A stretch of 64,000 nucleotides of DNA from Betaproteobacteria bacterium (GTDB lineage Bacteria; Bdellovibrionota_B; Oligoflexia; Silvanigrellales; Silvanigrellaceae): the NCBI GenBank assembly GCA_016868315.1, contig VGHE01000002.1:248001-312000 (forward strand), in the 5' to 3' direction. Both the position numbers and the translations under genes were made by a program. Positions 1 to 64,000 of the stretch are shown in pieces; within the stretch, counting starts at the first letter, position 1; the number at the start of each line of letters is the position of its first letter. The notes beneath the pieces were generated by a model. That model searched no databases. It saw only the letters and a program-made list of their open reading frames with translations, and had not been told where the DNA came from.

Positions 1-1286
1 ACTTTGAGCGCGTGCATCAAACACTCCGCCACTCCGGATTGTTTTGAGATGATGATAGGAATGCGCTGCGCCATGGCCTCCAATGCAACAATTCCGAAAG
101 GCTCCGAGACGCTCGGCATCACAAAAACGTTGGATTGCGAAAGAAGAGTTTCAACCTTCTTGGCCGACTGAAAGCCGTGGAAGGTGAACTTGTCGAGCAC
201 ACCGAGCTCCCAAGCCAATTGCCGCATAGAGGGCAGGAGATCGCCAGTGCCAATGACCTGAAACCGTAAATCAGACTGAAGCTGCAGCGCTCTGTGAGCA
301 GCCTGCACGAAATACGCTGGACCTTTCTGGTAGGTCACCCGCCCAACGAAGGAAATAATAGGTGAGGTTGCTGTTTCGGGTTTTTGCTCGGATTCTGCAC
401 TTATCTGTGGTTCAGTGCCACTGCGTGCATGAGCAAGATTTGAAGCGTTGTAAACGACATCGATTTTTTCACCGGGGACACCATAATTATCCATCAGGAT
501 TCTGCGTGTTAGATTAGACACTGCAACAATTCTGTCAGCCAAATGAAATCCCATCCGTTCGAGGGATTGGATCTTCTGGTTGCCGTGTTGACCAGCGCGG
601 TCGAACTCGGTTGAGTGGACATGCAGAACAACAGGGAGTGTGGTTGTTTTCTTCAGCTGTGCAAGCGCTTTCAAACTCATCCAATCATGAGCATGAACAA
701 CGTCGAACAATGCACCGTGTGTGCCGCGCATTATATCGACGGCCAAGAGCGCGAGAATTTCGGTTTGTTCGGAGACTTCGCTGCGCTGGGGAGTCCAGGT
801 GTTCTCCTGGATTTCAGCTTGGAGGACGCTCGAGCGATTGAGCACGAGCTTCTGATAGGCAACAAGGCGCGAGCGCAGAATTTTCTTCTCTTCGGGAGAG
901 AGTGAGAGAGATTCAATATTGGCAGTATCGTAGTGGCTCAGAAGTTGTGACACGGTTTTGGGGTCATTGAGGTTGAGGCCGGTGTCAGTTCGGCTGGAAG
1001 CCAACCACTCAGAGAGTTGTGTTGATGTGGTTATGCTTTCCATTTGCATGGCCGAATCAACCGGATGCATTAAGCGTTCAGGTTGAAAAGGATGTTCGGG
1101 GCTGATGATGGTCAGGAGCGGATTGAGCTCCTGAATTCTCTCTGCCGTCTCGTAGGGGAAATGCGGCAGAACCAGCGCAACCTGGTGGCCGATTTTGGTT
1201 AAACCAGAAACGAGCCCTTCGGTGGCTGTAGCCAGACCACCGGAGACAAGGGGAGGAAATTCCCATCCGAGCATCAAGATTTTCAT
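1..1286 (-). CDS. Glycogen-synthase-like glycosyltransferase (partial, C-terminus beyond window)
   Basis: Read on the minus strand, the frame opens at ATG 1286 with MKILMLGWEFPPLVSGGLAT, the nucleotide-sugar-binding start typical of GT5/GT4 glycogen synthases. It runs open to base 1, about 428 codons. The middle holds VVHAHDWMS and LHVHSTEFDRAG. The C-terminal Rossmann domain has ISFVGRVTYQKGP and the donor-site motif SEPFGIVALEAMA, with both glutamates of the EX7E pattern. The protein should transfer glucose from a nucleotide sugar to an alpha-glucan, or be a related GT4 enzyme. It lies 72 bases downstream of the glucan phosphorylase on the same strand, which supports a storage-glucan role. 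The C-terminal end lies outside the window, so total length is unknown. Donor specificity (ADP- or UDP-glucose) cannot be read here. Confidence 0.85.
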   Translation of the reverse strand, partial: MKILMLGWEFPPLVSGGLATATEGLVSGLTKIGHQVALVLPHFPYETAERIQELNPLLTIISPEHPFQPERLMHPVDSAMQMESITTSTQLSEWLASSRTDTGLNLNDPKTVSQLLSHYDTANIESLSLSPEEKKILRSRLVAYQKLVLNRSSVLQAEIQENTWTPQRSEVSEQTEILALLAVDIMRGTHGALFDVVHAHDWMSLKALAQLKKTTTLPVVLHVHSTEFDRAGQHGNQKIQSLERMGFHLADRIVAVSNLTRRILMDNYGVPGEKIDVVYNASNLAHARSGTEPQISAESEQKPETATSPIISFVGRVTYQKGPAYFVQAAHRALQLQSDLRFQVIGTGDLLPSMRQLAWELGVLDKFTFHGFQSAKKVETLLSQSNVFVMPSVSEPFGIVALEAMAQRIPIIISKQSGVAECLMHALK

Positions 1287-1358
1287 CTTACCACCACGAG
1301 CAGTTGGAAGCACTGTGACACAATATTCAGTTAACGGCGCTGGTTTTACCGAATAGGC

Positions 1359-3869
1359 CTATCGTGCGACAAGTTGCAGATCAAGAGCTTCCGGAAAAAT
1401 CCGAGTCGAAGGAGTGACACGCAATCCGAGCGACAGCATGCACGGCTTGTGCGGAGTGAAAATACATTCATAAAGATAAGTGTTTTCGCTGTTGCCGCCG
1501 CGGAATTGAAGTGTCAGGGTTTCGCCTTTTCCTTGTGCAGGAATCAGTTGAACGTCGAGCCACTCTTGTGGTAATGACGTTCGGATTGTTGCACGGACAG
1601 CTATGGTTTCGCCTACAAGAGCCGAGCCTCGAGGCGACATCTCGACCGACCTGATTTCCAGTTTGCTCCAGTGAGCGCGCAACTCGGCGAGATTTTTTTC
1701 GTGTGTATCAAGATTCTTCTTGGCATCCCGTGCATTCAGTCCAACAGTTGTCGCGTTAGTTACTGCGGGTGCATAGGCAGTGTTGAAGTAATCGAGAACC
1801 ATGCGTTGAGCGCTGAAGCCGGGTGCATAACGTACAACTGAGCTCTTCATTTTCTTGATCCACTCACTTGGCACAGGTGCGCTGTAATAAAGTGGAACCA
1901 TTTCGTGCTCGAGCATGTCGTAGAGCATTTCGCTTTCGCGTTCATCGCGGCTGTCATCGCTGGCATGTGAGTCGCGGTTTCCAATCGCATATCCCGCATC
2001 AGGATGATGCGCTTCGTCCCACCATCCGTCGAGAACGGAAAAATGCAAACCACCATTGAGCGCAACTTTCATTCCGCTCGTCCCTGAGGCTTCAAGTGTT
2101 CGTACCGGCGTGTTGAGCCAGACGTCTACGCCCCGTACAAGCCTGTGAGCAAGATTCATGTCGTAGTTTTCGAGGAAAATAACTCGATTTGAAAGTTTTT
2201 CGCGCTCGATGATGCGGACAACTTGCTGGATAATTTCTTTACCGTGGTTGTCGTTGGGATGTGCTTTGCCGGCAATGAGAATTTGCATCGGACGTTGAGG
2301 GTCATTGAGGATTTTCTTGAGGCGTTCGATGTTGCGGAACATCAATGTACCGCGCTTGTATGCGACAAAGCGGCGTGCAAAGCCGATGGTGAGCGTTTGC
2401 GGCCTGAGAGTTTGGCGCAGCTCTGTTACTGCATGCGGTGACATGCGTTCGCTTTCGCCCATGCACTTAAGAACACTTGAAATGAGTCTACTCTTACGCA
2501 ATAGGTGCAGATCCCAGACTTCGGAGTCGGGAATGCCCCACACTCGCTCCCATGTTTCTGGTTTTTCGATATGTGTGTCCCAGCCGCGTCCCAAATACAT
2601 ATCGCACAGGTCAGCGAGTTCGTTGGACATCCAAGTGCGGGTGTGCACACCATTTGTGACATGGTGCACCGGTACTTCGTGTTCCGGAAGGTGTGGCCAC
2701 AGGCTCTTCCAAATACGACGCGAGACTTCTCCGTGCAGCGCACTTACGCCGTTACGGAAGTGCGAGGTGCGCAGCGCAAACACAGGCATCGAGAATTCTT
2801 GCGTGTGCTCGGGGTGTCGGCCAAGTGCGTAGAACTCCTCATCTGGTAGTCCGTAGAGCTCGAGGGTTGAGCTCATGTGGTGCTTGACCTTGTCGATCGG
2901 AAAGCTGTCGTTGCCTGCAGGCAACGGAGTGTGGACGGTGAAAATCTGTGTTGAGCGCACCTGGTGCAGTGCTTGAGACCAGGTCAGACCTTTCCTCACA
3001 GCTTGTTCAACACGTGCCAAAGTTAGGAATGCGGAGTGGCCTTCGTTGAGGTGGTAGACATCAGGTGTGATGCCCATGCAGGCAAGAGCTTTGACGCCAC
3101 CGATGCCCAGGAGAATCTCCTGACGCAAGCGCAGATCCTGGCCGCCGGCGTAAAGGCGGCTCGTGATTTGGCGGGCTTCGTGGGAGTTTTGTGGTAAGTG
3201 GGTGTCGAGCAGATACAGTGGAATTCGGCCAACGGCCAGACGCCAAATCTGAACATGCACTGTTTCCGAGGTCACCCGCATTTGGAAGGTCACTGGGTTT
3301 CCTTGGGGATCGCGCACGAGCTCCATAGGCATGTAGAATGGATCATTGGCAGCATAATTTTCGCGCTGCCATCCATCTTTGCCGATGCTCTGATTGAAAT
3401 AACCTTCGTTGTAAAACAATCCCACTCCGACGAGCGGAAGGGCGAGGTCGCTTGCCGTTTTAAGGTGATCACCTGCGAGTACACCGAGTCCACCGCTGTA
3501 GAGTGGAATACTCTCGTGCAGACCAAACTCCATCGAGAAGTAGGCAATGCCGTTGGTTTTGCACTGGGCGATCTGTGGTTGCGCTGCATTAGGGGTGGAA
3601 AGCATAGCCTCAAATGCACTCTTGACGCGGGCGAGATGATCCAAAAAGCCTTGGTCGTGGGAAAGTCTTTCGAGTTGCTCTGCGCTCAGATGATTGAGCA
3701 GGCGCAGCGGACAGGGACCGCTCTGCTCGTACACAACCGGATCAATGCGGCGGAAAAGATTGACGGCATCGACATTCCAAGACCACCAGACGTTGCGTGC
3801 AATCGTCCACAAAGGTTCGAGGACTGTTGGTAATTGAGCTCTGACATGGATCTGCAAGACATGATTCAT
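1359..3869 (-). CDS. glgP: Alpha-glucan phosphorylase (GT35, DUF3417 type)
   Basis: An 836-residue protein of the bacterial alpha-glucan phosphorylase family: it releases glucose-1-phosphate from glycogen or maltodextrin using phosphate and PLP. The N-terminal section (about 1-120, LWTIARNVWWSWN) is the DUF3417 region found in this subfamily. YFSMEFGLHESIPLYSGGLG follows, and the PLP-lysine segment GTSGMKVALNGGLHFSVLDG is near the C-terminal third. The frame is open 12 codons further up, but ATG 3869 is preferred because AGGGAG sits 8 bases before it and the protein then begins MNHVLQIHVRAQLP, as in relatives. It is followed by a glycosyltransferase, forming a glucan synthesis and breakdown pair. 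It is complete with no missing key residue seen. Confidence 0.95.
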   Translation of the reverse strand: MNHVLQIHVRAQLPTVLEPLWTIARNVWWSWNVDAVNLFRRIDPVVYEQSGPCPLRLLNHLSAEQLERLSHDQGFLDHLARVKSAFEAMLSTPNAAQPQIAQCKTNGIAYFSMEFGLHESIPLYSGGLGVLAGDHLKTASDLALPLVGVGLFYNEGYFNQSIGKDGWQRENYAANDPFYMPMELVRDPQGNPVTFQMRVTSETVHVQIWRLAVGRIPLYLLDTHLPQNSHEARQITSRLYAGGQDLRLRQEILLGIGGVKALACMGITPDVYHLNEGHSAFLTLARVEQAVRKGLTWSQALHQVRSTQIFTVHTPLPAGNDSFPIDKVKHHMSSTLELYGLPDEEFYALGRHPEHTQEFSMPVFALRTSHFRNGVSALHGEVSRRIWKSLWPHLPEHEVPVHHVTNGVHTRTWMSNELADLCDMYLGRGWDTHIEKPETWERVWGIPDSEVWDLHLLRKSRLISSVLKCMGESERMSPHAVTELRQTLRPQTLTIGFARRFVAYKRGTLMFRNIERLKKILNDPQRPMQILIAGKAHPNDNHGKEIIQQVVRIIEREKLSNRVIFLENYDMNLAHRLVRGVDVWLNTPVRTLEASGTSGMKVALNGGLHFSVLDGWWDEAHHPDAGYAIGNRDSHASDDSRDERESEMLYDMLEHEMVPLYYSAPVPSEWIKKMKSSVVRYAPGFSAQRMVLDYFNTAYAPAVTNATTVGLNARDAKKNLDTHEKNLAELRAHWSKLEIRSVEMSPRGSALVGETIAVRATIRTSLPQEWLDVQLIPAQGKGETLTLQFRGGNSENTYLYECIFTPHKPCMLSLGLRVTPSTRIFPEALDLQLVAR

Positions 3870-3959
3870 CGCGGCCACTCCCTTGCCCGTGTGCTCTGGA
3901 GGCACTGTTGTCCATCTGTTGGTCGATGGCAGGAATGGTTGCAGTCATTGTCGGGAAGA

Positions 3960-4829
3960 TCAAATGACGAGAGTCAACAAGATGCGCATCAGCCAGAAGC
4001 TGTTAGTGGGATTAAGCGGGTCAGCATCAGCCCAGGCATTGATCTGCGAAAAAACACCGGTCGCTCGGTTGCGTGAGAGAGTCCCGGATCTCAGGGCTGC
4101 TGATGTTTTTTCAACAAGAACATCACGGAGGAGCGAGCCTGCGTAGCGACGCCCAGCTTGGTCAGCCCATTGGGTCCACTCGACAAGGGTTTCGGCGGGG
4201 AGGCGCGGGTTCATTCGGGCGGTCAAGCTGTCGGGCGGAAAATGTACCGCTGCTCCCGAGTTTGAAAATACCGTATCGAAGAGTTTTTCAAGAAATTTTA
4301 AATCCTCTCTCTCGAGCTGTTCTTCAGCAGATTTGATGACATCCCAAGTGGGGAGGAGGATTTTTTGGCAACGGCTCGCGACAGTCGGAGGCAACGCATT
4401 GGGGCGCGAGGTCATTAGCACAAAGACGCACTCAGCTTGCGGCTCTTCGAGCGTTTTCAGGAGCGCATTCGCACTTTGGTTGTTGAGTCTCTCGGCTCGT
4501 TCAATCAGAAAGAACCGGCGGCGTGCCAACGTTGCGGGATAGAGAGAACGCTCGCGGAATAATTCGACGTCTTCTTTGCGGAGAATAGAACGCTCTGCAG
4601 GCGCACGGACGAGATCAGGATGTCGTCCGAAGGCTTCCCAAAACCTCTCGGACTCGACGGCAGCAGAATTCTCGAAGAGTTTCACACCGGCGAGTTTTTC
4701 AAGCAGCAGTGAAGTGAGGGCAACAGGAGTGGTGTCAGCGGCAAACGAACGACTGATGAGCAGATAACTGTGATGCTGTGCGACACCCAGAGCCTGCTCT
4801 AGAATTGCGCTGACGTTCTCCAGAGTCAT
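3960..4829 (-). CDS. holB: DNA polymerase III subunit delta' (clamp-loader)
   Basis: A 289-residue protein with the delta' signature: RRRFFLIERAERLNNQSANA, LLKTLEEPQ, then PPTVASRCQKILLP, the SRC motif of clamp-loader subunits. Delta' is the stator of the complex that loads the beta clamp; like other delta' subunits this one lacks a clear Walker A. The gene overlaps the end of tmk by four bases (ATGA), the usual tmk-holB coupling in bacteria, so translation is probably coupled. The C-terminal third is poorly conserved. There is a gap of 90 bases to glgP, where I see no strong terminator. Confidence 0.9.
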   Translation of the reverse strand: MTLENVSAILEQALGVAQHHSYLLISRSFAADTTPVALTSLLLEKLAGVKLFENSAAVESERFWEAFGRHPDLVRAPAERSILRKEDVELFRERSLYPATLARRRFFLIERAERLNNQSANALLKTLEEPQAECVFVLMTSRPNALPPTVASRCQKILLPTWDVIKSAEEQLEREDLKFLEKLFDTVFSNSGAAVHFPPDSLTARMNPRLPAETLVEWTQWADQAGRRYAGSLLRDVLVEKTSAALRSGTLSRNRATGVFSQINAWADADPLNPTNSFWLMRILLTLVI

Positions 4830-5482
4830 TTCAGCTGCGTTCCAAATGCCGCGCGGAGTGACTCAACGATGCGGCGGTGGACTTGCTCGGGTGTTCCCTG
4901 TCCATCAACAAGAACACGCTGCGGGACTCGGCCATCGGGGTAGGGCGTAGATGACTTCACAAGCGCCTCGAATGCAGCATGTAACGAAGCATCTTTGAGA
5001 AGCTCGTTGTCGAGCCTATCGAACTCAGTGCCAGGCCGGGATGCAACGCGGCCGTGAGCTGTTTCCGGCTGAACGCGCAGGACGAAGGTCAAATCAGGTT
5101 GAAGGTTTCCGAGAATCGGAGCCGCCACGGTATCGATTTCAGTCTTTTCGAGGCCACCGCGAAATCCTTGATAGATGTAACTTGAATCAATAAAACGGTC
5201 GCAGATGATCCATTCATGACGCGCGAGAGCGGGTTTGATGGTCTTGTCGATGTGCTGTGAACGCGCTGCCATGACAAGCAGCAGCTCGGTGCGTGGTGTA
5301 GGAACATCACCACTCGTGGGCACACTTTTGAAGACCTTGCGGATGTCCTCGGCCAGCGGGGTGCCGCCCGGCTCACGGGTTTCAAGAACCGTCAAACCTT
5401 TGCTGCGGAGAAACCCGGCAAGAAGTGCACTCTGGGTGCTTTTGCCAGAACCTTCCCCACCTTCAAACACTATGAATGGCAT
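4826..5482 (-). CDS. tmk: Thymidylate kinase
   Basis: A 218-residue dTMP kinase that phosphorylates dTMP to dTDP. The P-loop is FEGGEGSGKST (residues 6-16). The nucleotide-binding DRF segment is CDRFIDSSYIYQG, and ETREPGGTPLAEDIR is the family's second motif. The open frame extends 15 codons upstream, but ATG 5482 is chosen because GAGGAGG lies just before it and MPFIVFEGG is the normal N-terminus. It is translationally coupled to holB. It is likely the first gene of the minus-strand run that continues through holB. Confidence 0.95.
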   Translation of the reverse strand: MPFIVFEGGEGSGKSTQSALLAGFLRSKGLTVLETREPGGTPLAEDIRKVFKSVPTSGDVPTPRTELLLVMAARSQHIDKTIKPALARHEWIICDRFIDSSYIYQGFRGGLEKTEIDTVAAPILGNLQPDLTFVLRVQPETAHGRVASRPGTEFDRLDNELLKDASLHAAFEALVKSSTPYPDGRVPQRVLVDGQGTPEQVHRRIVESLRAAFGTQLK

Positions 5483-5641
5483 GCACGTCCTCCTCGTCGG
5501 CCACACGGAGCAGACGCAAAACGTCAAGTCTCTGCCCGTGACACCCGCAGTGCCCGTGGGTTACCATTTTGCACAGAGTGTCCAAAGGAACAATGGCTGC
5601 CTGGAAGTCGTACTCTCACACCCCTCCTGGAGGAGTTTTGC

Positions 5642-6235
5642 ATGCGAGTGGATATGCTCACTCTCTATGCGTTCTCCGACAAAGCTCACGCCAAGCAGCG
5701 TGAGCTCTGGCGTGGCTTTCTCGCGCTTGTCGTGCCGGTCGTTGTTGAACTCGATCCATCGGAATTTGAACGCCTGCTTGAAAGTTCGCAGTGCCGCTCC
5801 GTTGAGCAGATGCTAAAGGCTGTTGATGAGCCGGAAGATCTCAGTCAGTTGATTTGGTCAGTTTCTGGTCAATTCTCCGAAATTCTTGGCTTTGAGCCCG
5901 AACTTGGCCTCGCGGCTTTTCTCGATGTGTCTCTTCCCACACGCGTGCACAGCATTGGGCTCGCGCAGTCGGACAGCAAAGACAACGCGGTGATCACGGG
6001 GTGGCTCAAGTCGTTCCGAGAGGTTCAACAGCGTCCTGAGTTTCTCGAAATCACACAGGAGTGGAAGCGAGCCTTCGACATTCTGCTCGAAGACGATGAG
6101 CTCGAGGTTCTTGGGGATGAGGAAGACGCAGAAAGTTCAGAGAGCAACCCTACCGAGGCTTATGCCTCACATGAGGCCTCCGAATCTGAGCCCGTTGTCT
6201 TGCGGCGCGCACGCAAGCGCCGCAAGACAGGTTGA
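5642..6235 (+). CDS. Hypothetical protein with acidic then basic tail
   Basis: A 197-residue protein I do not recognise. A strong Shine-Dalgarno (GGAGGAG) lies 6 bases before ATG 5642, supporting a real gene and this start. The body (about 1-155) is predicted globular and mostly helical with no signal peptide or membrane segment. The tail is strikingly charged: an acidic stretch (EDDELEVLGDEEDAES) followed by RRARKRRKTG at the very end. It stands alone between divergent tmk and the convergent chemoreceptor gene. The basic end could bind nucleic acid or a partner, but that is only inference. Confidence 0.7.
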   Translation: MRVDMLTLYAFSDKAHAKQRELWRGFLALVVPVVVELDPSEFERLLESSQCRSVEQMLKAVDEPEDLSQLIWSVSGQFSEILGFEPELGLAAFLDVSLPTRVHSIGLAQSDSKDNAVITGWLKSFREVQQRPEFLEITQEWKRAFDILLEDDELEVLGDEEDAESSESNPTEAYASHEASESEPVVLRRARKRRKTG

Positions 6236-6245
6236 CTTGTCGAGC

Positions 6246-8063
6246 TCAGGATTGATTAAAACGTGAATCAATGTCCAGTGGGATGTCCTCGGCTCCTGCG
6301 GCTTTGCGCAAGATCTCTTCGCCGCTTCGGCGCGGCTGAGCCGGTTTGGTGCGGCGGGTTGCTTTTGAACCTTTCCCCTGAACGGCATGGAGACGTGGCT
6401 TTTCAATTTTGCTCTGCGCTGGCTGAACCTCCAGCTGCTGGAGGCCTTCGAACTCAGCTTCCTCATCTTCAATGACGCGACGCGGACGTGCACCGGCTGC
6501 CGAGCCACCTTTTACGACTGTCATGAGGTTGCGCACAATACCGCGCAGGCTTTCGGCCTGAGCCGAGAGTTCTTCAGCTGCAGCTGCATAGCCCTCAGAA
6601 CTTAAAGCCTCTTTCTGGGTGACCTGCTCGAGCTGTGCCATTGTTCTGTTGATTTCCGAAATATTGACCGACTGTGCGCTTGAGGCCTGGCTAATTTCGT
6701 TGGCCATGCGAGAGACGATGGCAAAGTTTGCGACGAGATCGGTCAGAACGACACTGCATTCCGACGCAATAGAAGATCCAACCTCAACTTTTTCACGCCC
6801 TGTCGCAATGAGTTTTTCGACCTTTTGCTGAGTCTCGTGAACAATGCGCTCAACTTTGTGCAGGCTGGTGTCGAGCATGGCGGAAATTTCCTTCGATGCC
6901 GTTCCGCTCATTTGTGCCAGGTTGCCGACTTCCTCAGCCACCACTGCAAATCCCTTGCCATGTTCACCCGCCCGAGCAGCTTCCACTGAAGCGTTGAAGG
7001 ACAGAAGTTTTGTTTGGAAGACGATGTCGTTTATGATTTTTGTCTTGTCACCGATCTCGGCAATGACTTTAATGATCTCTTCAATCTGTTTATTACTCGC
7101 AGAGATCTGGGTCATGATGTCGTTGTTGCTGGTGTTGATATCACCCATAGCTTGCATCATGTTTTCGACAACGACTTTGCCTTTATGAGCCTGCTCGAGG
7201 CTGCTCACTGCGACTTCTGAAGTTTTGTGTGCGTTGAGAGCTGTAACTTCCACCATCGAGGTGATTTCCTCCATGGAGGCAGCCGTTTCTTCCAATGAAG
7301 AAGCCTGGGTGGAGGCGGAGTGAGAAAGATGGGTGCTCGATACTGCTATCTGGTGCGATGCGCCCATCAGTTGGTTCGCAGAGTCGAAGAGGTTTTCTGC
7401 AACTCTGTTCAGACTCTTATTCATGGTGATCATGATACCGTTTGCAAGCAGCATGCCCGCGCCGAGCCCGACCAGCGAGATAAGCGACATCCAGTAAATC
7501 CAAGTTTTTCCCTGCGAGGTCGCTTCTCGCCGAAATCCAGTCAGAGCCGCTCTTTCCGCAGTCGAAATGTCGCTTACAATTTTATCAATTCGTTCTTCGA
7601 GTGAACGAGTCGGCTCCTCATCAGGATTGTGCAAATTAAATGCAGCCTCGCTGTCACCTTCCAGCGATACTCGCAGAACCTTGTCACTGAGCTCTCTTCT
7701 CTTTGCGAGCAGTTTACGGAGCTCCTCAAGCTGTTCTTTGCGCGTATTAAAATTGCTTTTCTGCGCCAACGCAGAAATGGATGACTCCCAATTTTTATAG
7801 GCATCAGCAACGCGCTTTGGGTAACTGGCTACGCTGTCCGTGTATGTTTCCAAGATCGCATTGGCTTCGAGGCTCCGGATTTCCAGGGGGGCTCTCTCGA
7901 TTGCGTCAACAGCCCATTCAACGTCAAATCCGGTGTCGTAGAGATCCAACGTACGCTCGAGTCTGGAAAGACCAAGCACGCCCAGCATGGCGATTCCCAG
8001 CGAAGTGGCTGCGAAAATTAAACCCACCAGTAAAACTTTTTTGTTGAAGCTCCAGTTTCTCAT
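6246..8063 (-). CDS. Methyl-accepting chemotaxis protein without obvious HAMP
   Basis: A 605-residue chemoreceptor. TM1 is about residues 8-32, followed by a helical periplasmic sensor of about 150 residues, then TM2 at about 187-213. The cytoplasmic signalling hairpin tip (about 345-365, [20 protein letters not shown]) is canonical and binds CheA/CheW. I cannot find a normal 50-residue HAMP domain: the methylation helices begin within about 20 residues of TM2. There is no NWETF-type CheR tether; the chain ends in a basic, disordered tail (DIDSRFNQS at the end). The frame opens at a TTG at 8075 that overlaps the cheW stop. ATG 8063 is preferred because GAGG lies 6 bases upstream. It is the last gene of cheA-cheW-mcp. 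Confidence 0.9.
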
Positions 8064-8071
8064 TTTCAACC

Positions 8072-8545
8072 TCAAGCCACTGCCACAGGGGATTCTTCCT
8101 TTGGCGTCACCCCAGACTTTTCGAACGAAAAAAGTTTTTCTGAACTTAGAATGACAATCAGTTGGCGTTCGATGCGGGTCACCGCTCGGGTGAAGTGGTT
8201 GAGGATGTCATTGCTGAAGATCGGTGGGGGTTCGAGTTGCTCTGGAGGGAGGTTCACAACGAAGTCGACGCTGTCTACGCACAGTCCAATGAGATCTCCG
8301 CGGTGTTCGAGAATAATGATGGATGTTTCGCTAGACTTTTCGGCTGCCGTGACTCCGAAACGGGCATGCAGATCGAGAACTGAAACAACCTGCCCGCGTA
8401 GGTTTAGCACACCCATCAGGTCATGCGGTGTGAACGGCACTCGCGTGAGCTCTTGGTTTGCTAGAATCTCTTTGAGGTCTCTGAGTGCAACGGCATATTG
8501 TTCACCGGCAACGCTGAAAACAAGAAAGCGGTTATCAAAGTGCAT
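8072..8545 (-). CDS. cheW: Chemotaxis coupling protein CheW
   Basis: A 157-residue SH3-like adaptor that links receptors to CheA. Typical sequence is [20 protein letters not shown] near the N-terminus, [20 protein letters not shown], and [10 protein letters not shown] in the middle. ATG 8545 follows GGGAGG by 5 bases. It sits 15 bases after cheA and its stop overlaps the upstream TTG of the receptor frame, so the three genes form one operon. A short C-terminal extension after the CheW fold (about 140-157) has no assigned role. Confidence 0.93.
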
Positions 8546-8560
8546 GATGACCTCCCTGCT

Positions 8561-10765
8561 TCATGCAGCTCTCCACCCCTGTGTTTGCCCAGGCAATCTT
8601 TTCTGATGAGCTCTCACGAGATCAGCAAGATCTATAATAATTGCAGGCTTTCCATCGCCAAGAATGGCCGCGCCAGCGACGCCTGGAATTCCCTGCAATT
8701 CTCGTCCTAGTTTTTTAATCACGATCTGCTGTTGAGCAAGGATGTCGTCAACCACAATGGCAAAGGGTTGCTTTTGATTTTCTGTCACAATCAGTGCGAT
8801 TCCGTCGTAACTGTTGGTTGCTTGCTTTGGTGAAACTTTTCCATGCAGCAGAGTGTCGAGATGATAGAGAGGCAGAGTTGCGCCGCGTAGATTTAAAAGT
8901 TGAGTTCTGCCCTGAACAAGGTTTATGTCGGCCTCGTCGGGACGCACGGTTTCTGTAATTTGCGTCTTTGCGATGACGAAGCGCTCCTCACCTTGACGAA
9001 TAATAAATCCATCCATGACAGCGACTGTTAAGGGGAGAATCAAGCGGAATGTTGTTCCTTCTCCCACGGATGATTCGATTTCGACTCGACCCTGCAGACT
9101 CTCGATGTTGGCTCGGACGACATCGAGACCAACCCCGCGTCCAGAGAGCTCTGTGACTTCCGATTTTGTTGAAAATCCGGGGTGAAAGATAAGCGAGCGA
9201 AGCGTTTCTTCGTTGACCTTTTCATGTGCCTTGATGAGGCCTTGTTCGATAGCCTTGCTCCGGATGCGCTCTGCATCGATTCCGCGTCCATCATCAGTGA
9301 CTTCAATCACAATGGCTCGTGAGCGTTGGATAGCGCGGATACTGATTCTGCCGAGCGGATTTTTTCCGATAGCAGAGCGTTCCTCTGCAGTTTCTAAACC
9401 ATGATCGAGGGCGTTGCGCACAAGGTGTGACAGCGGATCGCCGATCTTGTCGAGAATAGATTTATCGAGTTCGGTGTCTTCACCGTTAAAGTGTGCATCG
9501 ACGTGTTTTCCAAGAGTCAGGCTGGTTTCACGGATAATACGTTGCAGTTTTAGGAAGACCGGGCGAATGCTGACCATCCGGATGCCCATGGAGACTTCCT
9601 GAACCTCGCGGATAATTTTGGACATCTGCTTCACGCTTTTTTGGAGCAAAGGAGATGCGAACTCTGCTTTGTGTTCGTCGAGAACACTCTGCAGAATGAC
9701 AAGTTCTTCAATGCAGGTGATGATTTTGTCCACCCGCTCAAGGCTGACCTTGATTGTGTTGTCTGAGCGTTCGAAGTAGGAAGCCAGCTGCATCGGCGCA
9801 ATGGTATTTTCAATGCTCGGGTTTTCGACCGGTTCTGATGCCACGACTATGATTTCTTGTTTCTCAGAGTCAGAGGTGGCCGCGGAAGGTTGCTGCACCT
9901 CTGGTGTTGAGGCGGTCTGAGCAACTTCCTCGCTGTCTCCTTCTGAGGTGACAACAGGCGATTCTTCGCAGTCTTCTTCTGAAGTGACGACAACTGATTC
10001 TTCGCCTGCGAGAGTCGAAGGAGTAGCGGCAGCTTCTTCACTTTCTTCTATCGGTTTTGAAAATCCAGCGAGCGACCAAGCTTGCGTCTGTGAGGCCGGC
10101 AAGCGGGTTGTATTGAATTCATCGGCGGCTTGCATCGTGCTTAGGTTCACTGCAGCTGCGAGCTGTGTGAGTCTGGCAATTTCGGTCTGTATGGCGCTGA
10201 TCCGCGGGTCAACCGCTGGGATTCGTTGCTCAGGTGTCGTCTGCGACAGCAGCTGTGGAGCTTCAAAAAGCTCTGCTTTTAAGTTGTCATCCACAAACCA
10301 GATATCACCCGCCACGGGAGGACGCGGTAGCTGAATAGGTTGGAGCGTGTTGTTTTTGGCTTCTCTCTCTCGTGCAAAGGCCTGGATGATTGACTCGCCT
10401 GAGCCAGGAGTTCTTTTTCCTGCGCGCAAGGCTTCGACGTGGCTTGCGAGGAAATCACGCGCACTGAACAAGACTGATACGACTGACGGGCTCGGTGCGA
10501 ATTCTTTCTTCCTGAGAGCCTGAAGAAAACTTTCGAGGTGATGCGTAAATTCTGCAATTTCGGTGAAGCCGAGAGCTGCGGAAGACCCCTTTAGATTGTG
10601 CGCAATGCGGAAAATCGTGTCGAGCAGAACGGGGTTCGCGCCGTCCCTCTCGAGAGCAAAGAAGCAATGTTCAAATTGTGCAAGCGCTTCATCCGCTTCA
10701 TAGATGAAGATCGTGACAATCTGTTTGAGCTCCGACGCGTCCACGGAATTGATCCTCTGCAGCAC
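8561..10765 (-). CDS. cheA: Chemotaxis histidine kinase CheA
   Basis: A 734-residue CheA. The Hpt (P1) domain has its phosphorylatable His at residue 56 (RIAHNLKGSSAALGF). A long, low-complexity acidic linker (about 190-330) stands where a P2 CheY-binding domain would be; I see no P2. Then come the P3 dimerisation helices, the P4 ATPase (LVRNALDHGLE, TDDGRGID, ELSGRGVGLDVV) and a CheW-like P5. The linker contains a twofold 12-residue repeat encoded at 9932-10003. The start is uncertain: GTG 10765 has GAGGG upstream, and GTG 10744 has AGAGG upstream. No cheR, cheB or cheY is adjacent, so the output partner is unknown. It may serve a non-flagellar pathway, which is inference. Confidence 0.93.
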   Translation of the reverse strand: MLQRINSVDASELKQIVTIFIYEADEALAQFEHCFFALERDGANPVLLDTIFRIAHNLKGSSAALGFTEIAEFTHHLESFLQALRKKEFAPSPSVVSVLFSARDFLASHVEALRAGKRTPGSGESIIQAFAREREAKNNTLQPIQLPRPPVAGDIWFVDDNLKAELFEAPQLLSQTTPEQRIPAVDPRISAIQTEIARLTQLAAAVNLSTMQAADEFNTTRLPASQTQAWSLAGFSKPIEESEEAAATPSTLAGEESVVVTSEEDCEESPVVTSEGDSEEVAQTASTPEVQQPSAATSDSEKQEIIVVASEPVENPSIENTIAPMQLASYFERSDNTIKVSLERVDKIITCIEELVILQSVLDEHKAEFASPLLQKSVKQMSKIIREVQEVSMGIRMVSIRPVFLKLQRIIRETSLTLGKHVDAHFNGEDTELDKSILDKIGDPLSHLVRNALDHGLETAEERSAIGKNPLGRISIRAIQRSRAIVIEVTDDGRGIDAERIRSKAIEQGLIKAHEKVNEETLRSLIFHPGFSTKSEVTELSGRGVGLDVVRANIESLQGRVEIESSVGEGTTFRLILPLTVAVMDGFIIRQGEERFVIAKTQITETVRPDEADINLVQGRTQLLNLRGATLPLYHLDTLLHGKVSPKQATNSYDGIALIVTENQKQPFAIVVDDILAQQQIVIKKLGRELQGIPGVAGAAILGDGKPAIIIDLADLVRAHQKRLPGQTQGWRAA
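9932..10003 (-). repeat. Two-copy 36-base tandem repeat inside cheA
   Basis: Bases 9932-9967 and 9968-10003 are adjacent 36-base units differing at 7 positions. They encode a repeated acidic dodecamer of the form EES-x-VVTSE-x-D-x in the linker between Hpt and P3. The repeat keeps frame. It looks like recent slippage duplication in a disordered linker. Confidence 0.75.
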
Positions 10766-10813
10766 AAGGGTTAACCCTCGATGCTGCAGCGGAGTGTTTT
10801 ACGCCACAGCGCC

Positions 10814-11839
10814 TCAAGGGCTCGTCTTGGTTTCGGAAGATTTCAACAGTGGGAAAGGGGTGTGGATTTGCGGTTGGCCGGAGCTTTGACGCAGACCCAA
10901 CGAACGCGTCAGCGCGTGGCTAAGTTCATTCATGGAAGTTTTGATAATTTCCGAGAGAAGACTTGGGATCTTTTGCTCTTCCATTGGAATGACTTCCGTC
11001 TCGGCGCCCGTCTTGAGTCCGGCAAGTTCTGCAGCCTTGGCGACAGCTTCTTGACGCTGACCGACAGCATCAACGAGCTTTCGTTTCGCAGCTTCGGTGC
11101 CAAGCACCACCCGCCCGTCGCTCATGTGTGAAATCGTTTCTTCAGCGATCATCGGACGTGCTGCGCGCACATCGGCAACGAACTGGTCGCGTGTGTCGTC
11201 GATCAGTTTTTGCAGATACTGCTTGTCTTCGGGAGTCCATGCGCGTGTGACCGAGCCGGAGTCCTTGAGTCGTCCGGTCTTGAGTGTCACAGGCTTGAGT
11301 TTCATCCAGTCAATCAGTTGGGTCGCTTCGAAGCTGTCGAGGATGACGCCGATGCTGCCGACCATGGTGCCGCGGTTGCACATCAACCAATTCGCCGACG
11401 CGGTTGAGTAATAAGCTCCACTCGCAGCCACTTCACGCATGTAACCCACCACCGGCATTTTTTCTTTAATGCGGTTGATGGTGTCGTAGATTTCCTGACT
11501 TGCCACAACAGAGCCACCGGGGCTGTTGATGTCGAGTAAGATTCCCTTGACGCGTTTGTCTTTGGCGGCTTCGTTGAGCTTTTTTACAATCTCTTCGGCC
11601 ATCTCAGGCAAAATCGCACCCTCAATTTTCACGCCTGCAAGGGCATTCGAAAAGGAATGGTGTCCGAGGTAGCGTTGCTCGCCGTCGTCCAGGCTTGCTG
11701 ATGTGGGAAAAAGTTTGATTGCAAAAAGTGCGAGCGCCATAAAAGCCATGGCCGCGATGAGAGTCAGAGCTCCCACCACGGCCAAGACCAAAAGGACGCC
11801 CGACGGTCGTTTGTCACGTGCGTCAGGCTCTTTGAACAT
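10814..11839 (-). CDS. sppA: Signal peptide peptidase SppA (S49)
   Basis: A 341-residue, single-domain S49 membrane peptidase that degrades leftover signal peptides. One N-terminal membrane anchor covers about residues 14-43. The catalytic serine is Ser140 in REVAASGAYYS and the general-base lysine is probably Lys192 in KTGRLKDSGS, the order seen in the short (SppA36-like) form. LLDINSPGGS precedes them. ATG 11839 follows GAGGAG and lies 5 bases after the rpsA stop, so it is probably cotranscribed with rpsA. The C-terminal 60 residues beyond the S49 fold are not conserved to my eye. Confidence 0.92.
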   Translation of the reverse strand: MFKEPDARDKRPSGVLLVLAVVGALTLIAAMAFMALALFAIKLFPTSASLDDGEQRYLGHHSFSNALAGVKIEGAILPEMAEEIVKKLNEAAKDKRVKGILLDINSPGGSVVASQEIYDTINRIKEKMPVVGYMREVAASGAYYSTASANWLMCNRGTMVGSIGVILDSFEATQLIDWMKLKPVTLKTGRLKDSGSVTRAWTPEDKQYLQKLIDDTRDQFVADVRAARPMIAEETISHMSDGRVVLGTEAAKRKLVDAVGQRQEAVAKAAELAGLKTGAETEVIPMEEQKIPSLLSEIIKTSMNELSHALTRSLGLRQSSGQPQIHTPFPLLKSSETKTSP

Positions 11840-11844
11840 GCGTC

Positions 11845-13620
11845 TTACTCCTCAGCACGGTCTTTTTGTGTGCGGCTCTTCGCGCGAGCGAAGGCTTCAG
11901 CAAAACCGGTTGACGAAGGAGTTGCGGCAGCAGCTTGGATCGTGCGGTTGTGGGTGTCATCCAAACCACGGGTCGCAGCTTTGTGTGACAGTTCGAAGCG
12001 GCGCTCAGTGAGGTCGACGCGCAAAACGACGAACTCGAGTTCAGTGCCTTCGTCAGGAAGCTTGCCGGGCTCGAGGTCGAGCTCAGATACGTGGATGAGA
12101 CCTTCAACACAAGGAGAAAGCTCAACGAACGAACCAAACTCAGCATTGCGTGTCACCTTGCCCTTGGCGCGTGTGCCAGGAACGAAGATGCGTGAAGCTG
12201 CTTCGTAGGGGTCTTCCTGAAGCTGTTTGATGCCGAGCGAGAAGCGCATGTTCTCAACGTCGATCTGGAGAACCTTGGCTTCGACTTCGTCGCCCTTCTT
12301 GTACAGATCTTGAGGATGCTTGATGCGCTCTGTCCAGGAGATGTCGGACACATGAATGAGTCCATCAACACCTTCTTCGATACCAACAAACACACCGAAG
12401 TCGGTGATGTTGCGGATCTTGCCGCGGATAACGTCGCCCACCTGGTACTTCTCAAGCACGAGTTCCCAAGGATTGGGTTCGGTCTGCTTCATGCCGAGCG
12501 AGATGCGGTGGTTTTCGAGGTCAACTGCAAGCACGACCACTTCCACTTCGTCGCCGATGGCCACGAGCTTGGAAGGATGCTTGACGCGGCGGTTCCAGGT
12601 CATTTCAGTGACGTGGATAAGGCCTTCAACGCCTGGCTCGAGCTCAACAAATGCACCGTAGTCAGTCAGGCTGACAACCTTGCCTTTGAGACGCTGATTC
12701 GGGTTGTAGCGCTCTGCAACCTTGACCCAAGGATCAGATTGGAGCTGCTTGAGGCCAAGCGAAACGCGGTGTGTTGCTGCGTCGTAGCTGAGCACCTTGA
12801 CTTGGATTTCGTCGCCGACGTTGATAACTTCTGCAGGGCTGTTCAGGCGGCCCCAGGACATGTCGGTGATGTGCAACAGGCCGTCGATACCACCGAGGTC
12901 AATGAACGCACCGTAGTCGGTGATGTTCTTGACGATACCAGCCATCACGCTGCCCGCTTCGAGACTCTTGAGAGTTTCGCTGCGCAGACGCTCGCGGTCT
13001 TGCTCGAGCAAAACACGACGCGAGAGGACGATGTTGCCGCGCTTCTTGTTGAACTTGATGATCTTGAATTGGAGAACTTGGCCAAGAAGCTTCTCGAGGT
13101 TGCGCACAGGGCGAAGGTCAACCTGTGAACCAGGAAGGAATGCCTTGACGCCGATATCAACAGACAAACCGCCCTTAACGCGACCAACGATGCGGCCTTC
13201 GACGAGTTCGTCTTTTTCATAAGCTTCAGAAATGCGATCCCATGCTTTGAGGAGATCAGCTTTGTCTTTGGAGAGAACGAGCTCGCCATCGTCGTCTTCG
13301 AAAACGTCGACAAACACGTCGACCATATCGCCGACTTTGAGAGAGAAGGCACCATCAGCGGTGAACTCGCTGCGTGGCACAGAGCCAGCAGACTTGTGGC
13401 CAATGTCCACAACCACGTTTTCGTCGAGGATTTCCATGACGCGACCTTTAACAACCTGGCCTTCCTTAATATTGGAGCCGGTTGCGCCTTCTCCGAAGAG
13501 AGCGGCGAAAGAGTCTTTGTCGGAGGACTCGGGATTTGCAAAATCTACGTCTTCGTCGAGCCACTCAAGACTGGAATAACTGACTTTACGCTTGGAGGAA
13601 TCGGAGTGAACACTTGCCAT
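11845..13620 (-). CDS. rpsA: 30S ribosomal protein S1
   Basis: A 591-residue protein of six S1 (OB-fold) repeats, the normal bacterial S1 layout, which helps mRNA bind the 30S subunit. Repeat hallmarks include VVDIGHKSAGSVPRSEF, GLLHITDMSW, GLIHVTEMTW and GLIHVSDISW. The reading frame is open 88 codons upstream across a terminator. ATG 13620 is the right start because AAAGGT precedes it and the protein then opens MASVHSDSSKRKV. The gene is preceded by another S1-domain gene and followed closely by sppA. It ends in a lysine/arginine-rich tail (SRTQKDRAEE). Confidence 0.96.
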   Translation of the reverse strand: MASVHSDSSKRKVSYSSLEWLDEDVDFANPESSDKDSFAALFGEGATGSNIKEGQVVKGRVMEILDENVVVDIGHKSAGSVPRSEFTADGAFSLKVGDMVDVFVDVFEDDDGELVLSKDKADLLKAWDRISEAYEKDELVEGRIVGRVKGGLSVDIGVKAFLPGSQVDLRPVRNLEKLLGQVLQFKIIKFNKKRGNIVLSRRVLLEQDRERLRSETLKSLEAGSVMAGIVKNITDYGAFIDLGGIDGLLHITDMSWGRLNSPAEVINVGDEIQVKVLSYDAATHRVSLGLKQLQSDPWVKVAERYNPNQRLKGKVVSLTDYGAFVELEPGVEGLIHVTEMTWNRRVKHPSKLVAIGDEVEVVVLAVDLENHRISLGMKQTEPNPWELVLEKYQVGDVIRGKIRNITDFGVFVGIEEGVDGLIHVSDISWTERIKHPQDLYKKGDEVEAKVLQIDVENMRFSLGIKQLQEDPYEAASRIFVPGTRAKGKVTRNAEFGSFVELSPCVEGLIHVSELDLEPGKLPDEGTELEFVVLRVDLTERRFELSHKAATRGLDDTHNRTIQAAAATPSSTGFAEAFARAKSRTQKDRAEE

Positions 13621-13662
13621 GATGAAATTACCTTTCTCAGCAGTCTCAAGAAGCGCCGTTGC

Positions 13663-13690
13663 AAAAAAAAACGCACCACCGTGGTGCGTT
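13663..13690 (-). terminator. Rho-independent terminator of the second S1-domain gene
   Basis: A 10-base-pair perfect stem (AACGCACCAC pairing GTGGTGCGTT, bases about 13670-13690) with a tiny loop. On the minus strand it is followed by a run of nine T. It ends transcripts from the S1-domain gene starting at 14812 just before rpsA, so rpsA probably has its own promoter inside or just after this gap. Confidence 0.85.
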
Positions 13691-13759
13691 AGAAGCGGAT
13701 CGCTCGTGCACTGCACTGCGGGGCTCGTTAACACACGAGATGCCCCCTGTACAGTAAGA

Positions 13760-14812
13760 CTATTGCTTTCTTTTTCGGGCGCTTGCGAAAGCTGCCGCGA
13801 AAATATTCGACGCATCGCTCGCGCTGCCGGCAGATCCCTGATGTTTCTTGGACTTATATGACTCCCAGGCTTCTGCCGAATCACGTTCCTCGGCCATCAC
13901 GGTACCTGCCGTTGCTCCGCCTTTACCAGTCATTTTGAGCATCAGCTCCTCGGGCATAGCCTGTTTCAAGCTCAGTGCAACCCGCAGGCGGGGGGCATGT
14001 TCGATGCGGATGACCTTAACGTTCACGGTTTCACCGACTTTAACCACGTCCTGTGCCTTGGCCACGCGTTTCCATGCGAGCTCTGACATCGGGATAAGCC
14101 CTTCAACGCCCCCCAAGTCTGCAAATGCTCCAAAATCAGCTAGCCGAGTGATGGTCGCTGCAAGCTTCTGCCCGACCTCAAGACCGCGGACGATTTCGCC
14201 GGCTTTCGCTTCACGCTCATCTTTGAGGATCGTTTTACGAGAAAGAACGATATTCTTTCCGCCCTGCTTGTATTCGGTAATGATAAACTTCAGTACCTGA
14301 CCAATGTAGCTCTCCGGATCGGCCACCGTGCCGAGTTCCATTTGGCTGAGGGGCACAAACGCACGCTTACCTGAAAGGGAAGCCTCGAATCCACCCTTAA
14401 CCACCTTTTCGATCTTTGCCTCAACAGGCAGACGTGTTTCGTGCGCATTGCGCAACAGAGTGTCATCTTGTTCACCACGGCGCAGTGAGCGGGTCAGAAT
14501 GATTTCTGAGCCATTGTCAGCGCGGACGTAAGCTTGAATTTCGTCGCCGAGCTGGGGCAGTGCCAAACCTGCCGCCGAGAATTCATCGGAGGCCAGGGTT
14601 GCTGTAGATTTGCCTCCTAGATCGACAAAAATGAATTCCCCACCGACCCGCAACACGCGACCCGTGATGGGTTCACCGGCGCGATAGCGCTTCAGAGAGG
14701 CCGAACTGGACTCTGATTCGAGCAACTTTTCAAATTCTGTGGTTACATGTTCTTCGGATGCGAATGGATCGCGTCCAAAGTCTTCGGTGTCTACAAAACG
14801 GATTTTACTCAT
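13760..14812 (-). CDS. S1-domain RNA-binding protein, second S1-like protein
   Basis: A 350-residue protein with about three S1/OB repeats: residues about 48-110 (EFIFVDLGGKSTATLASDEF), 130-190 (GFEASLSGKRAFVPLSQMEL) and 205-280 (DFGAFADLGGVEGLIPMSEL). It is distinct from full S1, which is next door. The C-terminus is alanine/lysine-rich and ends RKRKQ. ATG 14812 has AGGAG about 13 bases upstream. It may be a translation or RNA-turnover factor; no specific family name can be given from sequence alone. A clear terminator follows it. Its start codon overlaps that of a longer reading frame on the other strand (CATG at 14810-14813). Confidence 0.85.
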   Translation of the reverse strand: MSKIRFVDTEDFGRDPFASEEHVTTEFEKLLESESSSASLKRYRAGEPITGRVLRVGGEFIFVDLGGKSTATLASDEFSAAGLALPQLGDEIQAYVRADNGSEIILTRSLRRGEQDDTLLRNAHETRLPVEAKIEKVVKGGFEASLSGKRAFVPLSQMELGTVADPESYIGQVLKFIITEYKQGGKNIVLSRKTILKDEREAKAGEIVRGLEVGQKLAATITRLADFGAFADLGGVEGLIPMSELAWKRVAKAQDVVKVGETVNVKVIRIEHAPRLRVALSLKQAMPEELMLKMTGKGGATAGTVMAEERDSAEAWESYKSKKHQGSAGSASDASNIFAAAFASARKRKQ

Positions 14813-14876
14813 GAAGCAGTTGCTCCTCTCTGCACTCTCATGGCTCGGTCACGCGACTGGTCTTGCCACAAGGACT

Positions 14877-15902
14877 ATGCGAGATCAAATTGTGCTCAAA
14901 CTGGTTCCGCTGCTCTGCTGCGCTCCTGGCTTGGTTGCTGTTGCCGAGGCAAATACCGTGCTCAACATCCTGACGCAGCCGCAGCGTCTCGATGCCAACC
15001 TGGTGGCGGAGTTTGAAACAACACGCAAAGTTGCAGTTCGGGTTGAATTCGTTTCATCGCCTCTCGATTACGAGTCACGTATCAGATCCCTCCCTCACAG
15101 CTGGGATTTAGTTTTGGCAGACGAGCAGAGGCTTGTGACCCTGAGCCTGGCGAAGCTGCTCAAAACCCTGCCCGATACGGTCATGATTCCTGCAAATCTT
15201 TCGGGTCTTGAGCGGCGAGCTCGGGCAAATGAAGATGGTCGTTCTTTCTTGAATTTGATGGCAGACCCTCTGGGTCTAATGTTTTTGAAAAAGAGTAAAA
15301 CTGGGTCTGGCTCCATCAGCTGGAACTGGATTGCTCAGCCCAGTTTGAATCCCCTCTGGCGTTCACGCGTCGCGCTTTACTCGGACGAGCGGCTTAACCT
15401 CATGATTGCGTCGCTTGCAACGGGAACTCGCATAGGGATGGATAATCCGGAGGAGCATGCCAAGGTTGCTGCTTGGCTCACACAAGCACAGCTGCAGGGA
15501 CGCAGCGTTTCGCTCAACAATGCCGTGACGGCTTTTCTCTCAGAGAAGTTTGCTGTGGCTCCGGTTTGGCGTTCTGATTTCTTGCACGCATCTCGATATG
15601 TCAAGGAACTCGGATTCACTGTTCCAGTCGATGGAACCTACGTTGAACGCGTGGGGGTGGGGCTGGTGGCCGAATCTCGCAACGAGTCCTTGGCACTCGA
15701 TTTCATAAAGTTCATTCATGAGCGTCGCGATCAGCTCGCCCGAAATCGCGGGCTTTTGCCACTCTTCACGCAGGACGTTGACGGCAGTCAAGTGAAAGAT
15801 TGGAGAATATTCTCGGATGATGTGCCGCTCATGAAAGAATTTGCGTCGCATGTTTATCGCATCAAAAAAGAGAAGGATCTGCGCGCTTCACGTGGACGCT
15901 GA
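14877..15902 (+). CDS. Periplasmic substrate-binding protein, polyamine-binding-like
   Basis: About 341 residues from ATG 14877, beginning with a hydrophobic secretion signal (IVLKLVPLLCCAPGLVAVAEA). The rest resembles extracellular solute-binding proteins of the spermidine/putrescine group: an N-terminal TVLNILTQPQRLD strand, the binding-lobe segment SHSWDLVLADEQRL-like (DLVLADEQ), and WNWIAQPSLNPLWRSRVAL. The start is uncertain: ATG 14811 gives 22 more residues and overlaps the divergent S1-domain start codon, but lacks a ribosome site; 14877 has AAGGA very close. No transporter genes are next to it. It converges on the repeat-protein gene at 15914. Substrate is unknown. Confidence 0.7.
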   Translation: MRDQIVLKLVPLLCCAPGLVAVAEANTVLNILTQPQRLDANLVAEFETTRKVAVRVEFVSSPLDYESRIRSLPHSWDLVLADEQRLVTLSLAKLLKTLPDTVMIPANLSGLERRARANEDGRSFLNLMADPLGLMFLKKSKTGSGSISWNWIAQPSLNPLWRSRVALYSDERLNLMIASLATGTRIGMDNPEEHAKVAAWLTQAQLQGRSVSLNNAVTAFLSEKFAVAPVWRSDFLHASRYVKELGFTVPVDGTYVERVGVGLVAESRNESLALDFIKFIHERRDQLARNRGLLPLFTQDVDGSQVKDWRIFSDDVPLMKEFASHVYRIKKEKDLRASRGR

Positions 15903-15913
15903 GCGGAGCCTGT

Positions 15914-17203
15914 TCAGGATGCGATGGAGAAGGGGCTGTTGACCCGGTTTTTCTCCACGTCAGGATCGACGTTGTGAAACACAATGGCAACGCTCTCAGC
16001 TTCTTGAGGAGCCAAAGCGCGTGAGGAGTCGGGCGCTATTCCCAGTTTCCCAAGCACAGCGGAGTAGCTTTGCAGCAGAGGTGAGTCACCCGCTTGGCTT
16101 CGTAGGCATGCAATCGCTTGGGCAGTCTTTCCGCACAGAGCCCAACATTTACCAGCCATCACAGGCGAGTTGAGCTTTTCATAGATTAAAGCAGCAGTCT
16201 GCCACTGTTTGGCATCGTGCAGGGAGCGTGCGCACCATTCGAGTGTGCGCAGATTGTTCTTGATAAAATCCACTTCCAGACCTTGGAGGAGAATTGTGAG
16301 ATTACTGAGTGTCTCGCCGTTGACCTGTTCCATTAGTTTTTGAGCAACATCGCGTCGGTCGCCGATGCGCTGGAGCGTGGGCAGGAGAAAGTCTCCCCGA
16401 TGACTTTCATTGATCCAGAGCAGGGCTCTCTGCAGCGGATGTGTTTTGTCAGTTGGCATGTTCTGAAGCGTTTTCTCAAGGTCTTCAATAGAGATTGAGT
16501 CGAGTAACAGTGTGCGGTTCGCCTGTTTATCTAGAAATAACGCCAGCTCCAGATATGCACTGGTATCGCGGGCAATTTTGAGGATGCGCGCTCGGTCGTT
16601 GATGGTCGCGAGAATTCTGAAGGCTTCGCTCTTGTCGCCAGCATCTGCAAAGAGGAGCGCAAGCTCTGAGGAAAGTCCGAAGTCAAAGCTTTCAATTTTT
16701 TTGAAACATCGCTTCGCATCTTCAAGCATTTTTGCACGAAGAAAATAGGCGGTCGCCTTCTCAAAGTTTTTATTGCGTTCGTATATTACTGCAGCGCGGT
16801 TAGGGCGATTCATTTTCATCAAGATGGCAGCAGCTTCATCCAAAAGTCCATGATTCTCGAGCACATCGATTGCTTCACGCTGCATGTTAATTTCTTCAAA
16901 AATACGCGCAGCACCAACGAAGTCCTCGATGTTGATCAGTGTCATTGCTTCCTGTTTGCGCTTTTCCTGTGCTTGATTCAGGTTGTTGTTATCCTGGGTG
17001 CGAAGACCACCGTTCTTGTTGGCAGAGAACGGATTTCGTTCGGGAGCTGATTTTGGCATCCCAGCCATATTTTTTTTCGATTGTGAAGCAGAGTCTCCAC
17101 GCATCATGCGCCAAATGAAAAACAGACAGGCGACCAAAATCAGAGCAGCAACCATGTTCTGCGGCTGCATTAACTTGGCGAGCATTGCATTGTCAGGCTT
17201 CAT
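15914..17203 (-). CDS. Membrane-anchored helical-repeat (TPR-like) protein
   Basis: A 429-residue protein. One N-terminal membrane segment is at about residues 16-35 (MVAALILVACLFFIWRMM); the start of the chain is short, so the bulk is either cytoplasmic or periplasmic depending on orientation. A charged, asparagine-rich linker follows, then helical repeats from about 85 to 330 (AARIFEEINMQREAIDVL, YERNKNFEKATAYFLRAKM) of TPR or SEL1-like type. ATG 17203 follows GGAG, and the upstream gene's stop is at 17206-17208, so the two are coupled. It is the third gene of a lipoprotein/barrel/repeat triad. The role is unknown, perhaps scaffolding of the envelope complex. Confidence 0.8.
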   Translation of the reverse strand: MKPDNAMLAKLMQPQNMVAALILVACLFFIWRMMRGDSASQSKKNMAGMPKSAPERNPFSANKNGGLRTQDNNNLNQAQEKRKQEAMTLINIEDFVGAARIFEEINMQREAIDVLENHGLLDEAAAILMKMNRPNRAAVIYERNKNFEKATAYFLRAKMLEDAKRCFKKIESFDFGLSSELALLFADAGDKSEAFRILATINDRARILKIARDTSAYLELALFLDKQANRTLLLDSISIEDLEKTLQNMPTDKTHPLQRALLWINESHRGDFLLPTLQRIGDRRDVAQKLMEQVNGETLSNLTILLQGLEVDFIKNNLRTLEWCARSLHDAKQWQTAALIYEKLNSPVMAGKCWALCGKTAQAIACLRSQAGDSPLLQSYSAVLGKLGIAPDSSRALAPQEAESVAIVFHNVDPDVEKNRVNSPFSIAS

Positions 17204-17205
17204 GT

Positions 17206-17838
17206 TCACATGCTCCACGTGAGACCGATACTGACGAGTTCGTCAAAGCTTTTCTTTGAACCAGCTTGGTGAACTGAAGGAGAAAGGCGGTATGTGACCC
17301 TGAAGCGTGTGCCCATTGTGATGTAGGTTGCTAGCCCAAGTCCTGCGTTCCAGGTGATGTTCTGATTTGAGCAACCATAATTGTAAGACGTATCTTCAAG
17401 GCAAGCACGGCGTTGCAGTGCTCCGGCAAAAAGCGATGGTTTCACATAACCGAACGAGTAGCCAAAGGAAATGTTTGCGCTGTTGTCTGCAATTTGTTGC
17501 TTTTGTTCAATCGGACCCTCAGGGAGGTTCACGCCTTGTGCCTTTTTCGCCTCTCGGTAGGCCTCGTTGTACTGGTCACGATCGAGAATTTGAGTATGAC
17601 CAAGGCTTATTTCCATGAACTCTGTGAGCGGCAGGCCGATTTCTATTCCTAAACTGCGCCTGGTGCTTGTCGTGTACTGCTGGATGTCCTTCTGCAAACT
17701 ACCCATCAACGAGATGTTGATGTAGCGTGAGCCACCTCGTGCGAAGGCAAGGGAAGGCACCACACCCATCAAAGCTACGCTCAACAGGGCTGCCGAACCA
17801 AGAGAGGTCGTCCTCGTTTTTGCAGTTTTGATTCTCAT
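17206..17838 (-). CDS. Secreted outer-membrane-barrel-like protein
   Basis: A 210-residue protein with a signal peptide (MRIKTAKTRTTSLGS, then hydrophobic LLSVALMGVVPSLAFA, cut near ARG). The rest alternates polar and aromatic residues (RYINISLMGSL, ANISFGYSFGYVKPSLFAGA, FRVTYRLSPSVHQ), as in small beta-barrels of eight strands or so. Two cysteine-containing loops (RACLEDTSYNYGC) could form a disulfide. ATG 17838 follows GGAGAG. The upstream lipoprotein stop is 30 bases before it and the downstream gene starts right at its stop, so the three are cotranscribed. No named family is recognised. Confidence 0.75.
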   Translation of the reverse strand: MRIKTAKTRTTSLGSAALLSVALMGVVPSLAFARGGSRYINISLMGSLQKDIQQYTTSTRRSLGIEIGLPLTEFMEISLGHTQILDRDQYNEAYREAKKAQGVNLPEGPIEQKQQIADNSANISFGYSFGYVKPSLFAGALQRRACLEDTSYNYGCSNQNITWNAGLGLATYITMGTRFRVTYRLSPSVHQAGSKKSFDELVSIGLTWSM

Positions 17839-17867
17839 TGCGCCATTCTCTCCAAGAGGTTTTTGTT

Positions 17868-18587
17868 TCAATTGGAGCGCACTGCCGCACCCGGTGAATG
17901 TGCCATCAGTTGCTTCTGTGTTTTGTCTAGGATGCGCTCGAGCTCATCGGTGACATCTTGCGTGGGGAGCCATTGGGTTGGGTCGTTTTCATCGACCTTC
18001 TGTGCGGTTTGTGTGTAGTACTCAATGTTGTTTTTAATGACGAGATCCGAGGCACGTTGGTTGTAAGGAAAAACGTTGATTGAGATTCGGTTGCGGAAGA
18101 GTCGCCCATCAATGAAGAATTTATCCCACTCGGTGCTCATGCTCAGTGTCTGCCGGTCGGCTCTCGAAATGATGTAGCTCTGTGAAAGTATCTTAGCCAC
18201 CGTTTGAAAAAGCTGCGGTGCAGTTGTGGCAACCCGCCAAGTGTTTTTGTCGAGTCGTTGAAACAACAGTGGTGAAGCCACGAGAGGTTGTGTGAACCCA
18301 CCGTTGCTCGAGTTCCCTGCCAAGGCTCCACTCAATTGCGGCAGAATTGTTCCCGATGGAGCAATATTGTCCATGTTGGATAGGGCTTTTCCAGGTAGGG
18401 CAGGACTCTGCGTGCCCATTGCAGATGCAGGCGGAAGTGGCAGTGAGCGTTGTGCTCGGCTGCTACCGCCAAACAAAGAGGTTCGCTGCATTGGTTCACT
18501 CGAAGGCACCACGCAGCCTGTAAGAACCGCAAACCCTAAAAGTGCGGCTGTGATGGAGAGTGTCTTCGCTTGTCTTGTTCTTCCCAT
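17868..18587 (-). CDS. Lipoprotein, possibly BamC/NlpB-like helix-grip
   Basis: A 239-residue lipoprotein: signal sequence then lipobox LTGC (AVLTGCVVPS). A proline/serine-rich linker leads to a folded C-terminal part (about 110-235) with NTWRVATTAPQLFQTVAKIL, ADRQTLSMSTEWDKFFIDG and RNRISINVFP. The pattern of a helix followed by a strand meander with W..FF..R resembles the helix-grip domains of BamC-type lipoproteins, which I judge a moderate possibility only. ATG 18587 follows GAGGCAGGAA. It heads the triad with the barrel protein and the repeat protein. Confidence 0.75.
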   Translation of the reverse strand: MGRTRQAKTLSITAALLGFAVLTGCVVPSSEPMQRTSLFGGSSRAQRSLPLPPASAMGTQSPALPGKALSNMDNIAPSGTILPQLSGALAGNSSNGGFTQPLVASPLLFQRLDKNTWRVATTAPQLFQTVAKILSQSYIISRADRQTLSMSTEWDKFFIDGRLFRNRISINVFPYNQRASDLVIKNNIEYYTQTAQKVDENDPTQWLPTQDVTDELERILDKTQKQLMAHSPGAAVRSN

Positions 18588-18670
18588 TTCCTGCCTCGTT
18601 GTTGGCAATCCTGCTTCACTTTCGCACTGCTAGGCCATTGTGCTGGATGCAGGTTTGTTGTGGAAAAAAT

Positions 18671-18699
18671 CTGACAGAACGCTTTTGCCTAGCTGTATT
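18671..18699 (+). promoter_or_regulatory. Candidate sigma-70 promoter for the outer-membrane protein at 18738
   Basis: CTGACA (18671-18676) and TGTATT (18694-18699) are separated by 17 bases, close to the -35 and -10 consensus (5/6 and 4/6). The start codon is 38 bases beyond, after GGGGAGG. It lies in the divergent gap before the minus-strand lipoprotein gene. Confidence 0.45.
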
Positions 18700-18737
18700 T
18701 AGAGTGACGCGGCATTCTTAACTGGGGAGGGCAATTC

Positions 18738-19991
18738 ATGCCGGACAACCTAAAGCCAATAAAGTTGGAAGTATCCCAACGCGCGCACTCGAGGCGCGGA
18801 AGCTGCAGAGCTGTGTTGTATGGCCTAGCATTGGCTTGTGGTACGACAGCGCTGGTTGAGGAGCAGCGTGCTTATGCTTTCATGCGCCGCGACTTGAGCG
18901 AAGAAATGCATTGGACAAGCGCAGCATTGCAAGGTGCAGCTGGTCAGGGAGCATTTTCCGAGTCGTGGGTCGATCAAGCTCACACAGATGTATCGCTTCT
19001 CGCACGTCGCAAGGCCGATTTCGAGATGCAAGTTGCCTCTGGCTCAGTGCTTATCTCGCGTGATGCTAGCCAGGCAATTGAAAAAACCATCAAAACCTTT
19101 CTCGACAAAAGCGATTCAAATGGCACGAGCACGCCTGCACAATCAACTGCTAAGGCTCTCGATGAAGTTCGTTCTGTCTTCGGCAAGACTCTCACAACTC
19201 AGTTCAACACAACTCTGTTGGCACCGCGTATTGGTCGGGTCGGTGTTGCTCCCTACACGACGGGTGTTCTCGACTCTGCGATCGACAATGCCGCTTGGCC
19301 CAGACTGGATGCTTACCTCGGTGGCTACGCCGGTGTGCTTGTGAGTTATGCTCAGCCCATAGGTAAGGATTTTGACCTGGGAGTGGCTCTTCGCCCCGGA
19401 GTTGGTGGTTACCGCTCGTTCGCCCTCGATCTCTCGGCTTTCGGGGAGTTTATTTCGGGATCGTCGAGCTCTCAGTCATTGGATGACCTCGCGGTTTTCC
19501 CAAGTGCAGTTTACGTGCCCTTGGATTTGGGCTTCGCCTGGTGGGCGGGGCCATCGACTCGCGTTCATCTGGCGTCGAAGAACACGTTTGACGCAACACC
19601 GCTCAGCAACATCAGCGGCACCCCAGCTGCTTTTCAAAATCGTATTCATCTTGGCTTCAGTCAGCAAATCCCACTCGCTGGCAGTAAGCTCCAGACGCTT
19701 CAAGTTGGCGGCGAATTGCAGGATCTTGCGGGTGTGAGAGGTGGTTGGAATGAACTGCTGCTGCGGATGCAGTGGGCCGGACGCTATGCGGTTCGTTTAC
19801 CCATCCGCGAGCAAACTAGCTTTGCCATCAATGCGGGTCTAAAATCTGGTTATCCCGTTGTTTCTCTGTTTGCCGATCTGTTTATTGCCAAAGTCGAATT
19901 AGCGCTCTCTGCTCGCGAAAATGGCGCATATTCAGGGCAAAGAGTAAATCGCCTGCAGACACTCAGCTTGAACACACAAATGCGCTTTTGA
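18738..19991 (+). CDS. Outer-membrane protein of unknown function
   Basis: A 417-residue exported protein. The basic start (SQRAHSRRGSCR) and hydrophobic core up to QRAYAF look like a signal peptide with a long n-region. The middle has helical charged stretches (about 60-150), then a beta-rich region with DAYLGGYAGVLVSYAQPIGK, FDLGVALRPGVGG and FQNRIHLGFSQQIPLAG, and the chain ends in Phe (NTQMRF), the terminal signal seen on many outer-membrane barrels. Some features recall the TraF-like outer-membrane group, but I would not assign it. GGGGAGG precedes ATG 18738. It is monocistronic between a divergent lipoprotein gene and the VKOR-DsbA gene. Confidence 0.75.
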   Translation: MPDNLKPIKLEVSQRAHSRRGSCRAVLYGLALACGTTALVEEQRAYAFMRRDLSEEMHWTSAALQGAAGQGAFSESWVDQAHTDVSLLARRKADFEMQVASGSVLISRDASQAIEKTIKTFLDKSDSNGTSTPAQSTAKALDEVRSVFGKTLTTQFNTTLLAPRIGRVGVAPYTTGVLDSAIDNAAWPRLDAYLGGYAGVLVSYAQPIGKDFDLGVALRPGVGGYRSFALDLSAFGEFISGSSSSQSLDDLAVFPSAVYVPLDLGFAWWAGPSTRVHLASKNTFDATPLSNISGTPAAFQNRIHLGFSQQIPLAGSKLQTLQVGGELQDLAGVRGGWNELLLRMQWAGRYAVRLPIREQTSFAINAGLKSGYPVVSLFADLFIAKVELALSARENGAYSGQRVNRLQTLSLNTQMRF

Positions 19992-20078
19992 AGAGCGACG
20001 AAAGCGGATGCCTTGACGTTTTTTTGAAAAAACCGTTCACTCAACAATGTGTTTTTTACGCATTGTTGGGGGAATCGC

Positions 20079-21359
20079 ATGTATTTTAATGGATTCAAAA
20101 CTCTTGATTCCAACGCATCAGGCGCGGCTGCACCTGGAGGCGCAAAGCTGAACATCATATCTTTGATTTTGGGTCTGGTTGGCTTCGGTACTTCGCTTTA
20201 CGCTCTCACGCTTCATATGCAGGCGAAGACAGCGGCCGGTTCGCTGGGCTGTGACGTCAACGACCTGGTCAACTGCAGCAAAGTGATTGGCGGGCAGTAC
20301 GGCGAATTCATGAGCATCCCACTGGGCGCGTATGGCATGGCCTATTTTGGGCTTGTCATTGCGGCAGCAATTCTTCCAGCCTTCGTCGCTTCTTCTGTAA
20401 GCTGGATCGGGCGTTGGCAGATGCTCATTGCTGCAGTGGGCGCTTTTGTTTCACTGCTGCTGGCTTATATTTCCTATTTTAAAATTCAGGCTGTGTGCTT
20501 GGTCTGCAGCACCGTTCATGCGCTCAGCGTGGTGAACTTTATTGTGACTCTGGTGAGTTTCATTAAGGTGCGCAATCAGCCACAGACGGTTGCCGAGGGT
20601 GGATTCGTTAAACTCTTGGCTGCTTGTCTGGCGCTGGGTGTTCCCCCACTGCTGGCAGGTGCCATTTTGCCACTTGTGTCTTCGACATTGGGTGTGAGTT
20701 CAGAGTCTGCGAACAAGTCCGATGCTCCACAGGTTTCTGCAACCCCGTTTCCAGCGGAGTGGGTACAGTTCGCTGTGAGCAACTATGTGGGTCAGGGCGA
20801 GGATTACCGTAAGGGGAGCGACCAGGCGAAGGTTGTGGTTCACATGTTCTCTGATCTCGAGTGCCCACACTGCAAAATTACCGCAGAGGCGATTGAGGCC
20901 GCACAGGGTGCAGTGGGCGCAGAGCAGGTATTGTTCGTCTACAGGAACTACCCACTGAGCAACAAGTGCAATGCTAACGTTGGGGGTGAAGCTCATTCTC
21001 ATGCCTGTGATCTCGCCATGGCTCTGCGCTGCGCAGGAAGTCAGAGGAAGGATGCATTCTGGGAATACAAAGATTGGGCATTCACGGGAATTGACATGAC
21101 ACCTGATGAGCGTCAGCGCACTTTCACAATGGAAGGCATGCGCGCTCATGCTGAGAAGCTCAAGCTCGATGCTGGGCGATTTGAAGCGTGCCTGCGTGAT
21201 AAAATCGAGCTTCCCAAAATCCAAGCAGATATTGATCTTGGAAAGAAAATGGGTCTGACAGGTACGCCACTCGTTGTCATCAACGGCCGCACCTATACAG
21301 GCGACCGAACCCCGCAGGCGTTGACCCGCGCTTTCCGGGATGCTCTTTCCAATCCCTGA
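20079..21359 (+). CDS. VKOR-DsbA fusion, periplasmic disulfide-bond catalyst
   Basis: A 426-residue fusion. The N-terminal half is a VKOR domain with several membrane helices from about residue 27; it carries the loop cysteines Cys58 and Cys66 (GCDVNDLVNCSKVIGG) and the active CxxC at 140-143 (AVCLVCST). The C-terminal half (from about 240) is a DsbA-like thioredoxin domain with CPHC at about 262 and the cis-proline segment TGTPLVVINGR. VKOR re-oxidises the thioredoxin partner using quinone, so the protein should form disulfides in exported proteins by itself. ATG 20079 follows GGGGGA. A bidirectional terminator lies after it. Confidence 0.92.
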   Translation: MYFNGFKTLDSNASGAAAPGGAKLNIISLILGLVGFGTSLYALTLHMQAKTAAGSLGCDVNDLVNCSKVIGGQYGEFMSIPLGAYGMAYFGLVIAAAILPAFVASSVSWIGRWQMLIAAVGAFVSLLLAYISYFKIQAVCLVCSTVHALSVVNFIVTLVSFIKVRNQPQTVAEGGFVKLLAACLALGVPPLLAGAILPLVSSTLGVSSESANKSDAPQVSATPFPAEWVQFAVSNYVGQGEDYRKGSDQAKVVVHMFSDLECPHCKITAEAIEAAQGAVGAEQVLFVYRNYPLSNKCNANVGGEAHSHACDLAMALRCAGSQRKDAFWEYKDWAFTGIDMTPDERQRTFTMEGMRAHAEKLKLDAGRFEACLRDKIELPKIQADIDLGKKMGLTGTPLVVINGRTYTGDRTPQALTRAFRDALSNP

Positions 21360-21394
21360 AACAGCGCTCAATTCTTTGCGTTGCAACAAAAATT

Positions 21395-21425
21395 AAAAAG
21401 GGCGGCTCTCGAGCCGCCCTTTTTC
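21395..21425. terminator. Bidirectional terminator between convergent genes
   Basis: AAAAAGGGCGGCTC pairs with GAGCCGCCCTTTTT around a two-base centre, with T runs on both strands. It separates the plus-strand VKOR-DsbA gene from the minus-strand endonuclease gene. Confidence 0.92.
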
Positions 21426-21444
21426 CGTTTTGAACAGAGTGCTC

Positions 21445-22203
21445 TCAGAAATTCTTCACGAGTGCGATCCATTCGGGATGGTCAATGAATGGATTGCGGT
21501 TGCCCTGCACAGCCTTGATTTTTTCTGAACGTTGAATTTCGTAGGCTTCAACCGGATGGGTATCTGACCATTCACGCAAGGTTTTTTCCTGACGATCGTC
21601 AATACTCATGTTGTAGAGCACCGACATGTAGAACATTGCGCGCGCAACCACCCCTTTGTGGCCTTCTGGTGGTTCGAATCCATTGTTCTGGCACAGCGAG
21701 CCTTCGGCAGTGCGGTTGAAGTGGCAATCTTTGAACGGATAACTTCCGCGCATGCCGTTGATTTTCATTTCGGTTGGGAAAAGGTGGTAGAGGTCGGATT
21801 TTCCTTCGCCAATTGTTCCAGCTTTGCGCAGAAACGTTTGAGGCCAGGTGTGCTCGGTGTTCACGCCGTTGTTCGGGATACCAGTACCCACACGGAACTC
21901 ATCTGACGAATAAACGCACTTAACAACTCTTTCACCCTGCGTGTTCACGTAGACGTCGACCTTTTGGAACATTGCTTGCCGCGCGCCATCGTAACCGAGG
22001 TTGGTTTTGTTGCTGCGAGCGTATTTTTGAAGAGCTTTGCGAACGCAGTCTTGAGATTCGAGTTTACAGTCGGTTGGGGAGTTGATTTCATCGGCGGAGG
22101 CAGACAGCGGTGCGGTGAGCGGGGCGGCGAGTGCGAGGGAGAATCCTAAAACAAGAGTCGACGTGGTTGCGTGTCGCCAAAACATCGATGCGTTCGAGTG
22201 CAT
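21445..22203 (-). CDS. Endonuclease I family secreted nuclease (EndA-like)
   Basis: A 252-residue exported nuclease. A signal peptide ends near ASADEI. The catalytic beta-beta-alpha-Me motif is VNTEHTWPQTF, with the His as general base, followed by KSDLYHLFPTEMKINGMRGS, KGVVARAMFYMSVLYNM and the C-terminal GNRNPFIDHPEW, all typical of endonuclease I/NucM. Such enzymes cut DNA and RNA outside the cytoplasm. Two Cys pairs (CKLESQDC and CHF...C) fit disulfides, and the disulfide-forming VKOR-DsbA gene converges on it. ATG 22203 follows GGGAGA by 7 bases. Confidence 0.92.
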   Translation of the reverse strand: MHSNASMFWRHATTSTLVLGFSLALAAPLTAPLSASADEINSPTDCKLESQDCVRKALQKYARSNKTNLGYDGARQAMFQKVDVYVNTQGERVVKCVYSSDEFRVGTGIPNNGVNTEHTWPQTFLRKAGTIGEGKSDLYHLFPTEMKINGMRGSYPFKDCHFNRTAEGSLCQNNGFEPPEGHKGVVARAMFYMSVLYNMSIDDRQEKTLREWSDTHPVEAYEIQRSEKIKAVQGNRNPFIDHPEWIALVKNF

Positions 22204-22335
22204 GAGCAATCTCCCAGAGCAGATGAATTTGTACCGTGTCAGGCTCAGCTAGAGGATGACTCGCTGCTCGTCAACTCTTTTATGGCATCAATAAGCAAAA
22301 AAAATATCGCAGCTGTGCGCCGGGAGGCTGTGGAA

Positions 22336-22367
22336 ATAAAAAAGGCCACCCCAATAGTGGGGTGGCC
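22336..22367 (-). terminator. Terminator after rpsR
   Basis: GGCCACCCCA pairs with TGGGGTGGCC across a four-base loop (22344-22367). On the minus strand it is followed by a T-rich tract (bases 22336-22343). It closes the rpsR transcript about 30 bases past its stop. Confidence 0.9.
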
Positions 22368-22399
22368 TCTCAAAGAAATCCAACTCAAATCCGACCGTT

Positions 22400-22648
22400 T
22401 TACGAACGGAAGTCGATGGTTGGTCCGTGACCCAGAAGAGCCATGGTGCGTGCGCGCTTGACCGCAATGGTCAGCTCACGCTGTTGCTGAGCGCTCGCGC
22501 CGCTGATGCGACGTGGAACGATTTTACCGTGCTCAGTGACGAAGCGACGAAGCAGCTGGGTGTCTTTGTAGTCGAACTTGATGTTAGGATCGAGAACGCG
22601 CTTTGGACGCGAATAGCGGCGCTTCTTCTTGGCTCCGGATACTGCCAT
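22400..22648 (-). CDS. rpsR: 30S ribosomal protein S18
   Basis: An 82-residue S18 with the conserved core [40 protein letters not shown] and ARTMALL. It binds S6 on the 30S platform. AAGGAAGG lies just before ATG 22648. Unusually, neither rpsF nor rplI is next to it: the neighbours are a DUF3108 gene upstream and the endonuclease gene downstream, each separated by a gap and the latter by a terminator. Confidence 0.97.
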
Positions 22649-22724
22649 GACAACCTTCCTTTATCTGTGGGCAGCAGCGTCGACACGTGGGTACGACGCA
22701 GCCTTTTTAACCAAATGGAGCCCT

Positions 22725-22754
22725 TTGATAATCACAGGAGGGTGAAGTCGTCAA
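22725..22754 (-). promoter_or_regulatory. Candidate promoter for rpsR
   Basis: On the minus strand TTGACG (22754-22749) and TATCAA (22730-22725) are 18 bases apart. The rpsR start is about 75 bases further on. The -10 match is only 4/6, so this is tentative. Confidence 0.35.
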
Positions 22755-22772
22755 GAGAGAATCGAAAGGTGT

Positions 22773-23723
22773 TTAGAGGTTGTGGCGGATGGCCTCGTAC
22801 TGGCTCTTATGAGCTTCGCCGGCATCCCACTCATCGAGAGTCACTTTGATGTAACCAAAGCGCACAGAAGCCTCGATATAAAGGGGTAAGCGTCTGGAAT
22901 CGCGGCTAAACCAGATTTTGATGTCACCCTTTTGCTCCATTAGCCCACCGAACGTGGTGACCAGTCGGTAAACGTCTGTCTCGTATCTCTTTTTGCCGAC
23001 CTTCCTGGAGTCGCTGCCGAGGTAATCGGCTTTGCCCGTCCAGGTCTTCTCCGAAGTAAAGATGGGGAAGTTGAGGTTTAACGGCGGAGGAGTAGTAGAC
23101 GCCAGTTTGTTACGCAAATAGTACAGGGCTCCCAAGGCATCTTTGGTTCCCTCAACCAGCGGGAAATCCGCACGCACCTCGTCCCGGCCTTTGCGTTTGG
23201 TTTGCTGGCGGATTTGGGAGCGCGCCTGGTCGAACTCAAGGATTTTTGAGTTACGGTAGTCGCCCTCTTGTTGGTTGATGTAAAAACGCGCGGGAACGAA
23301 CTCAACACCACGGTAGGCCAACCCTTCAATGGAGTCATGAATGTTCATGATCCAGCGATACCAACGCGCACTCTTTACCTCACCGGTAATCCGGTGTGCC
23401 CACGTGTCGAGGTGCTTAACGGGAGGTTGGATGATCACCTCGGCGGCACCGCCATTCACGCCCAAATAGGTCACGATGAAGCGCATCCTCTCGCCAACGG
23501 AGTAGGGCAGCTGACTATATGCACGGTTGGCTTCTTCAGCCAGAGGAGAGCCCGCTTCAAGAGGGACGCTATGGGGGACTTCCAGTTGCCGTTCGAAATC
23601 ACCCGGGCTCAGTGTGCTCAGTGGTGCAGCCGGAGCGGATTCGGGGCTCAAGAGTGCCAGCGGTGCGATTAGGCTTGCAGTCCATCGCAAACCAGTACGA
23701 TTCTGCTGAGCGTGGAATTTCAT
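22773..23723 (-). CDS. DUF3108-family exported protein
   Basis: A 316-residue protein with a signal peptide (hydrophobic SLIAPLALLSPESAPAA). The mature part matches the DUF3108 pattern: YSVGERMRFIVTYLGVNGGA near residue 80, a middle WYRWIMNIHDSIEGL, and the closing strands KIWFSRDSRRLPLYIEASVR then FGYIKVTLDEW. Family members are periplasmic with lipocalin-like predicted folds and no firmly established activity. ATG 23723 follows GAGGA and starts 8 bases after the ParA stop, so it is cotranscribed with the ParA gene. Confidence 0.85.
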   Translation of the reverse strand: MKFHAQQNRTGLRWTASLIAPLALLSPESAPAAPLSTLSPGDFERQLEVPHSVPLEAGSPLAEEANRAYSQLPYSVGERMRFIVTYLGVNGGAAEVIIQPPVKHLDTWAHRITGEVKSARWYRWIMNIHDSIEGLAYRGVEFVPARFYINQQEGDYRNSKILEFDQARSQIRQQTKRKGRDEVRADFPLVEGTKDALGALYYLRNKLASTTPPPLNLNFPIFTSEKTWTGKADYLGSDSRKVGKKRYETDVYRLVTTFGGLMEQKGDIKIWFSRDSRRLPLYIEASVRFGYIKVTLDEWDAGEAHKSQYEAIRHNL

Positions 23724-23731
23724 GTGAGTCC

Positions 23732-24583
23732 TCATACCTCAGACGTGCGCTCGCGTTTAGCCGAAGTGCCCGTGCGTGCCTTCGTCAGGCGTGCTGGACG
23801 TCCGGAAGCCTTTTCGATGTTCTGGAACAGTTCTGTGAAGGCTTGAGACACATTGTGTTCAGGGTATGCACAAACGACGGGGTGTGATTCCGAGTGCGAT
23901 TCTCTAACTTTGATGCTCGATGGAATGAATGGCTCGAGAACTGCGTAGCCCAGTTTGCGCAGGTCGCTGAGAATGCTTGCCGCGTGTTTTGTCCCTTTTT
24001 GGTATTGATTGACAACGAGTCCGACCACTTTAAGGTCAGGGTTGTGATCGGCCTGAACTTCACGAATGATGTTGAAAATGTCTTGTGCAGCGCGAACGCT
24101 GAAAGCATCGCAGTCAATGGGCACAAGGATTTCCTGTGCTGCAATCAAGCTACTCAGTGCATAGAAATCGTTCGCTGGAGGCGGATCGAAATAGATGGCG
24201 TCATAGCTTGAGTTGCGGATGCCATCGCGCAGTTTCATTATTTTGTGTTTGTTCTCGAGTTTGTTGCGCAGGTCTTCGAGGTTTCGGTCAGCCGCCACGA
24301 GGTGCAAATTCTCTACCCCGGTGTGGGTTGTGACGTAGTCGAGCAAGGTTTGACGGAACAAATTGAGCCCGAGGCAACTCTCGTAGAAATCCGAGATCGA
24401 CCTGGCAGGAGCTGCTTCAGCGCCGAGGAGATGGCTGGTGGAGTTGCCCTGAGGGTCAGTGTCCACAAGCAGCGTGCGGTATCCGGCACGCGCCGAGCAG
24501 GCTGCAAGGTTCACTGCAAGTGTGGTTTTACCGACCCCACCTTTTTGATTGTAAATGACGCGTACAATAGGTCCAGTGCTCAT
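23732..24583 (-). CDS. ParA-family ATPase without adjacent ParB
   Basis: A 283-residue MinD/ParA P-loop ATPase. The deviant Walker A is QKGGVGKTT (residues 13-21, signature Lys14), followed by LVDTDPQGNST (Walker A') and IYFDPPPA (Walker B). Such ATPases position DNA or protein cargo by pattern formation on the nucleoid or membrane. No ParB-like gene follows; the neighbours are an acyltransferase upstream (24-base gap) and DUF3108 downstream. The C-terminal 30 residues are basic (ARLTKARTGTSAKRERT) and may help bind DNA. Its partner is unknown, and this is not the usual chromosomal parAB arrangement. Confidence 0.92.
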   Translation of the reverse strand: MSTGPIVRVIYNQKGGVGKTTLAVNLAACSARAGYRTLLVDTDPQGNSTSHLLGAEAAPARSISDFYESCLGLNLFRQTLLDYVTTHTGVENLHLVAADRNLEDLRNKLENKHKIMKLRDGIRNSSYDAIYFDPPPANDFYALSSLIAAQEILVPIDCDAFSVRAAQDIFNIIREVQADHNPDLKVVGLVVNQYQKGTKHAASILSDLRKLGYAVLEPFIPSSIKVRESHSESHPVVCAYPEHNVSQAFTELFQNIEKASGRPARLTKARTGTSAKRERTSEV

Positions 24584-24606
24584 CGTTCCACCTCCTCAGC
24601 AGACAC

Positions 24607-25818
24607 TCATCCGAACCAGATGCTTCTCCGATTCTTCAACTGTTCGACGATAACCTCTTGGATCTGATTCTTCACCCTTTGCGCCAAACGATAGACAAGC
24701 ACCCTGTCTTTCTCTGCTTCGGGTCCATACTCGGAGAGATCGATGGGTGGCAGAATATGGATGAACCACTTGCTTGGAAGAGGGATGAGTCCTGCGGGAC
24801 CCAGCCAGGGGAATGTTGGTGTGATGGGGACGTAAGGGATGCCCATCATGCTTGCAAAGAAGGTTTCGCGCGCAAGCATCGGATGAATTTCCTCAGGGCC
24901 TATGAATGCAACGGGCACCAAAGGAGCCCCTGTGCGGAGGCACAGGCGGATGAATCCGCCACGACCAAAACGCGCAAGATGATATTTGTCTCGGTAGAGC
25001 TTTCCAAGTCCTTTCACACCTTCCGGGAAAACCACCACTGGCATCTGTGCCTGCAGTAGCTGTTGGGCATTCTCCTGACTTGCACGCACACCACCGAAAC
25101 GGTTCATCATGCTGCCAAGGAAGGGGAAGTGGAACAGAAAATCTTCCACCATGAAGCGAACTTCACGGTGAGAGGGATGTTCTTTGAGAACGGCCATTTT
25201 TAGCATGGTCGCATCGTAGGGCAAAGAGCCCGAGTGGTTGCCGACCATAAGGCAGGCGCCGTTGCGTGGGATGTTGGAAATGCCGTAGGTTTCTACGCGC
25301 CAGTATTTTGTATAGAGAAATTCAAAAATTGGGCGAACAAATCTGTCGAATATCGGATCAAAGCCAAAGGCGTCGACTTCTTCACTGCGCAGACTGAGCG
25401 AAAATTCGTGGTACTTGCGGCGCAGATTGAACGGATTGAGCCCGGTGACGATTTCATCGAGCGATCCTTGACCGCCCGCAGGGGTATATTCAGTAGGCTC
25501 TGTTTGTAGGGCTTGGAAGGAATCGGCAGAAGATTGGATTCTTTCCTCGATCTTGAGAAGCACGCTGTCGAGTTCACCGCGAAAGGAATGGAGCCTGTCA
25601 ATAACTGAATTGAGCTCCTCACGCGACGCGAATTGTTCGCGGTTCATTTTCGCGCGCTTCTCCATGTCGCGCTCAATGCGACTAAATTGTTCGAGCAAAG
25701 TGCGTCTGACCTTGAAGACATTTGAAGACAAACTCAGCAAATCCTCCTGCTCACGCGACTTGCGCGTTGACGAAGTCTCTGTGTTGCCGGAAGAGGGTGA
25801 TGTGTTTTTTTTGCTCAT
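24607..25818 (-). CDS. Lysophospholipid acyltransferase-family protein with N-terminal extension
   Basis: A 403-residue protein. The first 120 residues are polar and partly coiled (LLSLSSNVFKVRRTLLEQF, IERDMEKRAKMNREQ). The C-terminal part (about 175-400) is an LPLAT/PlsC domain: VGNHSGSLPYD (His with Asp seven residues on, as in the MGAT-like branch rather than the classical HX4D), MMNRFGGVRAS and VVFPEGVKGLGK. It should transfer an acyl chain to a glycerol-type acceptor at the inner membrane. ATG 25818 follows AAGGAAG. It sits between the SDR (35-base gap) and ParA genes. Confidence 0.88.
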   Translation of the reverse strand: MSKKNTSPSSGNTETSSTRKSREQEDLLSLSSNVFKVRRTLLEQFSRIERDMEKRAKMNREQFASREELNSVIDRLHSFRGELDSVLLKIEERIQSSADSFQALQTEPTEYTPAGGQGSLDEIVTGLNPFNLRRKYHEFSLSLRSEEVDAFGFDPIFDRFVRPIFEFLYTKYWRVETYGISNIPRNGACLMVGNHSGSLPYDATMLKMAVLKEHPSHREVRFMVEDFLFHFPFLGSMMNRFGGVRASQENAQQLLQAQMPVVVFPEGVKGLGKLYRDKYHLARFGRGGFIRLCLRTGAPLVPVAFIGPEEIHPMLARETFFASMMGIPYVPITPTFPWLGPAGLIPLPSKWFIHILPPIDLSEYGPEAEKDRVLVYRLAQRVKNQIQEVIVEQLKNRRSIWFG

Positions 25819-25853
25819 ACGCGAACTTCCTTTGTCTTCAACAGCACGGTGCA

Positions 25854-26978
25854 TCAGTAAACGCGAACAAAGCCTTCATCAGGTTGCAGTGGTTTCTCTT
25901 CTCCCAATGCAGATGAGGGCATTGAAAAGCCCACACTGCGCAAACGAGCAGCCTCGATAAGGGCTTTTAGAGCCTGCCGACTCGAGTAGCGTGGTTTGAA
26001 TCCAAGCGATTTTTCAGCCTTATGCCCATCCGCGACGCACAGGTATTGGAAGAAAGGCACCATGGCGGAGGGCAGATCCCAGATGCGCATCATAAATCCG
26101 AGTGAGAAGACGGTTTTACAGACGGGTGTTGCAACTGGAACCGGAAAGCGTCCGGACATGTGAATGCCCGTGCTCAGGGGCAGTACGCCTTTGCCGACAG
26201 TGTTGAAAGTGCCGCGGGCATTCGAAAAGATGGCCAGCGAAGCTGCCGCTGTGGCATCGTCTTCGTGAATGAATTGAAGCAGTGGGTCGTAGCCGAGAAC
26301 CTTTGGAATGATTCCGGCTAGGAAGTAGCGTGCGCGCACGTTGGTTGAGTTGGGGCCAAGAATGGGTGCGAAGCGGAGCGTACAGACTTCGCAGTTTGGA
26401 TAATCCTTTGCGAACTCAATCAATTGTTTTTCAACGTCAACACGGGCACGAACAAAATCTGGTCCGGCGGATTTGAGCGGATGGCTCTCGGAAATGAAAT
26501 TTGGATTCTGGCTGTGTGCGCCGTAGACAAACGTGTCTCCAAGCACCACACAGCGTTCGAGTTTTGCTTCGGCAAGGGCATTGAGGATGTGAAATGTGCC
26601 GATGGTTTCCACTTCCCTGCGCAGTGAGCCATTGCGTCCGGGACCCGAGAACAGGGCTCCATGAACCAAACACTTGATGTCGTTTTTCAGAAGCAGAGAT
26701 GCGATGAGATCGTCGGCGCCGTCGCGGGTTAAATCAACGCGATGGAAAATGATTTTTGGAGCCTGAAGGATGGGTGCTTTGATGTCGAAAACATGGATTT
26801 CGCGGACATGCGGCAACTCAGCTAGGCGCTTAAGAACAAGGTGCCCCCGGAAGCTCGAGGCTCCGGTCATGGCAATTTTAGAATGGACTTCTCCTGTTGT
26901 GGGCGGTAGTTCATCGTTGCGCTCGTCCTGCTCGGGGTTGGAGTTTTCCTCCGGGCTTTTGCGGGGACGCTTTGACAT
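25854..26978 (-). CDS. NAD-dependent epimerase/SDR-like protein with altered active site
   Basis: A 374-residue extended-SDR protein. A charged, disordered N-terminus (about 1-35) precedes the dinucleotide-binding TGASSFRGHLVLKRL. VVLGDTFVYGAHS and TLRFAPILGPNS match the family. At the place where the catalytic YxxxK normally stands, the sequence reads DFVRARVDVEK, that is Phe and Arg in place of Tyr and Lys by my alignment. It may therefore bind NAD(P) without normal redox catalysis. ATG 26978 follows GGAGGGTGAAG. It is the first gene of the SDR-acyltransferase-ParA-DUF3108 run and is divergent from the dihydrouridine synthase gene. Confidence 0.85.
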   Translation of the reverse strand: MSKRPRKSPEENSNPEQDERNDELPPTTGEVHSKIAMTGASSFRGHLVLKRLAELPHVREIHVFDIKAPILQAPKIIFHRVDLTRDGADDLIASLLLKNDIKCLVHGALFSGPGRNGSLRREVETIGTFHILNALAEAKLERCVVLGDTFVYGAHSQNPNFISESHPLKSAGPDFVRARVDVEKQLIEFAKDYPNCEVCTLRFAPILGPNSTNVRARYFLAGIIPKVLGYDPLLQFIHEDDATAAASLAIFSNARGTFNTVGKGVLPLSTGIHMSGRFPVPVATPVCKTVFSLGFMMRIWDLPSAMVPFFQYLCVADGHKAEKSLGFKPRYSSRQALKALIEAARLRSVGFSMPSSALGEEKPLQPDEGFVRVY

Positions 26979-27014
26979 GACTTCACCCTCCAACATTGGG
27001 GCTTTGCTTTGAGC

Positions 27015-28271
27015 ATGGCAGTTTCTTCAAATCACTCACAAGCCGGATCAGGAGAGCAAAAGACACAAGGCAGACCACGGCTCGGACTGGCTCCCATGGA
27101 AGGTGTGACCGATTTTGCAACGCGACTTTGGCTAGCCCAGACCTCACGGCCAGACGAAGCGACGACACCGTTCCTTAGAGTGACAAAAGACTACCCCTCG
27201 AAGCGCATTTCAGCAAATTTTTTACCTGAAATTGAATTGTCAAAAGAGCATGGAGTTGTGTCTTGCGTTCCCCAACTTATGGCCTCAGAGACAGCCGATC
27301 TTATTCGCATTGCAGAGCACTTTCTCGCGAGAGTTCCGTTTGTCGATATCAACTGCGGCTGCCCTTCACCTACTGTGGTTGGTCACGGCGCAGGAAGTAG
27401 CCTTTTGCAGGATCCTGAAAGATTCCATCGCTACCTGGACGAAATTGTCTCAGCTTTGGGGCCGGAACGAGTCAGTGTCAAAATGCGGGTTGGATTTTCA
27501 AATGAGTCTGAGTTTCCCTCGTTGCTCGAGGTTGTGAAGCAATTCAAGCTTGCACGCCTGACGATTCATGGCCGCACGCGAGCGGATCGTTACACCGGTA
27601 AGGCGCGTTGGTCACACATCGCAGATGCGGCCAATCAACTTCCATTCCCCGTTGTGGGATCTGGGGATGTGATTGATGCCTCAAGTTTTACCGAGCGTAT
27701 GAGTGAGGCTCCCAACGCTGCTGGGGTGATTGTCGGGCGAGGTGCACTGAGGAACCCTTGGATTTTCTCCGAGCTGCGCGCGCCCGAAGAATCAAAAAAG
27801 AACGTCATCAGTCGCCGCCTTTTTCGGGCAACTGTCTTGCAGTTTGTGCTCTTGCAAGAATTGCAGATGCAGTGCTGGGAGCAATTGCATACACAAGTCC
27901 GTGATGGTTTTTTCAGCCCAGGCAAAATTTCCGACGTTCATATGCTTGAGCAGGCGAACGAACGTTTGGCTGCCTGCGCATTTCTGGAGGGCAGTGCGAC
28001 TGTGCTTGCCTGCGAGAGTTGGCCCATCAGCCGTGTCGGTCTTGCTCGGGGAAAGATGCTCTGGAATTACCTGCGCAGTGGCCTGAATGTCCCAGCCCTG
28101 TTGAGCGTCGCTTTGCTGAGGGCGTCAACGTGGCCACAGTTTATTGCCGCGCTCGACCAGGTTCTGAATTGTTTTCTGCCCGACGACATGGGATTGGCTT
28201 ACCAGCCGGGGTGGGATTGGGTTTACTCGGGTGAAAGTGCTGCTTCCTTGGGAGGGAAGAGTTTGACATGA
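27015..28271 (+). CDS. tRNA-dihydrouridine synthase
   Basis: A 418-residue FMN enzyme that reduces uridine to dihydrouridine in tRNA. Motifs: LGLAPMEGVTDFATR for FMN binding, DINCGCPSPTVVGHGAGSSL with the catalytic cysteine, VSVKMRVGF, LTIHGRTRADRYTGKA and VVGSGDV with IVGRGALRNPWIF. It is about 80 residues longer than common Dus proteins, mainly in a C-terminal extension after residue 330. The start is ATG 27015, in frame with an upstream TTG. The following small membrane gene overlaps its stop by four bases. Which tRNA positions it modifies cannot be told. Confidence 0.93.
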   Translation: MAVSSNHSQAGSGEQKTQGRPRLGLAPMEGVTDFATRLWLAQTSRPDEATTPFLRVTKDYPSKRISANFLPEIELSKEHGVVSCVPQLMASETADLIRIAEHFLARVPFVDINCGCPSPTVVGHGAGSSLLQDPERFHRYLDEIVSALGPERVSVKMRVGFSNESEFPSLLEVVKQFKLARLTIHGRTRADRYTGKARWSHIADAANQLPFPVVGSGDVIDASSFTERMSEAPNAAGVIVGRGALRNPWIFSELRAPEESKKNVISRRLFRATVLQFVLLQELQMQCWEQLHTQVRDGFFSPGKISDVHMLEQANERLAACAFLEGSATVLACESWPISRVGLARGKMLWNYLRSGLNVPALLSVALLRASTWPQFIAALDQVLNCFLPDDMGLAYQPGWDWVYSGESAASLGGKSLT

Positions 28272-28465
28272 CCACTACAGAGCCAGAAACACCACGCGAT
28301 GCGCCTCAAAATCTTTCCGAACAAGATTCTTCCTCACTTCTATGGAAGCGCTACCAAGAGCAGCGGCAGAAAAGTACGCGGATTCTGACGACGGGTCTGG
28401 GACTCTTTGCGGCTTTTGTTGTTTTTTTGTTGGCAGTGGGTCTGTGGATCGTTGTAGTTCGCTAA
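28268..28465 (+). CDS. Small single-pass membrane protein
   Basis: A 65-residue protein: a polar N-terminal half (about 1-38, with WKRYQEQRQKSTRIL) and one membrane helix at 40-63 (TTGLGLFAAFVVFLLAVGLW) ending VVVR. Its ATG overlaps the stop of the dihydrouridine synthase gene (ATGA at 28268-28271), which supports translation by coupling. The layout suggests N-in, C-out. No family is recognised. Confidence 0.65.
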   Translation: MTTTEPETPRDAPQNLSEQDSSSLLWKRYQEQRQKSTRILTTGLGLFAAFVVFLLAVGLWIVVVR

Positions 28466-28479
28466 TTTTAATGCATTTC

Positions 28480-28508
28480 TTGACTTTGGCTGAGTGGCCG
28501 ACAATAAT
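28480..28508 (+). promoter_or_regulatory. Strong candidate sigma-70 promoter for the HNH gene
   Basis: TTGACT (28480-28485) and AATAAT (28503-28508) with a 17-base spacer match the consensus at 5/6 each. Transcription would begin near base 28515, at the edge of a 7-base-pair hairpin, leaving a 90-base leader. Confidence 0.6.
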
Positions 28509-28513
28509 CGAAT

Positions 28514-28534
28514 GAGGGAGTCCCTCCCTCTTTT
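28514..28534 (+). terminator. Hairpin plus T run directly after the promoter
   Basis: GAGGGAG pairs with CTCCCTC over a three-base loop, then TTTT. It looks like a short intrinsic terminator for the dihydrouridine synthase transcript. It overlaps the predicted start of the next transcript, so it could also act as a 5'-end hairpin or attenuator. Confidence 0.5.
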
Positions 28535-28605
28535 GCGCTGTTTTCTTCGCGGCGAAACTTAATTTTGCTGCAGAAGTTCCGATTCCACTTATGGAAGGTG
28601 GCATC

Positions 28606-29244
28606 ATGGCGAATTTTGAGCGTCGGGTTTTGGTTTTGGACTCACGGTACGAGCCGGTCAAGGTTGTCGGCCTGCACACTGGTTTTGTTCTGATGTACAC
28701 CGACCGTGCTTCTGCCGTTATCGATTCTCCGCGCATCATCCGCAGTGTTTCAAATGCCTATACGGTTCCTTGGATTCTGCGTCTGCACAATTGCTCTCCC
28801 CGTCACCGCAGGTGCTCCTCCCCTCGTTTCTCGAGGCAAAATGTTTATCTGCGCGATGGTTTCCGCTGCCAATATTGCAACTGGGCCGGCTCTTTGGTGA
28901 ACCTCACAATGGATCACCTTATACCCTTGGCGCGTGGTGGTAAGACCAGCTGGGACAACATCGTGACTGCATGCAAGTCGTGCAACCTGCGCAAGGGTTC
29001 GAGAACTATCGAAGAGCTGGGTTTGCGTCTGCCGCGTCTTCCAGAGAGGCCGCAGTTCAATGGCACCTCCCTCTTTGCTCTGCGTTATGGCCTCAACCGT
29101 CTGAATATCCCTGAGCCTTGGGTTGGGTATGTAGACTTGTCGGTCAGCAATCGATTGGTTGAACTCAAACTTCAAGGTCGCGTCGAAGATCTTTCAACTT
29201 CTGCGAATTCTTTGCTTCTCTCCCAACTCCCTGCCGTCGGTTGA
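28606..29244 (+). CDS. HNH endonuclease family protein
   Basis: A 212-residue protein. N-terminal VLVLDSRYEPVKVVGLHTG is the hallmark of a widespread HNH subgroup. The HNH/zinc core is CQYCNWAGSLVNLTMDHLIP, then ARGGKTSWDNIVTACKSCN, with two CxxC pairs and the Asp-His of the active site. ATG 28606 is chosen over 28591 because GGAAGGTGG lies in front of it and MANFERRVLVLD is the family start. It stands alone after its own promoter, with no methylase or restriction partner beside it, so a restriction role is not supported. Its cellular function is not known. Confidence 0.88.
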   Translation: MANFERRVLVLDSRYEPVKVVGLHTGFVLMYTDRASAVIDSPRIIRSVSNAYTVPWILRLHNCSPRHRRCSSPRFSRQNVYLRDGFRCQYCNWAGSLVNLTMDHLIPLARGGKTSWDNIVTACKSCNLRKGSRTIEELGLRLPRLPERPQFNGTSLFALRYGLNRLNIPEPWVGYVDLSVSNRLVELKLQGRVEDLSTSANSLLLSQLPAVG

Positions 29245-29323
29245 ATGACGGCACCTCGAATTTCCTGAGCAAAAACTCCGATGCGCTCCGAGAGATCACG
29301 TGTGCGCGGGAGTTTTTTGAATC

Positions 29324-30919
29324 ATGTGGTTTGTCTGGGATGGACATACCCGACAGGGGCCCTACAGCGAGCAAGAGATATGTCGGCGCTTGACCATGGG
29401 TCAGTGGTCGCTTTCTGTCTTTGTGCGCCCCCAAGATCGCTCCATCTACCGACCGCTTTTGTGGATGTTGCCGACGTGGTGCGAGGTTTCCGCGCCAGAG
29501 TCCAATGAAACTGGACGGGCGTTTGATAATATTCTGAACGAAGCAACCATGATTGCGCCTTTGGAAGCTTTTGAAGGGGGGATCGTTCCTGCACCCGCGG
29601 CACCCTTGGTTTCGCCTGGGGCTCTGACTCCTCCTGGTCAAAAGAATTTAACCGAAGCACCAGATGCAGCTGAAAATCGTAAAGAGGAGACTCAAGAGAA
29701 AACCCCAGCTGAGCTTCTTTCAAACTTTCGTAAGAAAAAGCGGAAAGAGGATTTCCTCGACTTTCTTTCCGAAGATTCTTCCGCAGCACCCGTGCAAGAG
29801 AAAAAGAAAGAGAGTGCAGCCGAGAGCGTTGTTTCGGTGTTGCCTCAAACAGATCCTCCTATACCCCCAGCCGGTGTTTTTGCAGCTCCCAAAGAGCGTT
29901 CGCGCAAGGCTATCGATGACGTTCAATTGTCGCCGTCGTTTAATCCAAAGTCAGATGTGCCTTTGTCTGAACCAGAACCAACTCGATCCATTCCACCGGT
30001 AAAAAAGCAGGTGGAACTCGACTACAAGCGTGAGTTTGGTGGAGAGACGAAACACCTTTCCATCAGACAAACGCGTCGAGTTCGACTGATGAACCAAAAG
30101 CCAAAGATGGTGAGCGAGGGGCTGGTTAATCTCGTAGACAACTCGTCTGCAACACAAATCCGTCACCGGAGGGTAAACCCAACTGCCCCGCGTCGCCGTC
30201 CGCGCGGTTTCTCTTCGCAAATTCCGAAGGTTTTAAAATATCTCCCGAAAAAATTGCGTCCTGGAAATTCGTCTTTCATTTGGGTCGTTGTCGCCGCCTC
30301 GGTGCTCGTTACTTTTTCAATAGTCAGCTTGCTCTTCTATTTCTTCGGTCGCAAAGGCTCGCACGTCGTGAGTCAGCCAGCTGCTGCGCCGCAGCAGGTT
30401 CAGTCTGAGGGCGAGCCACCTAAGCGGAGAAGAAAGCCGAAGTCAGACGTTCCCGCGGTACCGGGTGAAACGCGCGCTTTTGACCCTTCAAGCCAAAGTG
30501 AAATTTCACCGGGTGGTCAAACGACAAAGAAGGATAAGCCAAAAAAAGAAATGGCTGCTCGCAGCGAACCGCCTGATCTCGTGCAGAGGCAGTTAAAAAA
30601 GACACAGCCCAAACCCAACTTCGATGTGTTGCGCAATGCAGACGAAATCAACAACTACCTCACGAATACGAGCCCCGGTAACCGAAGATTTGTTGTTGTT
30701 GGTCCACTGACTCTCGTTGAGCCGCCCGCACCGCAATGTAGTCCTTGTCAGGGCAAAGCCCGTCTGCCGGATGGGACACTCGTGACCTTGAGTTCAGTGA
30801 TTCCGGAACCCTGGAACGGTGTTAATCTGCGCAAGAAGGTTTACGCGCGCGGAATGGTACTAAAGACCTCAAGTTACCTTATTACGGTTAATAAGATTTC
30901 GAGTAAAATTCCGCGCTGA
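29324..30919 (+). CDS. GYF_2-like domain protein with single transmembrane segment
   Basis: A 531-residue protein of unusual build. Residues 1-50 (MWFVWDGHTRQGPYSEQEIC, ending PLLWMLP) fit the GYF_2/DUF4339 fold: aromatic start, GPYS turn and C-terminal W. About 60-310 is a disordered Pro/Glu/Ser/Lys region that turns basic (VNPTAPRRRPRGFSS). One membrane helix is at about 316-341 (IWVVVAASVLVTFSIVSLLF). After another charged linker, a C-terminal domain (about 435-531; RFVVVGPLTLVEPPAPQCSP, KVYARGMVLKTSSYLITVNK) looks like a small beta barrel. The N-terminus should be cytoplasmic and the C-terminal domain periplasmic. Function is unknown; GYF-type domains bind proline-rich peptides. Confidence 0.8.
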   Translation: MWFVWDGHTRQGPYSEQEICRRLTMGQWSLSVFVRPQDRSIYRPLLWMLPTWCEVSAPESNETGRAFDNILNEATMIAPLEAFEGGIVPAPAAPLVSPGALTPPGQKNLTEAPDAAENRKEETQEKTPAELLSNFRKKKRKEDFLDFLSEDSSAAPVQEKKKESAAESVVSVLPQTDPPIPPAGVFAAPKERSRKAIDDVQLSPSFNPKSDVPLSEPEPTRSIPPVKKQVELDYKREFGGETKHLSIRQTRRVRLMNQKPKMVSEGLVNLVDNSSATQIRHRRVNPTAPRRRPRGFSSQIPKVLKYLPKKLRPGNSSFIWVVVAASVLVTFSIVSLLFYFFGRKGSHVVSQPAAAPQQVQSEGEPPKRRRKPKSDVPAVPGETRAFDPSSQSEISPGGQTTKKDKPKKEMAARSEPPDLVQRQLKKTQPKPNFDVLRNADEINNYLTNTSPGNRRFVVVGPLTLVEPPAPQCSPCQGKARLPDGTLVTLSSVIPEPWNGVNLRKKVYARGMVLKTSSYLITVNKISSKIPR

Positions 30920-30928
30920 GAAAAAAAC

Positions 30929-31738
30929 TTATCCAAAGCGTCCTGAGATGTAGTCTTGCGTTGCTTTGGTGTGAGCATTTTCGAACAGCCGCTTGGTTGG
31001 TCCAGCTTCAATCAGGCGCCCGAGGTAGAAGAAGGCCGTGTGGTCGGAGACGCGCGATGCCTGCGACATCGAGTGGGTCACAATCACCACCGTGAATCTT
31101 CCCTTCATCTCGAGAATCAGTTCCTCGATTTTTGCAGTTGAAATGGGATCGAGAGCTGAGCAAGGTTCATCCATCAGAAGCACTTCAGGATTACCTGCAA
31201 TAGCTCGTGCAATGCAGAGCCGCTGCTGCTGTCCACCCGAGAGATCGAGCGCACTCCTTTTGAGACGGTCTTTAACTTCATCCCACAGTGCTGCAGAGCG
31301 AAGGCTCGATTCCACAGCTTCATCGAGGGTGGAGCGTTGAGTGATGCCACTGATGCGTAGCGGATAACAGACGTTTTCGTAAATGCTCATCGGGAAGGGG
31401 TTGCTCTTTTGGAATACCATTCCAATGCGTTTCCGAAGAGACGTAACGTCGAGGTGGCGCTCGTATACCGAGCGTTCTCCAACGCGGATATCACCGTCAA
31501 CTGTGACGTTGTCAATGAGGTCGTTAAGACGGTTGATAGAGCGGAGCAGAGTGGACTTGCCGCACCCGCTCGGCCCAATAAACGAGGTAATGTGATGCTG
31601 CAGGATCGGAAAATTTATGGAGTGCAGCGCCTGTGCCTTTCCGTACCAGAGGTTGAAGTTCTGGATGGAAATTTGCGCAGGTCCAGAAAGACTCTCCGGA
31701 TGGACGTACGTCGGCGGAAGATCGTTTGGATTTAGCAT
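30929..31738 (-). CDS. pstB: Phosphate ABC transporter ATP-binding protein
   Basis: A 269-residue ABC ATPase of the phosphate importer. Walker [10 protein letters not shown] is at 55-63, the signature [14 protein letters not shown] and Walker [14 protein letters not shown] are intact, and [15 protein letters not shown] is the typical PstB start. ATG 31738 overlaps the pstA stop (TGATG) with GAGGAG upstream, so it is coupled to pstA. A phoU gene is not present after it: the next gene runs toward it from the other strand. Confidence 0.96.
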
Positions 31739-33450
31739 CAGAATGCTCCTCGTCCTTCAAAACGCTTGCGCAGTTGTGAGCGGATCTTGATTGCAATGAA
31801 ATTAAGAGACAACACGACGGCCACGAGCAACGAGGTTGAAGCGAAGACCATGGGTCTGCTGAGTTCGGTTGAGCGTGACTGAAAACCGAGGTCATAAATG
31901 TGAAAACCAAGATGCATGAAGCTGCGCTCCAAATGCACGAATGGGAAATGACCGTCGACGGGAAGCGCAGGCGCAAGTTTAACGACACCTGTCATGAGGA
32001 GCGGAGCAACTTCACCCACCGCACGCGCCATGGCGAGGATGAGTCCGGTCATCACACCTGGGAGAGCCTTAGGAAGGACTATATTCCACAGGGTCTGCAT
32101 GCGGGTTGCGCCGCAACCGTAAGAGGCTTCGCGCAGCGAGCGCGGCACCGCTGAGAGCGCTTCCTCGGTGCTCACAATCACAACTGGGACAGTCAAAAGT
32201 GCAAGGGTCAGGCTGGCCCAAAGGATACCACCTGTACCAAACGTGGGGTTGGGGAGTTTTTCCTGGAACAGCAGTTGGTCGATGCTCGCACCCACGGTGT
32301 AGCAAAAGAAACCAACCCCAAATACGCCATAAACGATACTTGGAACACCGGCGAGATTGTTTACGGCAATGCGCACAAGGCTCACGAGCATACCCTGCTT
32401 GGCAATCTCGCGCATGTAAACAGCAGTCATAACTCCAATCGGCAAGACAAACAGGGTCATGATGATGGTCATGGCCACCGTTCCGAACAGCGCAGGGAAC
32501 ACTCCGCCCTCGGTGTTTGCTTCGCGCGGCTCCTCGGAAACGAATCCCCACAGGCGAGCGATAAACAAAGATAACTTTTCGAAGGTGCTGAGTGCGTTGG
32601 GTTGAAAAGCGCGCAGTATTTGGCTTGCTGCCAATTCTTTGGTTTGACCATTCTCGGCCGCGAGTGTCAGCTTGATGGCCTCATCTGCGCTGCGCAGCTG
32701 CTGCACCTGCTCTGACAATTTTCTGTGTTCGGTTGTGAGAGATTGGAAGCGCTCCTCAAGGAGTTTGTTGTTATCTGCGGCTTCGACATCGGTGATGCGA
32801 CCCAGCTCAAGCATGCGCTCAATCTTTTTCTTTTCGAGCCGGAGCTCCTCAAGGTCGAGGTTTAGGTCAGCCAGTTTGCCTTTCTCGAGTTTGTGAATTT
32901 GCTTGCGGCGCTGCGCGCCGTCTTCAAGCATTTGTGTGAGTTTTTGCTTTTCCAGGGACACGCTCGTGCCATCGGCATTGAGAAGCAGAATTTTGCCGAG
33001 AAATGGACCCCATTCGCTGCGCTCGACAAACCAAATGTCGTCAGGCCGTTCTGCTCCGGCGACCGCCTCAGTTGCCACAAAGGCAAATTCGTTGACACCG
33101 AAATCGCGGTTAGCCTGATAAATAAGCCGACGGTTTTGACGCGTGTTGGTGTTCGGGTCGGTGCCTTCCTCTTGGCGCATGGGAATACCGATGACCAAAG
33201 TCGAATCGTTTTGCATCTTGATGACCGCATGCGGCCAAAGTGCGCTGAGGCCTTGCGAGAGAATGACACCGAACAGTGCAGTGATCAGAAGAAGGATGGT
33301 GACCAAAGCACCTGCGCAGACCCAAATCCATGGCACGCCTTCGGTCGCATTGCTGGAAGCGCGGTTGCGGAGGCGAACGGCGGTCTTGAATAAGACCGCG
33401 CCCTGCGCGTTGGGATTGGAATCGGACGAGGGTGAAGCGGGTTTGAACAT
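31738..33450 (-). CDS. pstA: Phosphate ABC transporter permease PstA, enlarged
   Basis: A 570-residue PstA, nearly twice the usual length. After the first membrane helix (about 40-62) comes a periplasmic insert of about 230 residues. It begins [20 protein letters not shown] and contains a coiled coil ([19 protein letters not shown]). The normal permease core then follows: [51 protein letters not shown] (the EAA loop contacting PstB) and further helices. Such enlarged PstA/PstC pairs are known in gamma- and other proteobacteria. ATG 33450 is preferred over the adjacent ATG 33453 because GAGG is better spaced. It starts 7 bases after the pstC stop. Confidence 0.93.
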
Positions 33451-33457
33451 CATAGCC

Positions 33458-36142
33458 TCACAACGCCTTGTTGCGGGCGCGATAGCGTGCACGCAAAAAT
33501 TCAGCGAAAGAGTTCAGCGTAAAAGTGAACAGGAAAAGTGTGAGCGCTGAGAGAAAAAGAATGCGGTAGTGTGTGCTTCCCTGAGCAGCCTCGGGCAGCT
33601 CTACTGCAATGTTGGCAGCCATGCTGCGCAGGCCGTCGAACGGGTTGGTCGTCATGACGGCGGTGTTGCCGGTTGCCATCACTGCGATCATTGTCTCGCC
33701 AATGCCGCGACCCAGGCCAACCATAATGGCTGAAAAGATACCACTCGCAGCAGTGGGCAAAACAACGCGCGCTGTGGTTTGCCAAACCGAGGCTCCGCAA
33801 GCCAGTGAACCTGCGCGCAGGCTTCCGGGGACCGCGGTGAGTGCGTCTTCCGCCAAAGAATAAATGATCGGGATGATCGCAAATCCCATGGCAATTGCAA
33901 TGACAAGCGTGTTGCGCTGTGCGTACTGACCCAAAAGATCAGAGCGGAGTTCGGTGTGTCCGGAAAGCAGGCTTCCCACCCCAACCGCAAGCACAGGTGC
34001 CAGAACAAAAACCGCAATGCGGAACAAATTACGGGCGCGGCTGACCGGGAGGCTCCAGAGCGAAATGAAGACCAGCGGCAGAATCAGCATTCCCCAGAGC
34101 ACTCCTTCGGTTCCCGGTCCGCCCGACAAAAAAGCTTTGAGGTCTCCACCGAAAGCGGTGCGTTCAATGAGTAGTCCAGCGCGAATGAGGAGCCACAGCA
34201 TGACTCCGAAGCCGAGAACGACCCACATGAGCAGACGGCGTGAGGCGTAGAGTCCGCGTGTCGTGAGATGGCGCGCTGAGGGAATCTGCAGAAACACGCC
34301 GAACACGTACAAAAGGAAGGGCATCGATGTGCCGATGAGAAGCACGCTGACAATGTGCGCTTCAACCCACGGAGCCACGATGATTGCGGCAAGAAAACCC
34401 AGAACGACGGAGGGCACGCTCGCCATCATTTCGAGCGTCGGTTTGACGACATTACGGGTCTGCCTGTCGAGGATTTCACTGCTGTAGACAGCCGCGAAGA
34501 TTGCCAAGGGAACCGCAAACAGGAGCGAGTACAAAGTCGCTTTGAATGTTCCCCAAATCAATGGAACAAGAGAAAACTTGGATTGGAATTCATCGGTGCC
34601 GGATGTGCTCTGCCATGAGTAGGATGCAGTTTCATAGCTTTCATAGTGAATTTTGTTGAAAAGACTTTTGAGCGACACCTCGACGTGTGGTGCATTGAAA
34701 CGCCAGAGTTCAACGGTTTTTGACGTGTTGTTAAACCACGACACAAGCTGCCCATGGCTGTCGCTTTCGAGGGTGAGATCGGCGCCGGCAGGGAGATCTT
34801 TCTCAGCTGCAATGCGGCCGGTGGTCAGTTCGCGCGCTTCAAGAGTGAGCGCCGATTTCTCGGATTCTTGGGTTATTCGGAATGCAACTCGCTTGTGTGG
34901 GTGCGCAACGGTTCTGACGGCAGAACGACACGTGTCGCGCCAGAGCTCAGGAATCTCAGAGGTGCTATTGGCAGCGGCTGAGGCCAGCCGAATGGCTCTG
35001 CCAATATCCAAGTAAGCACAGCGCTGTTGTGCTCCGGAGGTCCCTTGTTCGCTTCTGAACTCAGTGAGCGCAGCCGCTCCACCGAAAGCCGGTGTCCAGC
35101 TCATCACGCGGCCTAAATTAACTGGAGCAACCAGCGATGTGGATGAAAGGTTGGCATCCTCTGAATCAAACGCAACAAAGGAATTGTTACCCGCGTAGAG
35201 GACAACGTGACGATCTTGTATCCAAGCGGCTGGAAAGTTTCTTTCGCTTTGGCTGAGGGTATCGCTGGTGAGTTGCTGCAGGTAAATTTGCTTCAGGTGA
35301 GTTGTTTTTTCACCAGTGATAGCGTTTTCGCTGATCGAAAGCAGCATAAAACGCTTCTGTGCCATGCCCTCAAGAGTTGCTGTCCGCAGAATCAGAAGGC
35401 CATCTTTTTTTCCTGGGCGGCTGAGGAAGTTCAGGTCTTCCAGAGTGAGTTTTGGATTCTCAGCGAAGAAATTGGGCAGCTCCCAGTGTCCTTCAATCTG
35501 AAGTCCGAGCTTGGCAATGGGCGACTGCGCGCTGGCCTTCACAAGAACAGCGCCTTCAGGTGTGACGAGCCAGCGTTTGTTGGTGAGGGTTGTTTTGGTT
35601 GCCGTAGGCAGCGCGCGAACATCTTCTGCAGAGAGAAATTCCCGCACAATTTGCACAGAGGCACTGGTCAGTGTTTGTCCTGTGCGAACGAGTAATTGGC
35701 CATTGTTGATTGCACGGCAAAGCACAGTGTCATCGGAATTCTGAGGCGCAGCTTGCGAAGACAGCGGGTTCAATGACCAAACGGGGTTTTCGCCGGCAGG
35801 AGACGAACGTGTGACCGCGTAGTTGAAATTCCAGGCTGTGCCTTCATCGCTCTTTTGATTGGGCGGCTGAATCAATTGAGCTTGGACGCGACACGCGTTG
35901 CTTTGGGGCGGGAGCAAAACCGCGAGGGGGGCAACGTCGTCGACCAAAAGCCCCGCTGCCGAACCCGTTGTTTTGAGTTCACCGGCAGCTGTAAATTTCT
36001 CCGACTCGAAAAGCGGCCAGCTGCTGCTAATGAGAAAGGCCATCATCCCCGTGACGGCAAGAATGACACTCAGACCTACAACGGTGATGAGCGCAGTGGC
36101 GAACTTGTCAAGGATAAGGACGCGCCGACGGGTGTTGAGCAA
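33458..36142 (-). CDS. pstC: Phosphate ABC transporter permease PstC, enlarged, TTG start
   Basis: An 894-residue PstC with a giant periplasmic insert. The first membrane helix is at about 12-36 (ALITVVGLSVILAVTGMMAF). About 500 residues of periplasmic, beta-propeller-like sequence follow, then the permease core (SLVPLIWGTFKATLYSLLFA, MMASVPSVVLGFLAAI, EDALTAVPGSLRAGSLACGA for the EAA loop, GRGIGETMIAVMATGN). The frame is open 76 codons further upstream, but that stretch has no family resemblance. TTG 36142 has AAGGAG 9 bases before it and gives MLNTRRRVLILDKF, the expected cytosolic N-terminus. A candidate PHO box lies upstream. No pstS is in the window. Confidence 0.9.
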   Translation of the reverse strand: MLNTRRRVLILDKFATALITVVGLSVILAVTGMMAFLISSSWPLFESEKFTAAGELKTTGSAAGLLVDDVAPLAVLLPPQSNACRVQAQLIQPPNQKSDEGTAWNFNYAVTRSSPAGENPVWSLNPLSSQAAPQNSDDTVLCRAINNGQLLVRTGQTLTSASVQIVREFLSAEDVRALPTATKTTLTNKRWLVTPEGAVLVKASAQSPIAKLGLQIEGHWELPNFFAENPKLTLEDLNFLSRPGKKDGLLILRTATLEGMAQKRFMLLSISENAITGEKTTHLKQIYLQQLTSDTLSQSERNFPAAWIQDRHVVLYAGNNSFVAFDSEDANLSSTSLVAPVNLGRVMSWTPAFGGAAALTEFRSEQGTSGAQQRCAYLDIGRAIRLASAAANSTSEIPELWRDTCRSAVRTVAHPHKRVAFRITQESEKSALTLEARELTTGRIAAEKDLPAGADLTLESDSHGQLVSWFNNTSKTVELWRFNAPHVEVSLKSLFNKIHYESYETASYSWQSTSGTDEFQSKFSLVPLIWGTFKATLYSLLFAVPLAIFAAVYSSEILDRQTRNVVKPTLEMMASVPSVVLGFLAAIIVAPWVEAHIVSVLLIGTSMPFLLYVFGVFLQIPSARHLTTRGLYASRRLLMWVVLGFGVMLWLLIRAGLLIERTAFGGDLKAFLSGGPGTEGVLWGMLILPLVFISLWSLPVSRARNLFRIAVFVLAPVLAVGVGSLLSGHTELRSDLLGQYAQRNTLVIAIAMGFAIIPIIYSLAEDALTAVPGSLRAGSLACGASVWQTTARVVLPTAASGIFSAIMVGLGRGIGETMIAVMATGNTAVMTTNPFDGLRSMAANIAVELPEAAQGSTHYRILFLSALTLFLFTFTLNSFAEFLRARYRARNKAL

Positions 36143-36216
36143 TGGCTCTGACTCCTTGAAAGACAAGATTAACTTTCGTTGGTTACCAAGCTGCCCCTGA
36201 GATGCAAACCCAGGTT

Positions 36217-36234
36217 GTGAACTCTTTGTGACAG
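36217..36234 (-). promoter_or_regulatory. Candidate PHO box upstream of pstC
   Basis: On the minus strand CTGTCAC, four bases AAAG, then AGTTCAC: the first heptamer matches the PhoB consensus CTGTCAT at 6 of 7 and the second keeps TCA. It lies 75 bases before the pstC start, in the 268-base gap that is the largest in the window. It implies phosphate-starvation control, by analogy with other Pst operons. Confidence 0.45.
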
Positions 36235-36410
36235 AATCGAGAGCCAAACATGCTTGAAAATGTGGCTGTGAATTGGTTCGTCTTCTGTTCGCTCGTGGTG
36301 AGCTGACGAAAGTATGGTCACGGTCAGGTAACTGTGTTACATTTCCGACAAATCCGTCGGAGTGAAGCACACCGGCTCGTCGTCCTTGTCTCTATGGAGG
36401 TGAGTTTCTC

Positions 36411-36821
36411 ATGCACCTGATCTGGAAACGTCCAGATGGATTTCAAAACGCAGTTCCTGAGGACTTCAGGCGAATCATGTTGAGCAACGGCGCAAGTCTT
36501 TGGCTGCATCGATCCGAGTGTGATTGGTACCCTTTCCAGGTCAACGGCGATTGGGCCAGCCAGGAGCAGACGGTGCGTATCAATCGGATTGTGAATCTGC
36601 TCGACGCCACCGATGATGCTTGGCGTTCATTTGTAAATCAGGATTGTGGCGATGACCTCTCCCCGCAGTCGACCCCTGAGAAGCATTCCAAGGGATTGGT
36701 CGAATGGCTTGAGTCTTTAAAAGCTTGTCTGCGTGGCAACACGTGGGAGGTTGATATCATGACGTGTGCTTTGGGCGACGCGCAGCGTCGCCTTAAAGAT
36801 ACGCGCGGCACACTTGGGTAA
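36411..36821 (+). CDS. Hypothetical tryptophan-rich small protein
   Basis: A 136-residue soluble protein with GGAGGTGAG ahead of ATG 36411. It holds seven tryptophans, with WKRPDGF, LWLHRSECDWYPFQVNGDW and DDAWRSFV in the N-terminal two thirds. No signal peptide or membrane helix. It is divergent from pstC, so the two could share the control region. I do not recognise a family. A strong bidirectional terminator follows. Confidence 0.65.
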   Translation: MHLIWKRPDGFQNAVPEDFRRIMLSNGASLWLHRSECDWYPFQVNGDWASQEQTVRINRIVNLLDATDDAWRSFVNQDCGDDLSPQSTPEKHSKGLVEWLESLKACLRGNTWEVDIMTCALGDAQRRLKDTRGTLG

Positions 36822-36830
36822 AGCAGATTC

Positions 36831-36882
36831 TTCCAAACACAAAAAGGAAACGGCGAGCGCCGTTTCCTTTTTGTGTTTGGAA
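36831..36882. terminator. Bidirectional terminator with a perfect 25-base-pair stem
   Basis: Bases 36831-36855 and 36858-36882 are perfect inverted repeats with a 2-base centre. The stem contains AAAAAGGAAACGGCG on one side and the matching TTTTT on the other, so it can terminate in both directions. It separates the convergent hypothetical gene and rpmB. Confidence 0.93.
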
Positions 36883-36904
36883 GAACTCAACAGACTGAGC
36901 GAGC

Positions 36905-37135
36905 TCAGCCGAGTTTCAAACCAACCTTAGCAGCATAAGCTTCAACACCAATTCTATTGATGGTGCGCAGCGCGGATGTGCTGACGCGCAGGCGGATGCT
37001 GCGGCCAAGCGATGGAACGTAGATGGATTTGTCTTGCAGGTTGGCCTGGAGACGAACTTTGGTTTTGTTGTTGGCGTGAGAAACTCTGTTGCCAACAAGG
37101 CTGCCTTTGAGACTGAATTCACAAATGCGTGACAT
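36905..37135 (-). CDS. rpmB: 50S ribosomal protein L28
   Basis: A 76-residue L28: VGNRVSHANNKTKVRLQANL near the middle and the basic SIRLRVSTSALRTINRIG toward the end. This form lacks the N-terminal CxxC zinc motif. AAGGGG precedes ATG 37135. It is monocistronic, with the divergent lon gene upstream and a terminator downstream. Confidence 0.95.
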   Translation of the reverse strand: MSRICEFSLKGSLVGNRVSHANNKTKVRLQANLQDKSIYVPSLGRSIRLRVSTSALRTINRIGVEAYAAKVGLKLG

Positions 37136-37238
37136 GAAAGACCCCTTGCTCTTCGTAGCTAATACGGACGGTGGTGGTTAACAGCCGGCTTAAAAAAAAG
37201 CAAGTGCGAAGAAAATCGACCCGTTTCCTAGGGGTGAG

Positions 37239-37266
37239 TTGACACTGCGGCCGCGCCGTCCATATT
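37239..37266 (+). promoter_or_regulatory. Candidate promoter for lon
   Basis: A perfect TTGACA (37239-37244) and CATATT (37261-37266) separated by 16 bases. The lon start codon is 30 bases later. No CIRCE-type inverted repeat or other heat-shock operator was seen nearby. Confidence 0.45.
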
Positions 37267-37295
37267 CGCGAGAGTCCCACCGGGGGGAGGACACA

Positions 37296-39815
37296 ATGAG
37301 CACTCAAGACAAAGATTCCAGTAACTTGCTCGACTCCGAAAAGGTTTCAGGCGCCCTTGTGCCCGTGAGTCATCTCGAGGCTGGGGGGAGCCAGGCGGCA
37401 TCCGAAGAATCCGCCCAGACACTGACCATTCTTCCCGTTAAGAACGCAGTTCTTTTTCCCCACAACGTTGTGCCCGTTACGCCTACGGCACAGTGGGGGC
37501 ATGAGGCTTTGGAACGAGCGGCTCGGAAGGGCACACATCTGGGAATAGTTGCTCTGAAAGGTGAGCCTCGCGATCCGCTGCAAGCGGAAGATCTCTACCT
37601 CGTTGGAACGGAGGCGAAGATCATCAAAGTGATCCGTTTCCCCGACGGGTCTGCGGGTGCTGTGGTTCAGGGCACACGAAAATTCCGGGTTGAGAAATTC
37701 ACCATCCAAAACGGCAAGCCCATTCTGGCTGAGGTCGAATATCCCGAGCAGGTTTCGCCGGAGGAGAGTCTTGAACTCGCCGCGCTTGAGCGCGGGCTGA
37801 AGCAGCTTATTCAGAAAGCGGTTTCGCTCAGTCCCAATATTCCTTCCGAAGCGAATATCTTCATCGAGAATGTCTCTGACGCAAACTACCTCGCTGATCT
37901 TGTGGTGCCCTATTTGAGCGTCGATACCGCGCAAAAGCAGGCTCTGCTTGAAACCGAAGATCCCATCGAACGTCTGCGCAAGGTTCAGCTGTACCTCACT
38001 CGGGAAATTGAGATCCTGGAGATGACCCAGCGAATCCAATCTGAAATCAAGGGCGAGGTCGGCAAACAGCAGCGGCGTTTTTATGTGAAGGAACAGCTTA
38101 AGCTGCTCCAAAAGGAGCTCGGCGAACTCGATGGGAAAGCCACATCCTCGCATGCCGGAGAACCTCAGGATCTGCGTGAGCGCGTTGAAAAGAGCAAAAT
38201 GCCTGTTGAGGCGCGCGCGGCTGCGATGAAAGAAGTGGACAGAATGGCGATGATGCAGCAGGGCAGTCCGGAATACACTGTTAGTCATACCTACTTGTCT
38301 TGGCTGCTCGATATGCCGTGGGGTGTTTACACCCAAGGTCAAGTGAATCTTACTGCTGCACGTCAGCTTCTGGAGTCTGAACATCACGGCCTAGAGAAGG
38401 TAAAGAAGAGGATCCTTGAATTCCTCGCCGTCTATTCATTGCGTGGCGAAATCAAAGGTCCAATTTTGCTGTTGGTGGGGCCACCGGGTGTCGGCAAAAC
38501 CTCGCTCGGAAAGTCGATTGCCAAAGCTCTTGGGCGGAAGTTTCATCGGATTGCCCTAGGTGGAGTGCGCGATGAATCAGAAATTCGCGGACATCGCCGC
38601 ACTTATATCGGCTCGATGCCAGGCAAAATTATCGATGCTTTGAAAAAATCGGGCAGCATGGATCCTGTTATCTTGCTTGATGAGCTCGACAAGCTCGCTA
38701 ACGATTTTCGTGGTGACCCGTCGTCGGCTCTCCTCGAAGTGCTTGATTCCGAGCAAAACCATACTTTTACTGACCACTATTTGAACGTGCCTGTGGATTT
38801 GAGCAAGGTGCTATTCATAGGCACAGCCAACACACTGGGCACCCTCCAAGGACCACTGCGGGATCGTATGGAGGTTGTTGAACTCGACAGCTACACGATC
38901 GAAGAGAAAATAAACATCGCACAGAAACATCTTTTGCCTCAGGTGGCTTCCGAACATGGTTTGGAGGGTAAGCTTGATTTTTCAGTGTCTAATGAGTTGT
39001 TGGCGCGCGTTGTGAGCTCCTACACGCGCGAGGCAGGTGTGCGGCAATTGCGCAGAGAGTTGTCTTCAATTGCGCGTGGCCTTGTGCACGAATACGTTGA
39101 AAACTCCGAAGCTCAAAAACGCAGCCGACGTGCGACCTCGAGCAGGAAAAAGTACGCTCTGACGCGCAAAGATGTCGATAAACTACTGGGCAAACCTCAC
39201 TATCTGGAAACCCAAAAACCAGCGCGTTTGGCTCTCGGTGTGGCCACAGGACTTGCGTATACGCCTGTCGGAGGCGACGTGCTGCACATTGAGTCGGTTG
39301 CGGTGGAGAATGGCAAAGGTCAGTTGTCTATCACCGGGCAATTGGGTGAGGTTATGAAGGAGAGTGTTCAGACTGCGCTTGCGCTTATCAAATCGCGTCC
39401 TGCGGTGTGCGGTATCGATCTCAAGACACTCCAAAGTTCCGACTTGCACGTTCATTTCCCAGCAGGAGCCGTGAAAAAAGATGGGCCAAGCGCAGGTATT
39501 GCGGTGTTTTCAGCACTCGTCGGGCTACTCTCGGGGCGGGCGTTGCCTTCTGACCTCGCGATGACGGGAGAGATATCTCTGCGCGGTGAAGTTTTGCCGG
39601 TGGGTGGCATCAAAGAAAAACTTCTTGCTGCGCATCGATACGGCGTCAAACGGGTGCTTGTTCCGCAGAGCAACCTTCGGGATCTTGACGACATCCCCGA
39701 AAGTGTTCGAAGCACCATGCATGTCGTTGGGGTACGGCGTGTCGAAGAGGTTCTTGAAGCTGCCTTCGGGCGCGTATCTCCCGCCGGAGTAAAAAAACGT
39801 GGGCGTTTATCTTGA
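37296..39815 (+). CDS. lon: ATP-dependent protease Lon
   Basis: An 839-residue LonA. The N-terminal substrate domain starts near residue 45 (LTILPVKNAVLFPHNVVPV). The AAA+ domain has Walker A GPPGVGKTS at about 394 and Walker B ILLDELDK. The protease domain has the catalytic Ser in KDGPSAG near 731 and Lys in GGIKEKLLAAH near 772. It degrades misfolded and regulatory proteins. The frame is open upstream, but ATG 37296 is chosen because GGGGGGAGG precedes it. It starts with a 40-residue disordered tail not seen in shorter Lons. The cysteine desulfurase gene overlaps its 3' end by 17 bases, so the two are coupled. Confidence 0.96.
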   Translation: MSTQDKDSSNLLDSEKVSGALVPVSHLEAGGSQAASEESAQTLTILPVKNAVLFPHNVVPVTPTAQWGHEALERAARKGTHLGIVALKGEPRDPLQAEDLYLVGTEAKIIKVIRFPDGSAGAVVQGTRKFRVEKFTIQNGKPILAEVEYPEQVSPEESLELAALERGLKQLIQKAVSLSPNIPSEANIFIENVSDANYLADLVVPYLSVDTAQKQALLETEDPIERLRKVQLYLTREIEILEMTQRIQSEIKGEVGKQQRRFYVKEQLKLLQKELGELDGKATSSHAGEPQDLRERVEKSKMPVEARAAAMKEVDRMAMMQQGSPEYTVSHTYLSWLLDMPWGVYTQGQVNLTAARQLLESEHHGLEKVKKRILEFLAVYSLRGEIKGPILLLVGPPGVGKTSLGKSIAKALGRKFHRIALGGVRDESEIRGHRRTYIGSMPGKIIDALKKSGSMDPVILLDELDKLANDFRGDPSSALLEVLDSEQNHTFTDHYLNVPVDLSKVLFIGTANTLGTLQGPLRDRMEVVELDSYTIEEKINIAQKHLLPQVASEHGLEGKLDFSVSNELLARVVSSYTREAGVRQLRRELSSIARGLVHEYVENSEAQKRSRRATSSRKKYALTRKDVDKLLGKPHYLETQKPARLALGVATGLAYTPVGGDVLHIESVAVENGKGQLSITGQLGEVMKESVQTALALIKSRPAVCGIDLKTLQSSDLHVHFPAGAVKKDGPSAGIAVFSALVGLLSGRALPSDLAMTGEISLRGEVLPVGGIKEKLLAAHRYGVKRVLVPQSNLRDLDDIPESVRSTMHVVGVRRVEEVLEAAFGRVSPAGVKKRGRLS

Positions 39816-41055
39816 TCATAATGCAACTAGCCCTGCATCCGCCGAGCACCTCGCTCGGCTTGTGGCGTTGTTCAACCGTGCTGCGGGGAATCCTTCAAGC
39901 CCACATGCTGCGGGGCGGAGCGCTAGCGTCGCCCTCAGCGAAGCTCGCAAACACATTGCTGTTACGCTTGACGCTGAACCCTCGGAAGTCGTTTTTGTTT
40001 CGGGGGGCTCGGAAGCGAATAACATTGGTACAAGGGGTGTTTTGCGTGCGCATGGCAAGCCCCTCTGTGAGCTTCATGCAATTACAAGTTCGATTGAGCA
40101 TCCGTGTGTTCTTGAACCTCTTAAGCACTTATCCCAGACCGAGGGGTTGCAGCTCAGCATTCTTCCCGTCGATGAGAATGGCCGTATTCGTCTTGTCGAC
40201 CTCCTGCGTGAGATTCGCGCAGAAACTGCACTCGTTTCTATCATGGTTGCGAACAACGAAACCGGAGCCATCCAACCGATTTTTGATTTTGCGCAGTGGC
40301 TGAATGCTGTGCGCTGGCTGAAGTGTAAACCTGGAACTGATTGGCGCACTTCAGGCGAAGCTCAGTGGCCTGAGTGGGCACAGTGCCTCTCTCCGGCAAT
40401 AACTCAAACTCACCTGCAAAACCTTCATCTTCACGTTGATGCGGTGCAGTCCTTCGGCAAGATCCCTTTTTCGCAGTGGTGTAGCGTCGGCTACGATTCC
40501 GCGAGCTTGTGCGCGCACAAGCTTGGGGGATTGGCTGGAGTTGGAGCGCTGTTATTGCGGCGCGGACGTAAATTTGAACCACTCATTCTCGGCGGTGCTC
40601 AGGAGCGTTCGCGTCGCGCTGGCACTGAAAATCTTATGGGGATTCTGAGTTTCGGTTTGGTGGCTGAAGCTTTGAGCCAGCCCGATTGGTGGGTAAATAT
40701 TGAGACCATGCGCGGTCGACGCGAGAAGCTTTTGCGTCGACTCGAGAGTTGTCCCGGAGTTGTCATCAATACACCCGAGATCGGGAGTCTCCCCAACACG
40801 GTCAACGTCAGTGTTGTCGCACCTCGTTTCCGTGGCGAAGACCTGCTCATGGAACTTGATTTGCGGGGTTACTATGTGAGCAGTGGTTCTGCCTGTAGCA
40901 GCGGCGCGAACAGGCCTTCGCACGTGCTGCTGGCTCAGGGACGTAGCACTGAAGAAGCGAAAAACGCACTGCGCTTCTCACTGGGTGTAAATACCTCCGA
41001 CGAAGAGGTCGACTCTCTCTGCGCAGCTCTGATTGATATTTTTTCCAAGCGTTGA
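39799..41055 (+). CDS. Cysteine desulfurase, NifS/IscS family, with an insertion
   Basis: A 418-residue PLP enzyme that takes sulfur from cysteine for Fe-S clusters or tRNA thiolation. GTG 39799 overlaps the lon stop and follows GGAG; the protein begins VYLDHNATSPAS. The PLP lysine is near 240 (CAHKLGGLAG) and the catalytic cysteine near 366 (SGSACSSGA). Between NNETGAIQPI and HVDAVQSFGKIPF there are some 35-40 extra residues including the tryptophan-rich WTxSGEAQWPEW-like stretch, where relatives have a short helix. It is followed by a 98-base gap to prs. No iscU or other cluster gene is adjacent. Confidence 0.9.
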   Translation: MGVYLDHNATSPASAEHLARLVALFNRAAGNPSSPHAAGRSASVALSEARKHIAVTLDAEPSEVVFVSGGSEANNIGTRGVLRAHGKPLCELHAITSSIEHPCVLEPLKHLSQTEGLQLSILPVDENGRIRLVDLLREIRAETALVSIMVANNETGAIQPIFDFAQWLNAVRWLKCKPGTDWRTSGEAQWPEWAQCLSPAITQTHLQNLHLHVDAVQSFGKIPFSQWCSVGYDSASLCAHKLGGLAGVGALLLRRGRKFEPLILGGAQERSRRAGTENLMGILSFGLVAEALSQPDWWVNIETMRGRREKLLRRLESCPGVVINTPEIGSLPNTVNVSVVAPRFRGEDLLMELDLRGYYVSSGSACSSGANRPSHVLLAQGRSTEEAKNALRFSLGVNTSDEEVDSLCAALIDIFSKR

Positions 41056-41153
41056 AATCCCTTCCTTTTGGCCCTATAGAAGCACCCGATTCGGGGTTCT
41101 TCTGCGGCGCGTCGCGTTATAACATCAGCTCTTTGTAAAAAGTGGGTGAGACG

Positions 41154-42095
41154 ATGGAATCGGAACTGCTAGTCTTCAGTGGTAATGCAAACCCTCAACT
41201 CGCCAAAAGAATCTGTGAGTGGCTCGATGCGCCTTTGGGCTCGGCTCTGATTGGCCGCTTTTCTGATGGCGAAACCCGCGTCGAAATCGAATCCAATGTG
41301 CGCGGGCGAGACGTTTTCGTTATTCAGCCGACCTGTAATCCTGCCAACGAACACATCATGGAGTTGCTCGTCATTGTCGATGCGTTGCGTCGTGCAAGCG
41401 CGCAGCGTATTACGGCCGTCATTCCCTATTATGGCTACGGGCGACAGGAGCGCAAAAGCGCACCACGGACACCTATCACGGCGAAACTGGTGGCTGACCT
41501 TCTCGAAAGCGCTGGCGTTAGTCGCGTGTTGACTCTCGAACTCCACACCAGTGCTGTGCAGGGCTTCTTTAATGCTCCGGTCGATCATCTGTTCAGCAAG
41601 CCGGTGTTTTTCGAGCACCTCTCACGCGTGGACATTCCCAATCCAATCGTTGTTTCGCCGGATGCAGGCGGCGTCGAGCGCGCACGTGCACTAGCCAAGC
41701 TCCTCGATTGCGGATTGGCCATTGTCGACAAGCGCCGTGATCGCCCTGGCGTGTCTCAAGTCATGCATCTGATTGGCGAGGTCAAAGACAAAACAGCAAT
41801 TCTCGTGGATGACATCTGTGACACCGCAGGCACGTTGAGCCAAGCTGCGAATACGCTCAAAGAGCGCGGAGCAACCCGCGTCATTGCAGCTGTAACGCAC
41901 GGGATTTTTACTGGACCTGCGGTTGAAAGAATCGAGAAAAGTGCAATCGACCTCTTGTTGACAACCGATTCAATTCCTCTCAAGCCCGAAGCAGCGCAGT
42001 GCAGCAAAATTCACGTTTTGAGCGTTGCTGAATTGCTCGGGAAAGCCATCCGTCGCATTCACAACAGCGACTCGGTCAGCAGTCTGTTTATCTGA
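41154..42095 (+). CDS. prs: Ribose-phosphate pyrophosphokinase (PRPP synthetase)
   Basis: A 313-residue PRPP synthetase, which makes PRPP from ribose-5-phosphate and ATP. ATG 41154 gives LVFSGNANPQLAKR; an upstream in-frame GTG at 41142 is possible. Key segments are IGRFSDGETRVEI, VIPYYGYGRQERK, IVVSPDAGGVERAR, DKRRDRP and the PRPP-loop VDDICDTAGT. The flexible-loop region reads LELHTSAVQGFF where most class I enzymes have DLHAGQIQGFF; the His is kept. PRPP feeds the Hpt and Pnp salvage genes found about 6 kb on. Confidence 0.94.
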   Translation: MESELLVFSGNANPQLAKRICEWLDAPLGSALIGRFSDGETRVEIESNVRGRDVFVIQPTCNPANEHIMELLVIVDALRRASAQRITAVIPYYGYGRQERKSAPRTPITAKLVADLLESAGVSRVLTLELHTSAVQGFFNAPVDHLFSKPVFFEHLSRVDIPNPIVVSPDAGGVERARALAKLLDCGLAIVDKRRDRPGVSQVMHLIGEVKDKTAILVDDICDTAGTLSQAANTLKERGATRVIAAVTHGIFTGPAVERIEKSAIDLLLTTDSIPLKPEAAQCSKIHVLSVAELLGKAIRRIHNSDSVSSLFI

Positions 42096-42139
42096 CGGCG
42101 CAACGCTCTCCCCACCACTCTTTTTTAAATGTCAAATTC

Positions 42140-42168
42140 TTGACGAAAGTTGGCCGAGCGGTTAACGT
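42140..42168 (+). promoter_or_regulatory. Candidate promoter for the metalloprotease gene
   Basis: TTGACG (42140-42145), 17-base spacer, TAACGT (42163-42168). The ATG at 42244 is 75 bases downstream after AGAGGGGGG. The -10 is weak, so this is tentative. Confidence 0.35.
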
Positions 42169-42243
42169 CCGCTCAGCTCTTACTTTTTTACATGGATTGT
42201 TGATTTTTCGGCATTTCATCTTCACCTGAGAGGGGGGCGTTCC

Positions 42244-44079
42244 ATGAAAGTAACTCGTTTGCAGACCATGGCATCAGTTTTGGTCACCCTTGCGGCGCCT
42301 GCGGCGTATGGTGTTGTGTCGCATCCGATGGAAGAGAAATTTGTCAAAAAGCATCAATCTCATGAGGCACTCTCCGCATGGCAGATTCCTGCCCCCAGCC
42401 AAACTCTCGGACGCGTTGGCTCAGCTGATCCTGTTCGTGAAACGTTTGGCGCACTGGGTGCGGTGAAAACAGTCGACCCCATCACGCAATCTCCCAAAGC
42501 TCGGTTTGGGCGTCTGCCACTGAGCCTCAGTGCTGCCTTTGGTGGTCAGAAAGCTCACGGCGAATGGCTGCAGTCTGCCTTGAAGTCCGAGGATGCGCGC
42601 CGCTCCTATGGGCAGCATTTGGAAAAGCACCTGCGTTATTTCGTTGCTCAGCAAGCCAACGAACTCGGCGTTCAAGGCCTCAAGCTGAACTGGGATGCGC
42701 AGAAGTTCTACGTTGATGCTCAACATACGTTTGCGAGTTTCTTTGTTTCTGAAGGTGAGACCCTCGTTGAGGGTGCAGAGTTGACCTTCCGTTTTAGCGA
42801 AGGCCAACTCATCAACATCATGAGCAAGACTTTCGATGTTGCTGAAACCGAGCTTACGAAATTCAATGCCGACCCTGCGCGTGCCGCGCAGGCTGCCCGT
42901 GCAGTTCTCGGTCCGGATGCTCAGCTCCAGGAAGTCACCGTCAGCAAGCGTTGGGTTCCCCGCGCTCAGGGCAACAAGTACATATTTGAGCCCGCACTCA
43001 AGTTCGATGCGAAGTCCGCCACGGGCGAACTGTTCACCATTTTGTCGCACGTTCAGCGCAATGAAATTTTGTCATGGAATGCGCATACGGTGTTTTTCGA
43101 TGCACGCGTCCAAGGCATCATCAACCAGCGCGTACCGAACGGTCCACAGTCCACCGTGGGTATGCCGTTTGTGCAAGCACAGTCACGCGGCGGCGGATGG
43201 TTCGGAAGAAATCAAACGTTCGAGGCAAACTCCTCTGGCATTATGAAGATCTCCGGCAACCAGCCTGCACGAGTGCAATTGAGCTCGCAGCGGGTGAAGG
43301 TGGTCAGCAGCACGGGTGCATCGGCAACATCAACCCTGCAGGGCGATGTTTTGTTTGATGCAAGAACAAATTCAACCCTAGCTGAAAACACCACGTACTA
43401 TCACCTGCATGTGGCACTGAACTGGGCTCGGCCTGTCATCAATCCGAAGTGGTTCTCCGCTCAGTTGGTTGCGAACGTGAATATCAACGACATTTGCAAT
43501 GCCTTCTGGAACGGCAAAACTGTGAACTTTTTCCAGTCGGGCAGCAAGCGTCTGGCCAGCGGTAAGACTTTGGGATGCAGCAACACGGGTGAGAATGCCG
43601 ACGTTGTCTACCACGAGTGGGGACACGGCTTGCACCACAACACCGGTGGTATCCGCGACCGTGCCTTCTCCGAAGGTATCGGCGACACCGTGAGCCAATT
43701 GATTACCGGCTCACCGGATGTTGGACCAGGATTTTTCTCCGATGGGCGCCCGGTGCGTAATCTGGAGGGCGAGTACATGTATCCGCCTAAAGAGAATGAA
43801 CGTGAAGTTCACAAAGAAGGACTGATCTTCGGCTCGACCTACTACCATCTGACTCAAGATCTTGTAGCCAAATATGGCAATGAGGTTGGTCGCGCGACGG
43901 CACGTCAATGGTTCTTGAAGATGCTCTACACGGCAAGTCAGTATACGGATGCCTATGAGGCTGTTCTGGCTCTCGACGCAGAGCCCTTGAGTGAAGATGT
44001 GCGTGGGCCGAACTTCTGCATCATTAATGGAGCCTTTGCACGTCATGGGCTTGCAAGCAGAGATTCATCCTGCCGCTGA
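42244..44079 (+). CDS. Secreted gluzincin metalloprotease (fungalysin/M36-like)
   Basis: A 611-residue exported protease. The signal peptide runs to about residue 23 (VLVTLAAPAAYG). An FTP-like propeptide region spans about 60-280. The zinc site is HEWGH at 457-461, with the third ligand Glu477 and Asp481 in SEGIGD, the HExxH plus ExxxD pattern of M4/M36 gluzincins; the closest look is fungalysin. The C-terminal part has IFGSTYYHLTQDLVAKYG. Two cysteines near the end (CIINGAF, SSCR) may pair. It is monocistronic. It should be activated outside the cytoplasm and degrade proteins; substrate is unknown. Confidence 0.85.
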   Translation: MKVTRLQTMASVLVTLAAPAAYGVVSHPMEEKFVKKHQSHEALSAWQIPAPSQTLGRVGSADPVRETFGALGAVKTVDPITQSPKARFGRLPLSLSAAFGGQKAHGEWLQSALKSEDARRSYGQHLEKHLRYFVAQQANELGVQGLKLNWDAQKFYVDAQHTFASFFVSEGETLVEGAELTFRFSEGQLINIMSKTFDVAETELTKFNADPARAAQAARAVLGPDAQLQEVTVSKRWVPRAQGNKYIFEPALKFDAKSATGELFTILSHVQRNEILSWNAHTVFFDARVQGIINQRVPNGPQSTVGMPFVQAQSRGGGWFGRNQTFEANSSGIMKISGNQPARVQLSSQRVKVVSSTGASATSTLQGDVLFDARTNSTLAENTTYYHLHVALNWARPVINPKWFSAQLVANVNINDICNAFWNGKTVNFFQSGSKRLASGKTLGCSNTGENADVVYHEWGHGLHHNTGGIRDRAFSEGIGDTVSQLITGSPDVGPGFFSDGRPVRNLEGEYMYPPKENEREVHKEGLIFGSTYYHLTQDLVAKYGNEVGRATARQWFLKMLYTASQYTDAYEAVLALDAEPLSEDVRGPNFCIINGAFARHGLASRDSSCR

Positions 44080-44089
44080 GAATCAACAC

Positions 44090-44812
44090 TCAGTGAAAGA
44101 GGGAGGCGAATGAGGTGCGGATTTGGTTGCCTCCTTCGCCTTCAAATATTTCACCATGATTCACAATCAAACGTTTTGGATTCAGGTCAGCGAGCTGCTC
44201 CACGAAGGCGAGCAGCTCTTTTTGATTGCGTGTCAGCCCCCACTTCAGAAACCGTGATGGTGCGCAGCAGTCGCCCATGTTGTTGAGCTTGTATAAGGTT
44301 CTTTTCAGCCAGGCACCATCAAGTTTCACATTCATCATCAGGTCACACACGATCAGCGAACGGGTGAGTGTGTGGAAGACGATCGACTCCTCAAAACGCA
44401 CTCCCGGAACCGGGAAGAACTCGAGCTCGCGGCAGGGAGTTACGTAGGAAACATCGCTCGTAAACAGCGTGCGCTCTTGAATTTGCGGATGGCGTTGCAG
44501 AAATGAAGGGGGGCAGGCGATTTGTGCTTGTGGAAACTGTTCGGCCATCCACAGCAGGTCACTCGTGTGCCAGGTGTTTGGAGCAATGATACCACGCACA
44601 AACCCAAGCGAGGCAAGCCACTTTAGATCCTCTGGAAGCAACCGCATCGCATTGTGGATCCAGACCTCGTTATTGCGCAGTCTGACAACTGTCATGCGTC
44701 GCCCCAGTGAGTTCGACCATGTTCCGTCGAGAACCCACAATGAGGGTGCAATCTCGCGCGGGGGCGAGTAGGGGTATGGGATGCCGTCCAGCGTCGTGCT
44801 TGTTTCTGTCAT
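44090..44812 (-). CDS. DUF4336-family protein
   Basis: A 240-residue cytoplasmic protein of the DUF4336 group, related to metallo-beta-lactamase folds. Motifs: APSLWVLDGTWSNSLG, EVWIHNAMRLLPEDLKWLAS, GFVRGIIAPNTWHTSDLLWM, FHTLTRSLIVCDLMMNV and the closing LIVNHGEIFEGEG. Several zinc-ligand histidines typical of true MBLs are missing. ATG 44812 is chosen over an upstream TTG; neither has a clear ribosome site. It converges with the metalloprotease gene 10 bases away and is divergent from the hydrolase gene. The activity is unknown. Confidence 0.75.
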   Translation of the reverse strand: MTETSTTLDGIPYPYSPPREIAPSLWVLDGTWSNSLGRRMTVVRLRNNEVWIHNAMRLLPEDLKWLASLGFVRGIIAPNTWHTSDLLWMAEQFPQAQIACPPSFLQRHPQIQERTLFTSDVSYVTPCRELEFFPVPGVRFEESIVFHTLTRSLIVCDLMMNVKLDGAWLKRTLYKLNNMGDCCAPSRFLKWGLTRNQKELLAFVEQLADLNPKRLIVNHGEIFEGEGGNQIRTSFASLFH

Positions 44813-44918
44813 ACGTCGATTCAAACATGGAACGTCTCGAATTTACACAGGAACAGGTGTTGATGTATTGGCATGATGATTGTCTGCGGAGGAGTGTTCC
44901 GCAAAGGAGTCCCAGAGC

Positions 44919-45845
44919 ATGCAGGAAAATATCATTGTTTTTGCAAGCGGAGAGCTGCCACAGGTCGACACACAAAGCTCCGCGGGAGTTTGTTACCTTG
45001 AGCATCAGGGTGCCCGACTGGCATTCGACTTTGAGGGCGCACGCGATGGCCTGCGAGTGACTCAACTTCTTGTTCTGGTGAACGGGTTTGCGCGTCCGCG
45101 CACCGACTTTCGTGCGTTTCGGAAACGAATTCACGCACAGATGCCGCATCTTGCGACTCTCGCTCTCGACAACCGTGGTGCGGGTGAAACTGAAGGTGGC
45201 CTCGATGCTTTGAGTGTGGAACGTATGGCTCAAGATGCAGCCTTTCTTGCTCAGGCTCACGCACAGGCTCTTGGGTTGTCCCGATACCACGCACTGGGCA
45301 TCAGCATGGGCGGGATGATTTGTCAGAATTGGACGAGTCGCGATCCACACGTGCGTTCTTTGATTCTCGTGAGCACAACACCTGGAGGCGATGCTCGGGT
45401 CTGGCCCGAAGGTGTCGAATCTGATAAAATCAAGAGCAAGGCCTTCGAGCCCTGGCCTCAGGATTCAGAAACCATGCACCGTCGCATGAGCCGCTACTTC
45501 GGTCCGAAGTTCCGTAAAAGCTCGCCGCTTCTTATTGAAATGATGGTTAAAAATATGCTCAAGGCGAACGCTGAACCTCTATCGCAGGGGCGGAGTCGTG
45601 CTCAATATGATGCAACCATTGGATATGACGGTACTCGCTTATTATCTCAGGTCACCTGTCCAACGCTCGTGCTCACGGGCAGCGAAGACGAAATCATTCC
45701 GCCCGGCAATGCCGATGCCCTTTGTCGCCTGATTCCGCAGGCAAAAAAGGTTGTGTTTCCCGACATGGGACACCTCCTTTTGATTGAAGATCCTGAAAAT
45801 TTTGTTGCGCAAGTGCGTACTTTTCTTGAGGGTGTGGACGATTGA
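44919..45845 (+). CDS. Alpha/beta hydrolase
   Basis: A 308-residue alpha/beta-fold hydrolase with an N-terminal cap of about 45 residues. Oxyanion-loop LVNGFARPRTDFRAF, nucleophile elbow GISMGGMICQNW, acid Asp in LTGSEDEIIPPGNAD and the final His in DMGHLLLIEDPENF make a complete triad. It is probably an esterase or C-C hydrolase; the substrate cannot be named. ATG 44919 follows AGGAG. Its stop is 11 bases before the rlmN start, so the two are cotranscribed. Confidence 0.88.
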   Translation: MQENIIVFASGELPQVDTQSSAGVCYLEHQGARLAFDFEGARDGLRVTQLLVLVNGFARPRTDFRAFRKRIHAQMPHLATLALDNRGAGETEGGLDALSVERMAQDAAFLAQAHAQALGLSRYHALGISMGGMICQNWTSRDPHVRSLILVSTTPGGDARVWPEGVESDKIKSKAFEPWPQDSETMHRRMSRYFGPKFRKSSPLLIEMMVKNMLKANAEPLSQGRSRAQYDATIGYDGTRLLSQVTCPTLVLTGSEDEIIPPGNADALCRLIPQAKKVVFPDMGHLLLIEDPENFVAQVRTFLEGVDD

Positions 45846-45856
45846 GGAGGGCAAAC

Positions 45857-46984
45857 ATGACCCAAGTCCATGCCTTGAACATGAGTGAAGCTGATTGGAA
45901 GAACTGGTGCGTTGCGGCCGGTGCAAAGGCTTTTTTGGGAACTCAAATCATGGAGTGGATGACTCGCAAGGGTTGTCTCGATCCTCTTCAGTTTTCCAAC
46001 GTCTCACAATCTCTTCGCAGCAAGCTTGCCGAGGAGTTTGCATGGCACGTTCCGAACATCGATACGTTGCTCGAATCGGGCGATGGCTCTGAAAAAATCC
46101 TCCTCAAGACACACGACAACCTCTTCACTGAATGTGTGCTTATGCCCTCTGAGAACAGAGTGACGTTGTGTGTGAGCAGTCAGGTCGGATGCAGAATGGC
46201 TTGTACGTTCTGTCAGACCGGTAAAATGGGTTTAACTCGCGACCTCACTCGCGGAGAAATTATCGCACAAATTATTATCGCCAATCGTAGACTTCTTGAA
46301 AAAGGCGATGCTCGTCGGGTGACCAACATTGTGTTTATGGGTATGGGCGAACCGCTCGACAACTTCGATGAAGTTGTTGCAGCCTGTTCTATCATGCTCG
46401 ACGAGCGCTTCTTTGGCTTGTCGAAGCATCGCGTTACCGTTTCAACCTCGGGTCTGGTGCCTGCGATCGAGAAACTGGGTCAGCTTCTTCCGGTGAGTCT
46501 GGCGATTTCTTTGCACTCGGCCGACGAAGAGCAACGCAGCAGTATGATGCCGGTGAACAAGAAACACTCGCTCGCCGAACTCAAACAGGCTTTGTTAAGC
46601 TATCCTGTGCAAACTCGACACGGGATTACCTTCGAGTATGTCATGATTAACGGCGTCAACGATTCCATTCAGCACGCGAAAAAGCTTGTGAAGTTCCTGC
46701 ATGGACTCAAAGCGAAAGTGAATCTGATTCCGATGAATCCGCATCCGGGAACAGAGATGGTGGCAACCGACCCCGAGCGTATGCGTGAATTTCAGAAGTA
46801 TCTCGCCGACCGCTCGATCCCTGCACCGGTGCGCTACTCTCGTGGTCAGGATGTCAGCGCTGCGTGCGGTCAGTTGGCCAGCAAGCGGCGTACCGAACTC
46901 AACCTTGCTCCCCGGGCTGTTGCATTGGCACGGCGGCGCGAATGGCTTGCAAAGAAGTCTGAGTCGTCCTCTTCCTGCGAATAA
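45857..46984 (+). CDS. rlmN: 23S rRNA/tRNA adenine-C2 methyltransferase RlmN
   Basis: A 375-residue radical SAM enzyme that methylates A2503 of 23S rRNA and A37 of tRNA. The Fe-S motif CxxxCxxC is in GCRMACTFCQTGKMG (about residues 112-119). VFMGMGEPLDNF, VTVSTSGLVPAI and the C-terminal RYSRGQDVSAACGQL with the methyl-carrying cysteine are all present. ATG 45857 follows GAGGAGG. Its 3' end meets the end of the opposite gene with a 3-base gap. Confidence 0.96.
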   Translation: MTQVHALNMSEADWKNWCVAAGAKAFLGTQIMEWMTRKGCLDPLQFSNVSQSLRSKLAEEFAWHVPNIDTLLESGDGSEKILLKTHDNLFTECVLMPSENRVTLCVSSQVGCRMACTFCQTGKMGLTRDLTRGEIIAQIIIANRRLLEKGDARRVTNIVFMGMGEPLDNFDEVVAACSIMLDERFFGLSKHRVTVSTSGLVPAIEKLGQLLPVSLAISLHSADEEQRSSMMPVNKKHSLAELKQALLSYPVQTRHGITFEYVMINGVNDSIQHAKKLVKFLHGLKAKVNLIPMNPHPGTEMVATDPERMREFQKYLADRSIPAPVRYSRGQDVSAACGQLASKRRTELNLAPRAVALARRREWLAKKSESSSSCE

Positions 46985-46987
46985 AAT

Positions 46988-47428
46988 TTATTTTTCGTTG
47001 GTGTAATCGATTCCCACGCGTACCGCGTAGCCGCTCACAAGCGCACGGCTTGGCGTTGCGCCGAGCTGTTGTTGGAATTCGCTGTAGAGGCAAAGTGCCC
47101 AGCAAAAAAACGTAAATCCGAAAGTCGCCGACACTCCCGGCCCGGAGCCATTGCCGTCGGCAAGATATCCGGCTGCGGGCACAACAAATGCAGCGGATTT
47201 GAAATCGTAGACTCGCCCAACCAGCACGTGCGTCGCAGCGAGGCTGACGTCGAGTTTATTCTTGAATGTGAAATGTCCCCGGTAGGAAATGGGTGATGCA
47301 AAGTCAGCAGCATTGGAATGACCGTTGCCGAGGCCAAGCGAACCGCCAGCAATGCCTGTTCGGTAGGCCGCAGCGGGGAGCGAGACGAAAGCAATGCATG
47401 CAAAGACCAAGCGCAGGATATTTCTCAT
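46988..47428 (-). CDS. Small outer-membrane-type protein B
   Basis: A 146-residue exported protein: signal peptide (MRNILRLVFACIAFVSLPAA, cut near AYRTG), then about six to eight amphipathic strands (FASPISYRGHFTF, KLDVSLAATHVLVGRVYDF, VSATFGFTFFCWALCLYSEF). It looks like a small beta-barrel without a recognised family name. Its ATG overlaps the stop of the upstream similar gene (TGATG), so translation is coupled. It is the last gene of pnp-hpt-barrel A-barrel B. Confidence 0.7.
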   Translation of the reverse strand: MRNILRLVFACIAFVSLPAAAYRTGIAGGSLGLGNGHSNAADFASPISYRGHFTFKNKLDVSLAATHVLVGRVYDFKSAAFVVPAAGYLADGNGSGPGVSATFGFTFFCWALCLYSEFQQQLGATPSRALVSGYAVRVGIDYTNEK

Positions 47429-47961
47429 CAGAAATCCCATCCCAAGCCCGCAGAGAGCGATTGAGCATGTCCGAAGGCCAGGTAAACCGCGCTGTATCCA
47501 GGCGGCACGTACAGCGCATCCCAGGACACTCGGGCGCGTAAATTTCGACCAAGTTCAGGTTTCCAACGTAATCCAAGCGCAAGACCGGCAGCTCTGCTGA
47601 GGGCTGTTGATGCGCCTCCTTCTGGGAGGGTCTGATTCACTGTTGTTCGAAACAGAATGGCACCCACACCGATGTTGGCCTCGAGCACACGGCTCCGCGG
47701 CAGGTTTTGGGAATAGCTAAGGTGAGCCAGAGCCGTCTGTTGTGCAAAGGCAGAGTTTTTCTCTCCGCTGTTGGTGATTGCCAGAAGCACGCCGAACGAG
47801 GTTTGCATCCAGCTGTGCAGGCAGGGCAGTGCACGGTCATCGCCATACGTGACCATCCCGCCCCCTGTTCCGATTTCAAAAGCAAATCCAACTGGACTCA
47901 ATGCACAGGAGAGCACCGAGAGAGACATGCAGCGCAGCCCTATGGAGTCGCTCAATTTCAA
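47428..47961 (-). CDS. Small outer-membrane-type protein A
   Basis: Up to 177 residues with a signal sequence (LSVLSCALSPVGFA), then glycine- and aromatic-rich beta strands ending in F (SLSAGLGWDF). It has the length and terminal Phe of a small outer-membrane barrel. The start is uncertain: TTG 47961 overlaps the hpt stop codon, and ATG 47928 gives a shorter protein with a GGGG site. Both leave a signal peptide. It is coupled with its downstream neighbour. Joint placement after the purine-salvage genes is unexplained. Confidence 0.65.
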   Translation of the reverse strand: MKLSDSIGLRCMSLSVLSCALSPVGFAFEIGTGGGMVTYGDDRALPCLHSWMQTSFGVLLAITNSGEKNSAFAQQTALAHLSYSQNLPRSRVLEANIGVGAILFRTTVNQTLPEGGASTALSRAAGLALGLRWKPELGRNLRARVSWDALYVPPGYSAVYLAFGHAQSLSAGLGWDF

Positions 47962-48506
47962 CAGCCTACAACCTCGGCAACGTAAGGAAGATTACGATAG
48001 TTACCGTCGAGATCCAAACCATAACCGATGACGAAATTCCTCCCGATTTGGAAGCCAACATAATCGGCTTGAATCGATTCTTCGTGCGCTTCTGGTTTGT
48101 CGAGCAGTGCAGCGACACGCATCGATGCAACACCAAGTGCATTCAGTTCGTTGCGCAAAAATGCGATGCTGCGCCCACTGTCGATGATGTCTTCAACAAT
48201 GAGAATATGCCGCCCTGCAAGGCGCTCCGGGAGCTGCGAGAGAAGCTCAATTTTGCCCGTGGATTTTGTTCCCTGGTAGCTCTTGATACGTACTGATTCG
48301 ATTTCAGTTGGCATGGAAATATGTCGGACGAGGTCGGCTGCGAAAAGTAGAGCACCGTGCAACACGACAAGAACAACCAATGCCGAGCCATCGGGAGTGG
48401 ATTGCGCATTGATCTGAGACGCAATTGCAACAATGCGTTCATGGATTTGTTGCTCGGAGAAAAGCACGCGTACGTCACGCGGTTGGCCGCCCACAAGAAT
48501 TTTCAT
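47958..48506 (-). CDS. hpt: Hypoxanthine phosphoribosyltransferase
   Basis: A 182-residue purine phosphoribosyltransferase that makes IMP or GMP from hypoxanthine or guanine and PRPP. Active-site segments are VLHGALLFAADLVR, the PRPP loop VEDIIDSGRS, and DKPEAHEESIQADYVGF with the base-binding part. ATG 48506 overlaps the pnp stop (ATGA) with GAGGT 5 bases upstream. It uses the base released by Pnp and PRPP from Prs. Confidence 0.95.
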   Translation of the reverse strand: MKILVGGQPRDVRVLFSEQQIHERIVAIASQINAQSTPDGSALVVLVVLHGALLFAADLVRHISMPTEIESVRIKSYQGTKSTGKIELLSQLPERLAGRHILIVEDIIDSGRSIAFLRNELNALGVASMRVAALLDKPEAHEESIQADYVGFQIGRNFVIGYGLDLDGNYRNLPYVAEVVGC

Positions 48507-49375
48507 TCGCACCTCAAATGCACTGCTGTTTCCAGCACAAGTTCAGACATAGTTTTGGCTACCGAAGCTCCCATATGTACGACATCGGCGTGGTCGAGGC
48601 GGGTCTCTTTGCCCTGCAATCCCGCGCCGTAGTTGGTCATGCAGCTGAGGCCGACAACACGCGCACCCATCTGGCGGGCAGCGATTGCTTCGAGAACGGT
48701 GCTCATTCCAACAGCCTGCGCACCGAGTGTTTGGAGCATTCGAATTTCAGCAGGAGTTTCGTATGTGGGACCAAGTACACCCGCATATACGCCCCGACGC
48801 AGGCTCACATTCAAAGCTTGTGCACGCGCGACAAATTCTTCGCTCCAGGCAGCGTCATAACAGCGCGTCATGTCGCAGAAACGCTGTCCAAATCCATTGC
48901 CGAAAACACCGGCGAGCGGATTTAACGCGGTGAGATTGATGTGGTCGTCAATCAGCATGAAGTCGCCAAGTGTCCATGATTTTTCAAGACAACCTGCTGC
49001 ATTTGTGAGAATGACACCCTTCACGCCCCAGGCGATCAGAGCGCGCAGGTTGTGAACGACGTCGCCCGCTGTGAAGCCCTCGTAGGCGTGGTTTCGGCCA
49101 CGCAGAAATGCGATTGACCGCGAAGCGTTTGAACCCGTTTGAGCATTGCGAGCGGTGACCTCGCCCACCCGCAACTCGCTGGCGTGACCGACCACTTCGC
49201 TGGTCTTGAAGCCCGGAATTTCAGCGAACTTCAAGCAGCTCATGGATTCAATGCCCGGAATAGCGCCGCCCAGCCCGGAGCCAAGCACAATGCAGATCTC
49301 TGGTGCACTTGCACCGAAATGACTTTTTAAAAAAGCTGCGCTTTGATCAACCCTGGCCTTGTAGCTCGTGTCCAT
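48503..49375 (-). CDS. Purine nucleoside phosphorylase
   Basis: A 290-residue phosphorylase of the trimeric (type II) family that cleaves purine nucleosides to base and ribose-1-phosphate. Signature parts: VLGSGLGGAIPGI, RGRNHAYEGFTAGDVV, GVYAGVLGPTYETPAEIR, VGMSTVLEAIAARQMGA and NYGAGL where most have NxAAGx. The frame is open at ATG 49375 with GAAGAAGGA upstream. It is coupled to hpt. Confidence 0.93.
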   Translation of the reverse strand: MDTSYKARVDQSAAFLKSHFGASAPEICIVLGSGLGGAIPGIESMSCLKFAEIPGFKTSEVVGHASELRVGEVTARNAQTGSNASRSIAFLRGRNHAYEGFTAGDVVHNLRALIAWGVKGVILTNAAGCLEKSWTLGDFMLIDDHINLTALNPLAGVFGNGFGQRFCDMTRCYDAAWSEEFVARAQALNVSLRRGVYAGVLGPTYETPAEIRMLQTLGAQAVGMSTVLEAIAARQMGARVVGLSCMTNYGAGLQGKETRLDHADVVHMGASVAKTMSELVLETAVHLRCE

Positions 49376-49533
49376 TGGATCGGGTCCTTCTTCTCCAGTT
49401 GACGAGCTCCAACGCCGCCAACACTACCAAGACAAACAACGGGGCTTTGAGCACCCGGAAGCCGACCCAAAGATAGCCGAAAGTCCCTCAGACCGCACCT
49501 ATCAGGAACGAAAAAAGCAATGATAACAGGCTC

Positions 49534-51360
49534 TCATTTTTTCAAGAACGCCGCTTCCGCACGCTCAACGAAGCGAGAATAGGTCACGAAAGCTTTTTCG
49601 ATGGGTTCGGGCGTGCGGAGATCGACACCCGCTTCAAGCAGAATGTCGAGCGGAGATTTCGAGCCGCCTGCTTTCAGGAGTCCCAGAATTCGGTGGCGTG
49701 CTGTGGTCTCGTTGCCTGCCTTCTTGAGCTCTTCGAAAAGAGCTAATGATGCACAGTAGCTGGTTGCATACTTGTAGACATAAAAGGTGGAGTAGAAGTG
49801 CGGGATACGCATCCACTCATAGGCATTCGCCAGGTCGAAACCGCTCTCAGAGCCATACCATTCACGGTTAAGCGCCGTGTAGAGAGAGTCGAGGCTGTCG
49901 GCTGTGAGTGAATCGCCTGTATCTACGCGTGCACTGGCATCACGTTCAAAGGTTGCGAACAGACACTGACGCAGCACGGTGCCTTCGAAGCCCTGAAGCC
50001 AATGCGACAGAACATCTTTGGCAAGCTTGGTTCCAGGCATGTGGGTCAGGATGTAGTCAGAGAGCAGCATTTCGTTGAGCGTGCTGGCCACTTCGGCCAC
50101 AAAAATGGTGTAGCCGGCGACGTGGTAGGGCTGGGTGTTGTTCGAGTGCCAGCTGTGCATGGAATGCCCCAGCTCATGAGCGAGTGTGAAGAGGTCGTTG
50201 AGGCTGCCCGTCCAGGTGAGTAGCATCACCGGATTGGAATCGTAGGTTCCCCATGAAAATGCGCCGGAGCGTTTGCCCTCGTTCTCGGCCCAGTCCACCC
50301 AACGCTCTTCGTTAAGGCCTTTACGAGCAGTGGCCACGTACTCTTCGCCGAGCGGTGCAACACTCTTGAGAATAAGATCGCAGGCGTCTTTGAAGCTGAT
50401 TTTGGTTTCTTCACCACCGTCAGCAAGTGACGCATAGCGGTCGTGGAGAAACACTTTTTCGACTCCGAGAACCTTGCGGCGGAGCTCCAAACTCCGGTGT
50501 AGAGTTTTGAGGTTTGCGCGCACGGTGCTGATGAGATTGTTGTAAACCTCAATAGGAATATTGTCGGGGAAAAGTTGTGATTCCAAGAAACCATTGAAGC
50601 CGCGCACCTTCGCCAGTGTTGTGCCTGTGAGCAGGCTTGCGAAAAAGTTGTTGGCGATGTGATGCCGTGACTTACCAATTTCTGAATAGAGGCTTTTGAA
50701 GGTATTTTCGCGCAGCGTCCGGTCGCGTGAGGTGAGCAATTGCCCGAAACGGGCATTTGAAACCATATGTTCCTTGCCATTGGCGTCTTTGACGCTCGGG
50801 AATTTTAGGTCAACGTTGTTCCACTTGGAGTGGATTTCTGAGAATTGTGCCAGCGGATTGGAGAGCTGTGTGAGAAGAGCTTCTTCCCGCTCGGAGAGAA
50901 CATGCTTGTGTGAGCGGATGAGTTCGGACAGCTCGTATGCAAATTCATCAAGGGGCTTGGCCATCAGCCATTCGGGCAACTGACGGATGGTCAGAAGCTC
51001 CGGGCTTAAGAAGGCCCACTGCGCCATTAAGGTGGAGCTGATTTGAACGATCTTTGCGAGTGCTTCGTTTGCCTTGGAGTTGCCCACGTCTTCGGTGTTT
51101 TTCAAGCCTGCATAAACGTGAAGGTTCTCGAGTTTGCGCAAAAGGCCATTACGGAAATGCAGGGCTTCATGAATGAGGGATGGGCCGCCTTGTTCGAGGT
51201 GATCTTTAAAGCGCCGTGAGATTTCCTGACCGAGCTCAGCTTCACTTGGAAGCGAGTCGACTGCGCGCTTCCAATCATCGAAATCCCGAAAGAGTTTACT
51301 CAAATCCCAGGTCTGTGCGGCATCGACCTCGGCGCGCTTTGGCAGTGTCATGTTGCTCAT
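49534..51360 (-). CDS. pepF: Oligoendopeptidase F (M3 family)
   Basis: A 608-residue M3 metallopeptidase acting on short cytoplasmic peptides. The zinc site FTLAHELGHSMHSW lies near 390-400; the third ligand Glu follows in VAEVASTLNEML. ANAYEWMRIPHFYSTFYVYK is the C-terminal family hallmark. ATG 51360 follows GGAGGAGGGAG by 8 bases. It is divergent from the MFS gene. A weak hairpin and T run sit after its stop. Confidence 0.95.
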   Translation of the reverse strand: MSNMTLPKRAEVDAAQTWDLSKLFRDFDDWKRAVDSLPSEAELGQEISRRFKDHLEQGGPSLIHEALHFRNGLLRKLENLHVYAGLKNTEDVGNSKANEALAKIVQISSTLMAQWAFLSPELLTIRQLPEWLMAKPLDEFAYELSELIRSHKHVLSEREEALLTQLSNPLAQFSEIHSKWNNVDLKFPSVKDANGKEHMVSNARFGQLLTSRDRTLRENTFKSLYSEIGKSRHHIANNFFASLLTGTTLAKVRGFNGFLESQLFPDNIPIEVYNNLISTVRANLKTLHRSLELRRKVLGVEKVFLHDRYASLADGGEETKISFKDACDLILKSVAPLGEEYVATARKGLNEERWVDWAENEGKRSGAFSWGTYDSNPVMLLTWTGSLNDLFTLAHELGHSMHSWHSNNTQPYHVAGYTIFVAEVASTLNEMLLSDYILTHMPGTKLAKDVLSHWLQGFEGTVLRQCLFATFERDASARVDTGDSLTADSLDSLYTALNREWYGSESGFDLANAYEWMRIPHFYSTFYVYKYATSYCASLALFEELKKAGNETTARHRILGLLKAGGSKSPLDILLEAGVDLRTPEPIEKAFVTYSRFVERAEAAFLKK

Positions 51361-51460
51361 GCAATTCTCCCTCCTCCCAGTGAAAGCCGGAGCATAGCCA
51401 GCGATGCCTTGTGTCGCAAGCCGACCTGTGGTTAAGGTCGTGCCTCACCCGGAGAACAGC

Positions 51461-52723
51461 ATGAACCGCACACTCTTCCCCCATTTTTTTGCATTTCTCT
51501 TGACGGGTGGATTGCTGGCCTTTCCAGGGGCCTGCCTCGACCTCATTCTCCGTGATTTTTCCTGGAGCCAGGGGCTCTTCGGCACAGCTATGATGCTGCA
51601 GGGTGGGGCGTCTTTCTTGGGGAGTCGGTTTGCCAGCAAGCGCTCGGGTGGTGATGCCTATCGTAAATGGGTTGTGCTCAGTTTGTTGTTTCTGGCTGCC
51701 GGAGTCGTTCTTTACTATTTTGCCGATTGGATCATTTTTCCGCTCGCCCAGGCCGCAGGTGCACCTGAAGGTTTTACATCGTTGCTGCGGCTTCTTGGAA
51801 TCTGCTTCATTGGGTTCGGAATCGGTTGCAACGGCATTCTCAACAACACAGCCGCTTTGGTCAGCGGTAATCCATCGTTCGCACTCAATCTGTTGAACAT
51901 GGGTTTCACGGCAGGCGCAGTGGTGTTGCCCTTATTTGCAAGCCAGTATTTACAGATTTCGGGAGTCACGCAGGGAAATTTGGCCTGGCGTCTTCCTCCA
52001 GCCGTTTTGGTTGGTGCATATGCGGTTCTTTCTTTTTATGTTCTGCGCTCGCCGCATTTGTCGAGACCAGCACCGGTGCAGTCGCACCAAATCAATTCTC
52101 TACGTTGGCGTCTGCCCCTCCCGGTGTGTGCTGCGTGCTTGGTGCTGTTCTGTTACGTAGGCAGTGAAATCAACCTTTCCAATAGCCTTGGTTTGATGTC
52201 GGAAACCATGTTCGGGTTTTCGACCAATGATTCTCGCGTGGCGAGCTCAATATTTTGGGGTGGGTTGTTGGCTGCTCGTTTGTACTTCTGCTTCCGCTCT
52301 CCGCCTGCGTATCTGTACCCTAAAGTCATGACTGCGCTCTCTGCTTTGTGTGTGATTCTTTTCGCATCGTTGCTCTTACGTTTTTTCCAAAGCTTTGAAG
52401 ACGCACTGTTTCTCAGCCGGCTCTGCACGTTGATTTTGGGGCTCTGCATTGGCGGGATGTACAGCCTCGCATTGGGCTCGCTGACTGTGTTTTTTGATTC
52501 CAACCACGCGCGCCATTTTGCAAACATTACCGTTTTGAGCGGTGTGGCTGGAGCTGTCATTCTTCCTTTTTTATTTGGTCAAATCTCAAATGCGGCCGGG
52601 TTGAACAGCGCAACCTTGTTTTTGCTCATCCTTTTGAGTGGTATGGCACTGGGGGCGGCACTGTTGTTTTATGCGAGTCGCCACTTGGGTAGCCGCGACG
52701 CACAGTCTGCGCCGGCTCACTGA
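51461..52723 (+). CDS. MFS transporter
   Basis: A 420-residue membrane protein with about 12 predicted helices, such as FAFLLTGGLLAFPGACLDLI, LGICFIGFGIGCNGILNN and LILGLCIGGMYSLALGSLTV. The pattern fits the major facilitator superfamily, in a sugar-transporter-like branch (N-terminal half with ASFLGSRFASKR in place of the usual loop 2-3 motif). ATG 51461 follows GGAG; upstream codons are not part of it. Substrate is unknown. Its 3' end overlaps the opposite lipoprotein gene by 7 bases. Confidence 0.82.
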   Translation: MNRTLFPHFFAFLLTGGLLAFPGACLDLILRDFSWSQGLFGTAMMLQGGASFLGSRFASKRSGGDAYRKWVVLSLLFLAAGVVLYYFADWIIFPLAQAAGAPEGFTSLLRLLGICFIGFGIGCNGILNNTAALVSGNPSFALNLLNMGFTAGAVVLPLFASQYLQISGVTQGNLAWRLPPAVLVGAYAVLSFYVLRSPHLSRPAPVQSHQINSLRWRLPLPVCAACLVLFCYVGSEINLSNSLGLMSETMFGFSTNDSRVASSIFWGGLLAARLYFCFRSPPAYLYPKVMTALSALCVILFASLLLRFFQSFEDALFLSRLCTLILGLCIGGMYSLALGSLTVFFDSNHARHFANITVLSGVAGAVILPFLFGQISNAAGLNSATLFLLILLSGMALGAALLFYASRHLGSRDAQSAPAH

Positions 52724-53865
52724 TTGGGAATTTTCTCGCTGAAGGCTGCCTTCATGCGGGGCGGCCTTTCTTCGAAGGCACTGAAGACTTCAAGTTTAAT
52801 CTCGTCGGCGCGCACAGCAATCATTACGGGCATGAAACGTGAGAACTTGCTCTCCATGTCGGGTCCTTCTGCTGCTGGACCACTCGACAGATTGAAGAAC
52901 AGGTTGTCGATTTGAACCTTGAGATCGATCTTTTGGGTGGGCGGATAATCCTGCGTGACCCGCTTGCGCACAGCATCGGTCAAAGCCAAGGGTGAAAACA
53001 TCTGGTGAGCCGCAAGAATAGGATTGCGGCTCATGTCGACAGTGACAATATCCACGTCAGAACTCTCAAGTTTCGCCCTTCCGTTCACATAACTTCCGCC
53101 CATATATATTGTGTACTGCGATGCAATTGGACGTTTGTTTTTTTCTTCTTTAAGAAATTGTTGAAAGATACGCGCCACGTCGAAAACCTGTTGCGCTGAG
53201 TAGTTGCCGCGTGAGCCGTCGGGGAAAATGATTTCCCGGAAGACTGCAAGGTAGGAGTCATACGCAGCGGTGAGATCGGTTTTTACTTTTTCATGAGTGC
53301 TGATGATCTTGAGTGGATTCACTGCATAGCTGAGGATGGCATCGAGGCAACGCTTGGGTGCAACAATGGTACTCTTCCACGAGTGGTCGCCCTTGGACGC
53401 AGTGGCATAGGTTTCTTTTACGGTGGCAATGATCGTGTCGCGCAAATCATCGGGCAAAAGGGAGAGTTCTGTAAACCCATCGACTTGCGGGAGTCCATCT
53501 TTCGCGCAGACGCCTACGTAGCGCTTCCACTCGTCGGCATCGAAAACAACACGCAGCAGCTTCTGCTTCGAGGCCTGGGAACCAATCATGGATTTTGCTT
53601 TTTCAATGATTTGGTTGCGCTCGTCGGGGCTCACCTTTGAGGTGGCCGTGGCGAGCTTGGTGAGCAGGTCTTTATTCTCAACGAGTCGTTCTAGGGGGTT
53701 CGTCTTGAGAATGCTCAGCGCCCCCTGAAGCTGTTCGTCGGTTTCGGAGCGCAAACCCGTATCGTTGTGTGACCTGGACTTGCAACTGCCGAGAATGACG
53801 GTTGAACCTAGGAGGATTGCGAAAATTGGTAACATTTTCTTTGACGCAGTGGGCGTTCGGAACAT
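52717..53865 (-). CDS. Lipoprotein with nucleotidyltransferase-type motif
   Basis: A 382-residue protein. The N-terminal signal ends in a lipobox (VILGSCKS), so it should be a lipoprotein outside the cytoplasm. The first half is helical (about 40-190). Near 253-275 it reads YMGGSYVNGRAKLESSDVDI, which fits the GS-xxx-G...SDxD core of the pol-beta-like nucleotidyltransferase fold, with the two metal-binding aspartates. A third acidic strand, KIDLKVQID, follows at about 308-317. I see no toxin, antitoxin or immunity gene beside it. The reaction and substrate are unknown; catalytic activity outside the cytoplasm would be unusual. ATG 53865 follows AGGAG. It ends inside the MFS gene's 3' end. Confidence 0.8.
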   Translation of the reverse strand: MFRTPTASKKMLPIFAILLGSTVILGSCKSRSHNDTGLRSETDEQLQGALSILKTNPLERLVENKDLLTKLATATSKVSPDERNQIIEKAKSMIGSQASKQKLLRVVFDADEWKRYVGVCAKDGLPQVDGFTELSLLPDDLRDTIIATVKETYATASKGDHSWKSTIVAPKRCLDAILSYAVNPLKIISTHEKVKTDLTAAYDSYLAVFREIIFPDGSRGNYSAQQVFDVARIFQQFLKEEKNKRPIASQYTIYMGGSYVNGRAKLESSDVDIVTVDMSRNPILAAHQMFSPLALTDAVRKRVTQDYPPTQKIDLKVQIDNLFFNLSSGPAAEGPDMESKFSRFMPVMIAVRADEIKLEVFSAFEERPPRMKAAFSEKIPNQ

Positions 53866-54046
53866 TGTCCAGGGCTCCTAGCTCAGTTTGCTTATTGTAA
53901 ATAATTTGCACAATTATCGCTGCCTGTTGCATTCAGAGTCAAGTTCAACCCGCGACAAATTCGTTACTCTTAATTAAGGGCTGGACGGCCTCAGCAAGCC
54001 TTGCTAGCTGACTGGCCAGAAGCGGGAGACCCAACGAGGTAGGCTC

Positions 54047-55066
54047 ATGGAATCGCGTTTTTCACGCAGACAAATTTTGAAACTGATGGGGCTCTCATTG
54101 TGTAGCCCGGCCTTTTCGAAATTAGCCGTGGCCGCAGATACGCCGTGGGTACTTGGCTTTGGCTCTTGCATGGACACGCGCAAGAATCAGAGCTTCTGGG
54201 AGACACTCAACGCACGTTCTTTCAGTCACTTTGCATTTCTCGGTGATAATCTCTACCCCGAGCGCGACACCCTTATCGGACTTGAAACTGCATACCAAAA
54301 GCTTGGTCTTTCTGAAGGCCTGAAAAAGCTGCGCGAACGAGTTTCCGTTTCGGCAATCTGGGATGACCACGATTTTGGTGCTGACAATGCCGATGCAAGT
54401 TTACCTTTTCGCCGCGAGTCGCTTGCACTGTTCAGAATCTTTTGGACGCAGGATTATGCGAGCGACGACGACGGAATTTATTCGAGCCAGATGTTCGAGC
54501 ATCAGGGGCGAAAAATTCATCTCATTCTGTTGGATGCGCGCTTCAATCGCACGGCTTATGAAAGCCCCAAGAAGCTTGATTCAAATTTGACTTCGAGCAA
54601 GCCATTCGAGCCCTCTCTTTTGGGAGCGAGGCAATGGGAGTGGCTCGAGGCTGAGCTCAATCGTCCCGCAGATTTGAAGATCATTGGTTCAAGCATTCAG
54701 GTTCTCTCTGCCGAGCATCGTTTTGAGAAATGGATGAACTACCCCGATGAATACGAGCGCCTTGTGGGAATTCTTGGGCGCATTTCTGCACCCACACTGA
54801 TTCTCTCGGGCGACCGACATCTGCACGAAATCAGTAAGAAACAGTTGGTGAGTGGCCGCGCACTGTACGATTTTACCTCAAGCGGATTCAATAAAGCTGA
54901 GGGGCTCTCGCGGTTCGAACGCAACAAGCTGCGCGTGCAGCGTAATCTTGATGATGGTTTTGGAGAAGTGCAGATCCGCTGGGTCGACAACGTTGCCTAC
55001 GTTTCCATGTCTATGATCGACAAAACCGGTGAGGTGCGTTTCACGCACTCAGATTTCGTGGTCTGA
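54047..55066 (+). CDS. PhoD-like phosphatase, Tat-exported
   Basis: A 339-residue metallophosphatase. The twin-arginine signal SRRQILKLMG starts at residue 5 and ends near KLAVAAD. Catalytic parts of the PhoD family: VLGFGSCMD, HFAFLGDNLYPERD, IWDDHDFGADNAD (metal ligands) and LILSGDRHLHE at the end. It is shorter than classical PhoD. It should cleave phosphodiesters or monoesters outside the inner membrane. A start of ATG 54047 follows a GGTAGGCTC region. A bidirectional terminator follows it. No PHO box was found just upstream. Confidence 0.88.
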   Translation: MESRFSRRQILKLMGLSLCSPAFSKLAVAADTPWVLGFGSCMDTRKNQSFWETLNARSFSHFAFLGDNLYPERDTLIGLETAYQKLGLSEGLKKLRERVSVSAIWDDHDFGADNADASLPFRRESLALFRIFWTQDYASDDDGIYSSQMFEHQGRKIHLILLDARFNRTAYESPKKLDSNLTSSKPFEPSLLGARQWEWLEAELNRPADLKIIGSSIQVLSAEHRFEKWMNYPDEYERLVGILGRISAPTLILSGDRHLHEISKKQLVSGRALYDFTSSGFNKAEGLSRFERNKLRVQRNLDDGFGEVQIRWVDNVAYVSMSMIDKTGEVRFTHSDFVV

Positions 55067-55089
55067 GAGCAGCTTCGACGATCATAAAT

Positions 55090-55120
55090 AAAAAGGGTGC
55101 CCGTGTGCGGCACCCTTTTT
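55090..55120. terminator. Bidirectional terminator
   Basis: AAAAAGGGTGC (55090-55100) pairs with GCACCCTTTTT (55110-55120) over a nine-base loop, with A/T runs on both sides. It serves the plus-strand phosphatase and the minus-strand broken lipoprotein gene. Confidence 0.92.
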
Positions 55121-55845
55121 ATTCTCCGCCATATATGTATTTATACTGGTTTGGGATGCTGTTGCGATCGAAAGTCGGATCGTTGTCGTAAAGGGAACCC
55201 TCTGCGTCATCGATCCCGAGTGCAGCATCGAGTGTCACTGTGTCGTCGTCCATGCCTGCAGCGTGATAATTGATGCGCATGCGCATATTCGCGGAGACCT
55301 GTGCGATGAACCAATCCGCTCGCATTAGCGGGAGCGGTTGTGAGAAGAGTAGCCCTGACGGATTATCCTCAGCTCTGCAGCGCTCGGATTCACGCTTCTC
55401 GACCTCTGAAATAGTGCCGTATGCGCCTTGAACTGCAGGATCAACCTTTTGAGCTGCTTCGCGCATCTGTTTCGCCATGCGCAATAGAATGGGATGATTG
55501 GGGACTGGAAGTCCCTGTTTGAAGGTATGAACATCCGGGTTGATAAATTTTGCTTTGATCCGCTGGAGCACCGGTCTTAAAAAGACCTTTTTCGGCGAGT
55601 GCGGCGAGATTTCCAATGTCGCCCGTGTTGCCGGCATTGGTTCCATTCTGTCCTTGGCAGGAATAGCACTTTGATTCAAATATTTCCTTCACCCGTTGCT
55701 GCAGTGCGAGGTACGAAAGTGCTTCATCGCTCCTCTGGACAACTTTTCGACTTTCAGGGGTAATGATTTCGTTCGTTGATTTTCTGGAGTTGCAAGCGGT
55801 GGTGGCAAGCACCAGCACTCCAACAAAAAAGAAGTTTGCAGACAT
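55119..55845 (-). pseudogene. Broken cytochrome-c-like lipoprotein gene (frameshift)
   Basis: Two overlapping minus frames belong to one original protein. The first (from ATG 55845) has a lipobox (VLATTACNS), then FESKCYSCQGQNG and SKIYQ, typical of c-type cytochrome lipoproteins, but its second half is nonsense. The matching C-terminal half (DVHTFKQGLPVPNHPILLRM, ending YIYGGE) reads on in another frame. The frame change lies near 55535-55560, probably close to the AAAATTT run. The heme motif reads CxxCQ, so the axial His is lost. Both faults fit a decaying gene. An assembly error is the alternative for the frameshift, but it does not explain the His loss. Confidence 0.75.
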
Positions 55846-56013
55846 GGTTGCCTCGAGCTCAGAGACAGCCCAGCTGATCGGAGAAAAAAATGGGTCTAAA
55901 ATAAATTTTCACAAATCAGGCATAAAAAATCAGGTCTTACTCCTAATTAAAAAGAAAGACCCAAAATTAAATTAAAGAAATTTGCTGAGCCGAAAAACAC
56001 TGAAATGAGTTAT

Positions 56014-57891
56014 CTATTTTAGATCCCGAATCTCAACGCTCTGTGCAGGCAATCCAGGAAAGTGGACTTCACACAGATTGACGCGCAGCTGCAACCCTTC
56101 TGCTGGAGCGGTGCCGCGCAGCACAACCTGATAATGAAGGTTTCCGTTCTCGATGCGGCCACATGTTGCTGATAACAAATATTTTTTCCGTTCACCCATT
56201 GCCGTTTGAATGTCTTTGAGCTCAATTTTTTGCCAATCGGAGAACTCCTGGAGAGGATCCGAGCAGAAGACCAATCGTCCGAGGTGTGCATTTACGGTCG
56301 CGAGCAAATGGCGCTGTTCGCGCGTCATCTGCTGGCTTCCATCACGCAGTATGACCACATCTGGGTCATTGCCAAAGCACACGCCGTCGAGAAGTGAGCG
56401 TGTGACGGTGTTGACGAGTGTTGCTCGGGTTGAGACCTTTTCTCGGCTGGCAGCAGCGCCCATCTCGTTGTTCTCCCACGTCTCGCCGACATCGGGGCCA
56501 ATGCGCGAGTAGTCGCAGCGGCCGTAGGCCGAGCTTAGGGTTGCACCGCACGAAAGAAGTTTCGCACCGTGCTTGCGACATTCATCGTAGAGGAATTGAT
56601 GTGCTCGTGCTGCACGCTGAGCGCGAGTCATGCCGTTCGCAGGGATACGTGCTGTTGCATAAAGAAAATCAGCTTTGAGAAAAGTACATCCCCAATCGGT
56701 GAAATAGGTGCGCAGCACTTCGCGCAGATGATTCTTGAACTCATCATTTTCGGTATCAAGGGCAAAGAATAGTCCACCCCAAAGCGGATGGTTGCCACAC
56801 ACCACAGGCTGACCAGAGCGGTCTTTCAAAACCCACTCAGGATGCATTTTTACCAAATATGAGTGCTCTAGCGCGATGAATGGGGCACACCAAATTCCGC
56901 AGTCGAGGCCTTTTCTCTTAGCCTCCGTGAAAACGGGCTTGAGTCCGTTGGGAAAACCTGGCGACATTTTGAGCCAGTCACCAACAGCTGATTGATAGCC
57001 GTCATCGACTTGAAACACACCATAAGCGTGCTCGGGGGCAATTCCGGCCAAATCAGCTTCAAGCGTTTGCTCGGAAATATTGTTGTAGCGGTGGTACCAG
57101 CTCGTGTATCCCCGCGTCGGTGAAAGCTTTGCAGTGAATTCTTCATGTGTTTCGCCACGAGAAACACGCTCATGCAGTCGAACCAATTTCATCCACAAGC
57201 GAGTGACCGCCGAGAGGTCTGGCAAGAATGTATTACCGGGATCGGCAATCATCCATGAGCCAAGCAGCAGTTCACCACCCGACGAGTCGCGTGGCGACTG
57301 AATATTCGCAAAGTCAGCACCTTCACATTCGAGTGCGATATCAACCGTTCGCTCATTCAAATTGATCTCAAAAACTGTGGAAAAAAGGTCTTCATCAAGT
57401 GCGCCATAGAAGGCATTGTGTGCGGTGCCCTCGAGGGACGTGTAGGTAAACGACCAACTATGAAACACGCCAGGCTGCTGTGCATAACGATAGAAGCTGG
57501 AATCTCCAAAAACCTCGCGTTCGGGGTACGACTCCGGGTGAAGGATATCGGTTTTTCCGAGCAGCGGTGATTCGCTCCAGCACTGATAGCCGTTTGCCAG
57601 GGCAGATTCGGCATGGTTGTGAGTTCTAAAACCACAAACACGGAGCCACTTAAAGGGCCACTGTAAGGGGGCTGTGTTACCGAGCACCTTTATACGGAGT
57701 GACCACTGATTGTAGGCGCGTAATCCGACTGCAGCGAGGTTTTCGCGTTTGAGTGTGAATGCAGCCAGACCTTGTTGTCCTGGAAGCTCAAGATGTGCCT
57801 CGTATTCGCTTTCAGAGCGCTGGGCAAAGCGTGCGGCACGGTTAAACAGTTGTGACTTTTCGAATGTCGCCTCAATAAATAGATGGCTCAT
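56014..57891 (-). CDS. Alpha-galactosidase, GH36
   Basis: A 625-residue glycoside hydrolase of family 36. The TIM-barrel catalytic part starts near 270 (SPTRGYTSWYHRYNNI, VFQVDDGYQS). The nucleophile Asp is near 406 (LKADFLYAT) and the acid/base Asp near 466 (RIGPDVGETW). The N-terminal beta-sandwich is present. There is no signal peptide, so it is cytoplasmic. It removes alpha-galactosyl units from melibiose- or raffinose-type sugars. ATG 57891 overlaps the stop of the permease gene (ATGA) with a GGAG site. It is the final gene of the importer operon. Confidence 0.93.
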   Translation of the reverse strand: MSHLFIEATFEKSQLFNRAARFAQRSESEYEAHLELPGQQGLAAFTLKRENLAAVGLRAYNQWSLRIKVLGNTAPLQWPFKWLRVCGFRTHNHAESALANGYQCWSESPLLGKTDILHPESYPEREVFGDSSFYRYAQQPGVFHSWSFTYTSLEGTAHNAFYGALDEDLFSTVFEINLNERTVDIALECEGADFANIQSPRDSSGGELLLGSWMIADPGNTFLPDLSAVTRLWMKLVRLHERVSRGETHEEFTAKLSPTRGYTSWYHRYNNISEQTLEADLAGIAPEHAYGVFQVDDGYQSAVGDWLKMSPGFPNGLKPVFTEAKRKGLDCGIWCAPFIALEHSYLVKMHPEWVLKDRSGQPVVCGNHPLWGGLFFALDTENDEFKNHLREVLRTYFTDWGCTFLKADFLYATARIPANGMTRAQRAARAHQFLYDECRKHGAKLLSCGATLSSAYGRCDYSRIGPDVGETWENNEMGAAASREKVSTRATLVNTVTRSLLDGVCFGNDPDVVILRDGSQQMTREQRHLLATVNAHLGRLVFCSDPLQEFSDWQKIELKDIQTAMGERKKYLLSATCGRIENGNLHYQVVLRGTAPAEGLQLRVNLCEVHFPGLPAQSVEIRDLK

Positions 57892-58715
57892 TTTCCTGCT
57901 CCCATGGTCAGTCCGCGAATAAAATGTTTTTGGAGAAATGCGAAAATTAGCACCGGAGGAATAGCGGCAATAACCGCTCCGGCACTCTGCAGATGGTAGC
58001 TCGCAATCCATTGCCCTTTAAGGTTCTGCAGTCCGGCCGTAATGGGTTTGAGTTCATCTGTTTGAATCAGAATCAATGACCACAAATAATCGTTCCAAAT
58101 CCAAGTGAACAGCAGGGTGGCAAGTGCTGCAAGCGCAGGGCGCATCAGTGGAATGACCATGGTTGAATAGATCCGCCATTCACTGCATCCATCGACACGC
58201 GCGGCTTCAATTATGCCATCGGGGATGGTGCGGATGAAATTGCGCATAAAGAAAGAAGCAAAGCCAAGCTGAAATGCAACGTGGAATAAAATGACTCCAA
58301 GCCGGGTGTCATAGGTGTTCAGATATTGGTTCGAAAGATAGAAAACAGGAATCAGCAGGATCTGAAAAGGCAAAAGCATACCGCCCAGAAAAACCAGCAT
58401 GAGTTTCTTGTTCCAACGGAAACGTAGCTTGGCGAGAACATAGCCATTGAGTGACGAGAAGAACAGCACAGCCAGAACGGTTGGTACAGTAATGATGAGA
58501 GAGTTGAGGAAGTAGGTAGAGAATTTCCCCACCGTGAACGCTTCCACATAATTCTGAAGACTGAAGTTTCGTGGCAAGCTCCAGTAGCGGCCTTCGTTTA
58601 ACTCTTCGAGTGTTTTGATGCTTGTGAGAAGGCTTGCGAGGATGGGTGAAATCCACAGCAGCAACAGCAGTGTCGCAAAAATCCAATAAACAGGACCTCG
58701 GCTTTTGGGTTCCAT
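57888..58715 (-). CDS. Sugar ABC transporter permease, MalG type
   Basis: A 275-residue permease with six membrane helices (IFATLLLLLWISPILASLL at the start; the last near AVIAAIPPVLIFAFL). The EAA loop, contacting the ATPase, is EAARVDGCSEWRIYSTMVIP. The sequence SLPRNFSLQNYVEAF is typical of CUT1 permeases. It is 5 bases after the MalF-type gene, so the pair forms the translocation pore. ATG 58715 is used. Its product imports sugar for the GH36 enzyme encoded next. Confidence 0.93.
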   Translation of the reverse strand: MEPKSRGPVYWIFATLLLLLWISPILASLLTSIKTLEELNEGRYWSLPRNFSLQNYVEAFTVGKFSTYFLNSLIITVPTVLAVLFFSSLNGYVLAKLRFRWNKKLMLVFLGGMLLPFQILLIPVFYLSNQYLNTYDTRLGVILFHVAFQLGFASFFMRNFIRTIPDGIIEAARVDGCSEWRIYSTMVIPLMRPALAALATLLFTWIWNDYLWSLILIQTDELKPITAGLQNLKGQWIASYHLQSAGAVIAAIPPVLIFAFLQKHFIRGLTMGAGK

Positions 58716-58719
58716 GGTT

Positions 58720-59646
58720 TCAGCTCCGTCCTGTTTCGTCTTTCAGAGTCTGTTTCAAGTAGAGAAGAATGAGCAGCAAACTGATGGCGAAAAGCACCAC
58801 TGATATGGCGGCGCCATAGCCATATCGAAAATTCTCAAACGTCTGCTGGTACATGTACAGTGCAAGAACGTTGGAGCTGTTAGCAGGTCCACCGGCAGTC
58901 ATAATTGAAATCAGGTCAAATGCTCGAAGGGCGCCAATCATAGTCACAATCACTACAATAACAGTGGCTGGGCGTAGCATGGGAAGAATGATGAACCAAA
59001 GCATCTGCCATTTGCTGACCCCCTCAATTTCGGCGGCCTCAATCACATTCTTCTGAAGGTTCGAGAGTCCTGCCAGGTAAAGAACCATGCAATAGGCGGC
59101 ATGTGGCCACGATGCGGCCGCAATGAGCCCAGCAGTCGCCCAGCGTTCGCTCGCCATCATCGTGAAATTTTCGCCAGCACCTAAAATTCCGAGAGCCTTC
59201 AAGATGTATTCGACCAAACCAAACTCGGGTTGGAGAAACCAACTCCAGATGGTTCCGACGACCACAAGGCTAAAAACCATCGGCATAAAGAGAAGGGATT
59301 TGTAAAAGCTGGCTGCTTTGGCTTTGACGTGGAAGAACAAGGCCAAAGCTAAGCCAAGAGGAGCCGATAGACTAAAGAAGAGTAGCCAGGCAATGTTGTT
59401 TTTCAGCGACATCCAAAACACTTCGTCTTGCCAAAGGTCAATGAAGTTTTGAAAGCAGCTCGTGTCGCTGCCAAAACACAGCGGTAAAACCTGAGTGCTT
59501 ACACCATCCCATTGCGTCACGCTGAGATACATCGAGAAGAAAATCGGAAAAATCACATAGAGACCATACAAAAGCAGCGACGGCGCGAGAAAGCGCCAGG
59601 CTGTTTTGTGGTCACGTTTTTGCATGAACGACAACGCGCCTACCAT
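58720..59646 (-). CDS. Sugar ABC transporter permease, MalF type
   Basis: A 308-residue CUT1 permease with about six helices: FLAPSLLLYGLYVIFPIFFS, NNIAWLLFFSLSAPLGLALA and so on. The EAA loop is EAAEIEGVSKWQMLWFIILP. The start is uncertain: TTG 59673 overlaps the stop of the binding-protein gene, and ATG 59646 has AAGG upstream at a long spacing; I use 59646. It pairs with the MalG-type permease. Confidence 0.92.
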   Translation of the reverse strand: MVGALSFMQKRDHKTAWRFLAPSLLLYGLYVIFPIFFSMYLSVTQWDGVSTQVLPLCFGSDTSCFQNFIDLWQDEVFWMSLKNNIAWLLFFSLSAPLGLALALFFHVKAKAASFYKSLLFMPMVFSLVVVGTIWSWFLQPEFGLVEYILKALGILGAGENFTMMASERWATAGLIAAASWPHAAYCMVLYLAGLSNLQKNVIEAAEIEGVSKWQMLWFIILPMLRPATVIVVIVTMIGALRAFDLISIMTAGGPANSSNVLALYMYQQTFENFRYGYGAAISVVLFAISLLLILLYLKQTLKDETGRS

Positions 59647-59669
59647 GGCAATGTGTGTCCTTTTAAAGT

Positions 59670-60896
59670 TCAACGGTGAACGCGTTTGCGCGTGTTCTCA
59701 ATGCGGGTCAGAATTGCATCCGTACGATCTGGATGACGCAGGAATTCAACGAACCCGTCCATTCCCACTTTTGCAACTTCAGGCTCAGCATCGCGATCAA
59801 AGAATTGCGAAAGTCCTGTTGCTTGACCAAGAATCTGCTGTCCTGATTTCAAGAATGTGTTCTTGACGTCGATCTTTGCCTTGTTGTTAACCGGCAGAAG
59901 ACCAGTTACTTCGTTGTATTTTTGTTGGATGTCAGCACGCGCAAGGAAGCTCATGAACACTTTGGCGTTAGCTTTGTTCTTAGCTTTTGATGGAATGAAA
60001 TAAACGTCGGTCGGCGCGACTTGGGCTGTTGGGACTTTCGGGTCGATGATGGGGAAGGGAAAGAAATCAACTTGCGCCCTCACGGCCGATGGAATTTCCG
60101 ATGAAATGAAATTTCCCATCAAGTACATTGCAGCTTTACCCTGCCACATCAATGCCGAAGCCTCTTGCCAGGTCATAGCGGCAGCCGTTTCAGGGAAGGC
60201 GCCCACTTTAACCAATTGCGCCCATGTTGACATGGTTTTCTTCACCTCAGCTGAGGTGTAGTTGCCTTTGCCCGCAAGCAAATTCATATGAAAGGCATAA
60301 CCATTGACGCGCATGTTGATGAAATCGAACCAAGCCGCTGCTGGCCAAGCCTGCTTCGTACCAATGGCAATGGGGGTGATGCCCGCCGCTTTGAGCTTCT
60401 GAGCTGCAGCAATGAGCTCGTCCCAGCTTTTAGGTGCCGCTGAAAGACCCGCCTTCTGGAATAAATCTTTGCGGTAGTAGAAGCCCCAGTGATAATAGTT
60501 GGTGGGCATCAGGTACTTTTTGCCATTAAAGCTGATCGCTGCCAGCGCACCTTCCGAGAACTGACCTGCGGCTCCAGAAAAAACGTCGTCGAGTGGCTCA
60601 ACAAGATTTTTGTCGACAAAAAATTTGGCACGGTTGCCAGCGAACCATGTTGCGACATCGGGTGGATTGTTGGGGAGCCAAGTGCGGATCTGCACTTTGT
60701 AAGACTCATGGTCGATGGTGTTGACCTTAACATTTATATTGGCGTGCTCTTTTTTGAATTCGGCAAGAATGGTTTCAAAGGCTTTCTTTGAGGTTGGATC
60801 GGAGTGCATTGAATTGATGACCAGCTCGCCTCCGGTCGCAAAAGCCACCGAGGCAAAACTCATCAGGCCGAGGCCAATCACTTTCAACAACTTCAT
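59670..60896 (-). CDS. Sugar-binding protein of ABC importer
   Basis: A 408-residue periplasmic binding protein of the family I sugar group. Signal peptide MKLLKVIGLGLMSFASVAFA. Mature start ELVINSMHSDPTSKKAFETI; PDVATWFAGNRAKFFVDKNL and YYHWGFYYRKDLFQKAGLSA are CUT1-SBP landmarks. ATG 60896 follows AAGGGG. The set of binding protein, MalF, MalG and GH36 in this order points to alpha-galactosides as substrate. The ATP-hydrolysing subunit is not in the window. The gene starts 55 bases after the hemE stop. Confidence 0.92.
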   Translation of the reverse strand: MKLLKVIGLGLMSFASVAFATGGELVINSMHSDPTSKKAFETILAEFKKEHANINVKVNTIDHESYKVQIRTWLPNNPPDVATWFAGNRAKFFVDKNLVEPLDDVFSGAAGQFSEGALAAISFNGKKYLMPTNYYHWGFYYRKDLFQKAGLSAAPKSWDELIAAAQKLKAAGITPIAIGTKQAWPAAAWFDFINMRVNGYAFHMNLLAGKGNYTSAEVKKTMSTWAQLVKVGAFPETAAAMTWQEASALMWQGKAAMYLMGNFISSEIPSAVRAQVDFFPFPIIDPKVPTAQVAPTDVYFIPSKAKNKANAKVFMSFLARADIQQKYNEVTGLLPVNNKAKIDVKNTFLKSGQQILGQATGLSQFFDRDAEPEVAKVGMDGFVEFLRHPDRTDAILTRIENTRKRVHR

Positions 60897-60929
60897 GAAC
60901 ATCCCCTTCAACATAAAAGTGAGTGAACA

Positions 60930-60959
60930 GACTCTTTGCTCAGCCCTGAGCTTAGAGTC
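60930..60959 (-). repeat. Interrupted palindrome over the hemE stop codon
   Basis: A 30-base symmetric structure: GACTCT, two bases, GCTCAG, two bases, CTGAGC, two bases, AGAGTC. It covers the hemE stop (60952-60954). On the minus strand it is not directly followed by a T run, so it is a weak terminator at best. It could be an mRNA processing or stability hairpin between hemE and the sugar operon. Confidence 0.6.
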
Positions 60960-62007
60960 TGAATTTGCGCACGAAATCTGTTACAAAGGCTACGTTCTCA
61001 ACAGGAGTGGTTTGGCGAATGCCATGGCCCAGGTTGAAGATGTAACCGAGATTCTCCAGCTTTTGTCCGGCAGATAGAATTTGCTCGAGTGCCGTCTGGA
61101 GTTCACGCTGGCTGGCGTGGAGAATGAGCGGATCAAGATTACCCTGCAGAGCTCGAACTTTTCCGCGGGCGCTTTGCCCCACACGTGAAAGATCCTGACG
61201 CCAATCGACACCCAAAACATCAGCGTTGGTGGCCAAAACTTCGGGAAGAATCCCTGCACTCTCTCCAACAAAATGAATGACCGGTACCTTGGGTTTGAGG
61301 GCAGCAATAATCCGCTGGCTATAGGGCGCACAAAAGCGCGCGTACTGAGCTGGAGTCAGCGCTCCTCCCCAGGATTCGAACAACTGGAGAATTTCGGCTC
61401 CTGCGGCGACCTGACGTTCGAGATAGGTGACTGTCAGGCGCGTCACAACTTCCATCACGCGTTCAAATAAGCTGGGGTGCTGCAGCATAAACAGCTTTGA
61501 GGTGTGGAACTCTCCGTGTGCACTTTGACCTTCGAGCATATAGCTCGCTACTGTCCAGGGTGCTCCGGCAAATCCAATGAGGGTGACCTCGGGCGCAAGC
61601 TGAGCCTTCACCATTTGAAGTGTTTCGCTGAGATAGTCGAGCTTGGCCATCACGGCACTTGTGTCCGCTGCTTGCTCCTCAAGCCATTGGACATCGCTTT
61701 CGCTGCGGACAGGGCGGCTGAACACCGGACCTTCACCCTGCACGAACTGCAAACCTAATCCCAGAGCATCAGGAATCAAAAGGATGTCGGCGTAAACAAT
61801 TGCGGCATCGAGTTGGGGAAAGCGACGCAGCGGCTGAAGGGTGATCTCTGCGGCGATGCGCGGAGTTTTGAACATAGTGAGCGTGTCGTTCTGCGAGCGG
61901 ATGGCGCGATATTCGGGAAGGTAACGACCCGCCTGGCGCATCAGCCATTGCGGGGTGTGACCGGGGCGCTGTCCTTGAGCCGCCATCAGCAGAGGTTTGA
62001 GAGTCAT
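60952..62007 (-). CDS. hemE: Uroporphyrinogen decarboxylase
   Basis: A 351-residue heme-pathway enzyme that converts uroporphyrinogen III to coproporphyrinogen III. Family signatures: WLMRQAGRYLPEYRAIR near the N-terminus and IGFAGAPWTVASYMLEG in the middle; QLFESWGGALTP and YIFNLGHGIRQTTPVENV toward the end. ATG 62007 follows AAAGGAAG. It sits between the mannose-phosphate gene (24 bases) and the sugar operon. No other heme gene is nearby. Confidence 0.96.
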   Translation of the reverse strand: MTLKPLLMAAQGQRPGHTPQWLMRQAGRYLPEYRAIRSQNDTLTMFKTPRIAAEITLQPLRRFPQLDAAIVYADILLIPDALGLGLQFVQGEGPVFSRPVRSESDVQWLEEQAADTSAVMAKLDYLSETLQMVKAQLAPEVTLIGFAGAPWTVASYMLEGQSAHGEFHTSKLFMLQHPSLFERVMEVVTRLTVTYLERQVAAGAEILQLFESWGGALTPAQYARFCAPYSQRIIAALKPKVPVIHFVGESAGILPEVLATNADVLGVDWRQDLSRVGQSARGKVRALQGNLDPLILHASQRELQTALEQILSAGQKLENLGYIFNLGHGIRQTTPVENVAFVTDFVRKFRL

Positions 62008-62031
62008 CCGTGACTTCCTTTATTCAAATTT

Positions 62032-63159
62032 TCAGAGGAGCTGTGTTCGGTTTTGACCTTCCAGATGAGCAATCACCTTTTTCACATCTTGGCTCCGCGA
62101 TGTCGGCATAACCAACACTGCGTCGGGTGTGGCCACCACCACAAGGTTTTCTACCCCGATTGTGGCAACGAACGGACCGCTGCTGTGAATCACTGAATTG
62201 CGGGTGTCAGAGACATAGGCATCGCCAGCAATGCTGTTGCCGTTGTTGTCTTGTTCGAAGCACTCACGCACCGCCGACCAGCTGCCCACATCGTTCCAGT
62301 CGAAAAGCGCAGGAACACATGCAACGTGGCTTGTTTGCTCGATGAACGCGATATCGATGGGCTGCGATTCAAGCTTGGCGTAATCGGTGGCCATGCTCGC
62401 AGGAGTCATGTTTTCAATAATTTTGGCCATCTCTGGTTGAATGTGTGAGAACGCATTCCAAAACGTGCGCGTCTTCCACACGAAGATACCCGCATTCCAC
62501 AGGTACTTTCCTGTGCGGATAAATTGTTCTGCCGCAGCCTGATTGGGCTTTTCACGAAAGCTGCGCACACTGAAGCCAACCGCCTCCTGCGGTGTTTCAT
62601 TGAATTTGGCGGCAGGCAGAATTTGTGCGTTTTTGTCGAGTGGAAGTCCCCATTCGATATAACCAAAGCCGGTCGCCGGGTAGGTGGGTTGAATACCAAC
62701 GGTCACAAAAAGATTTTGGCGAGCGAGCTTCACGGCATCGGCCACCGTTTGTTCGAACGATCGGACGTTTTGAATGGAGTGGTCGCTTGAGAGCACAAGC
62801 ATCACCGAGTCGGGATCCTGCTGCATGAGCTGCCATGCGGCCAGCGCCACTGCCGGGGCGGTGTTGCGTGGTTGGGGTTCAGAGATGATGCGTGCCACGC
62901 TTCCCGCGGTCTGCTCTTTGGCGAGCCCCTCTTGCGCGTTGGCGGTGACGATCCAGCGCTTTTTCTCGGGAGAAATGTTCTTCACACGATCAATTGAGGT
63001 CTGCAGCAGGGTGTCTTCAGTTCCACCGAGTGCCAGGAACTGTTTGGGGCGCAACTTGCGGGAGAGGGGCCAAAGGCGCGTTCCCGAACCACCACACAAG
63101 ATGATGGAATAGATGTTTTCGCTAGCGAAAAGGTCGTTCTTGATGGGGGTTGATGCCAT
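62032..63159 (-). CDS. Mannose-1-phosphate guanylyltransferase
   Basis: A 375-residue nucleotidyltransferase that makes GDP-mannose from mannose-1-phosphate and GTP. The signature SIILCGGSGTRLWPLSRKLR with PKQFLAL starts at about residue 19; VLSSDHSIQN, TGFGYIEWG, SFREKPNQAAA and NAGIFVWKTRTF are diagnostic. The protein lacks the C-terminal isomerase part of bifunctional AlgA/ManC, so it is monofunctional. ATG 63159 is used. GDP-mannose feeds surface polysaccharide or glycans. It is divergent from pgk. Confidence 0.93.
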   Translation of the reverse strand: MASTPIKNDLFASENIYSIILCGGSGTRLWPLSRKLRPKQFLALGGTEDTLLQTSIDRVKNISPEKKRWIVTANAQEGLAKEQTAGSVARIISEPQPRNTAPAVALAAWQLMQQDPDSVMLVLSSDHSIQNVRSFEQTVADAVKLARQNLFVTVGIQPTYPATGFGYIEWGLPLDKNAQILPAAKFNETPQEAVGFSVRSFREKPNQAAAEQFIRTGKYLWNAGIFVWKTRTFWNAFSHIQPEMAKIIENMTPASMATDYAKLESQPIDIAFIEQTSHVACVPALFDWNDVGSWSAVRECFEQDNNGNSIAGDAYVSDTRNSVIHSSGPFVATIGVENLVVVATPDAVLVMPTSRSQDVKKVIAHLEGQNRTQLL

Positions 63160-63232
63160 TTCTGCAGAACCTCAGAGCGTTTTAATGACGTAGCGCCTAT
63201 TATTCTCACACCACGCTCTGTTTCTCAACTTG

Positions 63233-63262
63233 TTGACAAGCTCCGCTCCTTCACGGTTCAAT
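63233..63262 (+). promoter_or_regulatory. Candidate promoter for pgk
   Basis: A perfect TTGACA (63233-63238) and TTCAAT (63257-63262) with an 18-base spacer, 48 bases before the pgk start. It lies in the 150-base divergent gap before the guanylyltransferase gene. Confidence 0.45.
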
Positions 63263-63309
63263 CGCCCCCCTGGTAAAGCACTGTTTTCGACACAGACAAG
63301 GAGACCCCT

Positions 63310-64000
63310 ATGGCGGCGCGGCTCAGAACCCTCACGGATCTGGATTTTTCAGGTTTCAATCGCCCTGTTGTTTTTTTGCGATTGGATTTGAACGTTCCCC
63401 TGAAGGCAGGTGTTGTCACCGACGAAACTCGAATTACTGCCGCTCTCCCGACCATCAAGTGGTTGCTCGAGAAGGGTTGCCGCGTGGTTATGTGCTCACA
63501 TCTTGGGCGTCCTAAAGGCGAGGGCTTCGAAAAGGAATTCAGCCTGGCTCCCGTGGGCGAGAAGATTGCTGCGCATCTAGGCAAGGAAGTGTTGCTCTGT
63601 TCCGACTGCCTTTTGGATGGCTTCGACCGTATCGTGCAGCAGCTTGGCGCGCAGCAGCTGGTTCTTCTCGAGAACCTGCGCTTCCATAAGCAGGAGCAGA
63701 AGGGAGACCGAGACTTCGCCAAAGTTCTTGCAAAACATATGGACTTTTATGTGAACGATGCTTTTGGAACATGCCACCGTGCTGATGCATCGATGGTTGC
63801 CGTTGCGGAAGAGTTTCCACTCGAGCGACGCGCTGCAGGTTTCCTTGTGCAGAAAGAAATCGATTTTCTTGAGGGTGCGTTCCGCAACCCGCAGGCGCCC
63901 GTCACAGCGATTTTCGGTGGTGCAAAGGTTTCCGATAAAATCGCCATCCTTCAGAAATTCACAAGCATTGCCAACAACATGATTATTGGTGGCGCTATGG
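63310..64000 (+). CDS. pgk: Phosphoglycerate kinase (partial, C-terminus beyond window)
   Basis: The first 230 codons of Pgk, the ATP-making step of lower glycolysis. ATG 63310 follows AAGGAG. Motifs: VVFLRLDLNVPLKAG, DETRITAALPTIKWLLEKG, VMCSHLGRPKG, LLENLRFHKQEQKGD, FYVNDAFGTCHRADAS and AIFGGAKVSDKI, all N-domain features. The nucleotide-binding C-domain is past base 64000. Whether gap or tpi is adjacent cannot be seen. Confidence 0.95.
   Translation, partial: MAARLRTLTDLDFSGFNRPVVFLRLDLNVPLKAGVVTDETRITAALPTIKWLLEKGCRVVMCSHLGRPKGEGFEKEFSLAPVGEKIAAHLGKEVLLCSDCLLDGFDRIVQQLGAQQLVLLENLRFHKQEQKGDRDFAKVLAKHMDFYVNDAFGTCHRADASMVAVAEEFPLERRAAGFLVQKEIDFLEGAFRNPQAPVTAIFGGAKVSDKIAILQKFTSIANNMIIGGAM

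Follow-up and report, generated by a model that had tools for sequence, protein, structure and literature searches.

A predicted exported lipoprotein with a probable nucleotidyltransferase domain, and its relatives across Bdellovibrionota

The stretch of Silvanigrellaceae DNA analysed here (64,000 nucleotides, 'the window') carries a minus-strand gene for a predicted lipoprotein whose C-terminal part resembles nucleotidyltransferases (NTs) of the pol-beta superfamily (Table 1). A sequence-only reading had placed this gene between an MFS transporter gene and a PhoD-like phosphatase gene, and Pfam identified both neighbours as such; the 3′ ends of the convergent MFS gene and the NT gene overlap by 7 bases. 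Within the genus, the gene order hypoxanthine phosphoribosyltransferase (HPRT), purine nucleoside phosphorylase (PNP), oligopeptidase F, MFS transporter, NT gene and PhoD-like gene is conserved as a block, which we regard as a neighbourhood rather than an operon because its strands alternate. The HPRT (47958-48512) and PNP (48503-49375) genes overlap by a few bases and, as a pair, keep their synteny with the NT gene across the genus. Linkage to a PhoD-like gene is seen in the window's genus and in a second genus of the same family (genome G047), where that gene is divergent from tandem NT copies; across 26 neighbourhoods in which a conserved partner gene was sought, none was found outside the genus except this PhoD gene of G047. 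Elsewhere in the window, two minus-strand open reading frames (ORFs) overlap in different frames at 55119-55845, the upstream one beginning with a lipoprotein-like signal (TTAC); Pfam gave no match in either, and the pair might be one frame-shifted gene.

Table 1 Features of the NT-domain locus, in window coordinates.
Feature	Coordinates	Strand	Evidence
MFS-type transporter gene, convergent neighbour	51404..52723	+	Pfam; synteny kept in genus
Predicted exported NT-domain lipoprotein gene, 382 aa	52717..53865	-	ORF with ATG start; orthologs in two same-genus genomes (L002, 81% identity; L003, 69%); purifying selection
Signal peptide and lipobox LGSC, predicted lipidated Cys28	53782..53865 (lipobox codons 53782-53793)	-	Sequence; PROSITE-type pattern; family export signals
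Mostly helical region (predicted), residues 29-250, with PKR 170-172 (codons 53350-53358)	53116..53781	-	AF2 model
Probable NT-fold core, residues 246-361	52783..53130	-	Pfam, PDB profile search, AF2 domain model, Foldseek
Putative active-site signature GGS-x3-G-x6-SDVD, residues 256-272	53050..53100	-	Near-invariant in 28 relatives
Strand with candidate third acid, D314 or D320	52906..52926	-	E/D in many relatives at that strand
PhoD-like phosphatase gene, divergent neighbour, twin-arginine signal SRRQILK	54047..55066	+	PF09423, E=1.2e-10

The N-terminus, MFRTPTASKKMLPIFAILLGSTVILGSC, runs from a positively charged n-region through a hydrophobic segment to the lipobox L25-G26-S27-C28; the lipobox noted earlier as GSC is thus LGSC, which at residues 25-28 satisfies a PROSITE-type lipoprotein pattern. 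In the C-terminal domain the protein reads G256-G257-S258-YVN-G262-RAKLES-S269-D270-V-D272, a pol-beta-type signature that bears out the GS-x3-G...SDxD motif previously located near residue 255, with Pfam support beyond chance from NTP_transf_2. A candidate third acid occurs twice, as D314 (KIDLK) and D320 (VQID).

NTP_transf_2 matched the window protein over residues 244-276 with E=0.0015 and 19.3 bits, just under its cutoff of 21, and scored 21.3 bits, above that cutoff, in a six-frame search of the genome; a PADLOC oligonucleotide-cyclase model matched the protein with E=2.8e-4. Searched against the PDB, a profile of 28 family sequences returned NT-fold proteins as all five of its best matches (E 0.0022-0.0072; OAS2 0.0022, AF0614 0.0024, HI0073 0.0025 and two further NTs). 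The window protein as a single sequence gave no match in the PDB search, and a PHROGs search gave none. When the relatives were scanned singly, Pfam NT models were the commonest matches, with NTP_transf_2 in 12 of 28, alongside Polbeta (5.8e-6), the MTPAP palm (6.7e-5) and the DNA pol B palm (2.6e-5), and NCBIfam MntA at 1.4e-6. Weak matches to LisH, LRAT, DUF7124, HAAS and NCBIfam PRK08271 were dismissed as chance. That no named family has this layout, as had been remarked from the sequence, agrees with what we found: four libraries contain no model of the whole protein, no library model names the family, and literature searches yielded no description of an exported NT family of this kind, which is no proof of absence.

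In fold searches with the full-length AF2 model (pLDDT 70), in which residues 35-250 are mostly helical, helical proteins ranked first, and comparison with the NTs 2rff and 1no5 gave weak Z values of 4.9 and 4.5 over residues 215-359. A model of residues 166-368 (pLDDT 79, pTM 0.81) has the NT-like order helix-beta-GS turn-beta(SDVD)-helix-beta-beta-beta. Its best Foldseek match was HI0073, with weak statistics (E 0.029, probability 0.96), followed by DrrA and then, mostly NTs again, HEPN-MNT antitoxins, AadA, CutA, TUTases, CdnE and a CCA-adding enzyme. VIA placed NTs at a weak Z of 4-5, intermixed with RbfA and others, the values cited for the NT matches being Z 4.4-4.9. A viral library gave weak matches only, one of them a Catovirus pol-beta NT; no structure search produced a confident match to an unrelated fold. 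The structural comparison proposed in the sequence-only reading therefore supports the NT fold in the identity of the leading matches and in the order of elements, but not in statistical strength, and the weakness of these scores counts against an active NT. With sequence profiles, motif and fold list in agreement, the C-terminal domain is probably an NT of the pol-beta superfamily.

Family profile searches, with a profile of ten sequences first and then of 28, detected the family at E<1e-15 in 30 of 369 genomes in the phylum of a Bdellovibrionaceae metagenome-assembled genome (MAG) and in 6 of 58 genomes in the window's phylum; NCBI taxonomy places the order Silvanigrellales within Bdellovibrionota. 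Members are distributed over a bacterial group with predatory and host-associated lifestyles. The scan of genome contigs used one motif pattern built from six sequences. L059, L093-L095 and other short matches, by length ordinary cytoplasmic MNT-type proteins, were left out of the counts. Eight genomes of a sister genus (g5) in the same taxonomic family gave no match, and viral contigs, plasmids and phages held no detectable relative. A distant relative (L004) occurs in genome G013. The Silvanigrellales MAG G047 has, besides one further copy (L005), three tandem, divergent lipoprotein-like copies beside its PhoD-like gene (L007:509-5072), which suggests local duplication and divergence. Larger forms were also seen: a different genus of the family to which the window belongs has a 653-aa lipoprotein-like relative with long insertions, GSTGNGKAGATPGGFSDVD (G046, L092:881-2842), and in the Bdellovibrionaceae MAG two helical and NT units stand in tandem within one frame of 786 aa (L022:7524-9881). 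Two such units recur at L032:1495-3735, where the second is without the GS/SDxD signature, a sequence difference that suggests an active/inactive pair.

Among the newly detected relatives whose N-terminus is complete, nearly all open with a hydrophobic signal sequence, as assessed with a hydropathy script and visual inspection rather than with a specialised predictor. In Silvanigrella-side proteins a Cys immediately follows the hydrophobic stretch in a lipobox-like setting: the strict PROSITE-type pattern is present in the window protein, P0006 and P0008, and L002 (LPSC), L003 (LTAC), L004 (LSNC) and P0007 (YASC) deviate from it at one position, the two genus orthologs retaining L-3, [SA]-1 and C. 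Bdellovibrio-side relatives often have an AxA-like cleavage site, and because these proteins resemble signal-peptidase-I substrates rather than lipoproteins, 'exported NT' fits the whole family and 'membrane-anchored' mainly its Silvanigrella side. The earlier proposal of an exported, membrane-anchored NT accordingly extends to the family in its first half only; export signals are almost universal among the relatives, but the strict lipobox expected of orthologs is confined to the window protein and some of them. In Bdellovibrio-side N-termini (L067-L086), a C-x-x-[hydrophobic]-F motif stands a few residues past the predicted signal-peptidase-I site, in the place of the Silvanigrella-side lipobox Cys. 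It occurs in 12 predicted exported proteins among 312 neighbourhood ORFs, ten of them family members, and it may perhaps serve in disulfide formation, anchoring or sorting.

In an alignment of 28 relatives, which share 13-26% identity with the window protein (the ortholog excepted), G257 is invariant, and conservation reaches at least 90% at S258, G262, S269, D270, D272 and R172; the PKR triplet is invariant in alignment A2. The family motif approximates GS[FYLTV]xNG[KR]A-L--SD[LIV]D, and the expectation that orthologs would keep GS and both aspartates was borne out by their near-invariance, shared by the following G, across these divergent sequences. The possible third acidic strand fared less uniformly: D314 or D320 is present in the window protein and its orthologs, and the strand reads hxh[E/D] in many relatives, but other branches have His or nothing there. 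The signature is gone from L043 (PILE replaces SDxD) and from the second unit of L032 (GRF..LSIE), so some copies in the family may be inactive. Comparison of the window gene with L002, in which synonymous sites are close to saturation, gave a pN of 0.064 over residues 246-365, 0.108 over 166-245, 0.158 over 31-165 and 0.32 for the signal peptide. The same order held against L003; the NT domain is under the strongest purifying selection. We take the window protein to represent a real lineage within a known superfamily, exported and apparently undescribed.

NTs of the pol-beta superfamily are normally cytoplasmic enzymes and need nucleoside triphosphates (NTPs), whose synthesis is confined to the cytoplasm. 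An exported member must for this reason draw its NTP from lysed prey, hosts or neighbours, and with such a source the acceptor would most likely be a macromolecule of the envelope or of foreign origin, encountered where cells break open. We envisage that Sec would export the window protein, that Cys28 would most likely be lipidated and that the protein would be retained in the cell envelope, its +2 Lys pointing to the outer membrane. By analogy with the superfamily, the triphosphate would sit at GGS, two Mg2+ would be bound by D270 and D272 together with D314 or D320, and the nucleoside monophosphate (NMP) would pass to an acceptor held at or close to the helical N-terminal part. That the protein is such an envelope-anchored enzyme, using scavenged NTP to place NMP on an acceptor in the envelope or of foreign origin, seems to us an evenly balanced proposition. 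Bdellovibrio is reported to use prey NMPs during intraperiplasmic growth (PMC7529429), and this use by B. bacteriovorus shows that nucleotides can be present outside such cells, although they are NMPs, not NTPs specifically, and tied to a predator lifestyle. The generalization to the Bdellovibrionota family as active secreted or surface-anchored NTs that draw on nucleotides of broken prey or host cells to modify macromolecules of the envelope or of foreign origin by nucleotidylation (AMPylation, for example) is tentative, and we think it rather doubtful.

Counting against an active enzyme are the ambiguity of the third acid in the window protein, with His often in its place in several relatives, the loss of the signature from some copies, and the absence of a conserved partner beyond the window's family. 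The missing third acid in part of the family would suit an exported protein whose NT fold serves to bind nucleotides (or nucleic acid) without transfer, a capture or sensing lipoprotein for scavenging together with the PhoD-like phosphatase and purine salvage, as would the PhoD-like gene adjoining in two genera and the PNP and HPRT genes within the same genus-wide syntenic block. Such a binder has little obvious need of the SDxD aspartates and GS, the most conserved residues, and the block has alternating strands, which make no single operon, and is lost outside the genus; on balance we judge this account, the chief rival, somewhat unlikely. It is very unlikely that the signal sequence goes unused or that the signature arose by chance in an ordinary lipoprotein of another fold: the single-sequence Pfam score just below cutoff and Foldseek E-values >0.001 would allow it, but signature and signal peptides are independently kept in dozens of divergent relatives, and the family profile matches solved NTs.

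If the domain does transfer nucleotides, template-independent addition to extracellular nucleic acid, in which RNA or DNA from prey or the environment would be tailed in the manner of CCA-adding enzymes, TUTases or CutA, is suggested by the CCA-adding enzyme, CutA and TUTases among the fold matches and by the MTPAP and DNA pol B palm matches in relatives. These are equal-ranking members of one superfamily and for that reason do not point to nucleic acid, and Pfam found no PAP/CCA-associated or RNA-binding domain; we consider tailing unlikely. The PADLOC cyclase match and OAS2 as best PDB profile match would fit an exported CD-NTase/OAS-like oligonucleotide-cyclase synthase for signalling or conflict, a highly improbable role given that Pfam found no C-terminal OAS-type domain, that no CBASS effector was recognised nearby and that an extracytoplasmic site would cut the enzyme off from its usual substrate pool. 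Should the family-wide reading of active exported NTs prove right, these proteins would be the extracellular equivalent of an otherwise cytoplasmic superfamily of enzymes. That an exported family keeps its signature intact throughout a lineage implies either that nucleotides drive a reaction in the envelope or in prey, or that the fold is reused for nucleotide capture; each would be unusual for this superfamily in bacteria, and its Bdellovibrio-side members could allow direct tests in culture.

Among known systems, the minimal NTs (HI0073, MntA; NTP_transf_2) share the GS-x-G-SDxD signature and provide the best sequence and fold matches; they are short cytoplasmic proteins of about 100-140 aa with HEPN-type partners, whereas the window protein is exported, has a large N-terminal helical region and adjoins MFS and PhoD-like genes with no HEPN-type partner. 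OAS/CD-NTase cyclases share GGS-x3-G-x(n)-SDxD and the PADLOC and OAS2 matches, but the window protein differs in its signal peptide and in having no detected C-terminal OAS-type helical domain (no Pfam match; in the model the protein stops about 20 residues past the main core strands), and no CBASS genes lie among its neighbours (MFS, PhoD-like, oligopeptidase F, PNP and HPRT). By context, the protein is neither an MNT antitoxin nor a CBASS cyclase. RelA/SpoT-type polymorphic toxins, whose NT-related fold is predicted to act in other cells (PMC3482391), are a different subfamily, and the window locus is without a recognised toxin delivery domain or immunity gene. The AMPylation domain of Legionella DrrA/SidM, the second Foldseek match, resembles the window protein at the level of the probable NT fold alone. 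The DrrA domain acts outside the bacterium that produces it; DrrA is a type IV-injected effector, whereas the window protein carries a Sec signal and a lipobox.
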